Shown here: positions 1 to 64,000 of the stretch, in pieces
Layout of the letters: each line of letters begins with the position of its first letter
Position numbering within the stretch: the first letter of the stretch is position 1
DNA from: Urechidicola croceus
GTDB taxonomy: Bacteria > Bacteroidota > Bacteroidia > Flavobacteriales > Flavobacteriaceae
Assembly: GCF_001761325.1 (NCBI RefSeq)
Contig: NZ_CP017478.1
Coordinates: 1,633,501 to 1,697,500, forward strand
Direction: 5' to 3'
Length of the DNA: 64,000 nucleotides
Notes under the pieces: generated by a model
Told to the model about the DNA's origin: nothing
Seen by the model: the letters and a program-made list of their open reading frames with translations, nothing else
Databases searched by the model: none
Translations under genes and position numbers: made by a program

Positions 1-104
1 TCGTATAATTCAGGCTCATCCGTATCTAATTTGATAACAACTTCACCCTTAAAACTGTGTTTCCTAACAATTTTGCCTAAATAAAAACAATCCTCTTTAC
101 GCAT
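1..104 (-). CDS. rimM: Ribosome maturation factor RimM, N-terminal part (cut by window edge)
   Basis: Only the first 34 codons are inside the window. The reverse strand from the ATG at 102-104 reads [20 protein letters not shown] and onward to DTDEPELY, which matches the start of the RimM N-terminal beta-barrel domain (pattern GKI...HGxxGEV). RimM helps maturation of the 30S head and binds S19. It lies 18 bp downstream of rpsP on the same strand, the usual rpsP-rimM order, so the two are probably co-transcribed. The identification rests on a short stretch plus this context. Confidence 0.85.
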
Positions 105-122
105 AATCGTTAAAAATTTTAA

Positions 123-683
123 TTACTCAGCAGTTTTTTCTGTTGCCTCATCAGCAGCAGTATCTTCAGAAACCTCTTCTGATACTTCTGCAGCAGCGGC
201 AGCAGCTTCTTGCTCAGCCTTAGCAGCAGCTTCTGCTTCTGCAACGGCAGCTTTACGCTTTTCATTTACTTCTTTTTCAGCTTGTAAAGCTTTAGCAGCT
301 TCTTCAGCTTTAGACTTTGCCAAACCATCTACTTTAGCATTAATTAATCCAGCTTTTTCATCTAACCAAGCTTGGAATTTTTTCTCTGCCTCTTCTTCAG
401 AAAATGCTCCTTTACGAACACCTCCAGCTAAGTGATGCTTTAATAATACTCCTTTATAAGACAACAACGTTCTAGCTGTATCTGTTGGTTGAGCACCATT
501 TTGCAACCATTTTACTGAACTATCAACATCTAAATCAACAGTTGCTGGGTTAGTGTTTGGATTGTAAGTTCCTAATTTTTCTAAGAATTTACCATCTCTT
601 TTTGAACGTGCATCTGCTGCAACGATCCAATAAAAAGGTTTTCCCTTTTTACCGTGTCTTTGTAATCTAATTTTTACTGACAT
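123..683 (-). CDS. rpsP: 30S ribosomal protein S16 with long Ala/Glu/Lys-rich tail
   Basis: This is ribosomal protein S16, a primary component of the 30S body. Residues 1-85 are a standard S16 domain ([20 protein letters not shown], then [18 protein letters not shown]). The rest, to residue 186, is a charged, low-complexity Ala/Glu/Lys tail predicted to be helical. S16 of E. coli has about 82 residues; long tails of this kind are common in Bacteroidota. It precedes rimM in a likely operon. The start is the only sensible one, as the conserved MSVKIRLxRxG begins there. Confidence 0.97.
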
Positions 684-730
684 AAATTTAAAATTTTAAG
701 GTTCTCGACCTTGATTATTTATTAAGGGTG

Positions 731-738
731 CAAATGTA
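731..738 (-). promoter_or_regulatory. Candidate -7 element of the rpsP promoter
   Basis: On the minus strand this reads TACATTTG, a match to the Bacteroidota -7 consensus TAnnTTTG, about 48 bp upstream of rpsP. No well-spaced -33 TTG was found, so this is a motif match only. Confidence 0.45.
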
Positions 739-978
739 CAAAATTAAATCTAAAAAATAAGTTATAATTCAAAGTAGTTAATACTAAAATTTAAGTTCAA
801 TTTTTGAATACTTATCTTTAATTTTCAACTCATTATAAAATCTTGTATCTATCGAAATATGAATAACTTTACATATAAAATTCAATACTTAAAACTACAA
901 AACACAAAATGTAAATATTCAATACAATTTGAATTACTCAAATAATCAGCAATTAATATTTATAAATTTCAATTAAAT

Positions 979-1008
979 TTTGTTCAATCATTTAAATTAG
1001 TATTTTAG
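979..1008 (+). promoter_or_regulatory. Candidate promoter of the poly-Asn lipoprotein gene
   Basis: TTTG at 979-982 is followed after 18 bp by TATTTTAG at 1001-1008, one mismatch from TAnnTTTG. The predicted transcription start is near 1013, about 15 bp before the ATG at 1029. Confidence 0.4.
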
Positions 1009-1028
1009 CATAAAAAATACCCAAACCT

Positions 1029-1994
<966 letters not shown>

Positions 1995-2014
1995 ATAATT
2001 TACACCTATTATAC

Positions 2015-2040
2015 AAACTCCCGATTTTCGGGAGTTTTTT
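2015..2040 (+). terminator. Rho-independent terminator after the poly-Asn lipoprotein gene
   Basis: A perfect 10-bp stem, AAACTCCCGA (2015-2024) with TCGGGAGTTT (2028-2037), closes a 3-nt loop and runs into a T tract. It begins 20 bp past the stop codon. Confidence 0.9.
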
Positions 2041-2106
2041 GTTTATAACATTTTCATAAAAAAATAGAATAATTCCTTACTTTTATTCCCTCTACAAAAT
2101 CACTTT

Positions 2107-5100
2107 ATGTACTTAATTTTTGATACTGAAACTACTGGTTTACCTAAAAAATGGAACGCCCCAATTACAGATACTGATAATTGGCCGCGGTGTATCCAAA
2201 TTGCATGGCAACTACATGACGAACTAGGTCAACTTATTGAAAATCAAGACTACTTAGTACAAACAGATGGGTTCAATATTCCTTATGATGCTGAGCAAAT
2301 CCATGGAATCTCAACTCAATTGGCAGATGAAAAAGGAATTTCTTTAATAGAGGTTTTAGAAAAATTTAACGTAGCATTATCAAAAACGAAATTTGTAGTT
2401 GGGCAAAATGTTGGTTTCGATTTAAATATAATGGGATGTGAATACCATAGATTAGGTATTGAAACGCCATTAAATTCAATGCCTATTTTAGATACCTGTA
2501 CAGAAACTACTGCTAACTTATGTCAAATCCCAGGTGGTAGAGGTGGAAAATTCAAACTACCTACACTTACAGAGTTACATCAACATTTATTTAGAAAAGC
2601 CTTTGGAGAGGCTCACAATGCCACTGCCGATGTTGAAGCAACAACTAGATGTTTTTTAGAGTTAATTCGCAAAAGAGTTTTTACTTCTGAAGAGTTAGAT
2701 GTTACATCAGATTATTTTGAGAATTTTTCTGCAAAAAACCCACAAGAAATCCAACTTATTGGATTAAAGCATATCAACTTAAAAAAAGCAAGTCAAAAAC
2801 TTAGAGATAAAGTTGATGATAAATCAGAAGATCAAACTATTCAAATAAGTTCTGAAGATAAAACTGCATTTACAAATGCAAAATTTGCACACCTCCATAC
2901 ACATTCTCAATTTTCAATTTTACAATCAACAGCAAGTATTTCTGACATTGTAAAAGCAACTATAAAGCATAATATGCCCGCTGTTGCATTAACCGATGGT
3001 GGAAATATGATGGGAGCATTTTATTTTGTAAAAGAAATATTAGCTCACAATAAATCGGTTGAGGAATTCAATGCGAAAATCGGAGATGGTCAAGTCAAAA
3101 AAGAAATAATTACACCAATTGTTGGAAGTCAATTTAACGTATGTGTTGACCATTTAGACAAAAGCCATAAAGACAATGGATATCAAATTGTAATGCTAGC
3201 CAAAAACAAAAAAGGCTATCACAATTTAGCAAAAATGTCTTCTATTTCACACACAAAGGGGTTCTACTATGTACCAAGAATTGACAAAAAAGTTGTTGAG
3301 CAATACAAAGAAGATATTATAATTTTAAGTGGTAATATTTATGGTGAAATAGCAAGTAAAATTCTAAATATTGGAGAAAATCAAGCAGAAGAAGCTTTGT
3401 TATGGTGGAAAGAAAAATTTAAAGAAGATTTTTATTTAGAAATAAATAATCATCACCAAGAAAATGAAAAACATGTAAATGAAATTTTACTTAATTTTTC
3501 AAAAAAACATGATGTAAAATTAATCGCTACCAATGACACGTTTTACATAGATAAAAATGATGCAGATGCGCATGATATTTTACTTTGTGTTAAAGATGGT
3601 GAAAAATTTGACACACCAAAAGGTAGAGGTCGTGGCTTTAGATATGGGCTTGATAATGAAGAATATTATTTTAAAAGCCAAGATGAAATGAAATCCTTAT
3701 TTAAGGATATTCCTGAAGCTATAATAAATATTCAAGAAATCGTTGATAAAATTGAGCCCTACCCACTCGCACGAGATGTGCTATTACCGAAATTTGATAT
3801 ACCAGAGCAATTCATAAAACCCGAAGATGAGATTGATGGAGGTGTAAGAGGAGAAAATGCCTATTTAAGATATCTAACATATGAAGGTGCTAAAAAAAGG
3901 TATGGTGAAGAACTAGATGAAGATACTATTGAGCGACTTGATTTCGAACTATCAATTATAGAAAAAACTGGATATCCAGGCTATTTTTTAATTGTATGGG
4001 ATTTAATTGCTGAAGCTCGAAAAATGGACGTTTCAGTTGGTCCAGGTCGTGGTTCAGCTGCTGGTTCAGTAGTTGCATATTGTTTATGGATTACTAATAT
4101 CGACCCAATAAAATACGACTTGCTTTTTGAGCGATTCTTAAATCCTGATCGTGTATCACTTCCCGATATTGATATTGATTTTGATGATGAAGGTAGACAA
4201 AGAGTTATTGACTTTGTGATTGATAAGTATGGCTCAAATAATGTTGCCCAAATTATCACCTACGGAACTATGGCTGCAAAATCATCTATTCGTGATACAG
4301 CACGAGTTTTAGATTTACCATTACCAGACGCAGATAGAATTGCAAAATTAATACCGAATACTAAACTGAATTACATTTTCGGTACAGACACAAAAAGTAA
4401 ATCTAAAATTGCCGAACTTAGATCTGAAGACAAAGAAAATGTTGCTGAGTTACAAAAAATTTCTGAAGGTCATGACCTTGCCGCAGAAACAATTAAAAAA
4501 GCTCTTGCACTTGAAGGTTCTGTTAGAAATACTGGAACCCATGCATGTGGAGTTATTATTACACCTGAAGACATTACCAATTTAATACCTGTATCTACTG
4601 CCAAAGATTCAGATATGTTTGTTACCCAATTTGACAACAACGTAGTTGAAAGTGCGGGATTATTAAAAATGGATTTTTTAGGGTTGAAAACATTATCCCT
4701 AATCAAGGATACTGTCAAAATTGTAAAGGCAAAACATGGCATAGATTTAATTCCGGATGATTTTCCATTAGATGATGAAAAAACATATGAACTATTCCAG
4801 CGAGGAGAAACAATAGGTATTTTTCAATACGAATCTCCAGGAATGCAAAAACACATGAAGAATTTAAAACCTACTGTTTTTGCTGATTTAATTGCTATGA
4901 ATGCATTGTATCGTCCAGGTCCAATGGAATATATACCAAGTTTCATTGCTCGTAAACATGGAACTGAAGATATAACTTATGATCTTCCAGAAATGGAAGA
5001 ATTCCTAAAAGAAACATACGGAATTACAGTTTACCAAGAGCAAGTAATGTTACTTTCTCAAAAATTAGCCGATTTTACCAAAGGTCAAGCCGATATGCTT

Positions 5101-6471
5101 CGAAAAGCAATGGGTAAAAAGATTTTTGCTCTTCTTGAAAAACTAAAACCACTTTTTATGGAAGGTGGTACTAAAAATGGACATCCTGAAGAAACTTTAG
5201 AAAAAATTTGGAAAGACTGGGAAGCATTTGCTGCATATGCCTTTAACAAATCTCACTCAACTTGTTATGCATACATTGCATATCAAACTGCTTATTTAAA
5301 AGCTCATTACCCTGCAGAATACATGGCGGCGGTACTTTCTAATAATATGCGAGATATTAAACAAATTACATTTTTTATGGAAGAATGTAAACGTGCAGGA
5401 ATTAAAGTTTTAGGACCAGATGTTAATGAATCATATTACAAATTTGCCGTAAATAATGAAGGTGCTATTCGCTTTGGAATGGGAGCAATTAAAGGTGTTG
5501 GAGAAAGTGCTGTTGAAACGATTGTTAATGAACGAAAAGAAAACGGTTCTTTCAAATCAATTTTTGATGTTGCTAAGCGTATTGATTTAAGAGCTGCAAA
5601 TAAAAGAACTTTTGAAGGAATGGTTTTTGCTGGTGGCTTTGATAGTTTTACTGAAACTCATAGAGCACAATATTTCGCCTTAGATGAAAAAGGTCAAACC
5701 TTTTTAGAGAAAGCAATAAGATATGGTGCTAAATTTCAAGAAAATGCTAATTCATCTCAAGTATCTTTATTTGGAGAAACTTCTGAAATTCAACTTCCAG
5801 AACCAATAATTCCTGATTGTGAAGATTGGGGAATGATGGAAAAATTATCAAAGGAAAAAGAAGTAGTAGGAATTTATATTTCTGGCCATCCATTGGATGA
5901 TTTTAAAAACGAAATAAACTGTTTCTGCAATGCTAGTTTGATTGATTTTCAAGACACAAAAGCTATAATGAATAAAGATCTCTCAATTGCTGGAATTATT
6001 ACTTCAGTTGAACATCGAGTTTCTAAAAACGGAAAAGGTTGGGCCACTTTTATAATTGAAGATTATACCGCTGCTCATGAATTTAGAATGTTTAGTGAAG
6101 AATATTTAAGACACAAACATTTTTTAGTTCCAAACTCATTCTTATATGTTAAAATAGCTGCTAGAAAAAACTATTATAACGATGATGTAAGACTACAATT
6201 TACAGATATTCAACTATTACAAGAAATATTAGGTAAGTTGTCAAAAAAACTTACAATTCAATTGGACATTCGAGAATTAAACAACTCTAAAATTGCTACT
6301 TTAGATAGTATTTTCACAAACAACAAAGGTGATAAATCATTACATTTTACAGTTTATGATACAGATGAAAAAGTAAAATTAAATCTTCCAAGTCGAAGCA
6401 ATAAAGTTGCTATTAGCAACGAATTACTTAGCCTTCTCGACAAACAATCTTTAAGTTATAAATTAAATTAG
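2107..6471 (+). CDS. dnaE: DNA polymerase III alpha subunit with N-terminal DEDDh exonuclease
   Basis: This is the catalytic subunit of the replicative polymerase, 1454 residues. Residues 1-190 form a DnaQ-like 3'-5' exonuclease with visible DEDDh motifs: D6 and E8 in FDTET, a GQNVGFDLN block near 100, and HNATAD near 170. The PHP domain starts near residue 260 (HLHTHS at 262-267). The polymerase core carries PDIDIDFDD (D687, D689) and the third catalytic Asp in KMDFLGLKT (D856). An OB-fold lies near 1290-1370. E. coli DnaE has 1160 residues and no exonuclease; the extra length is this fused domain. All active-site motifs look intact, so it probably carries its own proofreading activity. Confidence 0.96.
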   Translation: MYLIFDTETTGLPKKWNAPITDTDNWPRCIQIAWQLHDELGQLIENQDYLVQTDGFNIPYDAEQIHGISTQLADEKGISLIEVLEKFNVALSKTKFVVGQNVGFDLNIMGCEYHRLGIETPLNSMPILDTCTETTANLCQIPGGRGGKFKLPTLTELHQHLFRKAFGEAHNATADVEATTRCFLELIRKRVFTSEELDVTSDYFENFSAKNPQEIQLIGLKHINLKKASQKLRDKVDDKSEDQTIQISSEDKTAFTNAKFAHLHTHSQFSILQSTASISDIVKATIKHNMPAVALTDGGNMMGAFYFVKEILAHNKSVEEFNAKIGDGQVKKEIITPIVGSQFNVCVDHLDKSHKDNGYQIVMLAKNKKGYHNLAKMSSISHTKGFYYVPRIDKKVVEQYKEDIIILSGNIYGEIASKILNIGENQAEEALLWWKEKFKEDFYLEINNHHQENEKHVNEILLNFSKKHDVKLIATNDTFYIDKNDADAHDILLCVKDGEKFDTPKGRGRGFRYGLDNEEYYFKSQDEMKSLFKDIPEAIINIQEIVDKIEPYPLARDVLLPKFDIPEQFIKPEDEIDGGVRGENAYLRYLTYEGAKKRYGEELDEDTIERLDFELSIIEKTGYPGYFLIVWDLIAEARKMDVSVGPGRGSAAGSVVAYCLWITNIDPIKYDLLFERFLNPDRVSLPDIDIDFDDEGRQRVIDFVIDKYGSNNVAQIITYGTMAAKSSIRDTARVLDLPLPDADRIAKLIPNTKLNYIFGTDTKSKSKIAELRSEDKENVAELQKISEGHDLAAETIKKALALEGSVRNTGTHACGVIITPEDITNLIPVSTAKDSDMFVTQFDNNVVESAGLLKMDFLGLKTLSLIKDTVKIVKAKHGIDLIPDDFPLDDEKTYELFQRGETIGIFQYESPGMQKHMKNLKPTVFADLIAMNALYRPGPMEYIPSFIARKHGTEDITYDLPEMEEFLKETYGITVYQEQVMLLSQKLADFTKGQADMLRKAMGKKIFALLEKLKPLFMEGGTKNGHPEETLEKIWKDWEAFAAYAFNKSHSTCYAYIAYQTAYLKAHYPAEYMAAVLSNNMRDIKQITFFMEECKRAGIKVLGPDVNESYYKFAVNNEGAIRFGMGAIKGVGESAVETIVNERKENGSFKSIFDVAKRIDLRAANKRTFEGMVFAGGFDSFTETHRAQYFALDEKGQTFLEKAIRYGAKFQENANSSQVSLFGETSEIQLPEPIIPDCEDWGMMEKLSKEKEVVGIYISGHPLDDFKNEINCFCNASLIDFQDTKAIMNKDLSIAGIITSVEHRVSKNGKGWATFIIEDYTAAHEFRMFSEEYLRHKHFLVPNSFLYVKIAARKNYYNDDVRLQFTDIQLLQEILGKLSKKLTIQLDIRELNNSKIATLDSIFTNNKGDKSLHFTVYDTDEKVKLNLPSRSNKVAISNELLSLLDKQSLSYKLN

Positions 6472-6512
6472 GTATCTCGTAAACTATTTTAACCAAATGC
6501 CTTTTCAAGAGA

Positions 6513-6543
6513 ATTTAGGCTTAATAATTAATTGCTATTTTTG
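6513..6543 (+). promoter_or_regulatory. Candidate promoter of the tandem PagL-like genes
   Basis: TATTTTTG at 6536-6543 matches TAnnTTTG. A weak -33 box, TTTA at 6513-6516, lies 19 bp upstream. The first ATG is at 6606. Confidence 0.5.
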
Positions 6544-6605
6544 CATCCAATAAATGAAGTGTTATTTTATAAACTTCATTTTCAAAAAAATAATGCGATA
6601 ATTGA

Positions 6606-7730
6606 ATGAAAAAAGCAACCCTACTTCTTTTTTTACTACTTATTTGTCAAGTTTTTTCTCAACAAGAAAATATAACTGACGAATTTACTAAAAGAAAATC
6701 TTATATTGAAGTTGAATATTTTTATGGAAATATATTAAAACATCAACCAAGTATTGCACCAATTATTTCAGGTCATCCTGATGGATTTATTTTAAGTTGG
6801 AATAAAAAAACTCTAGGTAATAAAGAATGGCAACATCAATATAATTTTCCAGATTATGGATTTTCTTTTGGCTATCAAGATTATAAAAGTGAAATAGTTG
6901 GTAAACTTTACTCCTTATACGGACATTATAATTTTTATTTTTTCAATAAAAACAATAAAAACCAACTAGTTCTTAGAACAGGTATAGGACTTGCCTATAA
7001 TACCAATCCTTATGACAAAGTCACAAATAATAAAAATATTTCGTTTGGAACTCATTTAAACTCAAGTACATATTTTAAATTATTTTACCAACGTGAAAGA
7101 ATTGTAGAAAATTTAGGGCTAAATGCTGGTATTACCTTTGTTCATGCTTCAAATTCTAATGTAAAGTCGCCAAATACAGGAGTAAATACATTTGGAGTAA
7201 CATTAGGATTGAATTACAATATTGATAATGAAACTTATATCTACCCTGAAAGAATTATAGAAAAAAAATTAAAAGAACCTTTAAAATACAATTTTGTGTT
7301 TAGGGGCGGATTAAATGAGTCAGAATTAATTGGTAGTGGAATAAAACCGTTTTATGTTTTATCTGCTTATGCTGATAAAAGACTGAATAGAAAATCTTCA
7401 ATACAAGTAGGAACTGATTTTTTCATTTCTCCCTTTTTAAAAGATTTTATTGAATATTGGAGAATTAATTACCCAGAAAAAGATTCAGGTACATCTACAG
7501 ATTCAAACAGAATCGGAATATTTGTTGGGCATGAATTATTTCTAAATAAATTATCAATTATTACACAAGTTGGATACTATGTACACTACCCATTCCCTTA
7601 TGAAGTAAGATATTATGAAAGGCTAGGTATTAAAAGGTATTTTGGCGATAAATTTTATGGAATTGTTAGTTTAAAAGCCCATGCAGCAAATGCTGAAACT
7701 GTAGAATTTGGTATTGGAATCCGATTATAA
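6606..7730 (+). CDS. PagL-like outer-membrane lipid A deacylase family protein (copy 1)
   Basis: The protein has 374 residues: a Sec signal ending near FSQ, then alternating aromatic beta-strands typical of an outer-membrane barrel. Residues about 30-215 resemble the PagL (lipid A 3-O-deacylase, acyloxyacyl hydrolase) family. The HxSN motif is present as H180-A-S182-N, followed by PNTGVN. In PagL the third catalytic residue is a Glu 12 residues after the Ser; here that position is Asn194. The C-terminal 150 residues are extra compared with PagL, which has about 150-190 residues, and look like more barrel strands. It lies 1 bp upstream of a paralogue. Lipid A remodelling is an inference from family. 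Confidence 0.72.
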   Translation: MKKATLLLFLLLICQVFSQQENITDEFTKRKSYIEVEYFYGNILKHQPSIAPIISGHPDGFILSWNKKTLGNKEWQHQYNFPDYGFSFGYQDYKSEIVGKLYSLYGHYNFYFFNKNNKNQLVLRTGIGLAYNTNPYDKVTNNKNISFGTHLNSSTYFKLFYQRERIVENLGLNAGITFVHASNSNVKSPNTGVNTFGVTLGLNYNIDNETYIYPERIIEKKLKEPLKYNFVFRGGLNESELIGSGIKPFYVLSAYADKRLNRKSSIQVGTDFFISPFLKDFIEYWRINYPEKDSGTSTDSNRIGIFVGHELFLNKLSIITQVGYYVHYPFPYEVRYYERLGIKRYFGDKFYGIVSLKAHAANAETVEFGIGIRL

Positions 7731-7731
7731 T

Positions 7732-8829
7732 ATGAGAATAAAATTAAACATACTTTTCATTTTCAGTTGCATCTTCTCGTTTGCTCAAGACAATCAGAAA
7801 TCCTCATATCTTGAGTTAGATTATTTCTATGGAAACATTATTGAACATGCTCCCGAATTAAAACCAATAATTCAATCGCATCCTTCAGGGCTTATATTGA
7901 GTTGGAATAAAAAAAGATTAAATAATACAAAATTTGATAACACCTATAACTTTCCAGATTTTGGTTTTTCAGTATCCTATCATGATTTCAAGACTGAAAT
8001 TTTAGGTGAAGTATATTCTGCTTATGCTCATTATAATTTTTATTTAACCAATAGAAATTCAGTAAATCAAATAAAACTTACAAGTGCATTTGGTTTAGGT
8101 TATGCTACAAGTCCATTTGACAAACAAACAAATAGTAAAAACTGGGCATTAGGTTCAAAATTCATGGCATCTGCTTACTTAAAATTAAACTACCAAAGAG
8201 AATATTTATTAGATAAAATTGGTGTGAATGCAGGAGTTGCTCTAATTCATTATTCCAATACTAGTTTTAAAGCACCTAACCTTGGTATAAACACTTTGGC
8301 TTTAAGTATCGGAGCAAATTATAATCTTGATTCCAAAATAACTGCTCCCGAAAGGATAAAAGGTACAGTCAGTGAAAAAAATCCTATTCAATACTACGTA
8401 TTATTAAGAGGTGGATTCAATGAATCTTTAGTAAATGGAAGTGGTGTATTTCCATTTTACACACTGTCTTTTTTTGCGGATAAAAAATTAAATTACAAAT
8501 CAAGAGTATCTATCGGTACAGATATATTTTTCTCACATTTCATGAAAGATTATATTGAATTCAACAATTTAGTTGAAGAAACTCCAAATGATACCGCAGA
8601 TTGGAAAAGAGTTGGGTTGTATATTGGTCATGAATTAAATTTTGAACAATTCTCACTTTTAACACAAGTTGGATATCATGTATATGCACCCTATAAATAT
8701 GTGAGTGGTATATACGAGCGTTTTGGTTTTAGAAAACGGTTTAACAATCATTTATTTGCTGATTTATCGTTAAAAATAAATCTATTTAGAGCAGAAGGAT
8801 TGGAATTTGGTGTAGGTTATAGATTTTAA
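7732..8829 (+). CDS. PagL-like outer-membrane lipid A deacylase family protein (copy 2)
   Basis: A tandem paralogue of the preceding gene, 365 residues, similar along its whole length (LSWNKK, YNFPDFGFS, RGGFNES, GHEL, TQVGYHV). I chose the ATG at 7732 because a typical signal peptide (MRIKLNILFIFSCIFSFAQ) starts there, one base after the upstream stop; an in-frame start at 7708 would add eight residues inside the upstream gene. The HxSN motif is H173-Y-S175-N, and the position of the PagL catalytic Glu is again Asn (N187). The single-base spacing indicates translational coupling. Activity on lipid A is inferred, not shown. Confidence 0.72.
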   Translation: MRIKLNILFIFSCIFSFAQDNQKSSYLELDYFYGNIIEHAPELKPIIQSHPSGLILSWNKKRLNNTKFDNTYNFPDFGFSVSYHDFKTEILGEVYSAYAHYNFYLTNRNSVNQIKLTSAFGLGYATSPFDKQTNSKNWALGSKFMASAYLKLNYQREYLLDKIGVNAGVALIHYSNTSFKAPNLGINTLALSIGANYNLDSKITAPERIKGTVSEKNPIQYYVLLRGGFNESLVNGSGVFPFYTLSFFADKKLNYKSRVSIGTDIFFSHFMKDYIEFNNLVEETPNDTADWKRVGLYIGHELNFEQFSLLTQVGYHVYAPYKYVSGIYERFGFRKRFNNHLFADLSLKINLFRAEGLEFGVGYRF

Positions 8830-8848
8830 ATTATTTTTACAAAATATT

Positions 8849-9595
8849 ATGAAAAACATATTAAAATATTTCATCGCGTTATTGATATTCTCAGGATGTG
8901 ATTCTGAAGATGCTGGCGATTGTTTTCAAACTGCAGGAACGATTATCCAACAAGAATTTTCTATTGCCGATTTTAATAAAATACTAATTAATGAACGAGT
9001 TGAGTTAATTGTTAAAGAAGGAAATGAACAACAGGTTATTATTGAATCTGGAGAAAATCTAATGAATGACATCATAGTTGAAGTAAGCAATAATCAATTA
9101 ATAATTTCAAATTATAATGATTGTAACTATCTTAGAGATTATGGAATTACCAAAGTACTAGTTACTTCTCCAAATCTTACTGAAATTCGTAATTCTTCAG
9201 AATTACCAGTAAGATCTGATGGTGTAATTACTTATCCTACGTTACGTTTAATTTCAGATGATTATGAATCTGATTTTCTGAATGTGGGAGACTTTCATAT
9301 GAATATAGAAAATGAATCATTATTTGTTACTTCAAATGGAATTTCAAACTATTATATTTCAGGCCAAACTACAAATTTAACTGTTGGTTTTTTTGCTGGT
9401 GATTCGCGATTTGAAGGTCAAAATTTATTCGCAACAAACATTAATATTACTCATAAAAGCACCAATGATATGCTAGTAAATCCTCAAGAAAGTATAATAG
9501 GAAATATTTATTCTTTAGGAGATGTAATTAGCCATAACCAACCAGAAGTGATTGACGTAACTGAACACTATCAAGGTAAACTGATTTTTAACTAG
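8849..9595 (+). CDS. Head GIN domain (DUF2807) lipoprotein
   Basis: The protein has 248 residues and a lipobox (LLIFSGC, Cys17). The body resembles the DUF2807 'putative auto-transporter adhesin, head GIN' family: an early FNKILINERVELIVKEGNEQQVIIE segment typical of the family's first strands, then repeating short beta-strand turns of a right-handed helix-like fold (for example LRLISDD, MNIENESLFVTS, TNLTVGFFAGD). Such proteins are common surface lipoproteins in Bacteroidota and their function is poorly known. It follows the PagL-like pair by 19 bp and overlaps gldA convergently by 8 bp. Confidence 0.8.
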   Translation: MKNILKYFIALLIFSGCDSEDAGDCFQTAGTIIQQEFSIADFNKILINERVELIVKEGNEQQVIIESGENLMNDIIVEVSNNQLIISNYNDCNYLRDYGITKVLVTSPNLTEIRNSSELPVRSDGVITYPTLRLISDDYESDFLNVGDFHMNIENESLFVTSNGISNYYISGQTTNLTVGFFAGDSRFEGQNLFATNINITHKSTNDMLVNPQESIIGNIYSLGDVISHNQPEVIDVTEHYQGKLIFN

Positions 9596-10481
9596 TTAAT
9601 TCTCTGAACAAACTTTCTAAGTTTTTGTTTTTAGTATTTAACTGTAGAATTTTCAATCCATTTTTTTGAGCAAAATCAAATACTTTTGAACGCATATCAT
9701 CATTTGTTGAAAATGCCAATTCCCAAGTGTTATCAAAAATATTTTCGGCAGATTTTAATTGTGATAATTTATCTATTAATTGTTGTTCGATACGTAGATC
9801 AAATTCAACTTCTATAATTTGAGATTGCGCTCCTTTTAATTGATTTAACTGCTTATCTGCAACAATTCCACCTTTATTTATAACAATTACTCGATCACAT
9901 ACTGCCTCAACTTCTTGCATAATATGTGTTGAAAAAAGCACCGTTTTATCCTTCCCAACTTCCTTGATTAAATTTCTAATTTCAACCAATTGATTAGGAT
10001 CTAAACCTGTTGTAGGTTCATCTAAGATTAATACTTCAGGATTGTGCAACATTGCTGCAGCAAGACCTACACGTTGACGATACCCTTTAGATAATTGTTT
10101 GATTTTTTTATGTGCTTCAGAAATCAAACCAACTTTTTCAATAATTGATTCAATATTGCTTTTATCAACTTTATGAATAGATGCACAAAAATTCAAATAT
10201 TCTCTTACATACATGTCCAAATACAACGGATTATGTTCAGGTAGGTAGCCGATATTTCTTTGTGCTTCAATAGGGTTTTTAGCAACGTTTATATCATTGA
10301 CTATAACTTCTCCTTCGGATGCAGAAATAAATCCATTCAAAATTTTCATAGTTGTAGATTTTCCAGCACCATTAGGACCTAGAAAGCCAACTATTTCTCC
10401 TTTTTTAATGGAAAAACTAATGCTATCCAACGCTTTTTGCGTTCCGTAAAATTTTGAAATGTTCTTTACTTCTATTGACAT
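9588..10481 (-). CDS. gldA: Gliding-motility ABC transporter ATPase GldA
   Basis: An ABC ATPase subunit of 297 residues. Walker A is GPNGAGKST (about 35-43), the signature is LSKGYRQR, Walker B is VLILDEPTTGLDP, and the H-loop is FSTHIMQE. The N-terminus MSIEVKNISKFYGTQKALD is characteristic of GldA of flavobacterial gliding machinery, which acts with GldF and GldG; those partners are not in this window. GldA is also similar to multidrug or copper (NosF-like) ABC ATPases, so the symbol is less certain than the class. Its 3' end overlaps the DUF2807 gene by 8 bp. Confidence 0.82.
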   Translation of the reverse strand: MSIEVKNISKFYGTQKALDSISFSIKKGEIVGFLGPNGAGKSTTMKILNGFISASEGEVIVNDINVAKNPIEAQRNIGYLPEHNPLYLDMYVREYLNFCASIHKVDKSNIESIIEKVGLISEAHKKIKQLSKGYRQRVGLAAAMLHNPEVLILDEPTTGLDPNQLVEIRNLIKEVGKDKTVLFSTHIMQEVEAVCDRVIVINKGGIVADKQLNQLKGAQSQIIEVEFDLRIEQQLIDKLSQLKSAENIFDNTWELAFSTNDDMRSKVFDFAQKNGLKILQLNTKNKNLESLFRELTS

Positions 10482-10549
10482 AAGACAAAAATACTGAATT
10501 TGAGTTTAAAACGAAGTTTTAATTACTTTCTTGTCAAGTCAAATCAGTT

Positions 10550-11179
10550 TTATGAAATCCATAGGTTTTTTGTGCATTTTACAGTCCAAAGCCCATTTTT
10601 ACGCTCTAAAAAAACAAGGCTACCTCCACCTGCTAACCTACTGGTGCTCATAGAAGTTGCAATTATTGCTTTGTCGTATTCTTTATTAAATTCGATTTGA
10701 GAAAAACTTAACAGTATATCAAAATTTTCAAAATCTTTTCTATTTTTATCTATCATTGATTCGTTAAAATGAATAATTGAATCTTTCCTAATATTATGAA
10801 TTTTAGAAATCTTTAATGAATCCTTTTGATCAATTATATAATATTCATTTAGTAAACTTTCATACTCACTACAATCATGATGCGCTTTTCTCTTTCTATT
10901 TCTTGGAATTTCTAATTCAGGAATAATCGCAATAATTTGTTTTTTTGCAATTAACTCTTTACTATAATTAAGTAAATGTATACTATCCTCTTTTTTCATT
11001 GCCATTCCATTTGGCGTTGGAGGCATTGACTTACTATAATCAATCGGAGATGTTAATTGATTATATAAAAGCGATATAATTTCATATGTGTATTTTTCTT
11101 CTATATTCTCTTTTTTGTTACACGAAAAAAATAAAGAAATAGTAAGAAGAACACATATACTTTTACCTGAAAAACTCAT
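10550..11179 (-). CDS. Hypothetical lipoprotein A, first of a paralogous family
   Basis: Function not recognised. The protein has 209 residues with a lipobox at Cys20 (LLTISLFFSC). It is clearly homologous to the gene at 11462-12085, roughly two thirds identical by eye, most strongly over the signal peptide and the last 60 residues (FENFDILLSFSQI, FNKEYDKAIIATS, AGGGSLVFLE, LWIS at the C-terminus). The C-terminal pattern Tyr-x-x-Ala-Ile, Gly-Gly-Gly, Trp-x-Val looks like a small alpha+beta domain. It lies 5 bp downstream of a 63-residue gene. A periplasmic immunity-like role is possible from the repeated arrangement, but this is speculation. Confidence 0.7.
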   Translation of the reverse strand: MSFSGKSICVLLTISLFFSCNKKENIEEKYTYEIISLLYNQLTSPIDYSKSMPPTPNGMAMKKEDSIHLLNYSKELIAKKQIIAIIPELEIPRNRKRKAHHDCSEYESLLNEYYIIDQKDSLKISKIHNIRKDSIIHFNESMIDKNRKDFENFDILLSFSQIEFNKEYDKAIIATSMSTSRLAGGGSLVFLERKNGLWTVKCTKNLWIS

Positions 11180-11184
11180 TTTAA

Positions 11185-11376
11185 TTATATTTTTACTGGT
11201 CTACTAAATTGCATCTCCCTTAACAAGCTCTTTCCATTTTTGATCTCATCTTTATCAATTATGAAAATTTTTACATACTGTTCAAGGCTATCTTCTGCTT
11301 CAAATGTTTTACATACTTCCAAATAATCTATTTCTAAAAAGTAATTAAGATCAAAATATACTATTGTTTTTATCAT
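11185..11376 (-). CDS. Small hypothetical protein (63 aa)
   Basis: Not recognised. It encodes 63 residues with no signal peptide (MIKTIVYFDLNYFLEIDYLE), acidic and aromatic-rich. Its stop is 5 bp from the lipoprotein A start, suggesting co-expression. The ATG lies 2 bp after the stop of a short reading-frame fragment ending in Cys-Pro-Asn-Asn. It could be a small cytoplasmic protein or part of a decayed gene; no homologue comes to mind. Confidence 0.45.
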   Translation of the reverse strand: MIKTIVYFDLNYFLEIDYLEVCKTFEAEDSLEQYVKIFIIDKDEIKNGKSLLREMQFSRPVKI

Positions 11377-11378
11377 AA

Positions 11379-11441
11379 TTAATTATTTGGACAATCTGAA
11401 GTTGTATTATATAAAGTTAAACTTTTATTTAATTCTTCTTT
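11379..11441 (-). pseudogene. Possible C-terminal fragment of a decayed gene (ends DCPNN)
   Basis: A 20-codon open stretch (KEELNKSLTLYNTTSDCPNN then stop) sits between lipoprotein B and the 63-residue gene. It has no start of its own. Its Cys-Asn ending resembles the endings of two other fragments upstream of lipoproteins B and C (DDCN and VPCN), suggesting that all three are remnants of one family. The match is short, so confidence is low. Confidence 0.25.
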
Positions 11442-11461
11442 CTATACACATTAAATCAGTT

Positions 11462-12085
11462 TTATGAAATCCAAAGTCTTTTTAAACATTTTATTGACCA
11501 ATGCCCATCTTTGTGCTCTAAAAAAACAAGACTACCTCCACCTGCAACTCTACTTGTACTCCTTGATGTTGCTATTATTGCTTTGTCGTATTCTTTATTA
11601 AATGCGATTTGAGAAAAACTTAACAGTATATCAAAATTTTCAAATTCTTTTCTATCTCTATTAATCATTTCTTCTTTAAAGTAAAGAATAGAATCTTTTC
11701 TAACTTTAACTATTTTACTAATCTCAATAGGACTTTCCTTATCAATTAAATAATATTTTAATAGTAAATTTTCATAATCCTTACAATCAGTATGTACTTT
11801 CACTTTTTTATTTCTTGGCTTCTCTAATTTTGGCTCAATTGCTATAATTTGCTTTTTTTCGATTAATTGTTTTCTATAATTTTGAAAATAAATACTATCC
11901 TCCTTCGTTATTAAGCCCTCTGAAGGTAATGGTGCTGGAGGTGGCATCATTGGACTTGAAGAATTATTGTATATAAGTGATATAATTTCATATGTATGTT
12001 TCTCCTCTATATTCTCTTTTTTCTTACACGAAAAAAATAAAGAAATAGTAAGAAGAACACATATATTTTTACCTAAAAAACTCAT
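11462..12085 (-). CDS. Hypothetical lipoprotein B, paralogue of lipoprotein A
   Basis: Function not recognised. I start it at the ATG at 12083-12085 (MSFLGKNICVLLTISLFFSC, Cys20), which aligns exactly with the start of lipoprotein A; an in-frame ATG six codons upstream is less likely. It has 207 residues from this start. After the lipobox comes a proline-rich stretch (PMMPPPAPLP) that differs from its paralogue, then conserved blocks (YEIISLIYN, KKQIIAI, FENFDILLSFSQIAFNKEYDKAIIATS, VAGGGSLVFLE). The pair has arisen by duplication. Membrane anchoring is seen from the lipobox; the role is unknown. Confidence 0.7.
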   Translation of the reverse strand: MSFLGKNICVLLTISLFFSCKKKENIEEKHTYEIISLIYNNSSSPMMPPPAPLPSEGLITKEDSIYFQNYRKQLIEKKQIIAIEPKLEKPRNKKVKVHTDCKDYENLLLKYYLIDKESPIEISKIVKVRKDSILYFKEEMINRDRKEFENFDILLSFSQIAFNKEYDKAIIATSRSTSRVAGGGSLVFLEHKDGHWSIKCLKRLWIS

Positions 12086-12198
12086 TTTAGTTACAATCAT
12101 CATTAAAAGTTGTGTTTTGATTTACAATTGCTTTTACAACATACCTCCAGTAGTCATATCTACACCATCAGTAGTTTCATTGTTGATCTTATTTTAAA
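12086..12198 (-). pseudogene. Fragmentary coding remnant upstream of lipoprotein B
   Basis: Two reading frames across this gap give plausible protein pieces without a start: one reads NNETTDGVDMTTGGML then stop, the other reads KAIVNQNTTFNDDCN then stop. A single frameshift would join them into one C-terminus ending DDCN. The gap holds no intact gene. This is a weak call based on composition and on the repeated Cys-Asn ending in the neighbourhood. Confidence 0.25.
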
Positions 12199-12801
12199 CT
12201 ACCCTATTCCTAATAATATTCTTCGATATACTATCCATTTATTATTTTCTTTTTTATAAATTGCTACAGATAGAGTTCCTCCATCACTTAAAACATTTCC
12301 AAAATAATTAGTTATCATTGCATATTCTTTACTTTCTGAAAAAATGGGTTTTGATAAAGCTATTAATTTTTTTGTGGTATTTAAAACAAAATTTTCATCC
12401 TTTTTCCCTGAATCAATTATTTCAAGATTAGAATTATTTACTATATCAAGTTGTTTATATTCAATAATTTCGTCGATATAAACTTTGTTTTTAGAAAAAA
12501 CAATACCTCTGTTCTCTAATTCGCTAAACTCTAATAATTCGCTAAACTCTAATCTATCAATGCTTAAAGCCTCTGCATAATTATTTAGTTTTCTTTCTAA
12601 TAAAAAACTCTTATAATTCCCTGAATTCATCAAGTAATTAATTTCTTGATTAATTACTTGATACGAATCTTTTTTTAATAGTCTATTAAGTTTTTGTAAA
12701 CTACAAGAGCTAAAACTTAATAAAATAATTAGGTTAATTGCAAGGTACTGATGCGCTTGGCGCTTGACCCTTTGGAAATATTTGATTTCCATTTGCATCA
12801 T
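12199..12801 (-). CDS. Hypothetical lipoprotein C, divergent member, possibly with rebuilt 5' end
   Basis: Function not recognised. The protein has up to 200 residues. The C-terminus (EYAMITNYFGNVLSDGGTLSVAIYKKENNKWIVY) follows the same pattern as lipoproteins A and B: Tyr-Ala-x-Ile, Gly-Gly-(Thr/Ser)-Leu, Trp-x-Val. A lipobox-like LIILLSFSSC lies near residue 33, but the only in-frame ATGs (at 12801 and nearby) lie 68 bp inside the upstream fragment. The natural start therefore seems lost or replaced, and the present N-terminus (MEIKYFQRVKRQAHQYLAIN) is out-of-frame sequence of the neighbour. It may be a functional rebuilt gene or a pseudogene. Confidence 0.5.
   Translation of the reverse strand: MMQMEIKYFQRVKRQAHQYLAINLIILLSFSSCSLQKLNRLLKKDSYQVINQEINYLMNSGNYKSFLLERKLNNYAEALSIDRLEFSELLEFSELENRGIVFSKNKVYIDEIIEYKQLDIVNNSNLEIIDSGKKDENFVLNTTKKLIALSKPIFSESKEYAMITNYFGNVLSDGGTLSVAIYKKENNKWIVYRRILLGIG
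12518..12553. repeat. Two perfect 18-bp tandem copies inside lipoprotein C
   Basis: AATTCGCTAAACTCTAAT occurs at 12518-12535 and again at 12536-12553. On the minus strand it encodes a doubled LEFSEL hexapeptide. The duplication is in frame and recent-looking, as both copies are identical. Confidence 0.95.
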
Positions 12802-13173
12802 AAAATATATCTGTATTATCTTGTTCTGCTGCTATAGTATTTACTAATGTATAATACTCATCTGTGGGATCTCCATTTGGTAAAAATCTTGGTTCATAAA
12901 ACTCTAGCATACCTCCTGACCAAGATAATTTTTGATAAAAATCAAAAGGTAAGTTATATCCATTAGCGACTCCATAAGCTTGCAATGATGTAGCAACATC
13001 ATCAATCATTTCATTAATATTTTGATTTAAATAAAATTTTGTTGAACCTTCTCAAAAAAAGCTAATTCTTCATTTAAAATTTTTACTTCTTCCTTTTCAC
13101 AATTAGTAAATAATAAAGGTATCGATTATAATATTATTACAAATTTTAAATGCTTTTTAAGTTTGATTTTCAT
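12734..13173 (-). pseudogene. Broken lipoprotein gene with in-frame stop and frameshift
   Basis: From the ATG at 13171-13173 the frame reads MKIKLKKHLKFVIIL, stop, SIPLLFTNCEKEEVKILNEELAFFE: a lipoprotein signal interrupted by TAA at codon 16. Near a run of seven T the frame is lost, and a second frame continues EGSTKFYLNQNINEMIDDVATS to the stop at 12734, ending SASVPCN. The second part has DFYQKLSWSGGM and DPTDEYYTLVNTI stretches. I vaguely associate this 'DFYxxLxWxGL' pattern with C-termini of Bacteroidota secreted proteins, but cannot name the family. Two disabling changes in about 140 codons make a pseudogene likely. Confidence 0.6.
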
Positions 13174-13242
13174 ATCACTTTTCAATTTTTATTAAATATA
13201 GTTTTAATATTGATAACAATCAATCACTGAAAACCGTGATAT

Positions 13243-13360
13243 TTATATTTTCTCAAGTATACTCATATTTGGCCCTAAATTGCAAAATTCCTTTTCAACA
13301 GTAACCGATGATCCATCAACATAGTATGTTGAAATTTGCTTCGTTTTTTTTAAATTTATA
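13243..13360 (-). pseudogene. Possible C-terminal gene fragment
   Basis: Within the gap 13174-13369 the minus strand has an open stretch of about 38 codons (KKTKQISTYYVDGSSVTVEK, then EFCNLGPNMSILEKI and stop) with protein-like composition and no start codon. It may be the tail of another lost gene of the same island. Nothing else was recognised in this gap. Confidence 0.25.
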
Positions 13361-13369
13361 TTATACTAT

Positions 13370-13768
13370 TTATGAATTAAAATAAACTGACAAAAACACA
13401 TAGACCATATATCCCCAGAAAAAAGTGAATATCACATGGACTATAGTTTCAAAAACTTTTCCTCTCCATAATTTTGGCGAATAAATAAACAATTGAAATA
13501 TTAATCTAATCATCCAAAAAATACCAAGCCCAAGAGCTAACCTATTTCCTAACTGTGTTTCAATAATTTCACTTGATGAAGTAAAGCATAAAAATCCCAT
13601 TAAAAATACAGTGAAAGCAACAAAAAATGTATGTGAATTCATCATCTGTTTATTTATTAAACTTAAATGACTCTGTTCTTCCTTCCAATTAAAATATTTT
13701 GGAAAGATTACATGAATCAATGCTAAAGCCATGAGAAGAACTCCTATAATTTTTAAATGAATATACAT
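13370..13768 (-). CDS. Four-helix membrane protein, uncharacterised
   Basis: The protein has 132 residues and four hydrophobic segments: about 5-23, 45-65, 75-95 and 105-128. The N-terminus (MYIHLKIIGVLLMALALIHVIFPKYFNW) looks like an inner-membrane protein with an early His and Trp. I do not recognise a family with confidence; the size and topology are similar to small DoxX-like or DUF membrane proteins. It is the last gene of an operon that starts at the DoxX-like gene (15637), 18 bp after the methyltransferase, and so probably under the GbsR-type regulator. Confidence 0.7.
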   Translation of the reverse strand: MYIHLKIIGVLLMALALIHVIFPKYFNWKEEQSHLSLINKQMMNSHTFFVAFTVFLMGFLCFTSSSEIIETQLGNRLALGLGIFWMIRLIFQLFIYSPKLWRGKVFETIVHVIFTFFWGYMVYVFLSVYFNS

Positions 13769-13786
13769 ATTGATATGAATAAAATA

Positions 13787-14539
13787 TTAAGGTTTAGAGT
13801 TGAATATTGACATAAATAACGTGAATTTGGTTTCTTCAAAAGAAGAAAACCCCGAAGTTTTAAACGCATTTCTCCAAACGCTACGAGAGAAAAAATGAGT
13901 AAACCCTACTGAAAAGGCCATGAAATTTGAAAAATCTCTCAAGTGTTCTACCATAATTACTTTTCCATCTGGTTTACAAATCCTTCGACATTCTTTTAAA
14001 AAAACAACTTTCTCTCTATTTGACCTAATTTCATGAGCAGCAGATAAAAGAAAAATAACATCAATAGATTTATCTTCCAATGGAATTTTATTAGTATTTA
14101 TTTGCTGCGTATTTGGATATACCAAACTCACATTTCTTGCTCTAACTATTGCAGGCTCTGTATGTTTTTGAGCGTTATAAAAATCGAATACTCTCAAATT
14201 TGATTTAGGAAAACTCTCTTTTATAATAAAACTTGTTTCATCAAATCCAGCATTTATGTTAATAATTTCGCTCGTATTCAAATCTGAAATATTAAATTTT
14301 TTGAGCCAATTAAAATCATAATATCCCGAGAAATCATATACATAAGCAGATACTATTAGCGGCATTAAAAGTCCATATGAAAAGGCTATGACAATTAACC
14401 AAAATAAGAAATCTGACCATTCAAATAATATCCAACTTATTATGATTAGTGCCAATATGCTCAATCCAATTACATAAAAATGTCTATTAAAACTTAAAAT
14501 GTTTAATACCCCTTGAAATTTTCTTCTTTTTATTCCCAT
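13787..14539 (-). CDS. Membrane-anchored class I SAM methyltransferase-like protein
   Basis: Two hydrophobic helices near the N-terminus (residues about 20-65) precede a methyltransferase-like domain. Motif I is atypical (INAGFDETSFII instead of a Gly-rich loop), but VIFLLSAAHEIRSNREKVVFLKE followed by CRRICKPDGKVIMVEHLRD is typical of motifs IV-VI of SAM methyltransferases. I start it at 14539 (MGIKRRKF), which overlaps the DUF2071 gene by 10 bp; an ATG at 14566 is possible. The substrate is unknown. Its place after DoxX-like and DUF2071 genes suggests a membrane or stress function. Confidence 0.72.
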   Translation of the reverse strand: MGIKRRKFQGVLNILSFNRHFYVIGLSILALIIISWILFEWSDFLFWLIVIAFSYGLLMPLIVSAYVYDFSGYYDFNWLKKFNISDLNTSEIININAGFDETSFIIKESFPKSNLRVFDFYNAQKHTEPAIVRARNVSLVYPNTQQINTNKIPLEDKSIDVIFLLSAAHEIRSNREKVVFLKECRRICKPDGKVIMVEHLRDFSNFMAFSVGFTHFFSRSVWRNAFKTSGFSSFEETKFTLFMSIFNSKP

Positions 14540-15273
14540 GATTCTATAACGCCTTTTTTCCAACAATATGGAATGTTTTCAATGATAAATGCATTTGCCA
14601 AAATTTGATTTTCAAGATTTAAAGTGTTCAAGAATTCAATATTATATTTAGTAACCTTTATTGGTTTTGGCTTCCAATTTTGACGTACTCCTTCTATGAT
14701 TAATACTTCCTTATTCTCTTCATTATAAGTAAAAGTAAAAGGTAACGGCCCTGCATACCTCCTTGCTTCTTTCCAATCGTTGAAGGGTGAATTATTAGGT
14801 AAAATTACTTCATCCGAACTTGAATTATATCGAATTTTAAAATTTGATTTTTTAGAACTTATTTCATTTTCACACTTATTTACATGAGTTGAAATATCCG
14901 TAGTTGTATAGTTGTAATGAGTAAAAATGTTGCCGAAAAATTCCATTTTCTTTTTGTTTGTTTCAGATTTAAGAATATATAAACCACGTAATCGCTTTCC
15001 TTTTTTATTTGTATATCTTACAAAGACTCGATATCCTATTAAATAAAAATTATTCCCCATAAATTTAAGAAACCCTTTTGGTCTTAGATTTTTAGTTTGT
15101 ACTAAAGCAACAGCTACAAATGCCCATTTATCTTGAAATGTATCTAACTCTAAACTTTCAGGAATCATACTCTCGAGTTGTTCCTTTTTTACAGCAAAAG
15201 TTAAAACAACTGAACTTTCAAAAAATGCTTCTACAGCAAACGGGTGATTTTTTAAACTAAATGACATGATCAT
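14530..15273 (-). CDS. DUF2071 family protein
   Basis: The protein has 247 residues and resembles the DUF2071 (YqjF/acetoacetate-decarboxylase-like) family: FAVEAFFESSVVLTFAVKKEQL at the start, LDTFQDKWAFVAVALVQTKNLRP, then GYRVFVRYTN and RGLYILKSET. The family lies in the acetoacetate decarboxylase-like superfamily but its reaction is unknown. Start codons at 15273 and 15267 both overlap the DoxX-like gene by 11-17 bp, so the genes are translationally coupled. The gene is the second of the operon behind the 15652-15675 palindrome. Confidence 0.8.
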   Translation of the reverse strand: MIMSFSLKNHPFAVEAFFESSVVLTFAVKKEQLESMIPESLELDTFQDKWAFVAVALVQTKNLRPKGFLKFMGNNFYLIGYRVFVRYTNKKGKRLRGLYILKSETNKKKMEFFGNIFTHYNYTTTDISTHVNKCENEISSKKSNFKIRYNSSSDEVILPNNSPFNDWKEARRYAGPLPFTFTYNEENKEVLIIEGVRQNWKPKPIKVTKYNIEFLNTLNLENQILANAFIIENIPYCWKKGVIESWE

Positions 15274-15637
15274 TTTTTTTGTTTATTATAAACTCATTGA
15301 AATAAATGAAAGTGATGAATAAAAAAGTAAAAACTGAATTTAACTTTCCCCATAATAATAAATCTGGAACAAGAATAAATTCTAAAATATTCATTAGTGC
15401 TATTATTGAAATTTGAGTAATTGCATTAAGCTGTGATTTATACCCAATTAGAATCCATATTGTCATTCCAATTTCTAATAATCCAATTATAGTTGTAAAA
15501 ACTCCCGAGTTTTCTTGTCCCAAAATTATTGCAACAATTTCTTGATGTCTAGGAACGAAGTTCAATATTTTACAATACAAACCATTTATTAACCATACAG
15601 TTGCAATTGTAATATTTAATAATTTCTTAGTATTCAT
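15257..15637 (-). CDS. DoxX-like membrane protein
   Basis: A 126-residue inner-membrane protein with four predicted helices. The opening (ITIATVWLINGLYCKILNFVPRHQEIVAIIL) is characteristic of the DoxX-like family, followed by GLLEIGMTIWILIGY and a closing hydrophobic helix. Its function is unclear; family members occur in thiosulfate or quinone metabolism and stress operons. It is the first gene of the operon and starts 15 bp downstream of a 24-bp palindrome, so it is the most likely direct target of the adjacent regulator. Confidence 0.82.
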   Translation of the reverse strand: MNTKKLLNITIATVWLINGLYCKILNFVPRHQEIVAIILGQENSGVFTTIIGLLEIGMTIWILIGYKSQLNAITQISIIALMNILEFILVPDLLLWGKLNSVFTFLFITFIYFNEFIINKKNDHVI

Positions 15638-15651
15638 ATTCTTTATTTCAT

Positions 15652-15675
15652 AACTTTCAGTAATTATTGAAAGTT
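15652..15675. promoter_or_regulatory. Palindromic operator in front of the DoxX-like operon
   Basis: The site reads AACTTTCA-gtaattat-TGAAAGTT: perfect 8-bp arms, and the spacer is itself nearly symmetric. It agrees with the site at 16217-16242 in 22 of 24 positions. It lies between the regulator gene's stop (15692) and the DoxX-like start (15637), where an operator of a second transcription unit would be. Confidence 0.85.
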
Positions 15676-15691
15676 TGTTTGCAAATTTTTT

Positions 15692-16192
15692 TTACTTTAC
15701 TATTTTTAATAAATTTTTATAAAACCAATGTTCATCTGACTTAACAAACTTGTCTACTACTCCATTCAACTTTCCTGTAAATGATTCTAAATCGGTAATA
15801 ACATTTTTAAAAGTTTCTATTTCTTCACCCTTACCGTCAACTGTTTTGATTTCATTTAGAACTTTTAAAACTGGCTCTACTTCTCTTTTACTTCTTTCTT
15901 TAGTAATTTTTCTAGCGATTTCCCAAACATCTTTATCAGCACTAAAATAATCTCTTCGCTCTCCTGCTTTATATTCTTTATTCACAATTCCCCAATCAAT
16001 TAAAGCTCGAATATTCATATTAGCATTTCCTCGAGAGATTTTTAATTCTGCCATAATTTCTTCTGTTGATAATACTCCAGGAGTAATCAATAACAAAGCA
16101 TGAATTTGAGCCATTGTCTTATTAATACCCCAACTTGAACCTAATGCTCCCCAATTTTGAATAAATTTATTTTTTGCTTCTTCGAATTCCAT
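15692..16192 (-). CDS. GbsR/MarR-family transcriptional regulator
   Basis: The protein has 166 residues and a winged-helix DNA-binding domain at about 20-95 (GINKTMAQIHALLLITPGVLSTEEIMAELKISRGNANMNIRALIDWGIV), typical of GbsR-type MarR-like repressors. A helical C-terminal half (about 96-166) probably dimerises. A near-perfect 26-bp palindrome lies 25 bp upstream of its start and a copy lies downstream in front of the DoxX-like operon. It therefore very likely represses itself and that operon. The effector is unknown; GbsR itself senses choline, and nothing here suggests choline metabolism. Confidence 0.9.
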   Translation of the reverse strand: MEFEEAKNKFIQNWGALGSSWGINKTMAQIHALLLITPGVLSTEEIMAELKISRGNANMNIRALIDWGIVNKEYKAGERRDYFSADKDVWEIARKITKERSKREVEPVLKVLNEIKTVDGKGEEIETFKNVITDLESFTGKLNGVVDKFVKSDEHWFYKNLLKIVK

Positions 16193-16216
16193 ACAACAAA
16201 TATATAAAAACTTTCT

Positions 16217-16242
16217 AAACTTTCAATAAATATTGAAAGTTT
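16217..16242. promoter_or_regulatory. Palindromic operator in front of the GbsR/MarR-type gene
   Basis: A 26-bp inverted repeat, AAACTTTCAATA at the left and TATTGAAAGTTT at the right, is symmetric except at the central base pair. The same sequence with two changes recurs at 15652-15675. These are the only two copies of the ACTTTCA...TGAAAGT pattern that I found. Confidence 0.88.
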
Positions 16243-16342
16243 AATTTTATAAGAAATCATTATCCTCTTGTAACAAATAGTTTTCTATATCGTTTATCTA
16301 ATAGAATCATGATTTTAAAATACTTTAAACATTGAATATATT

Positions 16343-16501
16343 ATGGGTTGTTTAAGAGTATTATTGGCAATTTTTTTTCCACCATTATCAGTTATTGATA
16401 AAGGTTGTGGCTCTATTATTATTGTTTTTTTATTGACACTTTGTGGATGGATTCCAGGAGTTATTGCAGCATTAATTATTTTGAATAATTCAAATAGATA
16501 A
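16343..16501 (+). CDS. YqaE/Pmp3-family (UPF0057) small membrane protein
   Basis: A 52-residue protein, MGCLRVLLAIFFPPLSVIDK then GCGSIIIVFLLTLCGWIPGVIAALIIL, with two membrane helices. The FFPPLxV and LTLxGWIPGxIxA motifs are diagnostic of the UPF0057/PMP3 proteolipid family, stress-inducible membrane proteins found in bacteria, plants and yeast. It lies upstream of lipB, ending 18 bp before it, but lipB has its own promoter motif. The ATG at 16343 is the only start that gives the conserved N-terminus. Confidence 0.9.
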   Translation: MGCLRVLLAIFFPPLSVIDKGCGSIIIVFLLTLCGWIPGVIAALIILNNSNR

Positions 16502-16513
16502 ATTGTATCTTTG
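16480..16513 (+). promoter_or_regulatory. Candidate lipB promoter, close to the start codon
   Basis: TATCTTTG at 16506-16513 matches TAnnTTTG, and TTTG at 16480-16483 lies 22 bp upstream. Only six bases separate the -7 box from the lipB ATG at 16520, so the transcript may have almost no 5' leader. Confidence 0.55.
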
Positions 16514-16519
16514 TAACGT

Positions 16520-17242
16520 ATGAATAAAACGATACAAATACAGGATTTAGGATTTAAAGCCTACAAAGATACTTGGGATTATCAAACAGATTTGTTGCAA
16601 GAAACTATTAAAGTGAAATTTGATAACCGTAAAAACGGCACTCAAAATGAAACTGAAAATCATTTCTTATTTGTTGAACACCCTCATGTATATACCTTAG
16701 GTAAAAGTGGTGACATCTCTAATTTGCTCCTTTCAGAACAACAATTGGAAGAAAAAGGGATTACGTTTTTTAAAATAAATCGTGGTGGAGATATTACTTA
16801 TCATGGTCCTGGTCAAATTGTCGGTTACCCAATTCTTGATCTTGAAAATTTCTTTTCTGATATTCATAAATATCTTCGATTGCTAGAAGAAACTATTATT
16901 ATGACAATTGCCGAATATGGTATCAAAGGAACTCGTAGTGAAGGAGAAACTGGTGTTTGGCTTGATGTTGGAACTCCATTTGCAAGAAAAATATGTGCTT
17001 TGGGAGTTCGTGCTTCTCGTTGGGTTACTATGCATGGTTTTGCACTAAATGTAAATACCAATTTAGGTTATTTTGATCATATCATTCCTTGTGGAATAAA
17101 GGGTAAAGCAGTTACTTCAATGCAATTGGAACTTGGAAAAGAAATCCCACTAGATGAAGTGAAAGAAAAAATTAAAAAGCATTTCTGCTATTTATTTGAG
17201 GCTGAGTTTATACAAAAAGACTATTGTTCTTCGTTGAAATAG
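16520..17242 (+). CDS. lipB: Lipoyl(octanoyl)transferase LipB
   Basis: LipB moves the octanoyl group from octanoyl-ACP to lipoyl domains of 2-oxoacid dehydrogenases, in the cytoplasm. The 240-residue protein has FLFVEHPHVYTLGKSG, the RGGDITYHGPGQIVGYP loop, and the catalytic pair K157 (ARKICALG) and C191 (IIPCGIKGKAVTSM). Length and motifs are normal for the family. It converges on the YejK-like gene with a 22-bp overlap. Confidence 0.97.
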   Translation: MNKTIQIQDLGFKAYKDTWDYQTDLLQETIKVKFDNRKNGTQNETENHFLFVEHPHVYTLGKSGDISNLLLSEQQLEEKGITFFKINRGGDITYHGPGQIVGYPILDLENFFSDIHKYLRLLEETIIMTIAEYGIKGTRSEGETGVWLDVGTPFARKICALGVRASRWVTMHGFALNVNTNLGYFDHIIPCGIKGKAVTSMQLELGKEIPLDEVKEKIKKHFCYLFEAEFIQKDYCSSLK

Positions 17243-18273
17243 ACCTTATAATATTTCATTTTCTTTTCATCATCATATCCTCGCTCAATATATTCTTGAG
17301 AGGCATCTGGCGCATCAATATCAAGTTTAATTTGAATATTAGTATCTAATTTAATCTCAGTTTTAATTTTAGATTTTTGCTTTTTCACTACAATATCAGC
17401 AACATCAAAATGATTTCTAATAAGTACATCATTTAATGACTCAAACTGCTTTTTGTAATCTTCAAAAAGCACTTTTTGATCTTCATTTTCTTCAAATATT
17501 TCTTCTTTAAACTCGTCAATATTTATAGATTCATTTTCTTTGAAAAAATCAACAGTTTTTGATAAAAACTTACTTTTTTCATGATGCCCAAAATCTTCTT
17601 TTATAACTTCTTCAGAAAAGTCTTTACACATTTCAATGTAGTTCTGTGTATGTTGATTACTATCATCTGCATATTTTATATTTAGGAAATGTTTTATCCA
17701 ATATTGTGCATCATAATTATTATTATCAACACTTAAAACAACTTTTCCTTCACCATCTGTATAATTTAAAATTAAACAGCCTTTATCCAATTTTTTAGTA
17801 CTTATTCCCTTTTGAACAAACACATCTAAAACATCCTCTTCCATATAAGTTTGAAAGAAATCTATTTTACTTTCTATCTTAAAAATTCCAATGGCTTGTG
17901 TTGTAACTTCCTTAAATTGAATGTCATCAAACAAGGCAATAATTACATCACCAGTTTTTATTTGTGCAGAATTTGATTGCTCAAACAAATGATTTACAAT
18001 ATGTTTAGAAATATCAACAAATGATGAATCATCCTCAAATACTTTTGAAGTATAGCTATTCAATTCATTTAACTCTATATTAGCATGGTGGTTAAATCTA
18101 AAACTTTGAGCAATATTCGCAAATGGCTTCAGCAAAAAAGGAAACATTAAATCGTAACTTTCTTTATCAAAAGTCAATACATTTTCTGAAAAAACATTGT
18201 TGGCACTATTAAACTTATTACCAACTTTATGAATTATAAATTTTGAAATTACGGCTTTACTTCTTTTTATCAT
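17221..18273 (-). CDS. Nucleoid-associated protein, YejK/NdpA family
   Basis: The protein has 350 residues and resembles the YejK/NdpA nucleoid-associated family (PF04245): the opening KAVISKFIIHKVGNKFNSANNVFSE, GDVIIALFDDIQF, KGCLILNYTDGEGKVVLSVDNNNYDAQYWIKHFL, and a Glu/Lys-rich C-terminal half. YejK binds double-stranded DNA and topoisomerase IV in E. coli; the role in Bacteroidota is not established. The gene is monocistronic between lipB (overlapping 3' ends) and rnhB. Confidence 0.82.
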   Translation of the reverse strand: MIKRSKAVISKFIIHKVGNKFNSANNVFSENVLTFDKESYDLMFPFLLKPFANIAQSFRFNHHANIELNELNSYTSKVFEDDSSFVDISKHIVNHLFEQSNSAQIKTGDVIIALFDDIQFKEVTTQAIGIFKIESKIDFFQTYMEEDVLDVFVQKGISTKKLDKGCLILNYTDGEGKVVLSVDNNNYDAQYWIKHFLNIKYADDSNQHTQNYIEMCKDFSEEVIKEDFGHHEKSKFLSKTVDFFKENESINIDEFKEEIFEENEDQKVLFEDYKKQFESLNDVLIRNHFDVADIVVKKQKSKIKTEIKLDTNIQIKLDIDAPDASQEYIERGYDDEKKMKYYKVYFNEEQ

Positions 18274-18293
18274 TTCTCGATTTTTAGGGAGTG

Positions 18294-18301
18294 CAAATGT
18301 A
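18294..18301 (-). promoter_or_regulatory. Candidate -7 element of the YejK-like gene
   Basis: The minus strand reads TACATTTG, ending 20 bp before the ATG at 18273. Confidence 0.5.
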
Positions 18302-18319
18302 AAATTTTAATCTTATTAA

Positions 18320-18919
18320 TTACAAATCCAACTTTAATTGTTCAGGAAGTAACCTAAAAGATTTTCTGTGATACTGAGTAATTCCAAATTCTCTTATTGC
18401 CTCTCGATGTTGTTTTGTTGGGTAACCTTTATTTTGTTTCCAATTATATTTTGGAAATTCTAAATGAATTTTTTCCATATAATCATCTCTATAAGTTTTT
18501 GCCAATACAGATGCTGCAGCAATACTCATGTATTTTGCATCTCCTTTAACAATAGTTTCATGTGGAATATCTTTATAATTATTAAATTTATTACCATCTA
18601 CAATTATAAATTCTGGTGAAATATCTAAAGAATCTATTGATTTATGCATTGCCAATATAGAGGATTGCAAAATATTTATTTCATCAATTTTTTCTTGAAA
18701 AACATATGAAACTGACCATGATAATGCATATTGCTCAATAAAAGGGCGCAAAATAATTCGTTGTTTTTCGGTCAACTGTTTAGAATCATTTAACAATGGA
18801 TGTTTAAATTTTTTGGGCAATATCACAGCCGCAGCTACTACTGGACCAGATAAGCAACCTCTTCCGGCTTCATCTGTTCCTGCTTCTATTAGTTTATCTT
18901 GAAATTTTAATTTTAACAT
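18320..18919 (-). CDS. rnhB: Ribonuclease HII
   Basis: RNase HII removes ribonucleotides from DNA-RNA duplexes. The 199-residue protein has the first catalytic pair in [21 protein letters not shown] (D17, E18), the Asp of IIVDGNKF, and a [24 protein letters not shown] block with the remaining Asp residues. The length is normal. Only 46 bp separate it from the downstream YejK-like gene, which has its own -7 motif. Confidence 0.96.
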
Positions 18920-18996
18920 TCCTTTAAATAAAAAACGACTACAAATTAAGTATTTTTTCAGGACAATTTCGGTTTATTATTTCCGTTTAAAAACTT

Positions 18997-19004
18997 TACA
19001 TTTG
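18997..19004 (+). promoter_or_regulatory. Candidate -7 element of the porin gene
   Basis: TACATTTG matches TAnnTTTG and ends 17 bp before the ATG at 19022. Confidence 0.5.
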
Positions 19005-19021
19005 CACTGTTAAATATTATT

Positions 19022-20965
19022 ATGAAAAACATTTTAACTACAATCCTTTTTACTTTATTTATTATTGGTGCAAATGCTCAAGATTTAAGAAATCTAAGTG
19101 AAGAAGATGCAGAACGATATCAAGATTCATTAAGAGGTTCTAATAAAGAAATAAAAGTAGAATTAGACGGTAAAACACATTATACCGATTATAAGATAAT
19201 CTCTCACAATTATGACACAACTTTCGTTGATACCACATTGTCAATGAAAAAGGATTATAAATTCAATTATATTAGAAAAGATGATTTTGAACTACTTCCG
19301 TTTCATAATTTAGGGCAAACATACAATACACTTGGTTATAACTTTGAGGGTATTTCATATATTCCAAAGATGGGTGCAAGAGCAAAATATTTTAATTTTA
19401 AAGAAATAGAAGATATTGATTATTACGAAGTTCCAACTCCAATTTCTGAATTAATGTTTAGATCTGGTCTTGAACAAGGTCAGGTATTGGATGCATTACT
19501 TGCTGTAAACACTTCACCTGAACTTAACTTTTCATTTGCTTACAAAGGTTTGCGTTCATTAGGAAAATATCGACAAAACCTTGCTAGTCATGGAAATTTT
19601 AGAACTACTTTTAATTATAGAACTAAAGATAATAAATACTTTGCTAGAGGTCATTTTGTTTCTCATGATTTATTAAATCAAGAAAATGGTGGGCTTCCAG
19701 AGTTGTCTTTAGCTTATTTTGAAAATAACGACCCAAACTATACTGATAGAGGTCGTTTGGATGTAAATTTTACTGATGCCGAAAACTTCTTGTTAACTAA
19801 GCGATATCATATTGAACATGATTATAAAATTTTTAGAAAAAATGATAGCGTAAAAAAATATCCTTCTAATTTAAAAGTAGGACATTTATATACTTATGAA
19901 ACCACTCATTATAGATATGACCAAGACAATGAAAACAGTCTTTTTGGGGAGGCTTTTCAAAATTCAATAGGTGATCATATGGGGCTTAAAACTATGAACA
20001 ATACTCTGTTTTTAGATTTAGAATCTCCAATTGTGTTAGGTAAATTAAGGGCAAAAGCAAATCATTATAATTTCAATCATTATTTTAATAGTGAAGTTAA
20101 TTTAGTTGATTCAACTGTAGATGCTGAGCTTAAAGGTTCTACTATTTCTGCTGGAGCAGAATGGATTGCTTCAGTAAAAAACTTTAACTTAAAAGCAGAT
20201 GTATCTTCAATCATTTCAGGTGATTTAGAAGGAAATAGTTTATTGGGACAAGCAACTTATCGAAAAGATAGTCTTTTCAGTATTACTGCTAAACTTTCAA
20301 CAGTTTCAAAATCTCCAAACTTTAACTTTTTACATTTTCAAAGTGACTATATAGATTATAATTGGCAAAATGATAACTTCAAAAATGAACAAATTCGAAA
20401 TCTATTTATAGAATTTAATTCAGATAAATGGGTCAACGCATCAGCAAGTCTAACGCAAATAGATAATTACTCCTATTTTGACACAATTGCTAAACCTCAA
20501 CAAGCAGGTGAAGCAATTAATTATTTAAAACTTAAAGTAAGTAAATCAATTACTGTTGGTAAATTCTCTTTAGACAATACAGTTATGTATCAAAATGTAT
20601 CTAAAGGTGAAGATTTTTTTAGAGTACCTGAATTAATCACTAGAAATTCTTTGTATTACAGTGATTTTTGGTTTAAAAACAAGCCTCTATATGTTCAAAC
20701 TGGATTTACTTTTAAATATTTTACCGAATATAAAATGAATGCTTACAACCCTGTTTTATCAGAATTTCATTTACAAGAAGAAAATTTTGGAGGTTTTCCA
20801 ATGCTAGACTTTTTCATAAATGGTCAAGTAAGGCGAACGCGATTGTTTTTAAAGGCTGAAAATATTACCGCAAGTTTTACAGGCCGTGATTATTACAGTG
20901 CACCAACACATCCGTATCGTGATTTTACTGTAAGGTTTGGTTTAGTTTGGAACTTTTTTATTTAG
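19022..20965 (+). CDS. Putative outer-membrane porin
   Basis: A 647-residue protein with a Sec signal (MKNILTTILFTLFIIGANAQ) and beta-strand-rich sequence throughout, ending in FTVRFGLVWNFFI with the terminal aromatic expected of an outer-membrane barrel. Residues about 85-170 (KDDFELLPFHNLGQTYNTLGY, EIEDIDYYEVPTPISELMF) match the Bacteroidota 'putative porin' family (PF14121). The cargo is unknown. Converges on nhaC with an 8-bp overlap. Confidence 0.83.
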   Translation: MKNILTTILFTLFIIGANAQDLRNLSEEDAERYQDSLRGSNKEIKVELDGKTHYTDYKIISHNYDTTFVDTTLSMKKDYKFNYIRKDDFELLPFHNLGQTYNTLGYNFEGISYIPKMGARAKYFNFKEIEDIDYYEVPTPISELMFRSGLEQGQVLDALLAVNTSPELNFSFAYKGLRSLGKYRQNLASHGNFRTTFNYRTKDNKYFARGHFVSHDLLNQENGGLPELSLAYFENNDPNYTDRGRLDVNFTDAENFLLTKRYHIEHDYKIFRKNDSVKKYPSNLKVGHLYTYETTHYRYDQDNENSLFGEAFQNSIGDHMGLKTMNNTLFLDLESPIVLGKLRAKANHYNFNHYFNSEVNLVDSTVDAELKGSTISAGAEWIASVKNFNLKADVSSIISGDLEGNSLLGQATYRKDSLFSITAKLSTVSKSPNFNFLHFQSDYIDYNWQNDNFKNEQIRNLFIEFNSDKWVNASASLTQIDNYSYFDTIAKPQQAGEAINYLKLKVSKSITVGKFSLDNTVMYQNVSKGEDFFRVPELITRNSLYYSDFWFKNKPLYVQTGFTFKYFTEYKMNAYNPVLSEFHLQEENFGGFPMLDFFINGQVRRTRLFLKAENITASFTGRDYYSAPTHPYRDFTVRFGLVWNFFI

Positions 20966-22424
20966 AAGTTAGTTGTTTAATTTTAATGTTAAAAGCTGCA
21001 TAAATTAAGGTCATAAAAGGGCTTAAATAGTTAAATGTTGCATATATAAAGTATTCGCCTACTCCAACTCCCAAAACTCCTGATTGATAAGCACCACAGG
21101 TATTCCAAGGGACTAAAACTGACGTTACGGTTCCTGAATCTTCTAAAGTTCTACTTAAATTTTCTGGTGCTAGTCCCTTATCTTCAAATGCTTTTTTAAA
21201 CATTTTCCCAGGAATTACTAAAGCAAGGTATTGATCAGAAGCAATAACATTTAAACCTAGACAACTCAATACTGTGCTTGTAAACAAACCAAAAACAGAA
21301 GTTGCCAATTTCAATAACTCTTTGGTAATTCTTGCCAATGCACCAATTCCATCCATAATTCCTCCGAAAACCATTGCACAAATAATTAAATAGATTGTCC
21401 AAAGCATACCATTCATTCCTCCAGCACTAAATAATTCATTTAACTTCTCATTATCAGTTTCAATAGCAGTATCTGTAATAATAGAATTAACTACAGCCTT
21501 AAAATTTGAATTTGATAAACCTTGTAAAACTTCAGCCTGAAAAATAAATGCAAAAATTGCGGCTAAAATAATACCAACACCCAATGCAATTAAAGGCTTT
21601 GTTTTTAATAAAATCAATGCAATCACAACAATAGGAACAATAAAAAGATATGGTGTAATATTAAATGTATTCTTAATTGACACTAACAAATCACTTACAT
21701 CTGCACTTCCAGTTGTAGTAATTGTAGTACTTAAAATTGCAAAAACGATTAGTGTAATAATAATTGTAGGCACTGTAGTTAATGACATATATCTAATATG
21801 AGTAAATAAATCTGTTCCAGCCATCGCTGGTGCCAAATTGGTTGTATCACTCAAAGGAGACATTTTATCTCCAAAATAGGCTCCAGAAATGACTGCTCCA
21901 GCAATCATACCTGTTGGAATTCCTAATGCACTTCCAATACCAATTAATGCAATTCCAACTGTTGCAGAAGTTGTCCAAGAACTACCTGTTGCCAATGAAA
22001 TAATTGCGGCAATTATTACAGATGCTGGTAGAAATATTGTTGGATTTAAAACTTGAAGCCCATAATATACCATTGCTGGAATTACACCACTTACTAACCA
22101 TGTTCCTGCTAGAGCTCCTACACAAAATAAAATCATTATTGGAACAAAAACACTTTTTAAATTTTCAATAATTTCATTGAACATTGTGCCAATTGATACT
22201 TTGTTGAACAACCCAACAATTGCAGCTACCAAACCTCCTATCAATAATATCAATTGATTTGAATAATCACCCAACATAACTCCATCTGCATAAAAAATAT
22301 TATAGGCTAAAAGCATCATCAGAATTACCACAGGAATTATAGATTCCCAAATACTTAATTCTTTATTTTCGATAATTTTTTGATTTTCAATTTCAATTTT
22401 TGATAAGTTATCATTTTTTGGCAT
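20958..22424 (-). CDS. nhaC: Na+/H+ antiporter NhaC family
   Basis: An integral inner-membrane protein of 488 residues with about eleven helices. Diagnostic NhaC segments are present: ATGSSWTTSATVGIALIGIG, GAYFGDKMSPLSDTTNLAPA and ASDQYLALVIPGKMF, with LEDSGTVTSVLVPWNTCG near the end. It exports Na+ in exchange for protons, in keeping with a saline habitat. It could also be the related malate/lactate antiporter type, which shares this fold. It is a single gene behind the yceI terminator. Confidence 0.88.
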   Translation of the reverse strand: MPKNDNLSKIEIENQKIIENKELSIWESIIPVVILMMLLAYNIFYADGVMLGDYSNQLILLIGGLVAAIVGLFNKVSIGTMFNEIIENLKSVFVPIMILFCVGALAGTWLVSGVIPAMVYYGLQVLNPTIFLPASVIIAAIISLATGSSWTTSATVGIALIGIGSALGIPTGMIAGAVISGAYFGDKMSPLSDTTNLAPAMAGTDLFTHIRYMSLTTVPTIIITLIVFAILSTTITTTGSADVSDLLVSIKNTFNITPYLFIVPIVVIALILLKTKPLIALGVGIILAAIFAFIFQAEVLQGLSNSNFKAVVNSIITDTAIETDNEKLNELFSAGGMNGMLWTIYLIICAMVFGGIMDGIGALARITKELLKLATSVFGLFTSTVLSCLGLNVIASDQYLALVIPGKMFKKAFEDKGLAPENLSRTLEDSGTVTSVLVPWNTCGAYQSGVLGVGVGEYFIYATFNYLSPFMTLIYAAFNIKIKQLTSK

Positions 22425-22466
22425 CTATACTCTTTTAAAAATGTAATATTACGGATTTTTAGAAAC

Positions 22467-22500
22467 AAAAAAAAGGTGCTTCGATTGAAACACCTTTTTT
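22467..22500 (-). terminator. Rho-independent terminator after yceI
   Basis: Read on the minus strand, GGTG and TTC pair with GAA and CACC around a GATT-type loop with one mismatch, flanked by A and T tracts on both sides. It lies between the YceI stop (22519) and the nhaC start (22424). Confidence 0.82.
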
Positions 22501-22518
22501 AACATTTTTAAATGTTGA

Positions 22519-23148
22519 TTATTTTTGAACTATTACGTCAAAAGACATTTCAATTAAATCATCAATTGATTTATCTTTTACCATATCTGCCAATTTCATT
22601 GATTTATATTCTATACCAAATTCAGTTCTATCTACTTTAAACAACTCACTTTTTAAAGTAGCAAAACCGTTTGCTACTCCAGAAGTAGCAGGAATAGAAA
22701 TATTTTTTGTGATTCCTTTGATTGTTAGGTTTCCACTTATTGATGTCGATTTTACTTCTGTAATTTCAAATGTTGCAGTTGGAAATTTAGCTACATCAAA
22801 GAAATCTGGGCTATTTAAATGACCTACTAATTTTGGCGCACCATAATCACCTTCTTCTGGTAAGTCTAAACATACAATTGAATTCATATCAATAGTGAAT
22901 TTTCCACCTACAATATTATCGTCAGCCACGTTTAATGAGCCATTGGCTAATGAAATAGTACCATTATGTGATCCTGTTGGTTTGAAACCTTTCCAAGTTA
23001 ATGATGACTTTTCTGTATTAACTTTATAAGTTGAACCTTCAGTAGCAACTACTTTTTCTGCGTCAGAGGTTTCTACTTTATTTTTACTATCTACTTTACA
23101 TGATACTGCAACTACGACTAATGCAATTGCTAAAATGATTTTTTTCAT
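22519..23148 (-). CDS. YceI-family lipoprotein
   Basis: The protein has 209 residues, a lipobox at Cys17 ([10 protein letters not shown]), then a YceI lipocalin-like domain from about residue 40 ([82 protein letters not shown]). YceI proteins bind long isoprenoid or amphiphilic ligands in the periplasm. The gene is monocistronic, with its own terminator. Confidence 0.93.
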
Positions 23149-23279
23149 AATTTATATTTATTGGTTAAATTGAGTGTAAATTTAACTAATTAATTAGTAT
23201 AAAAGTTAAAAAACTACTTCATTATTTATAATATAACTAACGATAAAGCTATCATAAAATTGTTGAGTTAACAACTAAA

Positions 23280-25226
23280 TTAACTTTTAGACAATACAAT
23301 TTTCTCTGTTTGTTTTGTCACTATTTGTTTGAAAAATTCTTTCATTTCTAAATAATAATTTGCAGGAACAATTCCTTTATTTATTTTAACCATAGAACTC
23401 AATTGAATTTTATTACCAGACGTTTCTACTTTATATACGAATACACCCATTTCATCAGTCATTCCAATAGCTAAATCCTCTGGTAAAGACTCAACTTTAA
23501 AACCAACAGGAATTTCTATAGATGTCATTATTTTTTCATCCCAAGGTGCACCAAAATCAATTGGATATTCTCTGTTTTCTAGTTTAAATGGGTTTTCATC
23601 ATTCGCCTTAAACAGTAATGGAGAAAGGTACATTTTATCTCCTATAACTTCTACTCCATCTTCTTTTTCAAATTTATATAGTTCTAGAACTGGTTTTGAA
23701 ATATTATCCATATTAGTCACTCTAAAGTTTAATATTTCTATGTCATTGTTTTTTTGCTCTATTTTGCTAATCCAATCCTCTTCATTTAAATTATCATTTG
23801 AATTTCTATATCCTATTGCTGAAAGGTTTTCATATTTTACTCGATTCATTCCTTCAATCAATCCATCTTCAGAAATTTTATAATTCAAATTAGATTCTTC
23901 AACTGACGCGATACTAGATCCTAGTTTTACAAATCCAACTGAACCGTTCTTTCTTACTATTGTTGCGTTCCAATTCATTGCTCTTAATGGCAATACATTT
24001 GGTAAACTATATTTTTCAGAGGCATCTAACATAATTTTACCTTGGTCAGTTTCAGCAACTGCAATAACATAATTAAAGCCTCGTCTTGTAGGAAAAAGTG
24101 GCACACCATTATTTCGAGTACTTACCAATGCTGGATTTGCATCTACACCTAATTCTCTTAAAACTGCAACTAGGGTTAGATTGATATCTCCAATATTACC
24201 AGAACCATCATTATATGCTTTTCTTAATCCTTTTTCTGCATACTGACTATAATTACCATTCCATTTTATTTTACTTTTCACATATTGCAATGCACCTCCA
24301 ATTTTAGCTGGTAAAGTTGTTAACTCAGCATTTAATTGTACCATATCATCTTTTAAATGTCCAGTTTTTTTCAATTCACCTCCAAATGATGAACTTTTAA
24401 AAATGTCTTTTGCAACTCCTTCCCAACTAGTAGCATAATTTTCAAAGAGTCCTAATGTTGGTGCAGATAATGAAGCTACTTCTAATTGTAAACTTGCTGC
24501 ATAGTTTTTCATGCTATTTACGTATGGTTCTTCTTTTAATGCAGGAATATTTTTCTCTATTATTTCAATGGTCTTATCATTAGTATTTAATGTTGAGTTT
24601 CTCTTTGAAGATTCTGTAATTTTAAATGGATAATATCCTTTTTGTCTTTTATTAAAATTAAACCATTCTAATAGTTGAATTTTAGTTTCATAATTTTTAA
24701 CGGGTATTTCGTATTGAATCTGAATATCATCTATATGCGTAAAATATGGTGAATAAATTTTATATGTCCATTCTAATACTGAGCCCTCCTTCAGATTGGG
24801 CATTGTAAATTTACTTACTTTCCAACTACTGCTTTTTGTTTCTTTAAATACACTATTTTTATCTAATTTAGTTTCTTCTATTTCTCCATTTTCAAGGTTG
24901 TATGTAACTGCCTTTAAATTTGAAACCTTTTCACTATCACTATTAGACTCACCAAATAAACTAATTTCTTCTGTTGCCCAATCAAAGCCCTCTTGGTTGT
25001 AAATTTTCATTCTTACTTGTACCTCAGTAATTAATTTAATTTCATTACCTAATACTGTAGCAAAGGTTCTTCTTTTCTTAAACAAATATGCAGCATTAGC
25101 GGTAGAGTCAAGAGGATAGTATTGCTCTTCTAATTCTTCTTTTGATACTTTTCCAAACTTATAATTTTGGCAATAACTAAATTGAACAAATGCTATCACT
25201 AGCATTGTAATTAAAACTTTTTTCAT
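23280..25226 (-). CDS. DUF3857/transglutaminase-like protein without the catalytic Cys
   Basis: A 648-residue secreted protein (signal ending FSYCQ). The N-terminal third is a DUF3857 beta domain (KLITEVQVRMKIYNQEGFDWATEEI, LKEGSVLEWTYKIYSPY). The middle is a transglutaminase-like fold (ALQYVKSKIKWNGNYSQY, then GSGNIGDINLTLVAVLRELGVDANPALVSTR). The position where the upstream paralogue has Cys (YGDCKALT) is Ile here, and the His position is not preserved (GFNYVIAVAE), while the Asp (IMLDAS) is. It is probably a non-catalytic member. Starts 3 bp after its neighbour's stop, so the two are co-translated. Confidence 0.82.
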   Translation of the reverse strand: MKKVLITMLVIAFVQFSYCQNYKFGKVSKEELEEQYYPLDSTANAAYLFKKRRTFATVLGNEIKLITEVQVRMKIYNQEGFDWATEEISLFGESNSDSEKVSNLKAVTYNLENGEIEETKLDKNSVFKETKSSSWKVSKFTMPNLKEGSVLEWTYKIYSPYFTHIDDIQIQYEIPVKNYETKIQLLEWFNFNKRQKGYYPFKITESSKRNSTLNTNDKTIEIIEKNIPALKEEPYVNSMKNYAASLQLEVASLSAPTLGLFENYATSWEGVAKDIFKSSSFGGELKKTGHLKDDMVQLNAELTTLPAKIGGALQYVKSKIKWNGNYSQYAEKGLRKAYNDGSGNIGDINLTLVAVLRELGVDANPALVSTRNNGVPLFPTRRGFNYVIAVAETDQGKIMLDASEKYSLPNVLPLRAMNWNATIVRKNGSVGFVKLGSSIASVEESNLNYKISEDGLIEGMNRVKYENLSAIGYRNSNDNLNEEDWISKIEQKNNDIEILNFRVTNMDNISKPVLELYKFEKEDGVEVIGDKMYLSPLLFKANDENPFKLENREYPIDFGAPWDEKIMTSIEIPVGFKVESLPEDLAIGMTDEMGVFVYKVETSGNKIQLSSMVKINKGIVPANYYLEMKEFFKQIVTKQTEKIVLSKS

Positions 25227-25229
25227 AAT

Positions 25230-27143
25230 TTATTTTTTTAATAAGACTACTTTTGAATTGTCACTTTTGACTACGCTTTTCCAAAAATCACGATACTCAT
25301 TGTATGATTCTTTGGAATATTTTCCATTTTTTAGTAAAAATTTACGTGAATATTTTAATGTATTTTCACCAACTTTTTCAATAGTTAATTTATATGTACC
25401 ATACTTACTTTCAATATTAACATTGTTAGCTATTGCTTCAATTGAGTAATTACTCGGTAACTCTACTTCTACTTCATCTACATCATAAAACCCACGACTA
25501 ATTTCAACTGGTAATTTTCGATTACGCATTCGCTTTGGTGCTCTTTCCATAACATTAAATGCATTAACTGGGAAAATCATCCTTTCTCCACTAATTACTC
25601 CGTAGTTTTCAGCTGAAAACTCTACTACTTCTTCAAACTGACCTTCACTCTTGTTGTTGTTTATATCAATTGTATTGATAGCCATATTATTGATATTGTC
25701 CCAAAACTCTTTATATGATTTGTCTAACTCTTTTTCAGTTTTACTTTCATAATGTAAATGATTGTCAAACTGAGTTCCTTTTGAGACCATATTTACTTTA
25801 GCAGTTATTGCCCCATTATCATTTAATGTATATTTACCGACAATCTTTTGAGTATTTTCATTATCGTTATATACTCTTGTGTGTTTAATTTCTCCTCCTT
25901 CGGGAGTAATAACTAAAACATCTCTATCATCAGTAAAATCACCAAGTTCAGAAAAGGGTACTTTTTGACTTGTGCATTCAAGCCATAAATCGCCTTCTTC
26001 AGTAGGAAGATTTAATATCACATGATTACCTTGAACTGATAAAAATTCGTTTTCTACACTCCTTTTTTCATTACCAGCCCATAAAACAGTATAGTTTGAC
26101 GGTACATCTACAGCATCTAATAGTGCTTTTGTATAGTTTGTCAAAGCCTTACAGTCTCCATAACTCAAATTATCAACTTCACTAGCTAGCATTGGTTTAA
26201 AGCCTCCTATTCCTACTTGAATACTTATATATCTAACTTTATCTTGTACATATTCATATACAATCTTTGCCTTTTCTTCGTTTGAAACTGCTCCTTTGGT
26301 TAAGTTTCTTATTTCTTGTTTTGTTTTTTCAGGTAAATCTTGTGTGGATTGAAGTAAATTATCATAATACCATTTTCCAAATTCTAGCCAATTGCTTGCT
26401 TCACCATTTACACCTTCTAAATTAAATTTATTTACTCCAACAATTAAGTTTGGGACTAAATCAATCAGTGAAGGTGCGTAAGACTCATATTCAATTGCAG
26501 GAATATTTGCAACTTCATATATTAATTCTGTACCGTTATTATTTGATTTAACATCATAACCTTCAAATTGTTTTTCTAACTTATTAATCTTAATATCCGT
26601 AGGATATTTAAATGTATAGGACGATTTCTGAACACCTTGATAGTAGGTTGAAATAGGCATCCAACGTGGAATAAAAGCCGTATTAGACGTTTTTAATTCA
26701 TACTCATAATATATGGTGTATGGATATGATGTTGGTGTGTAATCGTAATGTATAAGTCTTCCATCACTAAATAAAGAAAAACCATCAGAGGCACTGTAAT
26801 CATCAAAATCACTTTTCTTTATTTTCTCAATTTCCTTTCCGAATGAATTATATATGTAACCTTTTACACTTTTAATTAGCATTCTCTTGTCATAATTAAG
26901 AGTGATATCTGCATATCTATCTCCTAATTCATTCAAAACTGAAACAGCTGTTTGAACTTTTATAACCATTTCATTTTGTGAAACCATATCTATCTCCATG
27001 TTATCAAAACGTACAACAGAATTGGCATTTTCAGTTAATTCTTTCGGAATCAGTAAAGTACTTAATTCTATATTTTGAGAATGTAATGGGTTGGAAAAAA
27101 TAAATAGTAATAACAGGATTAGGTTTGGGATTTTTTTAATCAT
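25230..27143 (-). CDS. DUF3857 and transglutaminase-like domain protein
   Basis: A 637-residue secreted protein with a signal peptide ending near LHSQ. It has the DUF3857 domain in the first 250 residues (VVRFDNMEIDMVSQNEMVIKV, IYYEYELKTSNTAFIP) and a transglutaminase core with the catalytic Cys in SYGDCKALTNYTKALL and a His in GNHVILNLP, followed by LWLECTSQKVPF. It is 23% or so similar by eye to the downstream gene and forms a two-gene operon with it. Periplasmic peptide or protein processing is plausible but not established for the family. Confidence 0.84.
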   Translation of the reverse strand: MIKKIPNLILLLLFIFSNPLHSQNIELSTLLIPKELTENANSVVRFDNMEIDMVSQNEMVIKVQTAVSVLNELGDRYADITLNYDKRMLIKSVKGYIYNSFGKEIEKIKKSDFDDYSASDGFSLFSDGRLIHYDYTPTSYPYTIYYEYELKTSNTAFIPRWMPISTYYQGVQKSSYTFKYPTDIKINKLEKQFEGYDVKSNNNGTELIYEVANIPAIEYESYAPSLIDLVPNLIVGVNKFNLEGVNGEASNWLEFGKWYYDNLLQSTQDLPEKTKQEIRNLTKGAVSNEEKAKIVYEYVQDKVRYISIQVGIGGFKPMLASEVDNLSYGDCKALTNYTKALLDAVDVPSNYTVLWAGNEKRSVENEFLSVQGNHVILNLPTEEGDLWLECTSQKVPFSELGDFTDDRDVLVITPEGGEIKHTRVYNDNENTQKIVGKYTLNDNGAITAKVNMVSKGTQFDNHLHYESKTEKELDKSYKEFWDNINNMAINTIDINNNKSEGQFEEVVEFSAENYGVISGERMIFPVNAFNVMERAPKRMRNRKLPVEISRGFYDVDEVEVELPSNYSIEAIANNVNIESKYGTYKLTIEKVGENTLKYSRKFLLKNGKYSKESYNEYRDFWKSVVKSDNSKVVLLKK

Positions 27144-27194
27144 TCAGCAGTTTTTTTGTGCAAAATATAAAAAATCTTTAAACCTAAATAATTT

Positions 27195-27647
27195 TTATTC
27201 TTTATTTGAAGAATCTATTATTATTGTTACTGGCCCATCATTGATAAGTGAGACTTTCATATGTGCTCCAAATTGACCTGAACCGATTTTTTTACCTAAC
27301 TCTTTCTCAAATTGAACTATAAATTCTTCATAAAGAGGAATAGAAATATCTGGCTTAGCTGCTTTTAAATAGGAAGGTCTATTTCCTTTTTTAGTACTCG
27401 CATGTAATGTAAATTGACTTACAACAATAGCATCACCATCAATATCAATTAATGATTTGTTCATAACATCATTTTCATCATTAAATATTCTGAGATTTGC
27501 TACTTTTTTAGTTAACCAATTAATATCAGTAGATGTATCTTTATCTTCAATTCCTAATAAAATCAATAAACCATTATCAATTTCACTTACAATCTTTGCA
27601 TCTATAGAAACTGATGCGCCTAATACTCTTTGAATAACAACTCTCAT
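27195..27647 (-). CDS. dtd: D-aminoacyl-tRNA deacylase
   Basis: DTD hydrolyses D-aminoacyl-tRNA and glycyl-tRNA(Ala), a proofreading step. The 150-residue protein has both family motifs: VSQFTLHAS (about 78-86) and the C-terminal NDGPVTI, with MRVVIQRVLGASVSID at the start. The ATG overlaps the rsgA stop codon by one base (TAATG), indicating translational coupling. Confidence 0.97.
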   Translation of the reverse strand: MRVVIQRVLGASVSIDAKIVSEIDNGLLILLGIEDKDTSTDINWLTKKVANLRIFNDENDVMNKSLIDIDGDAIVVSQFTLHASTKKGNRPSYLKAAKPDISIPLYEEFIVQFEKELGKKIGSGQFGAHMKVSLINDGPVTIIIDSSNKE

Positions 27648-28588
27648 TAATGCATAAATTGACTTTGTCGGTAATGCTCTTCATCACCTTTTATCATTTG
27701 TAAATAACTAAAATATCTTGAAGGTGCAATTTCATCATTTTCTAGCGCTTTTTTAACTGCACATTGAGGCTCTTTTTGATGCAAACAATTACTGAATTTA
27801 CAATCTTTTTTTAATTTAAAAAACTCTGGAAAATAATCTGTAATTTGATGTGGTTCAAAATCTACAACACCAAAGCCCTTAATTCCCGGAGTATCAATTA
27901 TAAATCCTCCAAAAGATAATTCATGCATTTCAGCAAAAGTTGTAGTGTGCTGCCCTTGACCATGTTGTTGAGAAATTTCAGCCGTTTTAATATTTAATGT
28001 AGGTTCAATAGTATTAATCAACGTACTTTTTCCAACTCCAGAATGTCCTGAAAACATACTTACTCTATCTATCATTAATTCTTTAACAAGATCAATATTG
28101 AAATTTTCGGTTGCAGAAACATCAATACATAAGTAACCTATATCTGAATAAATTTGAGAAAGTTCCTCTTTTTTTTCAAATTGCTCGTTATCATAAGAAT
28201 CTACTTTATTGAATAATAAAACGGCTGAAATATTGTAGGCTTCTGCTGTTGCTAAAAATCGATCTATAAATCCAGGGAATGTTGGAGGATTATCAACTGT
28301 TACCAACAAAAATGCAACATCTATATTTGCTGCTATAATGTGTGTTTGTTTAGATAGGTTTACCGATTTTCGTACTATATAGTTTTTACGCTCATGTATA
28401 TTGGTAATTACTCCAGTATCTTTATTTTCTTCTAAATCAAAATCAACAATATCTCCAACTGCAATCGGATTAGTACTTTTAATATCTTCCATTCTAAATT
28501 TACCACGAATTCTACACTCGTAGTAATTTCCACTTTCTATTCTAATTGTATACCAACTTCCTGTTGATTTTGAAACAAGTCCTGTCAT
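27647..28588 (-). CDS. rsgA: Ribosome small-subunit-dependent GTPase A
   Basis: RsgA helps late maturation of the 30S subunit. The 313-residue protein has an N-terminal OB-fold (about 1-70), a circularly permuted GTPase domain with G4 (LLFNKVDSYD) before G1 (SGHSGVGKSTLIN) and G3 (DTPGIKGFG), and a C-terminal zinc motif (CKFSNCLHQKEPQC). The start MTGLVSKSTGSWYTIR is where the family begins. It is followed directly by dtd. The promoter box lies only four bases upstream of the ATG. Confidence 0.97.
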   Translation of the reverse strand: MTGLVSKSTGSWYTIRIESGNYYECRIRGKFRMEDIKSTNPIAVGDIVDFDLEENKDTGVITNIHERKNYIVRKSVNLSKQTHIIAANIDVAFLLVTVDNPPTFPGFIDRFLATAEAYNISAVLLFNKVDSYDNEQFEKKEELSQIYSDIGYLCIDVSATENFNIDLVKELMIDRVSMFSGHSGVGKSTLINTIEPTLNIKTAEISQQHGQGQHTTTFAEMHELSFGGFIIDTPGIKGFGVVDFEPHQITDYFPEFFKLKKDCKFSNCLHQKEPQCAVKKALENDEIAPSRYFSYLQMIKGDEEHYRQSQFMH

Positions 28589-28592
28589 ACTG

Positions 28593-28600
28593 CAAATATA
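28593..28600 (-). promoter_or_regulatory. -7 element of rsgA-dtd, next to the start codon
   Basis: The minus strand reads TATATTTG-CAGT-ATG. With the usual start of transcription 4-7 bases after the box, the mRNA would begin at or within a base or two of the ATG, that is leaderless or nearly so. Confidence 0.55.
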
Positions 28601-28651
28601 ATTTTTTAAACTAGTTTTTTTTAAGGTAATTTTTATTTAAAAAAAATCTCT

Positions 28652-28659
28652 TATATTTG
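28652..28659 (+). promoter_or_regulatory. -7 element of the 28714 gene
   Basis: TATATTTG at 28652-28659 lies 54 bp upstream of the chosen ATG. A TTG-initiated frame from 28657 would begin inside this box, which argues for the later ATG. Confidence 0.55.
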
Positions 28660-28713
28660 TATAAGCCTCTAATTACTATATTCTTAACCAATCTAATTAA
28701 TTCACCTACGAAA

Positions 28714-29520
28714 ATGAAAAAAATTAAAAAACCACTGTTTATTCTACTAATTCTAATTTCTTCAATCTGTTATTCTCAAGAAAAGGTAACCAATGAATCA
28801 ATACTTCAAATGATGAATATGGGCTTTTCTGATGATTTGATAATTAGTAAAATTAATTCGTCCGACTACAAATTTGATACTTCACTGAGTGAATTATCTA
28901 AATTAAATGATGCAGGTGTATCAAATGATATCATTACTTTAATGATTGAAAAATCGAAACATAATACAATTTCAAAAACTGGAATTTATTTTCAAGATGG
29001 AGATGAACTAAAATTAATTCAACCTACTGTTTTTAGTGGAACCAGTAATAATGCTGTTGCACAAAAACTAGTATCTGGCCTCATTAATTCTAAAACCAAA
29101 GCTACTCTTCCAAAATCACAATCTAACAATGTTTTAACTGATAGTTCGCCCGAGTTTACATTTATTTTTGATGTTTCTTCAGCTAGTGTTGACAATATGC
29201 AAACTTCTCCTGGTGGAAATGATAGGTTTAACTGGTGGTTTAAGGTTGCATCTTCACCTAATGAGTTTGTTCTACTTCAATTGAAAGTTAAGGAAAAAAA
29301 GAATTTAAGAGAAGTAATTACAGGTAAAGGTAATGTTTTAACAAGTAGTACTGGAATCGACCCAAAATTTGCGCTACCATTTGATATTGAAGAAATTGAA
29401 GGGAACAAATACAAGGTTACTCCTGCTAATTTACCTCCTGGTGAGTATGCCTTTTTTTATCAAGGGCAAATTCCTGGAGGAAGGTCTAACCAATCGGTAT
29501 TTGATTTTTCTGTTAAATAA
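28714..29520 (+). CDS. Hypothetical secreted protein
   Basis: Not recognised as a named family. From the ATG at 28714 it has 268 residues: a Sec signal (MKKIKKPLFILLILISSICYSQ), then a helical region with two similar motifs, ESILQMMNMGFSDDLIISKI and SELSKLNDAGVSNDIITLMI. Each has the 'xxLxxxGhSDxhIxxMI' pattern often found at the start of Bacteroidota secreted proteins. A beta-rich C-terminal part follows (SPEFTFIFDVSS, VLLQLKVKEKKN, NLPPGEYAFFYQG). Monocistronic and closed by a strong terminator shared with the aromatic operon. Confidence 0.8.
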   Translation: MKKIKKPLFILLILISSICYSQEKVTNESILQMMNMGFSDDLIISKINSSDYKFDTSLSELSKLNDAGVSNDIITLMIEKSKHNTISKTGIYFQDGDELKLIQPTVFSGTSNNAVAQKLVSGLINSKTKATLPKSQSNNVLTDSSPEFTFIFDVSSASVDNMQTSPGGNDRFNWWFKVASSPNEFVLLQLKVKEKKNLREVITGKGNVLTSSTGIDPKFALPFDIEEIEGNKYKVTPANLPPGEYAFFYQGQIPGGRSNQSVFDFSVK

Positions 29521-29538
29521 ACTGTTTATAAAACTATT

Positions 29539-29571
29539 AAAAAAGGCTGTCAAAATTGACAGCCTTTTTTT
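29539..29571. terminator. Bidirectional terminator between convergent genes
   Basis: GGCTGTCAA (29545-29553) pairs with TTGACAGCC (29556-29564) around AA, flanked by A and T tracts, so it can work in both directions. It ends the plus-strand secreted-protein gene and the minus-strand aromatic operon. Confidence 0.92.
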
Positions 29572-29592
29572 AATTTCTAAAAATATAATTTC

Positions 29593-30675
29593 TTAAGATT
29601 TTAAGATTCTTTCTTGATGATTAATTGATTCTTGATGAATTGCTTTAAACATTTTCAAAACAAACTCTTCACTCAATCCTTTTTCTTCACCTTGTAATAT
29701 CATTTTACCAAGAATTTCATTCCATCTACTTGATTGTAAAACAGCTATATTTTTCTCTTTTTTCAAGGCTCCTATGGCATCTGAAATATTCATTCTTTTA
29801 CCCATAGTTTCAACAATACTGTTGTCAATAACATCAATTTGAGCACGTAGAGTATTTAATTTAGCATTATAATCTGCAGCATCACTACCTTCTTTTCTTA
29901 TTTTTAAATCTCGCATGATTTGCTTTAAAGTATCAGGTGTTACTTGTTGTCTTGCGTCACTCCATGCCTTTTCAGGATCAAAATGTGTTTCAATCATTAA
30001 ACCATCAAAATTCAAATCTAACGCAGTTTGAGATACATCAAAAATCATTTCTCTCTTTCCTGTAATATGTGAAGGGTCATTGATTAAAGGTATATCTGGA
30101 TATTTATCTTGAAAATCAACTGCTAATTGCCATTCTGGGATATTACGGTATTTTGTTTTTTCATAAGTTGAAAAACCTCTATGAATTGCGCCTATGTTTT
30201 TAACACCAGAATTGTATATTCTTTCAATTCCACCAAGCCATAAAGATAAATCTGGGTTTACTGGATTCTTTACTAATACTGGTTTATCAGTACCTTCTAA
30301 AGCATCAGCAATTTCTTGCATAATAAATGGACTTACTGTTGAACGAGCACCGATCCATAACATATCTACATCGTGTTCTAAGGCCAATTTTACATGAGCA
30401 GCATTTGCAACTTCGGTTGTTGTCTTCATACCCGTTTCTTCCTTCACTTTTTGAAGCCATTTTAAACCCAATGCACCTACACCTTCAAACATTCCTGGAC
30501 GAGTCCTTGGTTTCCATATTCCAGCACGAAAATAATTAACATCAGTATCTTTTAATTCGTGCGCAATTTTTAATACTTGTTCTTCTGTTTCGGCACTACA
30601 TGGTCCTGCAATAACCAATGGATGATCTAAATTCATATCGTCCAACCATTTTCTCATTTCTTTTGTGTTCTTCAT
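29593..30675 (-). CDS. Bifunctional DAHP synthase / chorismate mutase
   Basis: A 360-residue fusion. Residues 1-260 are a type I-beta DAHP synthase (VIAGPCSAET, FRAGIWKPRTRPG, VLVKNPVNPDLSLWLGGIER, DPSHITGKR), the first step of the shikimate pathway. Residues about 270-360 are an AroQ-class chorismate mutase (LNTLRAQIDVIDNSIVETMGKRM, with Arg and Lys of the active site in the helices). Fusions with this domain order are known in Porphyromonas and Prevotella, where the mutase domain also gives feedback by prephenate. It is the last gene of the pheA-aminotransferase-tyrA operon. Confidence 0.95.
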   Translation of the reverse strand: MKNTKEMRKWLDDMNLDHPLVIAGPCSAETEEQVLKIAHELKDTDVNYFRAGIWKPRTRPGMFEGVGALGLKWLQKVKEETGMKTTTEVANAAHVKLALEHDVDMLWIGARSTVSPFIMQEIADALEGTDKPVLVKNPVNPDLSLWLGGIERIYNSGVKNIGAIHRGFSTYEKTKYRNIPEWQLAVDFQDKYPDIPLINDPSHITGKREMIFDVSQTALDLNFDGLMIETHFDPEKAWSDARQQVTPDTLKQIMRDLKIRKEGSDAADYNAKLNTLRAQIDVIDNSIVETMGKRMNISDAIGALKKEKNIAVLQSSRWNEILGKMILQGEEKGLSEEFVLKMFKAIHQESINHQERILKS

Positions 30676-30697
30676 GACTTTTTACTTTTCTAGTTAA

Positions 30698-31564
30698 TTA
30701 TTTATTGTGTTGTTGTTTTTGATTAATTCCTTTTAAAATTTCTTTTAAATGGTTTGTATCGCTCATGCTATTGTGAATTTCTTTTGCATTATCTTGCTCT
30801 ACAAATTCTTTAAATTCGATTAAGTTTTTAATGTATTGTTCTAATGAACTTATCAGGTTTTTTTTATTGTGTAAAAAAATAGGTGTCCAAGTATTTGGTG
30901 AACTTTTAGCCAATCGAACTGTAGATTCGAATCCACTCCCAGCCATATCAAATATATTTTGCTCACTTCTTTCCATTTCAAGTACTGTTTTTCCTAACAT
31001 AAATGAACTTACATGCGATAAATGAGATACATATGCAATGTGCCTATCATGTTCAGTAGCACTCATATATTTGTATTCCATACCTAAACTATCAAAAATT
31101 TCAAAAGCCTTATTTGCAATTTTTCTATCAGTTTTTTCAAGCTCACATAGAATATTTACTTTTTTTGAAAATAAGTCTTTAATTGCGGCTTCTGGTCCTG
31201 AAAATTCTGTACCTGCAATTGGATGTGCTGCTAAGAAATTCTTTCTTTTTGGATGATTTCCTAACATCTTACATATTTCTTCTTTTACTGAACCTACATC
31301 AAAAACTAATGTATCTTCAGCAATAAGATCTAAAACTTTTGCAGCAATCTCAACTACTGTATCAACGGGTGTTGCAATAATTACAACGTCTACATCTGTT
31401 AATTTATTTATAGTTGTAATTTCATCAATAAAACCGATTTCCAATGCTTTTTTTGCATTTTCTGGCCTATCTACACCTAAAATTCTACAGCCAAAGGCGT
31501 CCTTTATATCCAAAGCTAGTGAACCACCTATGAGCCCCAAACCAATAACTGCAATTTTTTCCAT
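30698..31564 (-). CDS. tyrA: Prephenate dehydrogenase
   Basis: The 288-residue protein converts prephenate to 4-hydroxyphenylpyruvate with NAD. It has the Rossmann start MEKIAVIGLGLIGGSLALDI, VDVVIIATPVDTV, DVGSVKEEIC, AAHPIAGTEFSGPEAA and HDRHIAYVSHLSH with the catalytic His. No fused chorismate mutase or ACT domain is present; the mutase is on the neighbouring DAHP synthase. Its start directly abuts the stop of the aminotransferase gene. Confidence 0.95.
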   Translation of the reverse strand: MEKIAVIGLGLIGGSLALDIKDAFGCRILGVDRPENAKKALEIGFIDEITTINKLTDVDVVIIATPVDTVVEIAAKVLDLIAEDTLVFDVGSVKEEICKMLGNHPKRKNFLAAHPIAGTEFSGPEAAIKDLFSKKVNILCELEKTDRKIANKAFEIFDSLGMEYKYMSATEHDRHIAYVSHLSHVSSFMLGKTVLEMERSEQNIFDMAGSGFESTVRLAKSSPNTWTPIFLHNKKNLISSLEQYIKNLIEFKEFVEQDNAKEIHNSMSDTNHLKEILKGINQKQQHNK

Positions 31565-32707
31565 TTATAATCTTTTTAACGCTTTTTCTAATTGTGTTTC
31601 ATCAATACACAATGACAATCTAATATATCCTTCTCCATTTGAACCAAAAATATGTCCAGGTGTTATAAAAATATCTTTATTATAAAGTAAATCATCTACA
31701 ACCTCGTCTGTTGAAATACCTTGAGGCAATCTTGCCCAAACAAACATTCCTACACCCTCTTTATCATACGTACAATTCAATTTGTCTAAAATTTTCCAAA
31801 CTATCTTACGACGACTTTTATAAACAGAATTAACTTCTTCAAACCAATCTTTAGATGAATTTAAAGCAACTATTGCACCTTGTTGGATTCCATAAAACAT
31901 TCCAGAATCCATATTACTTTTTACTTGTAATACCGTATTTATCAAATCTGAATTTCCTAATAACATTCCTACACGCCAACCTGCCATGTTAAATGTTTTA
32001 CTTAATGAGTTCAATTCTAAAACTACACCATTTGCTCCATCTACTTCCAAAATACTCATCGGAGAATCGTTTAAAATGAAACTATACGGATTATCATTCA
32101 CTAAGAGTATTTCATTCCTTTTGGCAAAATCAACCATCTTTTCATACAATTTTTTCGTTGCTGGGGCTCCAGTTGGCATATGCGGATAATTTGTCCACAT
32201 TATTTTCACTTTTGATAGATCTAGTTTTTCTAAATCTTCAAAATTAGGTTCCCAATTTGAATCTTCAGTCAAATCATAAAATATTGGTTTAGCACCTACT
32301 AAATTAGTTACTGATGTGTAAGTTGGATATCCAGGATTTGGTATTAGAACCTCATCACCTTCATTTAAAAAAGCCATTGAGATATGCATAATCCCTTCTT
32401 TTGACCCCATCAATGGCAAAATTTCATTTGTTGGATTTAAGTTAACATTATAATTATCATTATAAAAATTTGAGATGGCACTTCTCAATTCTGGTAATCC
32501 CTGATAACTTTGGTATCCATGTGCCTTAGGGTGTGACAAAGAGTCTTGAATAGCAGTCAAAACATCATTAGATGGTGTCAAATCTGGACTACCAATAGCA
32601 ATACTTATGATAGGTTTCCCTTGATTTCTTAAGCCTGCTACTTCTCTTAATTTTTTTGAGAAATAGTACTCGCTTACATTATTCAATCTATTTGCCTTTT
32701 GTATCAT
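31565..32707 (-). CDS. Pyridoxal-phosphate aminotransferase of the aromatic operon
   Basis: A class I/II fold-type I aminotransferase of 380 residues. It has PNPGYPTYTSVTNLVGA, NYPHMPTGAPA, the catalytic Lys in NSLSKTFNMAGWRVG (near residue 235), and RLSLCIDE for carboxylate binding. By position between pheA and tyrA it probably makes phenylalanine and tyrosine from their 2-oxo acids, or acts on prephenate. Aspartate or diaminopimelate aminotransferase activity cannot be excluded from sequence. The start overlaps the pheA stop by one base (TAATG). Confidence 0.88.
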   Translation of the reverse strand: MIQKANRLNNVSEYYFSKKLREVAGLRNQGKPIISIAIGSPDLTPSNDVLTAIQDSLSHPKAHGYQSYQGLPELRSAISNFYNDNYNVNLNPTNEILPLMGSKEGIMHISMAFLNEGDEVLIPNPGYPTYTSVTNLVGAKPIFYDLTEDSNWEPNFEDLEKLDLSKVKIMWTNYPHMPTGAPATKKLYEKMVDFAKRNEILLVNDNPYSFILNDSPMSILEVDGANGVVLELNSLSKTFNMAGWRVGMLLGNSDLINTVLQVKSNMDSGMFYGIQQGAIVALNSSKDWFEEVNSVYKSRRKIVWKILDKLNCTYDKEGVGMFVWARLPQGISTDEVVDDLLYNKDIFITPGHIFGSNGEGYIRLSLCIDETQLEKALKRL

Positions 32708-33525
32708 TACCTTTTATTTCTAGAGTATTCTCCTAATATTTTTAACGTTTCAACTTTTAATTCAATTTGATTTAAACTTCGCTCGTAATCTTCATACTTG
32801 TCAAAAATTAAATCTGCAAAAAAAGCATAACGCCATGGTGTTTCAATTACTGGCATTGATTGAATCTTTGACAAACTCACATTGTTTTGACCAATTATCC
32901 TCAATATCTCTCCTAAACTTCCTGGTTCATGAGAAGCAGTAAATCGGATAGATGCTTTATCTGCATTATTGTTTTTCACATCATCTTGGTGTTCTAAAAT
33001 AAAAAAACGTGTTGCATTATTTTTAATCGTTTGTATTTCTGGGGCAATTATATTTAAATCATATATACCTGCTGCTAATACACTTGCAATTGCCCCAACA
33101 CCCAACAATTTTTTTTGTTTAATTCGTTTTGCCACTTCAGCAGTATCCTTATCCTCAATTAATTTTATATGTGGATACTTTTCAAAAAAGTCCATACACT
33201 GTAAAATTGCCATTGGATGAGAATACACCTCTTTTATCTCATTTATTGATTGCCCATTTAAACACATCAAATTTTGATGTATTGGAAGATAGTACTCACC
33301 AACTATTCCTAGTTTGTATTTATCAATCAACGCATAATTTGGCAAAATTGAACCCGCTATTGAATTCTCAATAGCCATTACCAATCTATCAACTTTCTTA
33401 TTTTTTAAGTGTATTGGCATTTCTGAAAATGTCATACATTCAAACAATTCAATATCTTCAGAAAAATATTTCTCTGCCACTATATGATGAAATGAACCTC
33501 TAATCCCTTGAATTGCTATCTTCAT
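32707..33525 (-). CDS. pheA: Prephenate dehydratase
   Basis: The 272-residue protein makes phenylpyruvate. The dehydratase domain (about 1-180) has IAIQGIRGSFHHIVAEKYF, AIENSIAGSILPNYAL, SHPMAILQCMDF and NNATRFFILEH, including the Thr-Arg-Phe active-site motif. The ACT domain (about 195-272) begins ASIRFTASHEPGSLGEILRII and should give feedback by phenylalanine. There is no chorismate mutase domain. It is the first structural gene after the attenuator, 12 bp from the terminator's T tract. Confidence 0.96.
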   Translation of the reverse strand: MKIAIQGIRGSFHHIVAEKYFSEDIELFECMTFSEMPIHLKNKKVDRLVMAIENSIAGSILPNYALIDKYKLGIVGEYYLPIHQNLMCLNGQSINEIKEVYSHPMAILQCMDFFEKYPHIKLIEDKDTAEVAKRIKQKKLLGVGAIASVLAAGIYDLNIIAPEIQTIKNNATRFFILEHQDDVKNNNADKASIRFTASHEPGSLGEILRIIGQNNVSLSKIQSMPVIETPWRYAFFADLIFDKYEDYERSLNQIELKVETLKILGEYSRNKR

Positions 33526-33536
33526 TATATTTTTAC

Positions 33537-33572
33537 AAAAGAAAAAGTCTCGATTTTTAATTTCGAGACTTT
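33537..33572 (-). terminator. Attenuator terminator in front of pheA
   Basis: On the minus strand AAAGTCTCGA (33572-33563) pairs perfectly with TCGAGACTTT (33553-33544), a 10-bp stem with a 9-nt loop, followed by TTTTTCTTTT running to 33537. It sits between the leader peptide and the pheA ATG (33525), on the operon's own transcript, so it is a premature terminator rather than the end of an upstream gene. Confidence 0.9.
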
Positions 33573-33616
33573 CTTATTTTAATTTATTATATTTTTTAAA
33601 AAACACACAAAGTCTC
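33565..33616 (-). promoter_or_regulatory. Antiterminator helix of the pheA attenuator
   Basis: The transcript segment GAGACUUU (33616-33609), which begins at the last base of the leader stop codon, is an exact complement of AAAGUCUC (33572-33565), the 5' arm of the terminator. The two 8-10-bp helices exclude each other. A ribosome waiting on the Phe/Tyr codons leaves GAGACUUU free and favours the antiterminator; a ribosome reaching the stop codon covers it and lets the terminator form. Confidence 0.85.
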
Positions 33617-33678
33617 TATCTTTTATTGAAAAAATAAAAGAAATAAAAAAAATTAGACCAAGTGTTTTGTACTTTCAT
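33616..33678 (-). CDS. pheL: Phe/Tyr-rich leader peptide of the aromatic operon
   Basis: A 20-codon frame from ATG at 33676-33678 to TAG at 33616-33618. The sequence begins MKVQNTWSN, then FFYFFYFF (six Phe, two Tyr in eight codons), then NKR. This is the classical layout of phenylalanine-sensing leader peptides such as enterobacterial PheL. It starts about 13 bp after the predicted transcription start and ends where the antiterminator strand begins. Tyr codons within the run suggest sensing of both end products. The symbol pheL is used by analogy. Confidence 0.88.
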   Translation of the reverse strand: MKVQNTWSNFFYFFYFFNKR

Positions 33679-33695
33679 TGTTATTATTTGATATG

Positions 33696-33725
33696 CAAAT
33701 TTAAAAATAAAAAACAAATATGCAA
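33696..33725 (-). promoter_or_regulatory. Promoter of the aromatic amino-acid operon
   Basis: On the minus strand TTG (33725-33723), 19 bases, then TAAATTTG (33703-33696): a full match to the Bacteroidota -33/-7 consensus with ideal spacing. Transcription should begin near 33691 and include the whole leader peptide. Confidence 0.82.
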
Positions 33726-33907
33726 CGACTTCACAGAAGAAATATTAAATAAAAATTAAATCAATGTAATTTTTATTTACTTAGTAGGCATTTCCAATGT
33801 TTGTTGAATATTATTCAACAAACGATTTTACAATTATAATTAACATTCAGATAAAAACAATTACTTATATATTAATCAACAATTAAACTCTTTATATTAT
33901 TGATTCT

Positions 33908-33921
33908 CGCAAACGTTTTCG
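33908..33921. promoter_or_regulatory. LacI-type operator A upstream of susC
   Basis: CGCAAACGTTTTCG is a palindrome centred on CG with one mismatched pair, the form typical of LacI-family operators (GCAAnCGnTTGC). It lies about 20 bp upstream of operator B. Confidence 0.6.
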
Positions 33922-33939
33922 AATTACAAATTAATTTTA

Positions 33940-33953
33940 CACAATCGGTTGCG
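33940..33953. promoter_or_regulatory. LacI-type operator B over the susC -33 box
   Basis: CACAATCGGTTGCG is centred on CG and shares CAATCGGTTGCGTA with the site at 54694-54707. It contains the TTG (33949-33951) that serves as -33 box of the susC promoter, so a bound repressor would block polymerase. Confidence 0.68.
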
Positions 33954-33978
33954 TATTTGATATTTTTTGTTAAATTTG
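33949..33978 (+). promoter_or_regulatory. susC promoter
   Basis: TTG at 33949-33951, 19 bases, then TAAATTTG at 33971-33978: an ideal -33/-7 pair. The predicted start near 33983 gives a 5' leader of about 115 bases before the ATG at 34099; I see no stable hairpin in that leader. The remaining sequence 33726-33907 shows no gene. Confidence 0.78.
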
Positions 33979-34098
33979 TAGAGACGAACTCGATCATGTA
34001 TTATTCTTAAACCACACATGATAGAAGAAATCAAAAGTTTAATTGTTTATAACTAACGAGCAATTAGATGAGTATAATTTTATTTAAATCAATTAACT

Positions 34099-37000
34099 AT
34101 GATTAACTATTTATTTAGTAAAAGCAATTCTACATGCTTTAAACGACTAGGGTTATTAACTCTTTTTATTATGTTTAGTGCACTAATGAATGCACAAACT
34201 ACAGTGTCAGGTACCATTACTGATGCTGATGGCCCTTTACCTGGTGTAAATGTGGTGTTAAAAGGTACAACAAATGGTACTACTGCCGATTTTGACGGTA
34301 ATTATTCAATTTCTAACATTCCAACAAATGGAATATTAGTATTTAGTTCAATAGGTTACACAACTAAAGAAGTAAGTGTAAATGGACAAACTCAAATCAA
34401 TGTTACATTAGATGCAGCAACAGACACCTTAGATGAGGTAATTGTTGTTGGATATGGTTCAATGGAGCGTTCAAATGTTACGGGGGCTATCTCAACTGTA
34501 GATGTTGCTGCGATTGAAAACACACCAGTACCTAATGTTGTTGAAGCGCTTAGAGGTCAGGTTGCTGGTTTACGGGTTACGCGTGGAGGTGGTCAACCAG
34601 GATCTGGAGTTAACTTTACAATTAGAGGTGTAAACTCTTTAGGTGGACAAGCAGCAGAAGGTAATCCAAATAGACCAATAATAGTGGTAGATGGTGTTCC
34701 AATACCAGAAGGAAATCTTTCTGAATTAAATTCTGATGATATTGAATCTGTAAATGTAATTAAAGATGCCGGTGCTGGAGCAATTTATGGGTCTAGTGCT
34801 GCCAATGGTGTTGTTTTAATTACTACTAAAAGTGGTAGTGTTGGCAAGCCAACCATTACAGTAAATGCTTCTTCTTCAATAAACGAAGTTGCTTCAAGAG
34901 TTAACATTATGAATGGTGATGAATATATTAAGTATTTATTTGATTCTGGACAAGGTACTACTGTTGATGGCGTATTAGATGCTAATGAAACAATAAATTA
35001 CATTAATGGAAATCAAGTAGATTGGCAAAATGAACTATTAAAGCAAGGGATTGTAAACAATCTTAGTTTGGCTGTTTCAGGTGGTACTGAAAAAATACGT
35101 TTTTATTTAAGTGGCGATTTATATAAAGAAGAAGGAATTGTTGTAAATTCTGACTACAATAGGTATTCATTCAGATTTAATGGTGATTATTCTCCATCTG
35201 ATAAAGTAAAAATTGGGGCTAGAGTTCAATTAACAAAAAGTTTTGCGGATGAAACTGCAAATGCAATTAATGATTTTCCTGATGGAAATGGTGGGTTTGC
35301 TCCATTTATACCGATATTTAACAATACTCCTTTAGGTGACATTAGAGATGCAGATGGTAACTTTACTAAATTTGTTAGAGATGATAGATTTCAGATAAAT
35401 CCTTTCTTCCGATATGATGAATCTGTAGTTGACAGATTTATCACAAGATCATATGTAAATCCATATGTAGAAATTGGGATTTTAGACGGATTAAAATATA
35501 CATTAAATACTTTTGCTGAAGAACGTAGTCAATTTTATGGACGCTTTACTTCAAGTGATTTTAGAGATGGTGATCCAAGTACAGCTCAAATTCAAAAACA
35601 GAATTCTACAAACTATTTAGTTGATAATATTATTAACTTCAAAAAAGATTATGGAAAACATGGTATAGACGCAACTTTTGTTTATGGATTCCAAAAAAAT
35701 GAATTTGAACAAATCGATGCTTTTTCTGATCAACTAGCAACTGATTTATTAGGATATAATGGTATTGATGATACCTCTACTGAAAACCAAAGATTTAGTT
35801 GGGATACTGATGAATCTGGTAGGGTTTATTACGTTGGTAGAATTGGATATGATTATGACAACAAATATGTAGTAACTTTAACTATGCGTAGAGATGGTTC
35901 ATCTAAGTTTGGACCAAGTACAAGATTTGGTAATTTTCCATCAGCATCTGTTGCATGGAATGCACATAATGAAAGTTTTTGGAATGAAGATGCTGCTTTA
36001 AATTCACTAAAATTTAGAGCAAGTTATGGTACGTTAGGTAATGACAGAATTACAAATTATGGATATCTTGGAACTCCAAGTGTTATTAGATCAACTATAT
36101 TAATAGATCCTGATCCAGATAATGACCCACTTGAACCAGATTTAGTTCCTCAAAATATCGTAGGATATGCAAAAAACACACTTGCCAATCCATATTTGAG
36201 ATGGGAAACTAGTAAACAACTCAATTTAGGTGTTGACTTTGGTTTATTTAACAATAGGTTAAATGGTAGTATTGATGTCTACAAAATTGATACAGGTGAA
36301 ATTTTACTTCCGGAGTTTATCCCTGTTGTAAATGGATATGAGAGTTATATTTCGAACGTAGGTGTAACAACAAACAAAGGTATTGATGTCGCATTAAGAG
36401 GTAATATTATCCAAAATGAAGATTTTACTTGGAATGCTGCTGTGAATTGGGCTACAGATAGAAATGAAGTTGTAAGTCTTAATAGAGCAAACCTAGATTC
36501 TAATGGGCAACCAAGAGATGATGAAGCTAATGGTTGGTTTATCGGAGAGCCAATTGGAGCAATATATAGTTATCAATTTGAAGGTATATGGCAGGCAGAT
36601 GAAGCGGCTGAAGCGGCTGCTTTTAATCAAGTCCCTGGTGATGCTAAATACTTAGATGTGAATGGAGATGGTGAAATAACACCAGGTGAAGATAGATTTG
36701 TAATTGGTACACCTAATCCAGATTGGTACGGTGGTATTACTAATACCTTTACGTATAAAGGCTTAGAATTATCAGTATTACTTGAAGCTGTACAAGGAGT
36801 TACTGTTGTAAATAATTTTTACGGGGGTTACAATGGAAGAAACAATCAGGTTGCTATTGATTATTGGACACCAGAAAGACCATCTAATACGTTCCCAAGA
36901 GTTGGTTCTCAGGATTGGAATGGTGAAAGAGGAGAAGCTGTAAGGGCTAGAGATGCCTCATTTGTTTCACTAAGAAATGTTTCATTAACCTATAACATGC

Positions 37001-37167
37001 CTAATAAATTTTTAGACAACACTCCATTTAAAGCCGTATCTTTTTATGTGAGAGGAAATAATTTAAAATACTTTACTGATTTAGAAGACGCTTACTCACC
37101 CGAAGCAGGGTTTGGACAATATCCAATTGTCAGAACATGGACATTTGGCTCATCTATAACATTTTAA
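34099..37167 (+). CDS. SusC-like TonB-dependent outer-membrane receptor
   Basis: The 1022-residue protein imports oligosaccharides across the outer membrane with TonB energy. It has a signal peptide ending near ALMNAQ, a carboxypeptidase-D-like regulatory domain (TVSGTITDADGPLPGVNVVLKGTTNGTT), a TonB-box region (DTLDEVIVVGYGSMERSNVTGAIS), a plug domain (VPNVVEALRGQVAGLRVTRGGGQPG, GAGAIYGSSAANGVVLITTKSG) and a barrel ending in VRTWTFGSSITF. It starts the susC-susD-SGBP operon. Glucuronoxylan fragments are the likely cargo, from the neighbouring GH10 and GH67 genes. Confidence 0.95.
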   Translation: MINYLFSKSNSTCFKRLGLLTLFIMFSALMNAQTTVSGTITDADGPLPGVNVVLKGTTNGTTADFDGNYSISNIPTNGILVFSSIGYTTKEVSVNGQTQINVTLDAATDTLDEVIVVGYGSMERSNVTGAISTVDVAAIENTPVPNVVEALRGQVAGLRVTRGGGQPGSGVNFTIRGVNSLGGQAAEGNPNRPIIVVDGVPIPEGNLSELNSDDIESVNVIKDAGAGAIYGSSAANGVVLITTKSGSVGKPTITVNASSSINEVASRVNIMNGDEYIKYLFDSGQGTTVDGVLDANETINYINGNQVDWQNELLKQGIVNNLSLAVSGGTEKIRFYLSGDLYKEEGIVVNSDYNRYSFRFNGDYSPSDKVKIGARVQLTKSFADETANAINDFPDGNGGFAPFIPIFNNTPLGDIRDADGNFTKFVRDDRFQINPFFRYDESVVDRFITRSYVNPYVEIGILDGLKYTLNTFAEERSQFYGRFTSSDFRDGDPSTAQIQKQNSTNYLVDNIINFKKDYGKHGIDATFVYGFQKNEFEQIDAFSDQLATDLLGYNGIDDTSTENQRFSWDTDESGRVYYVGRIGYDYDNKYVVTLTMRRDGSSKFGPSTRFGNFPSASVAWNAHNESFWNEDAALNSLKFRASYGTLGNDRITNYGYLGTPSVIRSTILIDPDPDNDPLEPDLVPQNIVGYAKNTLANPYLRWETSKQLNLGVDFGLFNNRLNGSIDVYKIDTGEILLPEFIPVVNGYESYISNVGVTTNKGIDVALRGNIIQNEDFTWNAAVNWATDRNEVVSLNRANLDSNGQPRDDEANGWFIGEPIGAIYSYQFEGIWQADEAAEAAAFNQVPGDAKYLDVNGDGEITPGEDRFVIGTPNPDWYGGITNTFTYKGLELSVLLEAVQGVTVVNNFYGGYNGRNNQVAIDYWTPERPSNTFPRVGSQDWNGERGEAVRARDASFVSLRNVSLTYNMPNKFLDNTPFKAVSFYVRGNNLKYFTDLEDAYSPEAGFGQYPIVRTWTFGSSITF

Positions 37168-37188
37168 AAAATTAATTTTATATTTATT

Positions 37189-38778
37189 ATGAAAAAAATA
37201 AACTTTTACTTGTCAATTTTCTCGGCATTACTTGTATTTACAAGTTGTGATGAAGATATTATTGATCTTACGGAAAGAGACAGATTAACAACTGAGATTG
37301 CTGTTGCAAATATAGATGGGCTAGAAACATCTATGTTAGATGTATATGTGCAAGCTAGATCTCTACATGAAAATAATGAAATCTCTCTCTATAAACAATG
37401 CGGTACAGATATTGTTACATCAGGAACAAATATGGTAGATGTAAATGCTGGAGGTATGCTTGGGATGATGGAATATGGGAATGCATTTGATGCATCTAGT
37501 GGATCACTAGAAGACATTTTTAACGGTCTGTATTTATCACTTGATAGATGTAATGTAGTTATAGCATTTGGAGAAAATTTTGAAGCAGCAGATCAAGAAG
37601 AAGAAGATAGAAAAAACACTATTATTGGTGAAGCGTATGCATTAAGAGCCTACGTTATTTTAGAATTAGCAGAACGTTGGGATACAGCAGCAATTGTACC
37701 TTTACCAAACAGTGTTGATGATATTGTTTTTGATGTAGAATTGCTTTCAAGAGATGTTTTAATGGAGAAAGTAGTTGAAGATGCTACAGCTGCAACACTA
37801 TTATTAAAAACTAGATTAGAAAACAACGATGTAGGGAAGCCTTCCAAAGAAATGGCTTATTTACTGTTAGCTAAAGCTCAAATGTGGTTAGGTAATTGGG
37901 AAGAAGCTGCTGATGCTGCTGAAGGCGTTATATCACAAGGTGCTCAATTACAACCATTAGATGATATTTTTGGACTTCAAGGAGGTAAAACAGGAGAAGA
38001 AAATAATCAAGAACTAATTTTCTCATGGATATTTAACCCTGCAGACCAAAATAGACCTCAACGTACTGTACAAATGTATGTACCACTATATGATAGAGTC
38101 CCAGGAATTGCTAGAACCCTTGAGCAAGGTGCTAGACCATGGTCTAGATTATCACCATCAGATTATTATTGGACATTATTTGACGAAGAAGATGGTCGTT
38201 TAAATGCTTGGCACAAATTGTCTTGGACTGTTGATGATGCTGATGCAATTGATACATCTCTAGGTGATATTGCTGTGGGAGATGAATTAACTTCTGAATC
38301 TCCATACTTTTTAAACTGGGCATCAAATGATAATGAATTACGTTATTTAGATCCAACAACTACAAAAACTTGGGAAGATGCTACTTACGGTAGAACTGAA
38401 GCTGAAGCTGAAGGATTTAGAAATATAATTGTTTACAGGCTTTCTGAAGCATATATTATTGGTGCCGAAGCACATTGGAGAAATAATAATGAAGGAAGAG
38501 CATTGACATTGATTAATACTTTAAGAGAAAGAGCCTATGGAAATTCTTCACACAACTTCACTAGTTTAGATCAAGAAACAATTATTGAAGAACATGCTCG
38601 TGAATTAGGACATGAAGGTCATAGATGGTCTTTTATGAAGCGTTTAGGACTATTAATAGAAAGAGTAAGATTACATAATCCAAGTGCAGCACCTAATATT
38701 CAAGACAGAAATGTTAGATGGCCTATTCCACAAGGTTTTGTTGATCAAGTTGGTGTAGAACAAAATACAGGTTACTAA
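37189..38778 (+). CDS. SusD/RagB-family glycan-binding lipoprotein
   Basis: The 529-residue protein forms the lid of the SusC channel. It has a lipobox at Cys20 (LLVFTSCDEDIIDL) with acidic residues after the Cys, as in surface-exported Bacteroidota lipoproteins. Family features include GEAYALRAYVILELAERWD, AEGVISQGAQLQPLDDIF, YRLSEAYIIGAEAHWR and the C-terminal EEHARELGHEGHRWSFMKRLGLL. It starts 21 bp after susC. Substrate assignment is by context. Confidence 0.95.
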   Translation: MKKINFYLSIFSALLVFTSCDEDIIDLTERDRLTTEIAVANIDGLETSMLDVYVQARSLHENNEISLYKQCGTDIVTSGTNMVDVNAGGMLGMMEYGNAFDASSGSLEDIFNGLYLSLDRCNVVIAFGENFEAADQEEEDRKNTIIGEAYALRAYVILELAERWDTAAIVPLPNSVDDIVFDVELLSRDVLMEKVVEDATAATLLLKTRLENNDVGKPSKEMAYLLLAKAQMWLGNWEEAADAAEGVISQGAQLQPLDDIFGLQGGKTGEENNQELIFSWIFNPADQNRPQRTVQMYVPLYDRVPGIARTLEQGARPWSRLSPSDYYWTLFDEEDGRLNAWHKLSWTVDDADAIDTSLGDIAVGDELTSESPYFLNWASNDNELRYLDPTTTKTWEDATYGRTEAEAEGFRNIIVYRLSEAYIIGAEAHWRNNNEGRALTLINTLRERAYGNSSHNFTSLDQETIIEEHARELGHEGHRWSFMKRLGLLIERVRLHNPSAAPNIQDRNVRWPIPQGFVDQVGVEQNTGY

Positions 38779-38795
38779 AACTTAACAATATAATT

Positions 38796-40754
38796 ATGAA
38801 AAAATATTTAAAAATACTATTTAGTTTTTTTGCAACGATTGTATTACTTACTGTAATTAGTTGTGAAGAAGATGACTTGAATACGGCTATTGGCACAGGT
38901 AATGTTGCAATTACTAGTATTAATCCAACGGCTGAATTTCCTATGGAAACAGTAACTCTAGAAGGAGTAGATTTTCACACTGTACAATTTGTATTTGTTG
39001 GTACTAGACAAACTCCATTTCAATTAGATGGAAATATAATTTCATTTGTGATTCCTGATGGAACACCTCCTGGAATGACTCCAATCACTTTGGCAATGGC
39101 AAATAATTATCGTGTTACCGCTGAAATGGAAGTTTTATTAAGACCTGTACCAGTATTTAAAACTATATCACCAAGTGCAGCAGCACCTGGAGAAAATGTT
39201 ACAATTTCAGGATCTGCTTTAGAAAATGTTGAAACAATCACTGTAGGTGGTGTTGAGGCTGAACTTGTCTCGGCTGATGGAACAGAATTAATATTCACAG
39301 TACCTGAAGGCCCTGTATTAAATACTCGCAATGTAATTGAATTAACAACATCTGGAGGTACTACTGCTTCAGAATCAATTTTTTATGTAGCACAAAACTT
39401 AGTTTTAAATGGGATATTAGAAGAAGGTGATGGAGATGATTTTACTAATTGGGGTAAATGGAATGGTGCTGACGGATTAATAGCATCAGACCAACCGTAT
39501 TATGGAAGATCTTTAAAAGCTATTGCTGCTGGTGGTGATGCTTGGAGAACACAATTTGTAAGTGACCCAACTGAAACTGCAGTAGATGCTGAATATATTG
39601 CATATATGTGGATTAAAGCTGAAGAAGCTGGTGGAAATATTCGATTTTCGACCAACTCTGCAACAGGTGCTTTATATTCTGGTAATTATGATATTACTAC
39701 AGAATGGCAACAAATTGAATGGGTTTTTACAAATAATGATCCTGCGTCAAGACTTGTATTAGATTTAGGCGTATCTGATGGTATGATTTATCATATAGAT
39801 AATATAACATTAGTAAGTACAGCATCTGGACCACCTCCACCTCCTAACCTATTATTAAATGGAGACCTTGAATTGGGTGGAGATGATGATTTCACTAATT
39901 GGGGAGAATGGAATGGTGCTGATTTAATGACTGTTGAAACTTCAGAAGTACATGGTGGAAGTAGAGCTTTAAGAGCAGTTGGTGCTGGTGCAGATGCATG
40001 GAGAACACAATTTGCTAGTGATGGTGTAATTACTGAAGTTGGTCAAACATATATTGCTAGTATGTGGATTAAAGGTGAAGGCGCAGGAGATGGAGGAAAT
40101 GTTCGTTTCTCTACCGCTGCAACCGCAGGTGCACTTTACGGACCTAATTTCGATATTACTGGTGAATGGCAACAAGTTTTTTGGGAGTTTGAAGCTAATG
40201 ACGCATTAACGAATCTTGTATTAGATTTAGGTGCAGTAGCAGATGCAATATATTATGTAGATGATATCAGTTTAACTGAAACACCACCTCCTCCTCCAAA
40301 TGAAAATATTTTATTAAACCCAGGTTTGGAAGAAGGTGATGGAGATGATTTTACTAATTGGGGTAAATGGAATGGTGCAGATTTATTAACTGCTGAAACT
40401 TCAGAAGTACATGGTGGAAGTAGAGCTTTAAGAGCAGTAGGTTTTGGTGGCGATGCTTGGAGAACTCAGTTTGCCAGTGATGCTGCAGAAACTGAAAATG
40501 GAGTAAATTATGTTGCTAGTATGTGGATAAAAGCTGAAGAAGGGAGCCCAGGAGATGGAGGATCAGTTAGATTTTCAACTGCCGCAACAGCAGGTGCTTT
40601 GTATGGTCCAGACTTTATAGTTTCTACTGAATGGCAAGAATATACTTGGACATTTACAGCTAATGACGTAGCCACAAATCTAGTTTTAGATGTAGGGCTA
40701 ATAGAAAATGCTGTATATTTTATTGATGATATAACTCTTACAGAAGAAGATTAA
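38796..40754 (+). CDS. Surface glycan-binding lipoprotein with IPT/TIG domains and three CBM-like repeats
   Basis: The third gene of the operon encodes 652 residues. The lipobox is at Cys23 (ISCEEDD). Two IPT/TIG beta-sandwich domains follow (VAITSINPTAEFPMETVTL near 30, and TISPSAAAPGENVTISG near 125). Three repeats of about 145 residues come next, starting near 200, 350 and 503. Each has (L)NxxLExGDGDDFTNWGxWNGAD, DAWRTQF, YxAxMWIKxE and a closing YxxDDIxLT, as in family 4/9/22-type carbohydrate-binding modules. Pro-rich linkers (PPPPPN) separate them. It probably holds xylan at the cell surface for the SusCD pair. Confidence 0.88.
   Translation: MKKYLKILFSFFATIVLLTVISCEEDDLNTAIGTGNVAITSINPTAEFPMETVTLEGVDFHTVQFVFVGTRQTPFQLDGNIISFVIPDGTPPGMTPITLAMANNYRVTAEMEVLLRPVPVFKTISPSAAAPGENVTISGSALENVETITVGGVEAELVSADGTELIFTVPEGPVLNTRNVIELTTSGGTTASESIFYVAQNLVLNGILEEGDGDDFTNWGKWNGADGLIASDQPYYGRSLKAIAAGGDAWRTQFVSDPTETAVDAEYIAYMWIKAEEAGGNIRFSTNSATGALYSGNYDITTEWQQIEWVFTNNDPASRLVLDLGVSDGMIYHIDNITLVSTASGPPPPPNLLLNGDLELGGDDDFTNWGEWNGADLMTVETSEVHGGSRALRAVGAGADAWRTQFASDGVITEVGQTYIASMWIKGEGAGDGGNVRFSTAATAGALYGPNFDITGEWQQVFWEFEANDALTNLVLDLGAVADAIYYVDDISLTETPPPPPNENILLNPGLEEGDGDDFTNWGKWNGADLLTAETSEVHGGSRALRAVGFGGDAWRTQFASDAAETENGVNYVASMWIKAEEGSPGDGGSVRFSTAATAGALYGPDFIVSTEWQEYTWTFTANDVATNLVLDVGLIENAVYFIDDITLTEED
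39408..40742 (+). repeat. Three tandem CBM-like units with identical DNA blocks
   Basis: The repeat units lie at about 39408-39826, 39849-40281 and 40306-40742. Units 1 and 3 share a perfect 50-bp block (39420-39469 and 40329-40378). Units 2 and 3 share a perfect 45-bp block (39935-39979 and 40394-40438). Identity at synonymous positions points to recent duplication or gene conversion. Confidence 0.93.
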
Positions 40755-40780
40755 TATTTGAATTAAATTATAAATAGTTA

Positions 40781-40813
40781 AAAAACCGAGGTCTTACAAT
40801 CTCGGTTTTTTTA
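40781..40813 (+). terminator. Terminator after the SusCD-SGBP operon
   Basis: AAAAACCGAG (40781-40790) pairs with CTCGGTTTTT (40801-40810) around a 10-nt loop and is followed by more T residues. It separates the three-gene Sus operon from the esterase genes. Confidence 0.88.
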
Positions 40814-40848
40814 TCTTTATTTTTCATAAAAATAATTTCTACATAAAA

Positions 40849-43515
40849 ATGAAACTTAAAATCTTTTTTACTTCATATATATTTCTACTCTTTAATTTAT
40901 GTTATAGCCAAATTAAATTGCCTAACCAAATTAGTGATGGAATTGTATTACAAAGAAATGAAGAAGTTAAAATTTGGGGTTGGGCTTCACCAAGAGAAAC
41001 TATTAAATTAACTTTTAAAAACAAAAAATATAAAACCAAAGCCGATAAAAATGGTAATTGGTCAATACTACTTCCTGCTCAAAAAGCAGGAGGTCCGTAT
41101 AAAATGTCTTTCAATGGAAAAAACAAAGTAGAAGTTAATAATATTCTTTTTGGCGATGTATGGTTGTGCACTGGTCAGTCAAACATGGTGTTACAAATGG
41201 AAAGAGTTAAAGAACGTTTTCCTGATGAAATTGCAAATGCAAATTACCCAGAAATTAGAAACTTTTTTATCCCAACAAAAACAAACATTCAAGAACCTCA
41301 AAAAGATTTACCTAAAGGCGAATGGAAATCAGCAGTTGGAAATGATATACTTGGCATTGGAGCCGTAACCTATTTTTTTGCAAAAGATTTATATAACAAA
41401 TACCATATCCCTATTGGAATTATAAACGCTAGTGTTGGTGGAACTCCAATTCAATCTTGGATTAGTGAAGAAGGTTTTAAAGAATTTCCAGATGATTTAT
41501 CAATAATTCAAAAGAATAAAGATAATCAGTATACAAAACAATTTACAATAAAACCTGAATCTAATAATTCTTACAAACCAAAAGACAAAGGCTTAATTGG
41601 TGATTTAAAATGGTACGAAGAAAACTATCAACCTAAAGGATGGTCAAATTTTAATCTTCCAGGTTATTGGGAAGACCAAGGTGTAAAAGATGTAAACGGA
41701 GTTGTATGGTTTCGAAAAGAAATTGATATTCCTGCTTCAATGATTGGTGTTGATGCTAAACTTTATATGGGAAGAATTGTTGATGCTGATGAAGTCTATG
41801 TCAACGGAACAAAAGTTGGTGGAATCACATATCAATATCCACCTAGAAGATATTCAGTACCTAAAGGAATTCTAAAAATTGGAAAAAATATAATTACTGT
41901 ACGTGTTACAAATTATGGTGGTAAAGGTGGTTTTGTACCAGACAAACCTTATAATTTAGTTGCCAATAATCAAACAATTGATTTAAAAGGAGTTTGGCAA
42001 TATAAAGTTGGAGAAGTATTTGTCCCGTCTATAAATACATCTACCTACAATCAATTTTGGTCTCAAAATCAACCAACCTCTTTATATAATGCTATGGTTG
42101 CTCCTATTAAAAATCAAAAAATAAAAGGAATTTTATGGTATCAGGGAGAATCAAATGTGTCGAATCCTAAACCTTACTATAATTATCTACCTGCATTAAT
42201 AAAAGATTACAGAAATCAGTTTAATCAAGGCGAATTACCTTTTTTATATGTACAACTAGCAAATTTTCAAGATGTAGATTATTTACCAACAGAAAGTAAT
42301 TGGGCAGAATTAAGAGATGCACAATTCAATGCGCTTTCGATTCCAAATACTGCAATGACAGTTGCTACTGATTTAGGAGAATGGAATGATATTCATCCTT
42401 TAAACAAAGAAGGTGTTGGAAAACGTTTGGCTTTGGGCGCTATGAAATTGGCTTACGACGAAAATATTGTACACTCTGGCCCTGTTTATAAATCTTCTAA
42501 AATTGATGGAAATAAAATTATTCTATCTTTTGATTCCGTTGGAAGTGGATTAATTTCTATAGATGATGAACCTTTAAACAGGTTTGAAATTGCTGGAGAA
42601 GATCAAAAATTTGTTTGGGCCGATGCTGAAATAGTTGGAAATACAGTTGAAGTTTCAAATAAAAACATCGCAAATCCAAGATATATAAAATATGCTTGGG
42701 CAGACAACCCTAAAGGTGCAAACTTATACAATAAAGAAGGTTTACCTGCTTCACCCTTTAGAAATTATAATCCTGACAAATTAAATGACAAACCTTGGCA
42801 AGGTAAAAAAGGTGCAGTTGTATTAACGTATGATGATGCCTTAAACGTACATTTAGACAATGTTTTACCAGCACTTAACAAACTTAATTTAAAAGGAACT
42901 TTCTATGTTTCTACATATTCTGAAGCATTTAGAAACAGAATAAATGATTGGAGAAAGTTAGCTCAAGATGGTCATGAATTGGCAAATCACACAATATTTC
43001 ATCCATGTATAAAAAATGAAAACCGTTCTTGGGTAAATGACAATTATGACATGGGAACCTATACCGTAGAGCGTATGGTTGATGAAATAAAAATCAACAA
43101 TACACTACTTGAAGCCATAGATGGAAAAAAAGAAAGAACCTTTGCTTATACCTGTGGAGATTTTACTGTTGGAGGTGAAAACTTTTTTATGGATGAATTA
43201 AAAAATGATTTAGTTGGTGCAAGAGCAGTTCGCCATGAAATGCACAAAATTGATGAAATCGATATTTACAGTATTGATTCTTATGCAATTGTAGGTGAAA
43301 CTGGAGAACAAATGATTGAATTGGTTAAAAAAGCCATTAAAAATAATTCGTTACTTGTGTTTTTATTTCACGGTGTTGGCGGAGAACATTCAATGGATGT
43401 TTCCTTATCTGCACATCAAGAATTAATTGATTATTTAAAAGCGAATGAAACAGAAGTTTGGACTACAACTTTAATTGATGCCATTGAAAATATTAAGAAA
43501 AATCAATCAAAATAA
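40849..43515 (+). CDS. SGNH/SASA carbohydrate esterase fused to a polysaccharide deacetylase
   Basis: An 888-residue secreted protein. Residues about 25-630 are a sialate-O-acetylesterase-like (SASA) SGNH esterase: GQSN at 109-112 with Ser111, LWYQGESN, and the Asp/His in DLGEWNDIHPLNKEG. A beta-sandwich insertion (about 255-385, PGYWEDQGVKDVNGVVWFRKEID) resembles galactose-binding-like domains. Residues about 655-888 are a NodB/CE4-like deacetylase: TYDD at 660-663, and H714 and H718 in NHTIFHP. The SASA part resembles xylan acetylesterases of family CE20. Together they probably deacetylate xylan. It starts 7 bp ahead of the CE15-like gene's upstream neighbour end, forming an operon with it. 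Confidence 0.85.
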   Translation: MKLKIFFTSYIFLLFNLCYSQIKLPNQISDGIVLQRNEEVKIWGWASPRETIKLTFKNKKYKTKADKNGNWSILLPAQKAGGPYKMSFNGKNKVEVNNILFGDVWLCTGQSNMVLQMERVKERFPDEIANANYPEIRNFFIPTKTNIQEPQKDLPKGEWKSAVGNDILGIGAVTYFFAKDLYNKYHIPIGIINASVGGTPIQSWISEEGFKEFPDDLSIIQKNKDNQYTKQFTIKPESNNSYKPKDKGLIGDLKWYEENYQPKGWSNFNLPGYWEDQGVKDVNGVVWFRKEIDIPASMIGVDAKLYMGRIVDADEVYVNGTKVGGITYQYPPRRYSVPKGILKIGKNIITVRVTNYGGKGGFVPDKPYNLVANNQTIDLKGVWQYKVGEVFVPSINTSTYNQFWSQNQPTSLYNAMVAPIKNQKIKGILWYQGESNVSNPKPYYNYLPALIKDYRNQFNQGELPFLYVQLANFQDVDYLPTESNWAELRDAQFNALSIPNTAMTVATDLGEWNDIHPLNKEGVGKRLALGAMKLAYDENIVHSGPVYKSSKIDGNKIILSFDSVGSGLISIDDEPLNRFEIAGEDQKFVWADAEIVGNTVEVSNKNIANPRYIKYAWADNPKGANLYNKEGLPASPFRNYNPDKLNDKPWQGKKGAVVLTYDDALNVHLDNVLPALNKLNLKGTFYVSTYSEAFRNRINDWRKLAQDGHELANHTIFHPCIKNENRSWVNDNYDMGTYTVERMVDEIKINNTLLEAIDGKKERTFAYTCGDFTVGGENFFMDELKNDLVGARAVRHEMHKIDEIDIYSIDSYAIVGETGEQMIELVKKAIKNNSLLVFLFHGVGGEHSMDVSLSAHQELIDYLKANETEVWTTTLIDAIENIKKNQSK

Positions 43516-43521
43516 TTTATC

Positions 43522-45060
43522 ATGAAAAGATTATCATTATTAGTAATATTCCTTTTAATTGTTAATCAATTAAATGCACAATCTTGGTTATTGACTCCAA
43601 AAGAAAGAGATAGCATCAATCAACTTGGTCAAAAAAACCAAGAAGACATGATGAAACAATTAGGAATTACAGCATTAAGACATGGCCCAAGCGGAAATCC
43701 TTCTGCACCAAATGCTGCTAATTATGATGAATCACTTGCCAATCCTTGTCCTGAACTTCCAAAATTATTAATTACTAATAATGGTAAAAAAGTTAAAAAT
43801 AATGATGATTGGTTTAAAAAACGTAGACCAGAAATTATAGAAGGTTTTGAAAGAGAAGTTTATGGAAGAATTCCAGAAAATGTTCCTAATGTTACTTGGA
43901 CTGTTGAAATTGAAGATCATGAATTTATAGGATGGACACCTGTTGTTGCTAAAAAATTAAAAGGTCATGTAGATAATAGTGATTATCCATTAATTAATGT
44001 TGATATTAATGCAATGCTAGTCGTGCCCAAAAATGTAAAAGGTCCAGTTCCTGTATTAATTATGTTAGATTTTAACGAGCCAAAATTCCCTGCTCCTGCT
44101 CAACCTTCATCAAAAGACATGGAAATTCTTAATCAATCATTCAAAAAAATGATGATTAAAAATGACCCGAAAATGAAAGCAATTTTTGATAAATATCCAG
44201 CATATAATCCAATTACAAAATTACCAGCACCAAATATATTTGCACCAAAACCTGAAGGAGATTTACCATCAACCGAACAGTTGATTGCTGCAGGTTGGGG
44301 ATATTTAACATTACAGCCTTCAAGTATCCAAGCAGATAATTCTGCTGGATTAACAAGTGGAATTATAGGTTTGGCAAACAAAGGTCAACAACGTACACCT
44401 GAAGATTGGGGCGCTTTACGAGCTTGGGCTTGGGGAGCATCAAGAGCATTAGATTATTTAGAAACAGATGAATTAGTTGATGCAAAAAAAGTTGGAATTG
44501 AAGGTGTTTCTCGATATGGTAAAGCAGCATTAGTCACATTGGCTTTTGACGAGCGATTTGCTATTGGTTTAATTGGGTCGTCAGGAAAAGGTGGAGCAAC
44601 ATTACACAGACGTGTTTTTGGTGAAGCAGTAGAAAGTTTAACAGGTTCTGGTGAAAGCCATTGGATGGCTGGAAATTATATTAAATACGGAACTTCTGAA
44701 TCTACTTTTGGTAGTAAAACTGGTTGTGATTTACCTGTTGACTCCCATCAATTAATTGCACTTTGTGCTCCAAGACCAACATTTATTAGTTACGGTATTC
44801 CTGAAAAAGGAGATTCTAATTGGTTAGACCAAAAAGGAAGTTACATGGCAACCATTGCTGCCGGTGAAGTTTTTAAATTATTAGGAGTTAAAGATCTTGG
44901 CGTTTCTAATGATTATTTAAAAGAAGAAATACCTCCTTACAATACTGATATGTTAGACGGAAATTTGGCTTGGAGACAACATGATGGTGGACATACAGAT
45001 TGGCCAAATATGAAACATTTTATTCCTTGGGCAAATAGAATGTTGAATTATGAGAAATAA
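43522..45060 (+). CDS. CE15-type glucuronoyl esterase
   Basis: A 512-residue secreted alpha/beta hydrolase (signal ending NQLNAQ) that resembles family CE15 4-O-methyl-glucuronoyl methylesterases, which cut the ester between xylan glucuronate and lignin or a methyl group. The nucleophile motif GVSRYGK places Ser330 (family consensus GCSRxGK). WGASRALDYLETD before it and HDGGHTDWPN near the end, with the probable catalytic His491, fit the family. It follows the esterase fusion by 6 bp. Fits the presence of GH67 alpha-glucuronidase in this locus. Confidence 0.88.
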   Translation: MKRLSLLVIFLLIVNQLNAQSWLLTPKERDSINQLGQKNQEDMMKQLGITALRHGPSGNPSAPNAANYDESLANPCPELPKLLITNNGKKVKNNDDWFKKRRPEIIEGFEREVYGRIPENVPNVTWTVEIEDHEFIGWTPVVAKKLKGHVDNSDYPLINVDINAMLVVPKNVKGPVPVLIMLDFNEPKFPAPAQPSSKDMEILNQSFKKMMIKNDPKMKAIFDKYPAYNPITKLPAPNIFAPKPEGDLPSTEQLIAAGWGYLTLQPSSIQADNSAGLTSGIIGLANKGQQRTPEDWGALRAWAWGASRALDYLETDELVDAKKVGIEGVSRYGKAALVTLAFDERFAIGLIGSSGKGGATLHRRVFGEAVESLTGSGESHWMAGNYIKYGTSESTFGSKTGCDLPVDSHQLIALCAPRPTFISYGIPEKGDSNWLDQKGSYMATIAAGEVFKLLGVKDLGVSNDYLKEEIPPYNTDMLDGNLAWRQHDGGHTDWPNMKHFIPWANRMLNYEK

Positions 45061-45201
45061 ACACCTCACATAGAATTTTTCTTATAAATATAAATAAACT
45101 TTATACATTTTACTATTGCATTTGTTTTTTTGAATATTCGCATAAATAACCATATTTTTGACTTATATATGAGGCTAACAAATAAAATTATTTTGGAAGA
45201 A

Positions 45202-48200
45202 ATGAAAAAAATACTCTTATTAATAGTGGTATTAATTACTGTAAGTTGCTCTAAAGATACTAAAGTAAAAAAATCAAATTCTGACACTTTATTTTCTTTA
45301 ATTCCAAATTCTCAAACAAAAATTAATTTCAACAATATTGTTGAACAAGATTTAAATTTTAACTATATAGAATACCCATATGTTTTCATTGGTGGAGGAG
45401 TTGCTGTTGGCGATATAAACAATGATGGGCTTCAAGATATTTACTTTACTGCTAACCAAACTTCTAATAAATTATATATAAATAAAGGAAATTTTGAATT
45501 TGAAGATATAACACTTTCTTCAGGAGTAAGTGATGCTAATGGCTGGACTACAGGTACATCTATGATAGATATCAATAATGATGGATGGTTAGATATATAT
45601 GTATGTAAATCTGCTTCAATACAAGATGAAAATCTTCGTAAAAACAAATTATTCATTAATCAAAAAAATGGAACTTTTAAGGAAGAAGCCAAAAAATGGG
45701 GACTAGATCATAATGGTTTTTCCATACAGTCGTACTTCTTTGACTATGATAAAGATGGTGATCTTGATATGTATTTAGTAAATCATCGTGTAGATTTTAA
45801 CAATGCAAATAGAATAGAAAAAAAGAAAGAGTTTTTTCCTGAAATGTCTGATCATTTGTTTAGAAACGATGGAAATAAATTTACAAATGTTACTATACAA
45901 TCAAGAATAATTAATAAAGAATGGGGCTTAAGTGCATCTATCGGTGATTTCAATAATGATAATTGGCCTGATATTTATGTTGCCAATGACTATATAGGTC
46001 CTGACTTTCTTTATATAAATAATAAAAACGGAACATTTACAAATCAAATAAATAATCGGTTTAAGCATATTTCATACAATAGTATGGGATCCGATTATGC
46101 TGATATCAACAATGATTTATTGCCCGATCTTTTAACATTAGATATGTCATCAGAAGATCATCAGCGTAGTAAAGAAAATATGCCATCGATGAATACAAAA
46201 GGTTTTTGGAAAATGGTTGCATCGAATTACCACTATCCATATATGTCAAATACGCTACAATTAAATAATGGTAATGGTTCTTTTAGTGATATAGCCCAAT
46301 TGTCTGGTGTTTCAAAAACTGATTGGAGTTGGGCTCCACTTATTGTCGACTTTGATAATGATGGGTTTAAAGATATTTTTGTGTCAAATGGAATTGAGAG
46401 AGAATTAGGAAATCAAGATTATAAAAAAATAGTAAAGCAAAAACAAGAGGTTAATGGTGCAATGACTATTCAAGAAATAATGAATATTATGCCTTCTGAA
46501 AAATTGTCAAATTATGTATATAAAAACAATGGAAATTTAACTTTTGATAATGCTACCAAAAATTGGGGGTTGGACAAAAAAACAAACTCTATGGGAGTTG
46601 CTTATGCTGATTTTGACAATGATGGAGACCTAGACTTAGTTATGAATAATATGTCTGACATTGCTTCCGTTTATAAAAACAACTCTACGGGAAATTTCAT
46701 CAATATTAAGTTGATTGGAAATCAGAGAAACATCAACGCTATTGGCGCAAAAATAAAAGTATACTCTAATGAAAAAGAACAATATCAAGAATTATATACC
46801 TCTCGTGGGTACCAATCATCAGTTACAAATATCATAAATTTTGGTCTCGGAGATGAGGAAATGATTAATAGAATTGAAGTTATTTGGGAAGATAATTCTG
46901 TACTCGCAATGGAAAATGTAGAAGTAAACCAAACTATTACATTTAATAAAAAAGATTTTAAGTTTGATGGAGAAATAAAAAAGAAAATTCCCCAAAATTT
47001 TACAAGGGTAAACCCTATTAGTTTAGGAATAGAATATACACATCGCGAAAACAATTTCAATGATTTTTCTAGACAAGTACTACTACCTCAAAAACAATCT
47101 CAACAAGGCCCTACCCTTTCAGTAGCTGATGTGAATAATGATGGTTTGGATGATTTCTTTGTTGGTGGTGCATTAAATCAATTTGCTGAACTTTATGTTC
47201 AAAATAGGCAAGGGAAATTTGATAAAAAAAACCAACAACTATTTAAATTAGATGAAAAATATGAAGATAATGGTTCTCATTTTTTTGATGCCGATTCTGA
47301 TGGTGATTTAGATTTATATGTTACAAGTGGAGGATATGAGTTAGATGAAAATAGTACACTTTTACAAGATAGATTGTACTTAAATGATGGTTCAGGAAAT
47401 TTTTCAAAAAGTTCAGGATTACCTAAATTTTTAACCAGTACAAAAAGCGTAAAATCAATTGATTTCGATAATGATGGAGACAATGATTTAGTTATAGGAG
47501 GTCATGTGATTCCAGGAAAATATCCGTTAGCTCCGCAATCATATATCTTAAAAAATAATAAAGGGAGATTCACTAATGTTACAAATGAAGTTGCGCCAGA
47601 ATTATCAAAATTAGGAATTATTAATGATCTTGTTTTTTCTGATTATGACGGAGATAATGATTTAGATTTAATCGTAGTTGGTGAGTGGATGCCAATTACT
47701 TTTTTTAAAAATACCGATGGTAAGTTTTATAAGACCGATATTTCATCTTTTAAGAATACTGAAGGTTGGTGGAATACTATTAAAGAGGTCGATTTAGATA
47801 ACGATGGTGATAAAGATTACTTGATTGGAAATATTGGTGAAAACAATAAATTTCACCCATCAGTAGAAAAACCTCTACATATCTATGGAAACAATTTTGA
47901 TAATAATGACACCTATGATATGGTATTGAGCAAAGAATATAATGGAAATTTGGTTCCGGTCAGAGGTAAAGAATGCTCTACTGAGCAAAATGCATTTGTA
48001 AGTGAAAAAATTGAAACTTTTAAAGATTTTGCATCTTCTACTTTATCAGATATCTATGGTGAACAAGAATTACAAGCATCTTACCATAAAGAAGTATATC
48101 AATTTAGTTCTATGTATGCAGTAAATAATGGAAATGGAACATTTGAATTAAAAAGACTTCCAAGTGTTGCTCAATTAGGTCCAACAATGAACTTTGAATT

Positions 48201-48462
48201 AAAAGATATTAATAAAGATGGATATCAAGATGTGATTGGTGTTGGAAGTATTCATGAAGCTGAGGTTGAAACTGTAAGATATGATTCTAATGTGGGTTAT
48301 ATTTTATTAAGTGATTCACATGGAAATTTAAAATCCTATAAGGATATAAACTTCTATAATTCAGAAAATGCTAAAGGATTAAAAAAGATTATGATTAGTG
48401 GTAAGACTTACTTTTTTATTGCCAACAATAATTCCTCATTAACTATTTTCAAAGAAATATAA
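45202..48462 (+). CDS. FG-GAP/VCBS-repeat lipoprotein with ASPIC/UnbV domain (CRTAC1-like)
   Basis: I start it at the ATG at 45202, which gives a lipoprotein signal (MKKILLLIVVLITVSC, Cys16); a frame start at 45130 would bury it. The 1086-residue protein has many calcium-binding-like repeats DxNxDGxxD (GDINNDGLQDIYF, DINNDGWLDIYV, DFDNDGDLDLVM, DADSDGDLDLYVTSGG) of an integrin-like beta-propeller. An ASPIC/UnbV domain lies near residue 500-590 (NAIGAKIKVY...EEMINRIEVIWEDNS), and a second propeller follows. Such lipoproteins often accompany Sus-type loci; a ligand-binding surface role is inferred. Confidence 0.85.
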   Translation: MKKILLLIVVLITVSCSKDTKVKKSNSDTLFSLIPNSQTKINFNNIVEQDLNFNYIEYPYVFIGGGVAVGDINNDGLQDIYFTANQTSNKLYINKGNFEFEDITLSSGVSDANGWTTGTSMIDINNDGWLDIYVCKSASIQDENLRKNKLFINQKNGTFKEEAKKWGLDHNGFSIQSYFFDYDKDGDLDMYLVNHRVDFNNANRIEKKKEFFPEMSDHLFRNDGNKFTNVTIQSRIINKEWGLSASIGDFNNDNWPDIYVANDYIGPDFLYINNKNGTFTNQINNRFKHISYNSMGSDYADINNDLLPDLLTLDMSSEDHQRSKENMPSMNTKGFWKMVASNYHYPYMSNTLQLNNGNGSFSDIAQLSGVSKTDWSWAPLIVDFDNDGFKDIFVSNGIERELGNQDYKKIVKQKQEVNGAMTIQEIMNIMPSEKLSNYVYKNNGNLTFDNATKNWGLDKKTNSMGVAYADFDNDGDLDLVMNNMSDIASVYKNNSTGNFINIKLIGNQRNINAIGAKIKVYSNEKEQYQELYTSRGYQSSVTNIINFGLGDEEMINRIEVIWEDNSVLAMENVEVNQTITFNKKDFKFDGEIKKKIPQNFTRVNPISLGIEYTHRENNFNDFSRQVLLPQKQSQQGPTLSVADVNNDGLDDFFVGGALNQFAELYVQNRQGKFDKKNQQLFKLDEKYEDNGSHFFDADSDGDLDLYVTSGGYELDENSTLLQDRLYLNDGSGNFSKSSGLPKFLTSTKSVKSIDFDNDGDNDLVIGGHVIPGKYPLAPQSYILKNNKGRFTNVTNEVAPELSKLGIINDLVFSDYDGDNDLDLIVVGEWMPITFFKNTDGKFYKTDISSFKNTEGWWNTIKEVDLDNDGDKDYLIGNIGENNKFHPSVEKPLHIYGNNFDNNDTYDMVLSKEYNGNLVPVRGKECSTEQNAFVSEKIETFKDFASSTLSDIYGEQELQASYHKEVYQFSSMYAVNNGNGTFELKRLPSVAQLGPTMNFELKDINKDGYQDVIGVGSIHEAEVETVRYDSNVGYILLSDSHGNLKSYKDINFYNSENAKGLKKIMISGKTYFFIANNNSSLTIFKEI

Positions 48463-48468
48463 TACATA

Positions 48469-49044
48469 CTAATTACTAGTATCTATTGCTTTTGCAACAA
48501 TAGGATACATATTTTCAATCATTTTTTCTATTGAGTTATTTTTATCATATTTATAAAAACTTCCTAATACTAAATAATGGATTCCATCTAAATAATTATA
48601 GTAATTATATTTAGTTATACTACCATTTTTATAAGCATCATTTAAAGTTTCAAAATACTTAATTCGTTCACTTTTTCTAAAATCATTAATTATTGCATAA
48701 TAAATTGATAATGTTTCTTCTTCATTAAAATTATCAGAAGTTGGGTATGGAAATTTTTCTAAGTATTTTTCTACCCTATACATATTGCTAATAGCAAGAG
48801 AATCTTTTTTAGCTCTCATTGCATATATAGCTTTTCGATTAATTAAAATATTCTTTTCTAAATTGGTAATTTCATCTACAATTTGCTGGCTGTTATCATA
48901 AACTTTTTGTAAAGTTTCCTTTTGATCTTCAACAGTTGTGATATTACTAATTTCCGAATTAATTTGTGATTTATATACTTCTATTTTTTTATTACATGAA
49001 TAAATTAGAATCATAAAAATCATTGTTACTATACATTTTCTCAT
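48469..49044 (-). CDS. Hypothetical coiled-coil lipoprotein
   Basis: Not recognised. The protein has 191 residues with a lipobox at Cys17 (MILIYSCNKK). Residues 30-75 look like a helical coiled coil (TTVEDQKETLQKVYDNSQQ), and the rest is helical and Tyr/Asn-rich. It is convergent with the CRTAC1-like gene (6-bp gap) and lies downstream of the xylanase terminator, so it is its own transcription unit. No functional link to xylan use is visible. Confidence 0.65.
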   Translation of the reverse strand: MRKCIVTMIFMILIYSCNKKIEVYKSQINSEISNITTVEDQKETLQKVYDNSQQIVDEITNLEKNILINRKAIYAMRAKKDSLAISNMYRVEKYLEKFPYPTSDNFNEEETLSIYYAIINDFRKSERIKYFETLNDAYKNGSITKYNYYNYLDGIHYLVLGSFYKYDKNNSIEKMIENMYPIVAKAIDTSN

Positions 49045-49090
49045 AAACTAAATGAAATATAAATTGATGGTGAAGTTAAAAATTATTCAT

Positions 49091-49126
49091 AAAAAAATCC
49101 GCTAAAATCAATAGCGGATTTTTTTT
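49091..49126 (-). terminator. Terminator after the GH10 xylanase
   Basis: ATCCGCTA (49097-49104) pairs with TAGCGGAT (49112-49119), flanked by A and T tracts. It lies 14 bp beyond the xylanase stop on the minus strand. Confidence 0.9.
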
Positions 49127-49139
49127 ATAGTTAAAATAT

Positions 49140-50312
49140 TTATTCAACAGCTTCACCATTTAAACCTGCAACTAAACCTCTATGAGCAATTTTAGTATTA
49201 AATTCATTATCATATAATAATGGCCAATCATTACCTCCATCATACAACCAACTTTCACTATCTCTGAATCCCCAAATAGTTATTCCGTGTTGTTGTGCTT
49301 CAGGCACCAATTCAGTATAATAATATCCTGCTCTTTGATATTGATCTTCTTGTTCCTCTGCTCTTTCTTGAGTTAATTCAGTAACATCATCACCGTAATT
49401 AGCCTTAACATCCAATTCAGAAATATGAACCAATAATCCTGTTCCTGCAATTTGTTCTATTGATAATGGCAAATCATCTGTCGGCCAATTGTGGTTTAAA
49501 TGCATTTGCATTCCTATTCCATCGATTGGAACATTATTAGCTTGAAAATCAGAAACCATATTTATAATTGAATTTCTTTTTCCAGGTTCACCAGCTATGT
49601 TATAATCGTTATAAAACAATTTTACATCAGCATCAGCCTCTCTTGCCCAAGTAAATAATTTAGAAGCGTAATCATCTCCCATTTTTTCTCTAAACAAAGT
49701 TCCTCTTAAAACTGGACCATCCCAAATTTCATTCACAACATCCCAACTAGCTACGATTGAGTTTCCATTATCATCTTTTACTTCTGCAAAATGTGCGACA
49801 GTTTCTTTGATATAATTTTCTATTAATGTTTCAAATTCCTCATCAGTTCCATCAAAACTATTTAACCAACCAGGAATAGAACTATGCCAAACTAAGGCAT
49901 GCCCATGAACTCTCAATCCATTGGCTTTTGCATAATCAACTATTTCATCACCATCACTCCAGTTATAATCATCTGGCCCTACATACATGCTAGCCATTTT
50001 CATATCATTTTCGGCTGTTATACTATTGTATTCATTACCTAAAACTTCTCTAAATTCGTCTTGACTAGAATTAGATAATTTTGCCGCCGAAACTATATTT
50101 CCCATTGGAAAATTTACAATATCCTTTAAATATTCAGTTGCATTATATAACAACGGATCATCAGTAGTTTCACCACCTCCAGTTTCTCCTCCCGGATCTA
50201 CAGAATCTGTTGGTCCACCAACTATAATTCTACTAGTATCTGGTCCATCATCGTCTTCACAGCTAACCAATGCTGCAATTGCAAGTATTGCAATAATTTT
50301 ACGTACTTTCAT
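49140..50312 (-). CDS. GH10 endo-1,4-beta-xylanase, surface lipoprotein
   Basis: The 390-residue protein cuts the xylan backbone. It has a lipobox at Cys18 followed by EDDDGPD, the acidic signal that sends Bacteroidota lipoproteins to the cell surface, then a Gly/Glu/Thr linker (about 32-53). The GH10 barrel covers about 60-385. The acid/base is E195 in SWDVVNE and the nucleophile E299 in HISELDV; HGHALVWHSSIPGW is the conserved substrate-binding strand. It is downstream of uxuA by 160 bp on the same strand. That gap holds no gene and could carry a separate promoter. Confidence 0.95.
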   Translation of the reverse strand: MKVRKIIAILAIAALVSCEDDDGPDTSRIIVGGPTDSVDPGGETGGGETTDDPLLYNATEYLKDIVNFPMGNIVSAAKLSNSSQDEFREVLGNEYNSITAENDMKMASMYVGPDDYNWSDGDEIVDYAKANGLRVHGHALVWHSSIPGWLNSFDGTDEEFETLIENYIKETVAHFAEVKDDNGNSIVASWDVVNEIWDGPVLRGTLFREKMGDDYASKLFTWAREADADVKLFYNDYNIAGEPGKRNSIINMVSDFQANNVPIDGIGMQMHLNHNWPTDDLPLSIEQIAGTGLLVHISELDVKANYGDDVTELTQERAEEQEDQYQRAGYYYTELVPEAQQHGITIWGFRDSESWLYDGGNDWPLLYDNEFNTKIAHRGLVAGLNGEAVE

Positions 50313-50472
50313 AATTGTTAATTTGAATTTTGATTGTTTATTAAGTTAATTATTTAATTTATATAAATTCCTTATTTAAATTCACATATTTCTGTAAAGT
50401 TTTTCATCTTTACAATAAGTAAATAAAAAAAGGGTGTTGTTCCTTATTTTTTAAAGGTATAATCATATTAAG

Positions 50473-51642
50473 TTAATTAAACTTACAATACATTATTCCT
50501 AATTCTAATCCTGTAATCTCCGCCAATCCTTTTAATCTTCCAATCAATGAATAACCTGGATATAATTCTTTACCTTCAATTGAATGTAAAAAACCATGGT
50601 CTGGTCGCATCGGAATACTTTGTTTTCTATCTCTCATAATTGTGATTATTTTCTCAACAATTTTCTCCATTTTATTATCACCATATAAATGATCAGATTC
50701 TTTAAAATTTCCATCAACATCTTTAATTACATTTCTTAGATGTAAAAAATGAACTCTTGTTGATGTTTTATTAAGAATATTTAATAAATCATTACTTGGA
50801 TGTGCTCCTAATGAACCAGTACAATAGCACAATCCATTAGCATTAACAGGTACTTGATCTAAAATGAATTCCAAATCCTCTTGAGTACTAACAACACGTG
50901 GTAACCCAAGCACTGAATATGGTGGGTCATCTGGATGAATTGCTAATTTTAATCCTAATTCTTCTGCTACTGGAGCGACTTCTTTAAGAAAAAGAACAAG
51001 ATTTTCACGTAATGATGCATCATCAATATGTGAATATTCTTCTAATAGTGTTAAAATTTTTTGGGATGTAAAATTTTCTTTACTTCCAGGCAGTCCTAAT
51101 AGTACATTTTTAAATAGTTTTCTTTTTTCTTCTTTAGAAAGTTGTTTTCCATAAATTATAGCTTTATTAATTTGATCAGGCGTGTAACTTGCTTTTGCAT
51201 TTGGTCTTTTTAATAAAAACACATCAAAATATACAAATGCATCTTTATGGAAATAAAGTGATTGTGTACCATCAGTATTTTTATAATCATGATGTGTACG
51301 CACCCAATCTAAAATTGGCATAAAATTATATGTAATAATTTCAATTCCACATTTAGCCAAGTTATTTAAACTCACCTTATAATTTTCTATATACTCTAAA
51401 AATTTACCTGTGCGTTTTTTTATATCTTCATGTACTGGAAGGCTTTCAACAACTTTCCACTCTAATCCAGCCTCCGCAATAAGTTGCTTTCGCTCTTTTA
51501 TTGCTTCAATAGTCCAAACATCCCCAACTGGAATTTCATGTAATGCCGTAACAATACCAGTAACTCCACTTTGTTTAATGTTTACCAACGATGTTCTATC
51601 ATGTAGTCCATACCACCGCATGGTTTTCGTCATAAATATCAT
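50473..51642 (-). CDS. uxuA: Mannonate dehydratase
   Basis: UxuA dehydrates D-mannonate to 2-keto-3-deoxygluconate in glucuronate catabolism. The 389-residue protein has the typical opening (MRWYGLHDRTSLVNIKQSGVTGIVTALHEIPVGDVW), LAIHPDDPPYSVLGLPRVVST, CYCTGSLGAHPSNDL, VHFLHLRNV and MRPDHGF with metal-binding His, Cys and Asp residues. Start codons at 51642, 51633 and 51621 are all possible; the family sequence begins at or near MRWYG. It follows the SDR gene by 11 bp. Confidence 0.96.
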   Translation of the reverse strand: MIFMTKTMRWYGLHDRTSLVNIKQSGVTGIVTALHEIPVGDVWTIEAIKERKQLIAEAGLEWKVVESLPVHEDIKKRTGKFLEYIENYKVSLNNLAKCGIEIITYNFMPILDWVRTHHDYKNTDGTQSLYFHKDAFVYFDVFLLKRPNAKASYTPDQINKAIIYGKQLSKEEKRKLFKNVLLGLPGSKENFTSQKILTLLEEYSHIDDASLRENLVLFLKEVAPVAEELGLKLAIHPDDPPYSVLGLPRVVSTQEDLEFILDQVPVNANGLCYCTGSLGAHPSNDLLNILNKTSTRVHFLHLRNVIKDVDGNFKESDHLYGDNKMEKIVEKIITIMRDRKQSIPMRPDHGFLHSIEGKELYPGYSLIGRLKGLAEITGLELGIMYCKFN

Positions 51643-51653
51643 ATCACCTACAA

Positions 51654-52388
51654 TTAAAATCCTATACTATTACCTCCATCAACAGGCAATACCGTTCCTG
51701 TAACAAAATTAGATTCATTCAATGCATAAAAATATACAGCATCTGCAATATCCGAAGGTTCTCCCATAATTCCCATTGGAGTTCTAGAAAGTACTTTTTT
51801 CTTTCTTACTGGGTCAGAATTCAATGCTTTATCTGTCATTTTTGTTTTTATAAATCCTGGAGCTATACAATTAACTCTAACTCCATACTGAGCTAACTCT
51901 ACTGCCATAGCTCTAGTCATAGTTTCAATAGCACCTTTACTTGCCGAATATGCAATAACTCTTGGCAATCCATATTGTGAGGCCATTGAACTAATATTTA
52001 CAATACTCCCACTACCGTTAACTTTCATCACCTTAACTACTTCTCTACTCACTGCAAATACACTTAAAATATTTGTATGAATAATTCTTAAAAATTCTTC
52101 ATCAGTAACATCTGTAAAATCCTTTTTATGATTTATTCCTGCATTATTTACTAAAATATCAATGTTATCGCCACCTGAAATTTCTTGAATCATTGCAGGA
52201 ATTTTATCCAACTCATTTAAATCAAAAATTACAGGAATTGCGTTTGGTCCTATTTCGGCACATGCATTTTCTGTTCTGTCTTTTGTCCTACCAATTATAT
52301 ATGTCGTTATTCCGTTATCACACAACTTTTTGGCTGTTGCATAACCTAAACCTGAGTTTCCTCCAGTTACAATCGCTTTTTTACTCAT
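51654..52388 (-). CDS. SDR-family oxidoreductase, probable D-mannonate oxidoreductase
   Basis: A short-chain dehydrogenase of 244 residues from the ATG at 52388 (MSKKAIVTGGNSGLGYATAK); a longer frame to 52535 runs into the GH67 gene and is unlikely. It has the TGGNSGLG cofactor loop, NNAG, the catalytic Ser and YxxxK (AYSASKGAIE), and a C-terminal VLPVDGGNS. Between GH67 and uxuA, it most likely reduces fructuronate to mannonate, the UxuB step, as SDR-type enzymes do in some bacteria; E. coli UxuB is of a different family and is not seen here. Confidence 0.85.
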   Translation of the reverse strand: MSKKAIVTGGNSGLGYATAKKLCDNGITTYIIGRTKDRTENACAEIGPNAIPVIFDLNELDKIPAMIQEISGGDNIDILVNNAGINHKKDFTDVTDEEFLRIIHTNILSVFAVSREVVKVMKVNGSGSIVNISSMASQYGLPRVIAYSASKGAIETMTRAMAVELAQYGVRVNCIAPGFIKTKMTDKALNSDPVRKKKVLSRTPMGIMGEPSDIADAVYFYALNESNFVTGTVLPVDGGNSIGF

Positions 52389-52402
52389 CTTTTTATAATA
52401 AT

Positions 52403-54571
52403 TTATCTTCCAGGAGCAAATGGAAATTTCATCGCTTGAAACTCTTCCAAAGTTTTTGATGCTTTTTCTACTCCTTCTGGTAATTCTTTTTTTGAAAATT
52501 GTTGGAAATATAGCAAACAAGCATCTCTCCACCATTTAGCTTCTTTCAACTGAATATTTAATAACATTTGTACTTCTTTAAATCTTTGTTGATCGACTAA
52601 AGATTCCATACTATTCCATGTATTTATCATTGTTTCAACTTCATCGACACCCTGTTGATACTTTAGAGCCATTCCATCCCATAATGTCATTCCATTTTTT
52701 AATTTATGATTCCAAGAAACATGATGAAACCAAAGCAAATCCTTTTCAGGTGTAGTACTAATATTATTGTACATAGCGGCTACTTCTGGAGCATATTGTG
52801 CAATAGCATTACTTCCCGTTTTTGTTCTGTTAAATCCTATACCATTTTCATCTGCTTTGTGATAATATGTTGGATTCCATTCAGGACGTGGTAAATTACC
52901 TACCCAAGGTCCCGGCCCATAATGATGGCCAGTATCAAAAATATGATGTAATCCATAAGGATTCATATAATTTACAACAGTCTCACGAGAGTCATTCATC
53001 ATTTTTTTAATTTGTTCTACAAAATTATCATTGTTAGAAAATGTCATTCGAATCCACTCTTCTGCAATGTCTTTTGAATCTAAATGTGGATTCCATGCCA
53101 ATCGTCCAAAACCATACCAATTGGCTTGCAAAAAATGATGTCCTGTCCAGTTTCTATCATTGCCAATATTGGTAACTCCAGCAACTCCAGTAATTTTTTT
53201 ATTATGTAAACTACCATCAATCACTTTAGCTACTGTAGACCCTTTCCCTCGTCTATAAGTATCAGCTTCAAAAACTTCTTCATATAATTTTGGCAAATAC
53301 ACTAAGTGCGTGCTAAAACCTAAATATTCTTGAGTTATTTGAAACTCCATCATTAATGGAGTTTTTGGCATTGCTCCAAACATTGGATGAAACGGCTCTC
53401 TTGGCTGAAAATCAATCGCTCCATTTTTTACTTGAATTAATACATTATCTCTAAATTGTCCATCGTATGGAACAAACTCTGAATACGCTTGTTTTGCTCT
53501 ATCAGTCGGATCATGTTCTGAATATACAAATGCTCTCCACATTACTATTCCACCAAAAGGTGCAACAGCATCTGCCAACATATTGGCTCCATCTACATGA
53601 TTACGTCCATAATTTTGTGGTCCAGGCTGACCTTCAGAATTGGCTTTAACCAAATACCCACCAAAATCAGGAATTGATTTGTAAATTTCTGCAGTTTTTT
53701 CTCTCCACCATTGTTTAACTTCAGGATCTAAAGGATCAGCAGTTTTCAATCCACCAATTTCAATCGGTGCTGAAAAACGAGCCGTTAAATAAACTTTCAA
53801 ACCGTAAGGCCTAAAAACAGCTGCTAAGGCTTTTACTTTTTCTAAATATTGGGGTGTTAATATTAATGCATTTGCATTCACATTAGTCAATGCTGTGCCA
53901 TTGATTCCAATAGATGCATTTGCACGCGCATAATCTACATATCTACTATCAATATAGTCAGGAAGACGATGCCAATCCCACAATGAAAATCCTGCATAAC
54001 CTCGTTCTACAGTTCTATCAAGATTATCCCAATGATTTAACATTCGAACATCTACTTTAGGAGAATCAACAATGTTGATTCCTTTGATTGATTTGTGAGT
54101 TTGTAATTCTCTTAATAATCGAAAAACACCATATAAAACTCCTATATCTGTTTTTCCTGTAATTACGATATGATTTTTATTATCAACTTGAATTTGCTTA
54201 ATAACAAAACCATCTTTTTGAATCTGAGCACATTCCTTCTTTAATTGCGAAAGTATTTTTTTATCTAAATTTGATTCAGAACCGAAGTATAATAAATTAT
54301 TACCCGATTCATTTCCTAAATATAACTGCGTATCATTACCTAACATTTTAGATAGGCCTAACAGCAATTCTTTTTCAGCAACTTTAATAGTTTCAGAATC
54401 TCCTATTGGTTGAATTCCATTAATAAGCGTGTTATATTCAGATTGTAAATCTGTATTCTGAATATAATTATATTGAAGCCATAAATCATAGCCATCATTA
54501 GCATTAGCCTCTGCAGCAAAAACAAGCATACAAATTAAAAAACAACAATAAACCTTATGAAAAAATTTCAT
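52403..54571 (-). CDS. aguA: GH67 alpha-glucuronidase
   Basis: The 722-residue enzyme removes (4-O-methyl)glucuronate from the ends of xylo-oligosaccharides. It has a signal peptide ending near AEANA. GH67 landmarks: MLNHWDNLDRTVERGYAGFSLWDW, YLVKANSEGQPGPQ with the likely acid Glu, NGAIDFQPREPFHPMFG with the Asp, and PLMMEFQITQEYLG with the Glu of the base pair. Its length matches family members. It is the first gene of the operon GH67-SDR-uxuA and lies behind the operator at 54694-54707. Confidence 0.96.
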   Translation of the reverse strand: MKFFHKVYCCFLICMLVFAAEANANDGYDLWLQYNYIQNTDLQSEYNTLINGIQPIGDSETIKVAEKELLLGLSKMLGNDTQLYLGNESGNNLLYFGSESNLDKKILSQLKKECAQIQKDGFVIKQIQVDNKNHIVITGKTDIGVLYGVFRLLRELQTHKSIKGINIVDSPKVDVRMLNHWDNLDRTVERGYAGFSLWDWHRLPDYIDSRYVDYARANASIGINGTALTNVNANALILTPQYLEKVKALAAVFRPYGLKVYLTARFSAPIEIGGLKTADPLDPEVKQWWREKTAEIYKSIPDFGGYLVKANSEGQPGPQNYGRNHVDGANMLADAVAPFGGIVMWRAFVYSEHDPTDRAKQAYSEFVPYDGQFRDNVLIQVKNGAIDFQPREPFHPMFGAMPKTPLMMEFQITQEYLGFSTHLVYLPKLYEEVFEADTYRRGKGSTVAKVIDGSLHNKKITGVAGVTNIGNDRNWTGHHFLQANWYGFGRLAWNPHLDSKDIAEEWIRMTFSNNDNFVEQIKKMMNDSRETVVNYMNPYGLHHIFDTGHHYGPGPWVGNLPRPEWNPTYYHKADENGIGFNRTKTGSNAIAQYAPEVAAMYNNISTTPEKDLLWFHHVSWNHKLKNGMTLWDGMALKYQQGVDEVETMINTWNSMESLVDQQRFKEVQMLLNIQLKEAKWWRDACLLYFQQFSKKELPEGVEKASKTLEEFQAMKFPFAPGR

Positions 54572-54667
54572 TATACAAGTCTTCTATTTTAAGTTAATTT
54601 TAACCTCAAAAAGAGTAAAAAAAGTGTGAAATTCCTATTTTCACATAAGTTCAACTCTAATATATTG

Positions 54668-54698
54668 TAAAGTTAATAAATAATAACTAACTTCGCAA
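54668..54698 (-). promoter_or_regulatory. Candidate promoter of the GH67 operon
   Basis: On the minus strand TTG (54698-54696) within the operator is followed after 20 bases by TAACTTTA (54675-54668), one mismatch from TAnnTTTG. The predicted start is about 95 bp upstream of the GH67 ATG. Confidence 0.5.
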
Positions 54699-54707
54699 TC
54701 GGTTGCG
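54694..54707. promoter_or_regulatory. LacI-type operator C between the GH67 and uxaC operons
   Basis: CGCAATCGGTTGCG is a 14-bp palindrome with one mismatched pair next to the central CG. It shares CAATCGGTTGCGTA with operator B upstream of susC. It lies between divergent operons and overlaps the candidate -33 box of the GH67 operon. The LacI-type protein encoded at 62469-63503 is the obvious candidate to bind it. Confidence 0.72.
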
Positions 54708-54920
54708 TAAATGTAACACATTGAAAATTCAGATAAAAATTTTTATTTATTTTTTTTCTTTTCAGCAAAAAACAATTAACTATAACTAACTGACTTCTAG
54801 CCATGAAAAATATTCGATTTACTTACTATAGTTTTCATCTCAATAATCACTCACGACCATTTCCGTCTCTAAAGGGAAATATCAACACTCAATTTGTTAT
54901 TATTTAATAAATCATTTGAC
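54708..54920 (+). other. Leader region upstream of uxaC
   Basis: No clear TAnnTTTG box was found for the uxaC operon. A 34-codon frame (54803-54907, MKNIRFTYYSFHLNNHSRPF and onward) is present but has no recognisable features and may be chance. Nothing else was seen. Confidence 0.4.
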
Positions 54921-56357
54921 ATGAAAAATTTTATAGATGACAATTTCCTTTTGGAAACCAATCACGCTCAGGAACTGTACCATAATTTTGCAAAAAAACA
55001 ACCTATTATAGATTATCATTGCCACTTACCACCTGATGAAATTGCTACTAATAGACGTTTTGAGAATATTACTAAACTTTGGATTGATGGAGATCATTAT
55101 AAATGGCGTGCAATGCGAAATTTAGGTATAGAAGAAAAATTTATTACTGGTAAAAGCACAGACAAGAAAAAATTTGATAAATGGGCTCAAACTATTCCAT
55201 ATACAATGAGAAACCCTTTGTATCATTGGTCTCATTTAGAATTAAAAAGATATTTTGGAGTTGAAGATTCTATTAATCCAGAAAATGCAGCCAAAATTTA
55301 CAATCACTGTAATTTGCTATTAGATAAACCAGAATTTTCTACACAAGGATTGATTCGACAAATGAATGTTGAAATAATATGTACAACTGATGATCCATTA
55401 GACGATTTAACACATCATCAAAAAATTGCCAATTCTGATTTCGAAACTCAAGTTTTTCCAACATTTAGACCAGATCAGATAATAAATATTGATACAATTG
55501 ATTTTGTAAATTATTTAGATACTCTTTCTGAAGTTTCAAATATAAAAATTGACGATTTTGAATCGCTACTTCAAGCGACTAAAACTAGAATTGATTATTT
55601 CCACGAACATGGATGTCGACTTTCCGATCATGGTTTACCACATGCTTATGGAAAAAAATTCAACAAAAAAGAAGTTAGTCAAATTTTAAAAAATCGACTT
55701 GCAAACAAAAATATTAGTTCAAAAGAAACTCTAAAATATAAATCAGCAATACTATATTATTTAGGCTCTTTTTACGCAGAAAAAGATTGGACAATGCAAT
55801 TGCATTTAGGTCCAATACGAGATACAAATAAAGCACTTTTAGAAAAAATTGGCATTAATGCTGGTGTAGACAGTATTGGAGATTTTCAACACGCTGTACA
55901 ATTGGCTAATTTCTTGAATCGACTTAATGATAATGGAAGTTTACCTAAAACCATTCTTTACAATTCAAATCCGGCAGACAATGATGTCTTTGCAACCATG
56001 GCAGGTAATTTTAGTGAAGATGGTGTAAAAGGTAAAGTGCAATTTGGTGCTGCATGGTGGTTTTTAGATCAAAAAGATGGAATCACTAAACAAATTAATT
56101 CTCTTTCAAATATGGGATTATTGAGTTGTTCTTTAGGAATGTTGACTGATAGTCGAAGTTTTTTATCTTTCCCTAGACATGAGTATTTTAGACGTATTTT
56201 ATGTAATATTTTTGGAAATGATATTAAAAATGGTGAACTGCCAAATGATATGAAGTGGATTGGAAAAATTATTGAAGATATTTGTTATAACAATGCAAAA
56301 GAGTATCTTGACTTCTCAAAAATAGGTAAAAAGAAGAATATTAAAAAAGTAGTTTAA
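54921..56357 (+). CDS. uxaC: Glucuronate isomerase
   Basis: UxaC converts D-glucuronate to D-fructuronate. I start it at 54921 (MKNFIDDNFLLETNHAQELY), where the family begins; an in-frame ATG at 54894 adds nine residues. The 478-residue protein has PIIDYHCHLPPDEI with the metal-binding HxH, TTDDPLDDL, HGCRLSDHG, MQLHLGPIRDTN and AWWFLDQKDG. First gene of an eight-gene operon of uronate catabolism and transport. Confidence 0.96.
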   Translation: MKNFIDDNFLLETNHAQELYHNFAKKQPIIDYHCHLPPDEIATNRRFENITKLWIDGDHYKWRAMRNLGIEEKFITGKSTDKKKFDKWAQTIPYTMRNPLYHWSHLELKRYFGVEDSINPENAAKIYNHCNLLLDKPEFSTQGLIRQMNVEIICTTDDPLDDLTHHQKIANSDFETQVFPTFRPDQIINIDTIDFVNYLDTLSEVSNIKIDDFESLLQATKTRIDYFHEHGCRLSDHGLPHAYGKKFNKKEVSQILKNRLANKNISSKETLKYKSAILYYLGSFYAEKDWTMQLHLGPIRDTNKALLEKIGINAGVDSIGDFQHAVQLANFLNRLNDNGSLPKTILYNSNPADNDVFATMAGNFSEDGVKGKVQFGAAWWFLDQKDGITKQINSLSNMGLLSCSLGMLTDSRSFLSFPRHEYFRRILCNIFGNDIKNGELPNDMKWIGKIIEDICYNNAKEYLDFSKIGKKKNIKKVV

Positions 56358-56376
56358 TCCACTAAAGCAACAAACA

Positions 56377-57387
56377 TTGAAAAAAATCATCACTTTTGGA
56401 GAAGTCTTACTGCGACTTTCTACCAAAGAATATTTAAGGTTTTCTCAAGCAACAGATTTCAATGCTGATTATGGAGGTAGTGAATTGAACGTTGCAACAT
56501 CATTAGTTAAATTTGGCATGGATGCTGAGTTTGTGACTAGAGTTCCAGATAATGACATTGGAAAATGTGCTATTATGGAAATGAAAAAACACGATGTTTC
56601 AACTAATTTCATAATAAAAGGCGGCGATAGATTAGGAATCTATTTTATTGAAAAAGGAGCATCAATTAGAGGTAGTAAAGTTGTTTACGACCGTTCTCAT
56701 TCTTCTTTTTCTACAATAAAAAAAGGTATGTACGATTGGGAAAAAATCTTTAAAGATGCCAGTTGGTTTCATTGGTCTGGAATAACTCCTGGGATTTCTC
56801 AAGATACTGCCGATGTTTGCCTTGAGGCAATAATTGCTGCCAACAAACTAGGTCTCACAGTTTCAACAGATTTTAATTATAGAGCAAATCTTTGGAATTA
56901 TGGTAAAACACCAAATGAAATCATGGACAAAATGGTTTCACTTTGTGATATAATGCTTGCTGGTGATTACGCTGCAGAACAATATTTTGGAATTATTCCT
57001 GAAGGAAAAACAAAAAAAGAATTACAAGAATCTTTGTGTGAAAAATTGATGCAAAGATTTCCGAAAACTAAAAAAATTGCTGTAACCAATAGACGCAACA
57101 TTAATGCACTCAGAAATAAATGGTCTGCAATTTTATATGATGGCAAAACTATGTACGAATCAGAATCTTACGATATAACATATATTGTGGATAGAATTGG
57201 TGCAGGAGATAGTTTCATGGGAGCACTGATTTATGGACTAAATCATTTCGATGATAAAAAAGCACTTGATTTTGCAGTAGCAGCTTCATGCCTAAAACAT
57301 ACTATCTACGGCGATGCTAACTTAGTTACATCTGAAGAAGTAGAAAAATTATTAAATGGTGATTCAACAGGAAGAGTGAATAGATAA
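56377..57387 (+). CDS. kdgK: 2-keto-3-deoxygluconate kinase (PfkB family), TTG start
   Basis: KdgK phosphorylates KDG to KDPG. The 336-residue PfkB-fold kinase opens with KKIITFGEVLLRLSTKEYLRFSQATDFNADYGGSELNVA and has the catalytic loop IDRIGAGDSFMGALIYGL-like IVDRIGAGDSFMG with D278. No ATG precedes the conserved start; the frame begins at TTG (56377), which gives the family's usual N-terminus, so a TTG start is likely. It follows uxaC by 19 bp and precedes kdgA by 10 bp. Confidence 0.94.
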   Translation: MKKIITFGEVLLRLSTKEYLRFSQATDFNADYGGSELNVATSLVKFGMDAEFVTRVPDNDIGKCAIMEMKKHDVSTNFIIKGGDRLGIYFIEKGASIRGSKVVYDRSHSSFSTIKKGMYDWEKIFKDASWFHWSGITPGISQDTADVCLEAIIAANKLGLTVSTDFNYRANLWNYGKTPNEIMDKMVSLCDIMLAGDYAAEQYFGIIPEGKTKKELQESLCEKLMQRFPKTKKIAVTNRRNINALRNKWSAILYDGKTMYESESYDITYIVDRIGAGDSFMGALIYGLNHFDDKKALDFAVAASCLKHTIYGDANLVTSEEVEKLLNGDSTGRVNR

Positions 57388-57397
57388 ATTTTAAATT

Positions 57398-58075
57398 ATG
57401 AGTAAATTTTCAAGAATAGATGTAGCCTTAACTATGGAAAAAACAGGATTAGTTCCGTTGTTTTACCATAAAGATATTGAAATTGCTAAACAAGTTGTAC
57501 AAGCCTGTTATGATGGTGGCGCAAGATTATTAGAATTCACACATCGCGGACTTTTTGCACATGAAGTATTTAATAAACTATACAAATATTGTGTGAAAGA
57601 ATGTCCAGATTTAATTCTTGGCGTAGGTTCAATTACTGATGCTGCAACTGCTTCGCATTATATGAATATTGGTGCAAGTTTTATTGTAACACCTGTTTTT
57701 AGAGAAGATATTGCTATAGTTTGCAATCGTAAAAAAGTTTTATGGTCGCCTGGATGTGGTTCATTAACAGAAATTGCAAAAGCAGAAGAACTTGGATGTG
57801 AAATCGTAAAATTATTTCCAGGTGATGTCTATGGACCTAAATTTATAAAAGGCGCAAAAGCACCTCAACCTTGGACTAAAATTATGCCAACTGGTGGTGT
57901 TGATACTTCAGAAGAAAATTTAAAAAAATGGTTTGATGCAGGTGCAACTTGCGTTGGAATGGGTTCAAAGTTAATTACTAAAGAAATTATTGAAACTCAA
58001 GATTATAAATTATTAGAAAAGAATGTAAAGGATGCGTTAAAAACTATCAATAAGGTACGATTATATGCGCTTTAA
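57398..58075 (+). CDS. kdgA: KDPG aldolase (2-keto-3-deoxy-6-phosphogluconate aldolase)
   Basis: The 225-residue class I aldolase splits KDPG to pyruvate and glyceraldehyde-3-phosphate. It shows LTMEKTGLVPLFYHKDIEIAKQVVQACYDGGARLLEFTHRG with the general-base Glu, GVGSITDAATA, SPGCGSLTEIAKAEELGCEIVKLFPGD with the Schiff-base Lys (K138), and MPTGGVDTSEENLKKWFDAGA. The gene overlaps dctP by 11 bp. It could also act on 4-hydroxy-2-oxoglutarate, as many homologues do. Confidence 0.95.
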   Translation: MSKFSRIDVALTMEKTGLVPLFYHKDIEIAKQVVQACYDGGARLLEFTHRGLFAHEVFNKLYKYCVKECPDLILGVGSITDAATASHYMNIGASFIVTPVFREDIAIVCNRKKVLWSPGCGSLTEIAKAEELGCEIVKLFPGDVYGPKFIKGAKAPQPWTKIMPTGGVDTSEENLKKWFDAGATCVGMGSKLITKEIIETQDYKLLEKNVKDALKTINKVRLYAL

Positions 58076-59042
58076 ACTCCTTATCATTTTATGCATATCA
58101 ACAACATTATTTTCTTGCAAAAAAGAAAATAAAGTAAAAAGCATCAAATTAGCACATAGTTTAGGTGTATCTCATCCAGTTCATGAGGCTATGGTTTTTA
58201 TGGCTGAAAAAGTTGCAGAGAATTCAAATGGAAAATTGTTAATAGACATTTACCCTAGCAGTCAATTAGGTTCCGAACGTCAATGTCTTGAATTATTACA
58301 AATCGGAAGTCTTGGAATGACAAAAGTTTCAGCAGCTGTTATGGAAAATTTTTCACCTGAATTAAAAGTTTTTGGATATCCATATTTGTTTAGAAATAAC
58401 AAACATCGATTTGAAGTATATGATGGTGAAATTGGTCAAAAACTACTAGTTAATGGCGAAAAATATTGGCTTAGAGGGCTGACTTATTTTGATGCTGGAA
58501 ATCGTTCTTTTTACACAAAAACCAAAGCTATTGAGCAACCGAAGGATTTAGAAGGATTAAAAATTCGTGTAATGCAAAGTCCTACAGCTATTGAATTGGT
58601 AAAAAGTTTTGGTGGCGCTCCTACTCCAATTTCTTGGGGAGAACTATACACCGCATTACAACAAGGTGTTGTAGATGGTGCTGAAAATAACTTACCTAGT
58701 TTCTACTCTTCCAAGCATTATGAAATATGCAAATATTTCTCTATTGATGAACACACTTCAATTCCAGATATTCTAGTTATTAGTACAATTATTTGGAAAG
58801 ATTTATCTGATGAAGAACGAAAATGGCTCATGGATGCGGTTAAAGAAGCAACTGTTTTTCAAAGAGAATTGTGGGCAAAAGCCGAAACAGAAGCGATGAT
58901 TAAAATTGAGAAAGCAGGAGTAAAAGTAAATACTCCAGACAAATCAGTATTTGAAAAAAAATCTGAAAGTATGATTCATGAATTAAAATCTCAAAATCCT
59001 GATTTGTATGAATTAGTTAATCAAATTAAATCTGTAAACTAA
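58065..59042 (+). CDS. dctP: TRAP transporter substrate-binding lipoprotein DctP
   Basis: The 325-residue binding protein has a lipobox at Cys18 (TTLFSCKKE), then the DctP fold: SIKLAHSLGVSHPVHEAMVFMAEKVAENSNGKLLIDIYPSSQLGSERQCLELLQIGSLGM and LKIRVMQSPTAIELVKSFGGAPTPISWGELYTALQQGVVDGAENN, with the conserved Arg that grips the ligand carboxylate. In this operon glucuronate or a related uronate is the probable ligand. Its frame overlaps kdgA by 11 bp and the GH35-like gene by one base. Confidence 0.94.
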   Translation: MRFKLLIILCISTTLFSCKKENKVKSIKLAHSLGVSHPVHEAMVFMAEKVAENSNGKLLIDIYPSSQLGSERQCLELLQIGSLGMTKVSAAVMENFSPELKVFGYPYLFRNNKHRFEVYDGEIGQKLLVNGEKYWLRGLTYFDAGNRSFYTKTKAIEQPKDLEGLKIRVMQSPTAIELVKSFGGAPTPISWGELYTALQQGVVDGAENNLPSFYSSKHYEICKYFSIDEHTSIPDILVISTIIWKDLSDEERKWLMDAVKEATVFQRELWAKAETEAMIKIEKAGVKVNTPDKSVFEKKSESMIHELKSQNPDLYELVNQIKSVN

Positions 59043-60715
59043 TGAAAACTGCACATTATAAATTTATATTATCTATAGTGATGCTTCTTTTTATAGGGTG
59101 CAATCAAACTAACACTTCATCTTCTGAGGAAAAAATAAGCACCTACAAAATACCTTATTTACAAAAAAAAGGTAATGCCACAGAACTTATAGTTGAAGGT
59201 AATCCATATACAATTCTAGGTGGTGAACTTTCAAATTCTACATTTACAAGTACAGAAAGTATGACTCCTGTTTGGAGTAAACTCAAAGCATTAAATGTAA
59301 ATACCGTATTAGCACCCGTTTATTGGGAGTTAATTGAACCAAACGAAGGTGAATTTGATTTTAACTTATTAGATGATTTAATAATAGAAGCTCGTAACAA
59401 TGATTTAAAAATTGTGTTACTCTGGTTTGGTTCTTGGAAAAATAGTATGTCTAGCCATGTACCATCTTGGGTAAAAACGAACCAATCAAAATACCCAAGA
59501 GTTAAAGATGATATTGGTAAAAGTCATGAGATTTTATCTCCATTTAGCGACAACAATCTCGAAGCCGATTTAAATGCATTTAAAAATTTGATGCAGCATA
59601 TAAAAACCTTTGATGGGAATAATCATACTGTAATAATGATTCAGCCAGAAAATGAAATAGGGATGTTACCTACTGCCCGCGACTATCATCCCTTGGCAAA
59701 TCAAAAATTTAATCTATCAGTTCCTACAGAATTAATTGATTATCTTATAAAAAACAAAAGTCAATTAGTACCAGAATTTTATGCTGTTTGGGAGAAAAAT
59801 GGATTTAAAACAACTGGAACTTGGGAAGAAATTTTTGGAAAAGGGTTGCATACTGACGAAATTTTTATGGCTTGGTATTTTGCACAATACACCAATAAAA
59901 TTATTGAAGTAGGAAAGGAAATTTACCCATTACCAATGTTTGTTAATGCAGCACTAAATAGACCAAACAAAAATCCAGGAGAATATCCTAGCGCAGGACC
60001 ATTACCACATTTAATGGATGTATGGAAAGCAGGTTGTGCATCTGTTGACATGCTTACTCCAGATTTTTATTTTCCAAATATCAAATATTGGTGCGATTTA
60101 TATACTCGCCAAAATAATACATTATTTATTCCTGAACATCGCTTTGATAATACTGTTGCGGCTAAAGCACTATTTACCATTGGACATTACGAAAGTTTAG
60201 GGTTTTCACCCTTTTCAATTGAACAAAATCCAAATGCACCATTACAACCCAAAGAAGAAAAATTAGCTAAAGTTTATAATATAATCAATCAGATTAAACC
60301 AGTTATTGACAAGAATAAAGGAGAAAATCGAATTGAAGGTATTTTGCTCGATAAAGGTGTCAAAGAAGTTACTTTTACCTTTGGCGATTATGAAATAAAA
60401 GCCTCTCACACGTATAATTTAGGTTGGGAACCTAATTCGTCATCAGAAAACTGGGAGCCGTCTGGAGCAATCATAATTCAAAATTCTGAAAATGAATTTT
60501 ATTATGCTGGTTTTGGATTATCGCTAACATTTAAAAACATTAAAAATCCAAATTTAAATGTTGGAATTTTAAAAGCAGATAAAGGATATTTTGAAAATGA
60601 AAATTGGATCGTTTTTCAACACTTAAATGGAGATCAAACACATCAAGGAAGACATATACGCTCTTTTAATGATGATGTTTCTATTCAAAGATTCACTTTA
60701 TATAATTATGAATAA
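59042..60715 (+). CDS. GH35-like beta-galactosidase lipoprotein inside the TRAP operon
   Basis: A 557-residue lipoprotein (Cys20 in LLFIGCNQ). The catalytic barrel (about 45-380) resembles GH35-type enzymes with a DUF5597-like C-terminal domain: LIVEGNPYTILGGELSNST, NVNTVLAPVYWELIEPNEGEFDF, acid/base E205 in MIQPENEIG and nucleophile E365 in TLFIPEHRFD. The C-terminal domain (about 400-557) is beta-rich. It begins at TAATG of the dctP stop and lies 18 bp before dctQ, so it is part of the transport operon. The substrate is not known; galactose bound to xylan glucuronate is one possibility. Confidence 0.82.
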   Translation: MKTAHYKFILSIVMLLFIGCNQTNTSSSEEKISTYKIPYLQKKGNATELIVEGNPYTILGGELSNSTFTSTESMTPVWSKLKALNVNTVLAPVYWELIEPNEGEFDFNLLDDLIIEARNNDLKIVLLWFGSWKNSMSSHVPSWVKTNQSKYPRVKDDIGKSHEILSPFSDNNLEADLNAFKNLMQHIKTFDGNNHTVIMIQPENEIGMLPTARDYHPLANQKFNLSVPTELIDYLIKNKSQLVPEFYAVWEKNGFKTTGTWEEIFGKGLHTDEIFMAWYFAQYTNKIIEVGKEIYPLPMFVNAALNRPNKNPGEYPSAGPLPHLMDVWKAGCASVDMLTPDFYFPNIKYWCDLYTRQNNTLFIPEHRFDNTVAAKALFTIGHYESLGFSPFSIEQNPNAPLQPKEEKLAKVYNIINQIKPVIDKNKGENRIEGILLDKGVKEVTFTFGDYEIKASHTYNLGWEPNSSSENWEPSGAIIIQNSENEFYYAGFGLSLTFKNIKNPNLNVGILKADKGYFENENWIVFQHLNGDQTHQGRHIRSFNDDVSIQRFTLYNYE

Positions 60716-60733
60716 GACTAAAACAAATAATAA

Positions 60734-61186
60734 ATGAAATCAAAACTTGACAACTTTTTAGGTTGGATACTTGCCATACTTTTAGGGGCAATGGTTCTTG
60801 ACGTACTTTGGGGAGTATTCTCAAGATATGCTCTTGGATTTCAAAGTTCATGGACCGATGAATTGGCTAGATTTTTATTGATTTGGGTTGGTATTTTAGG
60901 ATCTGCTTATGCATCTGGAAAAAATATGCATATCGCCATTGATTTGCTACCACAATATTTAAATGAGAAGAATAAAAAGAGACTCGATATTTTTAATACA
61001 GTAATTATTTCTTTATTCGTTTTAGGTGTTTTTATAATTGGCGGATTGAGATATGTTTACATTTCATTTGCACTAGGTCAAACTTCCGCAGCTTTAAAAT
61101 TACCTATGGGAATTGTATATGCAGTATTTCCAATTGCTGGAATATTAATTATTTATTACCGAATCCGTAATACCTTTTTTAACTAA
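60734..61186 (+). CDS. dctQ: TRAP transporter small permease DctQ
   Basis: A 150-residue inner-membrane protein with four helices. It has MVLDVLWGVFSRYALGFQSSWTDELARFLLIWVGILGSAYASGKNMHIAIDLLP, the typical DctQ signature, and a closing helix with PIAGILIIYYRI. It pairs with DctM. The stop overlaps the dctM start by one base (TAATG). Confidence 0.94.
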   Translation: MKSKLDNFLGWILAILLGAMVLDVLWGVFSRYALGFQSSWTDELARFLLIWVGILGSAYASGKNMHIAIDLLPQYLNEKNKKRLDIFNTVIISLFVLGVFIIGGLRYVYISFALGQTSAALKLPMGIVYAVFPIAGILIIYYRIRNTFFN

Positions 61187-62472
61187 TGGAAATAGCAATA
61201 TTAGTTTTAAGTTTTATCATTTTAATTGCACTACGTGTTCCTGTTGCATGGAGTTTAGGTATTTCTGCATTGTTTACAATTTTGATAAGCATGAAATCCA
61301 TTCCTGCTTTAACAACAGTTGCACAACGAGTTGTTACTGGTTTGGATAGTTTTTCATTATTGGCAATACCGTTTTTCATTCTTGCAGGTCATATTATGAA
61401 TAAAGGTGGAATTGCAAAACGACTCATTGATTTTGCCAAAGCCTTAGTCGGTGCACTTCCTGGAGGATTGGCGCATGTAAATATTGTTTCGGCTATGTTA
61501 TTTGGAGCAATTGCTGGCTCGGCTGGTGCAGCTGCTGCTGCAATTGGTAGTTTCATGTCCGATCAAATGGAAAAAGAAGGCTATAGTAAAGAATTTGGAG
61601 TTGCAGTAAATGTAACTTCGGCTACAACAGGATTAGTTATTCCACCTAGTAATATCTTTATTGTGTATTCTTTGGCTAGTGGTGGTGTAAGTATTGGTGC
61701 ATTATTTTTGGCAGGATATATTCCTGGAATTTTAACCGGACTTTTACTAATGCTTGTAGCATATATTTGGGCAAAGAAAAAGAATTATCCAACAGGAGAT
61801 AGAAGTTCATTCAAAACAATTTTCAAAACATTTATAGCTGCGTTACCAAGTTTATTTTTACTAATTGTGATCATTGGAGGTATTGTAGCAGGGATTTTTA
61901 CTGCAACTGAAGCATCTTCTGTAGCTGTTCTTTATTGTTTCGTTCTTGCATTTATTTATAAAGAAATTTCAGTAGAGGATTTAAAACCAATTTTAGTACA
62001 AGCATCTGAAACAATTGCAATTGTAATGCTACTTATTGCAATGTCAATTGCCATGTCATGGGTAATGTCTTATGAGCATATTCCTCAAATGATGACAGAT
62101 GCCTTATTGGGTATGAGCGACAATAAAATAATGGTGCTTATTATAATAAATCTTATATTACTTTTTGTCGGAATTTTTATGGATATGACACCTGCAGTCT
62201 TAATTTTTACACCTATTTTTTTACCTGTGGTTACTGCTTTAGGAATTGATCCTGTTCATTTTGGAATCATTATGGTACTTAATCTTTGTATTGGTTTATG
62301 TACACCACCAGTAGGAGCAGTTCTATTTATTGGAGTAGGAGTAGCAAAAACTACTATTCAAAAAGTTATCAAACCTCTTTTACCATTGTTTATAGCAATG
62401 ATTGTCTCACTTATCTTGGTAAGTTTATTTCCTGAGTTAAGTTTGTGGTTACCTAGAGTATTTGGATACTAA
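61186..62472 (+). CDS. dctM: TRAP transporter large permease DctM
   Basis: A 428-residue inner-membrane protein with about twelve helices. Family features: LRVPVAWSLGISALFTI, LLAIPFFILAGHIMNKGGIAKRLIDFAKALVG, AIAGSAGAAAAAIGSFMSDQM, GLVIPPSNIFIVYSLASGGVSIGALFLAGYIPG and MDMTPAVLIFTPIFLPV. It forms the Na+-driven channel for DctP-bound solute. Last gene of the uxaC operon; its end overlaps the LacI-type gene convergently by 4 bp. Confidence 0.96.
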   Translation: MEIAILVLSFIILIALRVPVAWSLGISALFTILISMKSIPALTTVAQRVVTGLDSFSLLAIPFFILAGHIMNKGGIAKRLIDFAKALVGALPGGLAHVNIVSAMLFGAIAGSAGAAAAAIGSFMSDQMEKEGYSKEFGVAVNVTSATTGLVIPPSNIFIVYSLASGGVSIGALFLAGYIPGILTGLLLMLVAYIWAKKKNYPTGDRSSFKTIFKTFIAALPSLFLLIVIIGGIVAGIFTATEASSVAVLYCFVLAFIYKEISVEDLKPILVQASETIAIVMLLIAMSIAMSWVMSYEHIPQMMTDALLGMSDNKIMVLIIINLILLFVGIFMDMTPAVLIFTPIFLPVVTALGIDPVHFGIIMVLNLCIGLCTPPVGAVLFIGVGVAKTTIQKVIKPLLPLFIAMIVSLILVSLFPELSLWLPRVFGY

Positions 62473-63503
62473 ACCTTTTTCCTTTTGGAGGATTCTCTCA
62501 CTACTACTTCTGTATTTAAAAAAGTTATTTCAGTAAGGTCATCTTTTTTAGATTTTTTCAAATGGTTCAAAATTTTCTTAGCAGATGTTTGCCCCATTTT
62601 TACTGCAGGATGGGTAATTGATGACAGTCCAGGGTCAATAATTGATGCTATAGGATCATCATTAAAACCTATAACGGCAACATCTTCAGGAACTTTTAAC
62701 CCGCGTTTTTTTGCACATTGAATTGCGCTTACTGCAGCTGTATCATTGGCTGAAAAAATACCATCAGGTGGATTTTTCAAATCCAATAATTTGTTAGTTC
62801 TCATAACACCTTCTTCGTAACTCAACGTATTAAAATGAATGATTAAATCTTCATCTACAGGTAAATTGTGCTCTATTAATGCGTCAACATATCCCCTTTT
62901 TCTTTCACTATAAATATTTCTGAATTGAGAACCTGCATAATGGGCTATTCTTGTACAACCTTGTTCAATAAGATGTTTAGTAGCCTTGTATCCTGCAGAA
63001 TAATTATCAATCATCACTCGATAAGTATCAAAACGTTTTGGAACCCTATCTACAAATACCAATGGAATATTTTTATCAATAAACTGTTTAAAATGTGATG
63101 TATCACGTGTTTCCATCGCAAGCGAACATATAATACCACTCACTCTACTACTATATAGTGCTTTTGCCATATTCACTTCATCTTCATAAGAATCATGAGA
63201 TTGAGTAATAATTACATTATAACCTGCTTTTTGAGCAGTTTCTTCTATTCCACTAATTAGTGAAGAAATAAATGGTCTATTGATTCGAGAAATAAGAACC
63301 CCAATTGTTTTTGTTTTATTACTACGTAAACTTGCCGCAAGTGTATTAGGACGATACCCCATTTCTTCAGCAGTTTTCTTTACCTTTTTTATGGTTTTTT
63401 CACTTATACTATGATGGTCTTTTAATGCTCTTGATATTGTAGAAGTAGAAAGTTTTAATTTCTCAGCAATATCATAAATCGTAACGTCTTTTTGTTCTTC
63501 CAT
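62469..63503 (-). CDS. LacI-family transcriptional regulator
   Basis: The 344-residue repressor has an N-terminal LacI helix-turn-helix (VTIYDIAEKLKLSTSTISRALKDHHSISEKTIKKVKKTAEEMGYRPNTLAASLRS) with the hinge helix, then a periplasmic-binding-protein-like sensor domain (TKTIGVLISRINRPFISSLISGIEE, GIFSANDTAAVSAIQCAKKRGLKVPEDVAVIGFNDDPIAS). It closes the glucuronate operon on the other strand. CG-centred palindromes before susC and between the GH67 and uxaC operons fit this protein, so it probably controls the whole locus with a uronate or oligosaccharide as effector. Confidence 0.93.
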   Translation of the reverse strand: MEEQKDVTIYDIAEKLKLSTSTISRALKDHHSISEKTIKKVKKTAEEMGYRPNTLAASLRSNKTKTIGVLISRINRPFISSLISGIEETAQKAGYNVIITQSHDSYEDEVNMAKALYSSRVSGIICSLAMETRDTSHFKQFIDKNIPLVFVDRVPKRFDTYRVMIDNYSAGYKATKHLIEQGCTRIAHYAGSQFRNIYSERKRGYVDALIEHNLPVDEDLIIHFNTLSYEEGVMRTNKLLDLKNPPDGIFSANDTAAVSAIQCAKKRGLKVPEDVAVIGFNDDPIASIIDPGLSSITHPAVKMGQTSAKKILNHLKKSKKDDLTEITFLNTEVVVRESSKRKKV

Positions 63504-63523
63504 AAAATTTAAAAGGTAATTAA

Positions 63524-63531
63524 CAAATATA
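63524..63531 (-). promoter_or_regulatory. Candidate -7 element of the LacI-type gene
   Basis: The minus strand reads TATATTTG, 20 bp upstream of the ATG at 63503. I saw no CG-centred palindrome here, so autoregulation is not evident. Confidence 0.45.
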
Positions 63532-63678
63532 ACATTTTTATGTCAACTTAAAATACCAATAAAAACATTGACAATGGTCTTAAATAGATAAATAAAATTA
63601 ACTTTTTTTAAAAAAAATTGAAAAAAATATAGCTAAAAAAGAATATTTTTATAATTTAGCAGAACGGAACAGAACAGC

Positions 63679-64000
63679 ATGCTTAAAACTAACTTAGATT
63701 TGAATATCAATCACGTAGGTGATATTCCAAAATACCAACAAATAGTAATTGCTATTACTGAAGGTATTGCGAAAAACCTATTACATATTGGTGATGCTCT
63801 TCCATCCGTAAATACTATTTGCAAAGACAATCAATTATCAAGAGATACAGTTTTTAAAGCATATAGTATCTTAAAAGACCAAGGCGTAATTGAATCGGTT
63901 CCCAACAAAGGCTATTATGTAGCCAGTGAAACTCGAAAAGTTTTGCTTGTTCTAGATACTTTTAAAGCCTATAAAGAAGTTTTATATCATTCTTTCACTA
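63679..64000 (+). CDS. GntR-family transcriptional regulator (cut by window edge)
   Basis: The first 107 residues are present. A winged-helix GntR domain (about 15-85: IPKYQQIVIAITEGIAKNLLHIGDALPSVNTICKDNQLSRDTVFKAYSILKDQGVIESVPNKGYYV) is followed by KVLLVLDTFKAYKEVLYHSF. That continuation is typical of Bacteroidota GntR proteins fused to a LacI-like sugar-binding domain, as in regulators of sugar catabolic genes. Divergent from the LacI-type gene with a 175-bp gap. Just upstream are three GAAC units at 5-bp spacing (63661-63675). It may control further pentose or xylose genes beyond the window. Confidence 0.88.
   Translation, partial: MLKTNLDLNINHVGDIPKYQQIVIAITEGIAKNLLHIGDALPSVNTICKDNQLSRDTVFKAYSILKDQGVIESVPNKGYYVASETRKVLLVLDTFKAYKEVLYHSFT

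Follow-up and report, generated by a model that had tools for sequence, protein, structure and literature searches.

Among the closest described systems, the pheA leader of Escherichia coli contains codons for Phe and none for Tyr, and it is followed by the gene for the chorismate mutase-prephenate dehydratase. The enterobacterial ilv and thr leaders show how a single leader can respond to several products of a branched pathway, although the amino acids sensed there are the branched-chain ones or Thr/Ile, as opposed to the aromatic ones at the pheA leader examined here. With regard to aromatic synthesis, enterobacteria use a split control, in which a Phe leader, a Trp leader and the action of TyrR and TrpR on the DAHP synthases each take a part.

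In Bacteroidota, the Bacteroid-trp leader (Rfam RF01692) is among the elements listed in PMC2864571. It likewise consists of a leader peptide and an attenuator, and it is present before trpE of the genome analyzed here, that of Urechidicola croceus, but it differs from the pheA leader in having a WWW run and in preceding trp genes. This trpE leader, MTNTQNNTWWWNSLNQ (L354:1300-1440), has a terminator-like hairpin and matches RF01692 with 55.7 bits, the cut-off being 49. An Rfam scan of the window, by which we mean the whole 64,000-nucleotide stretch of DNA that was analyzed, and of the leader itself gave no match to RF01692 at the pheA leader. The enterobacterial Phe leader of Rfam (Phe_leader, RF01859), which is a Phe leader-peptide element like that of the window, aligns with the latter over its full length, at 22.6 bits and thus far below its cut-off of 55.

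A comparable element is on record for Flavobacterium psychrophilum. The main text of its transcriptome map (PMC9723704) describes a 5' element upstream of pheA that is structured, that is conserved in further genera of Flavobacteriaceae and that had no hit in Rfam. It also reports strong indications of leader-peptide attenuation upstream of operons for amino-acid biosynthesis. The gene and the family are the same as for the element of the window, and other Flavobacterium species were found to carry the pheA leader. Given that both the pheA 5' element and, in generic terms, leader-peptide attenuation are reported in that text, the core of the attenuator is not new. For pheA, the section of the main text of PMC9723704 that deals with the element gives no leader peptide, segments, covariation, sensed amino acid, Trp codon or wider spread. 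What is new is the presence of Phe and Tyr in all 147 leaders of the family, the recurrence of Trp in 93 of them, and the position of the leader before an operon that holds the only detected DAHP synthase.

For Bacteroides, small ORFs in long 5' UTRs have been described as reminiscent of leader peptides, pheA being unmentioned in the accessible text of that paper (PMC7366714). Bacteroidetes are mentioned in PMC4833913, from which pheA, phenylalanine, tyrosine and aromatic are absent, and none of the word stems looked for is present in PMC2965389. Within the open-licence literature, no paper was recognized to deal with a leader for Phe, Tyr and Trp in bacteria of this class, and among the papers found the pheA element is named by PMC9723704 only.

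The leader element and its operon

The features of the element and of the operon are collected in Table 1. An earlier note on this DNA had placed the promoter, the leader ORF, the antiterminator, the terminator, the T tract and pheA, and all of its coordinates proved exact when compared with the sequence. It had also described the operon as pheA-aminotransferase-tyrA-DAHP synthase/chorismate mutase, with which the Pfam matches agree.

Table 1. Predicted features of the pheA leader element and of the operon in the window
Feature	Position	Strand	Basis or remark
Promoter, Bacteroidota type, TTG-N19-TAAATTTG	33696..33725	-	sequence; TTG 33725-33723, TAAATTTG 33703-33696
Leader ORF, MKVQNTWSNFFYFFYFFNKR and stop	33616..33678	-	sequence; ATG at 33678, TAG 33618-33616
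Control codons, FFYFFYFF	33628..33651	-	sequence
Trp codon TGG, leader residue 7, candidate third control codon	33658..33660	-	recurrence in relatives
Segment 1, AAAACAC-N2-GGUCU	33655..33668	-	minimum-energy fold
Segment 2, antiterminator strand, 8 nt GAGACTTT (RNA GAGACUUU)	33609..33616	-	sequence; conserved spacing and pairing
Segment 3, terminator 5' arm, AAAGTCTCGA	33563..33572	-	sequence
Segment 4, terminator 3' arm, TCGAGACTTT	33544..33553	-	sequence; covariation in relatives
T tract, TTTTTCTTTT	33537..33546	-	sequence; the initial three bases are paired as part of segment 4 too
pheA, prephenate dehydratase with ACT domain	32707..33525	-	PF00800 (E 5.4e-55), PF01842; ATG at 33525
Class I/II aminotransferase	31565..32707	-	PF00155 (E 1.1e-61)
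tyrA, prephenate dehydrogenase	30698..31564	-	PF02153, PF20463; NF006307 above cut-off
DAHP synthase-chorismate mutase fusion	29593..30675	-	PF00793 and PF01817
14-bp hairpin closing the operon, terminator-like on both strands	29539..29570	-	hairpin scan

The promoter box TAAATTTG resembles the -7 box TAnnTTTG as it is quoted in PMC9723704. Segment 2 begins with the last base of the leader stop codon and lies 11 nt past the last Phe codon. Its exact complement over 8 bp, AAAGUCUC (33572-33565), is contained in segment 3, which in turn forms with segment 4 a terminator hairpin (33572-33544) of 10 perfect pairs and a 9-nt loop. The generic hairpin scan missed this terminator because it was limited to loops of 8 nt.

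The RNA from 33616 to 33544 folds better than expected by chance, with a z of -3.6 and none of 200 shuffles as good, and the same was found for the whole leader, 33544-33690, at a z of -2.8 and with 2 of 200 shuffles as good. The three competing hairpins are close to each other in predicted strength: -11.3 kcal/mol for the 2:3 hairpin when it is forced, -11.6 kcal/mol for the 3:4 hairpin (-13.2 kcal/mol on a longer piece), and -14.3 kcal/mol for the 1:2 hairpin, which is the minimum-energy fold.

The identity of segment 1 had to be revised. The earlier note had suggested the pairing of AAAGU with ACUUU, but runs of at least 5 pairs occur in 82% of the leaders and in 77% of the shuffles, which amounts to chance. 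Contiguous runs of at least 8 pairs between leader and segment 2 are found in 17% of leaders as against 5% of shuffles. Folding of all the RNA made before segment 3 predicts a longer 1:2 hairpin, in which 33668-33655 would pair with 33615-33600 through 12 pairs (33615-33611 and 33606-33600). Across the 147 family members, 73% of segment 2 is predicted to be paired to the leader, compared with 46% for shuffled leaders (mean z -2.25); in the window alone the difference is small, at 62% versus 52% and -14.3 versus -12.8 kcal/mol. As the predicted pairing of segment 2 with the leader exceeds that of shuffles in the relatives, the element is likely to be a four-segment attenuator, with the 1:2 hairpin itself as a tentative assignment.

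With regard to the operon, only the third gene (tyrA) passes a cut-off among the NCBIfam models run over its genes. The order pheA-aminotransferase-tyrA-DAHP synthase/chorismate mutase recurs in 78 of 80 named contigs, and no near match to the operon was found among plasmid records. Two matches to PF00793 were obtained in the genome, one of which is KdsA (NF003543 and TIGR01362 above their cut-offs). The other was taken to be the gene of the operon, given that this gene matches PF00793 and that the remaining match is KdsA. Profile searches with PF00793 and PF01474 detected no second DAHP synthase in this genome. Most Flavobacteriaceae genomes have exactly two PF00793 matches, and an enzyme of the PF01474 type was found in 0 of 199 of them.

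Several observations were made elsewhere in the window and the genome. An S16-Flavobacteria ribosomal protein leader (RF03138) lies at window positions 688-722 on the minus strand, above its gathering score, and a long TAT trinucleotide repeat at 1123-1164 on the same strand (contig 1634623-1634664). Near hisG, no His-rich ORF reached the threshold that was applied, and the many Leu/Ile/Val-rich ORFs around the two ilvD-like genes included none that could be recognized clearly as a leader.

Conservation and covariation among relatives

The comparative checks named in the earlier note, namely conservation of the leader ORF and compensatory changes in both helices, were positive, the terminator stem showing compensatory changes and the antiterminator strand covariation with the 5' arm of the terminator. 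Of 199 Flavobacteriaceae genomes, which represent one genome per genus with one exception, 178 gave a PheA match, and 150 of the 178 upstream regions, including that of U. croceus, entered the family count. In 147 of these 150, a leader in which 5 or more of 8 residues are aromatic is accompanied by a terminator and by a segment 2 at 4-16 nt past the last aromatic codon, the distance being mostly 11 nt. When the threshold is raised to 6 aromatic residues in 8, 143 of 149 relatives (U. croceus left out) still have such an ORF; the reverse strand reaches it in 2 of 149 cases, and shuffled sequences in 8 of 447. The leader is absent upstream of pheA in three genera among the 150 (L147, L150 and L315). 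By eye, L147 and L150 have repeated hairpin-like sequences where the leader would be.

A further set of 80 named contigs, mostly of Flavobacterium and some labelled Urechidicola, Lutibacter, Zhouia and Robertkochia, included 79 with enough upstream DNA. An ORF that scores at least 5 is present in each of the 79; on the opposite strand this holds for 6 of 79, and among shuffled sequences for 37 of 237. The automatic choice of the leader gave the right geometry in 65 of 79; at some loci of Flavobacterium an incorrect ORF was selected, and several of the remaining contigs do have the true leader ORF. In 142 of 147 family leaders, the 60 nt that precede the leader ATG contain a promoter box of the form TAnnTTnG, whereas shuffles lead to an expectation of 20.6; this relaxed form was picked after the result for the strict box was known. 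The strict TAnnTTTG was rejected as the promoter box of the family, being found in 30 of 147 (7.5 in shuffles).

The terminator stem was assessed in a MAFFT alignment, A1, of 47 of 176 sequences with similar linker length. Pairing in the stem amounts to 94.8%, 6 of its 10 pairs are changed on both sides, and compensatory changes occupy 31 cells of the alignment as against 6.2 in shuffles. When the partner is slid by one to three columns, stem pairing is at most 57%. Segment 2 is aligned inconsistently in A1, and the 2:3 pairing was therefore judged by swap and permutation tests. Over 185 loci, the longest Watson-Crick run between segment 2 and its own segment 3, the 5' arm of the terminator, averages 5.98, compared with 4.30 after permutation; the best of 1000 permutations reached 4.62, which is below the observed value. 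Runs of at least 5 occur in 80% of the 185 loci, compared with 18% when arms of another class are used. The variants of segment 2 and segment 3 that occur together include GAGAC/GTCTC, GGGACT/AGTCCC, AGGATT/AATCCT, GCGGGA/TCCCGC and GCGGTC/GACCGC. One exception is the segment-3 class GTTCC (4 loci), which pairs less with its own segment 2 (4.0) than is the case with the arms of others (4.56). Taken sequence by sequence, the 2:3 pairing has a p of at most 0.05 in 150 of 284 cases and is often non-significant singly; as this test is weak, support for 2:3 pairing was taken from the pooled test.

The element extends beyond the family. Outside Flavobacteriaceae, the full element was found at 38 of 63 loci and in 19 of 29 families, in a count that leaves out 23 further matched genomes. 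With Flavobacteriaceae included and a family with a divergent PheA left out, this corresponds to 20 of the 30 families of the class that were sampled. The full element is absent from 25 of the 63 outside loci, including 6 of 6 in family f27 and 3 of 3 loci from small genomes (f16). In the family with the divergent PheA (f5; same order, 26-31% identity), no Phe/Tyr-rich leader was found in any of the 12 upstream regions (L292-L303). Five loci elsewhere in the class (L357, L359, L363, L365 and L369) have pheA followed by the DAHP synthase-chorismate mutase gene, with no adjacent match to tyrA or the aminotransferase. Loss of the Tyr codons where tyrA is not beside pheA was not seen, as Tyr is kept in the leaders of all five such loci.

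Proposed mechanism and alternative explanations

The attenuator reading of the earlier note is strongly supported by this comparison, through the conservation of the leader, the compensatory changes in 3:4 and the covariation of 2:3. Judging from the sequences, we assign a probability of about 0.93 to a ribosome-mediated transcription attenuator that controls pheA, the aminotransferase gene, tyrA and the DAHP synthase/chorismate mutase gene. In the mechanism that we infer, transcription would start just upstream of 33678 and a ribosome would translate the leader behind RNA polymerase. When charged Phe-tRNA and Tyr-tRNA, and possibly Trp-tRNA, are ample, the ribosome would arrive at the stop codon and cover segment 2; segments 3 and 4 would then form the terminator and transcription would end, the 3' end of the terminated transcript being expected near 33540. 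When any of these tRNAs is scarce, the ribosome would stall in the aromatic codons and leave segment 2 free to pair with segment 3, and the polymerase would continue into pheA. About 11 nt beyond the last Phe codon is also where a ribosome that has stalled there is expected to have its leading edge. As segment 2 starts at this expected edge, a stall at any of the control codons would leave it free. The 1:2 hairpin would probably pause the polymerase and hold the gate shut if the leader is not translated.

A simpler explanation would be that the leader ORF is incidental and that the hairpin is an ordinary terminator, constitutive or partial, without control by a ribosome. Phe/Tyr runs do arise by chance in AT-rich DNA, and the genome contains 43 runs of seven TWY codons, compared with 45 of the reversed pattern. 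We therefore rejected any significance of the Phe/Tyr run taken alone, the reversed pattern being equally frequent in this AT-rich genome. An incidental ORF is nevertheless very improbable, given that the run, its spacing to segment 2 and the 2:3 complementarity are all conserved, and that, among the genomic runs examined, only the one in the pheA leader lies in a short ATG-initiated ORF with a strong terminator-like hairpin after it. Of the others examined, two contain an ATG in frame but are not followed by a hairpin of this kind, and a third is followed by a weak hairpin but lacks an ATG. A switch that senses tRNA or a protein without translation, as a T-box-like element or the target of an RNA-binding protein would, could make use of the structure that is predicted for this RNA in the absence of a ribosome. 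Still, conservation applies to a coding run in which codons for Phe and for Tyr are both present and which keeps within a narrow range of distances to segment 2; no T-box or riboswitch match of Rfam was obtained in the window, the matches at the leader are sub-threshold only, and a T-box covariance match was found neither in the window nor among the weak matches at the leader. We regard such an untranslated switch as the least credible of the explanations considered here.

Amino acids proposed to be sensed and biological significance

The Phe and Tyr codons on which the earlier note had based its reading of the leader are borne out by the relatives, as both amino acids are present in 147 of 147 family leaders. 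The Trp codon, which that note had not discussed, is recurrent in relatives: Trp occurs in 93 of 147 family leaders, compared with 4 and 12 of 147 in the other two frames. Among leaders with a terminator outside the family, Trp is present in 9 of 40 and absent in 31.

The residues that replace Trp were examined in two sequence contexts, which were defined after the data had been seen and cover 117 of the 147 leaders. In the first (n = 88), the position is occupied by Trp in 42 leaders, Tyr in 20, Phe in 13, Asn in 10 and other residues in 3; in the second (n = 29), by Trp in 18, Tyr in 6, Phe in 1, Ser in 2 and Asn in 2. Trp, Tyr or Phe is thus found in 75 of 88 and 25 of 29 leaders, respectively. 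None of the 117 leaders has another xGG codon as a substitute for Trp, which suggests that the codon is kept for its amino acid and not merely for RNA pairing. The distance of Trp from the end of the run varies by leader, at -1, -5 to -7 or -9 to -12. A quickly built tree of PheA with 73 rows, for which Flavobacterium rows without Trp had been thinned beforehand and which carries a long-branch warning, requires at least 12 changes in the presence or absence of Trp, 5 of these changes being forced by well-supported branches. In a Flavobacterium group (L086, L088, L102, L104-L106 and L108-L110), Trp is the last residue of the run (SYYFFW or TYYFFW).

Given that Phe and Tyr are universal in the family leaders, that Trp is recurrent, and that the operon holds the only detected DAHP synthase, we propose that the leader may be an all-aromatic sensor, in which shortage of Phe, Tyr or, in most sampled genera, Trp would open the operon with the sole DAHP synthase. 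We consider the chance that this proposal is correct to be slightly better than even. A serious competitor, to which we give somewhat less than even odds, is that the attenuator senses Phe and Tyr only and that the Trp codons persist by chance or because they serve RNA pairing. It would account for the lack of Trp in 54 of 147 family leaders and in most of the outside ones, for the location of the GG of the window TGG in the predicted 1:2 helix, and for the fact that the genome has a Trp attenuator of its own before trpE. Less easily accommodated by sensing of Phe and Tyr only are the excess of Trp over the other two frames, the substitutes at the Trp position, which in the 117 leaders of the two contexts are mostly Tyr or Phe and never xGG, and the varied placement of Trp together with its repeated changes on the PheA tree.

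The predicted ribosome-mediated attenuator described here is a likely main control of aromatic amino-acid synthesis in a large, little-studied class of bacteria, and it has no above-cut-off match in Rfam 15. Attenuation of this kind implies that the ribosome on the leader is close behind the polymerase, in organisms whose mRNAs are described in PMC9723704 as being without Shine-Dalgarno sequences. The pheA element is therefore a handle for testing such coupling in these organisms. If Trp is sensed as well, the signals of all three end products would be combined by a single leader at the step with which the pathway begins. Should the all-aromatic reading be true, the element would be an old device of Bacteroidota, given its presence in 20 of the 30 families sampled, in place of the split control of enterobacteria, and its control of the DAHP synthase would be control of the entry to the whole shikimate pathway.
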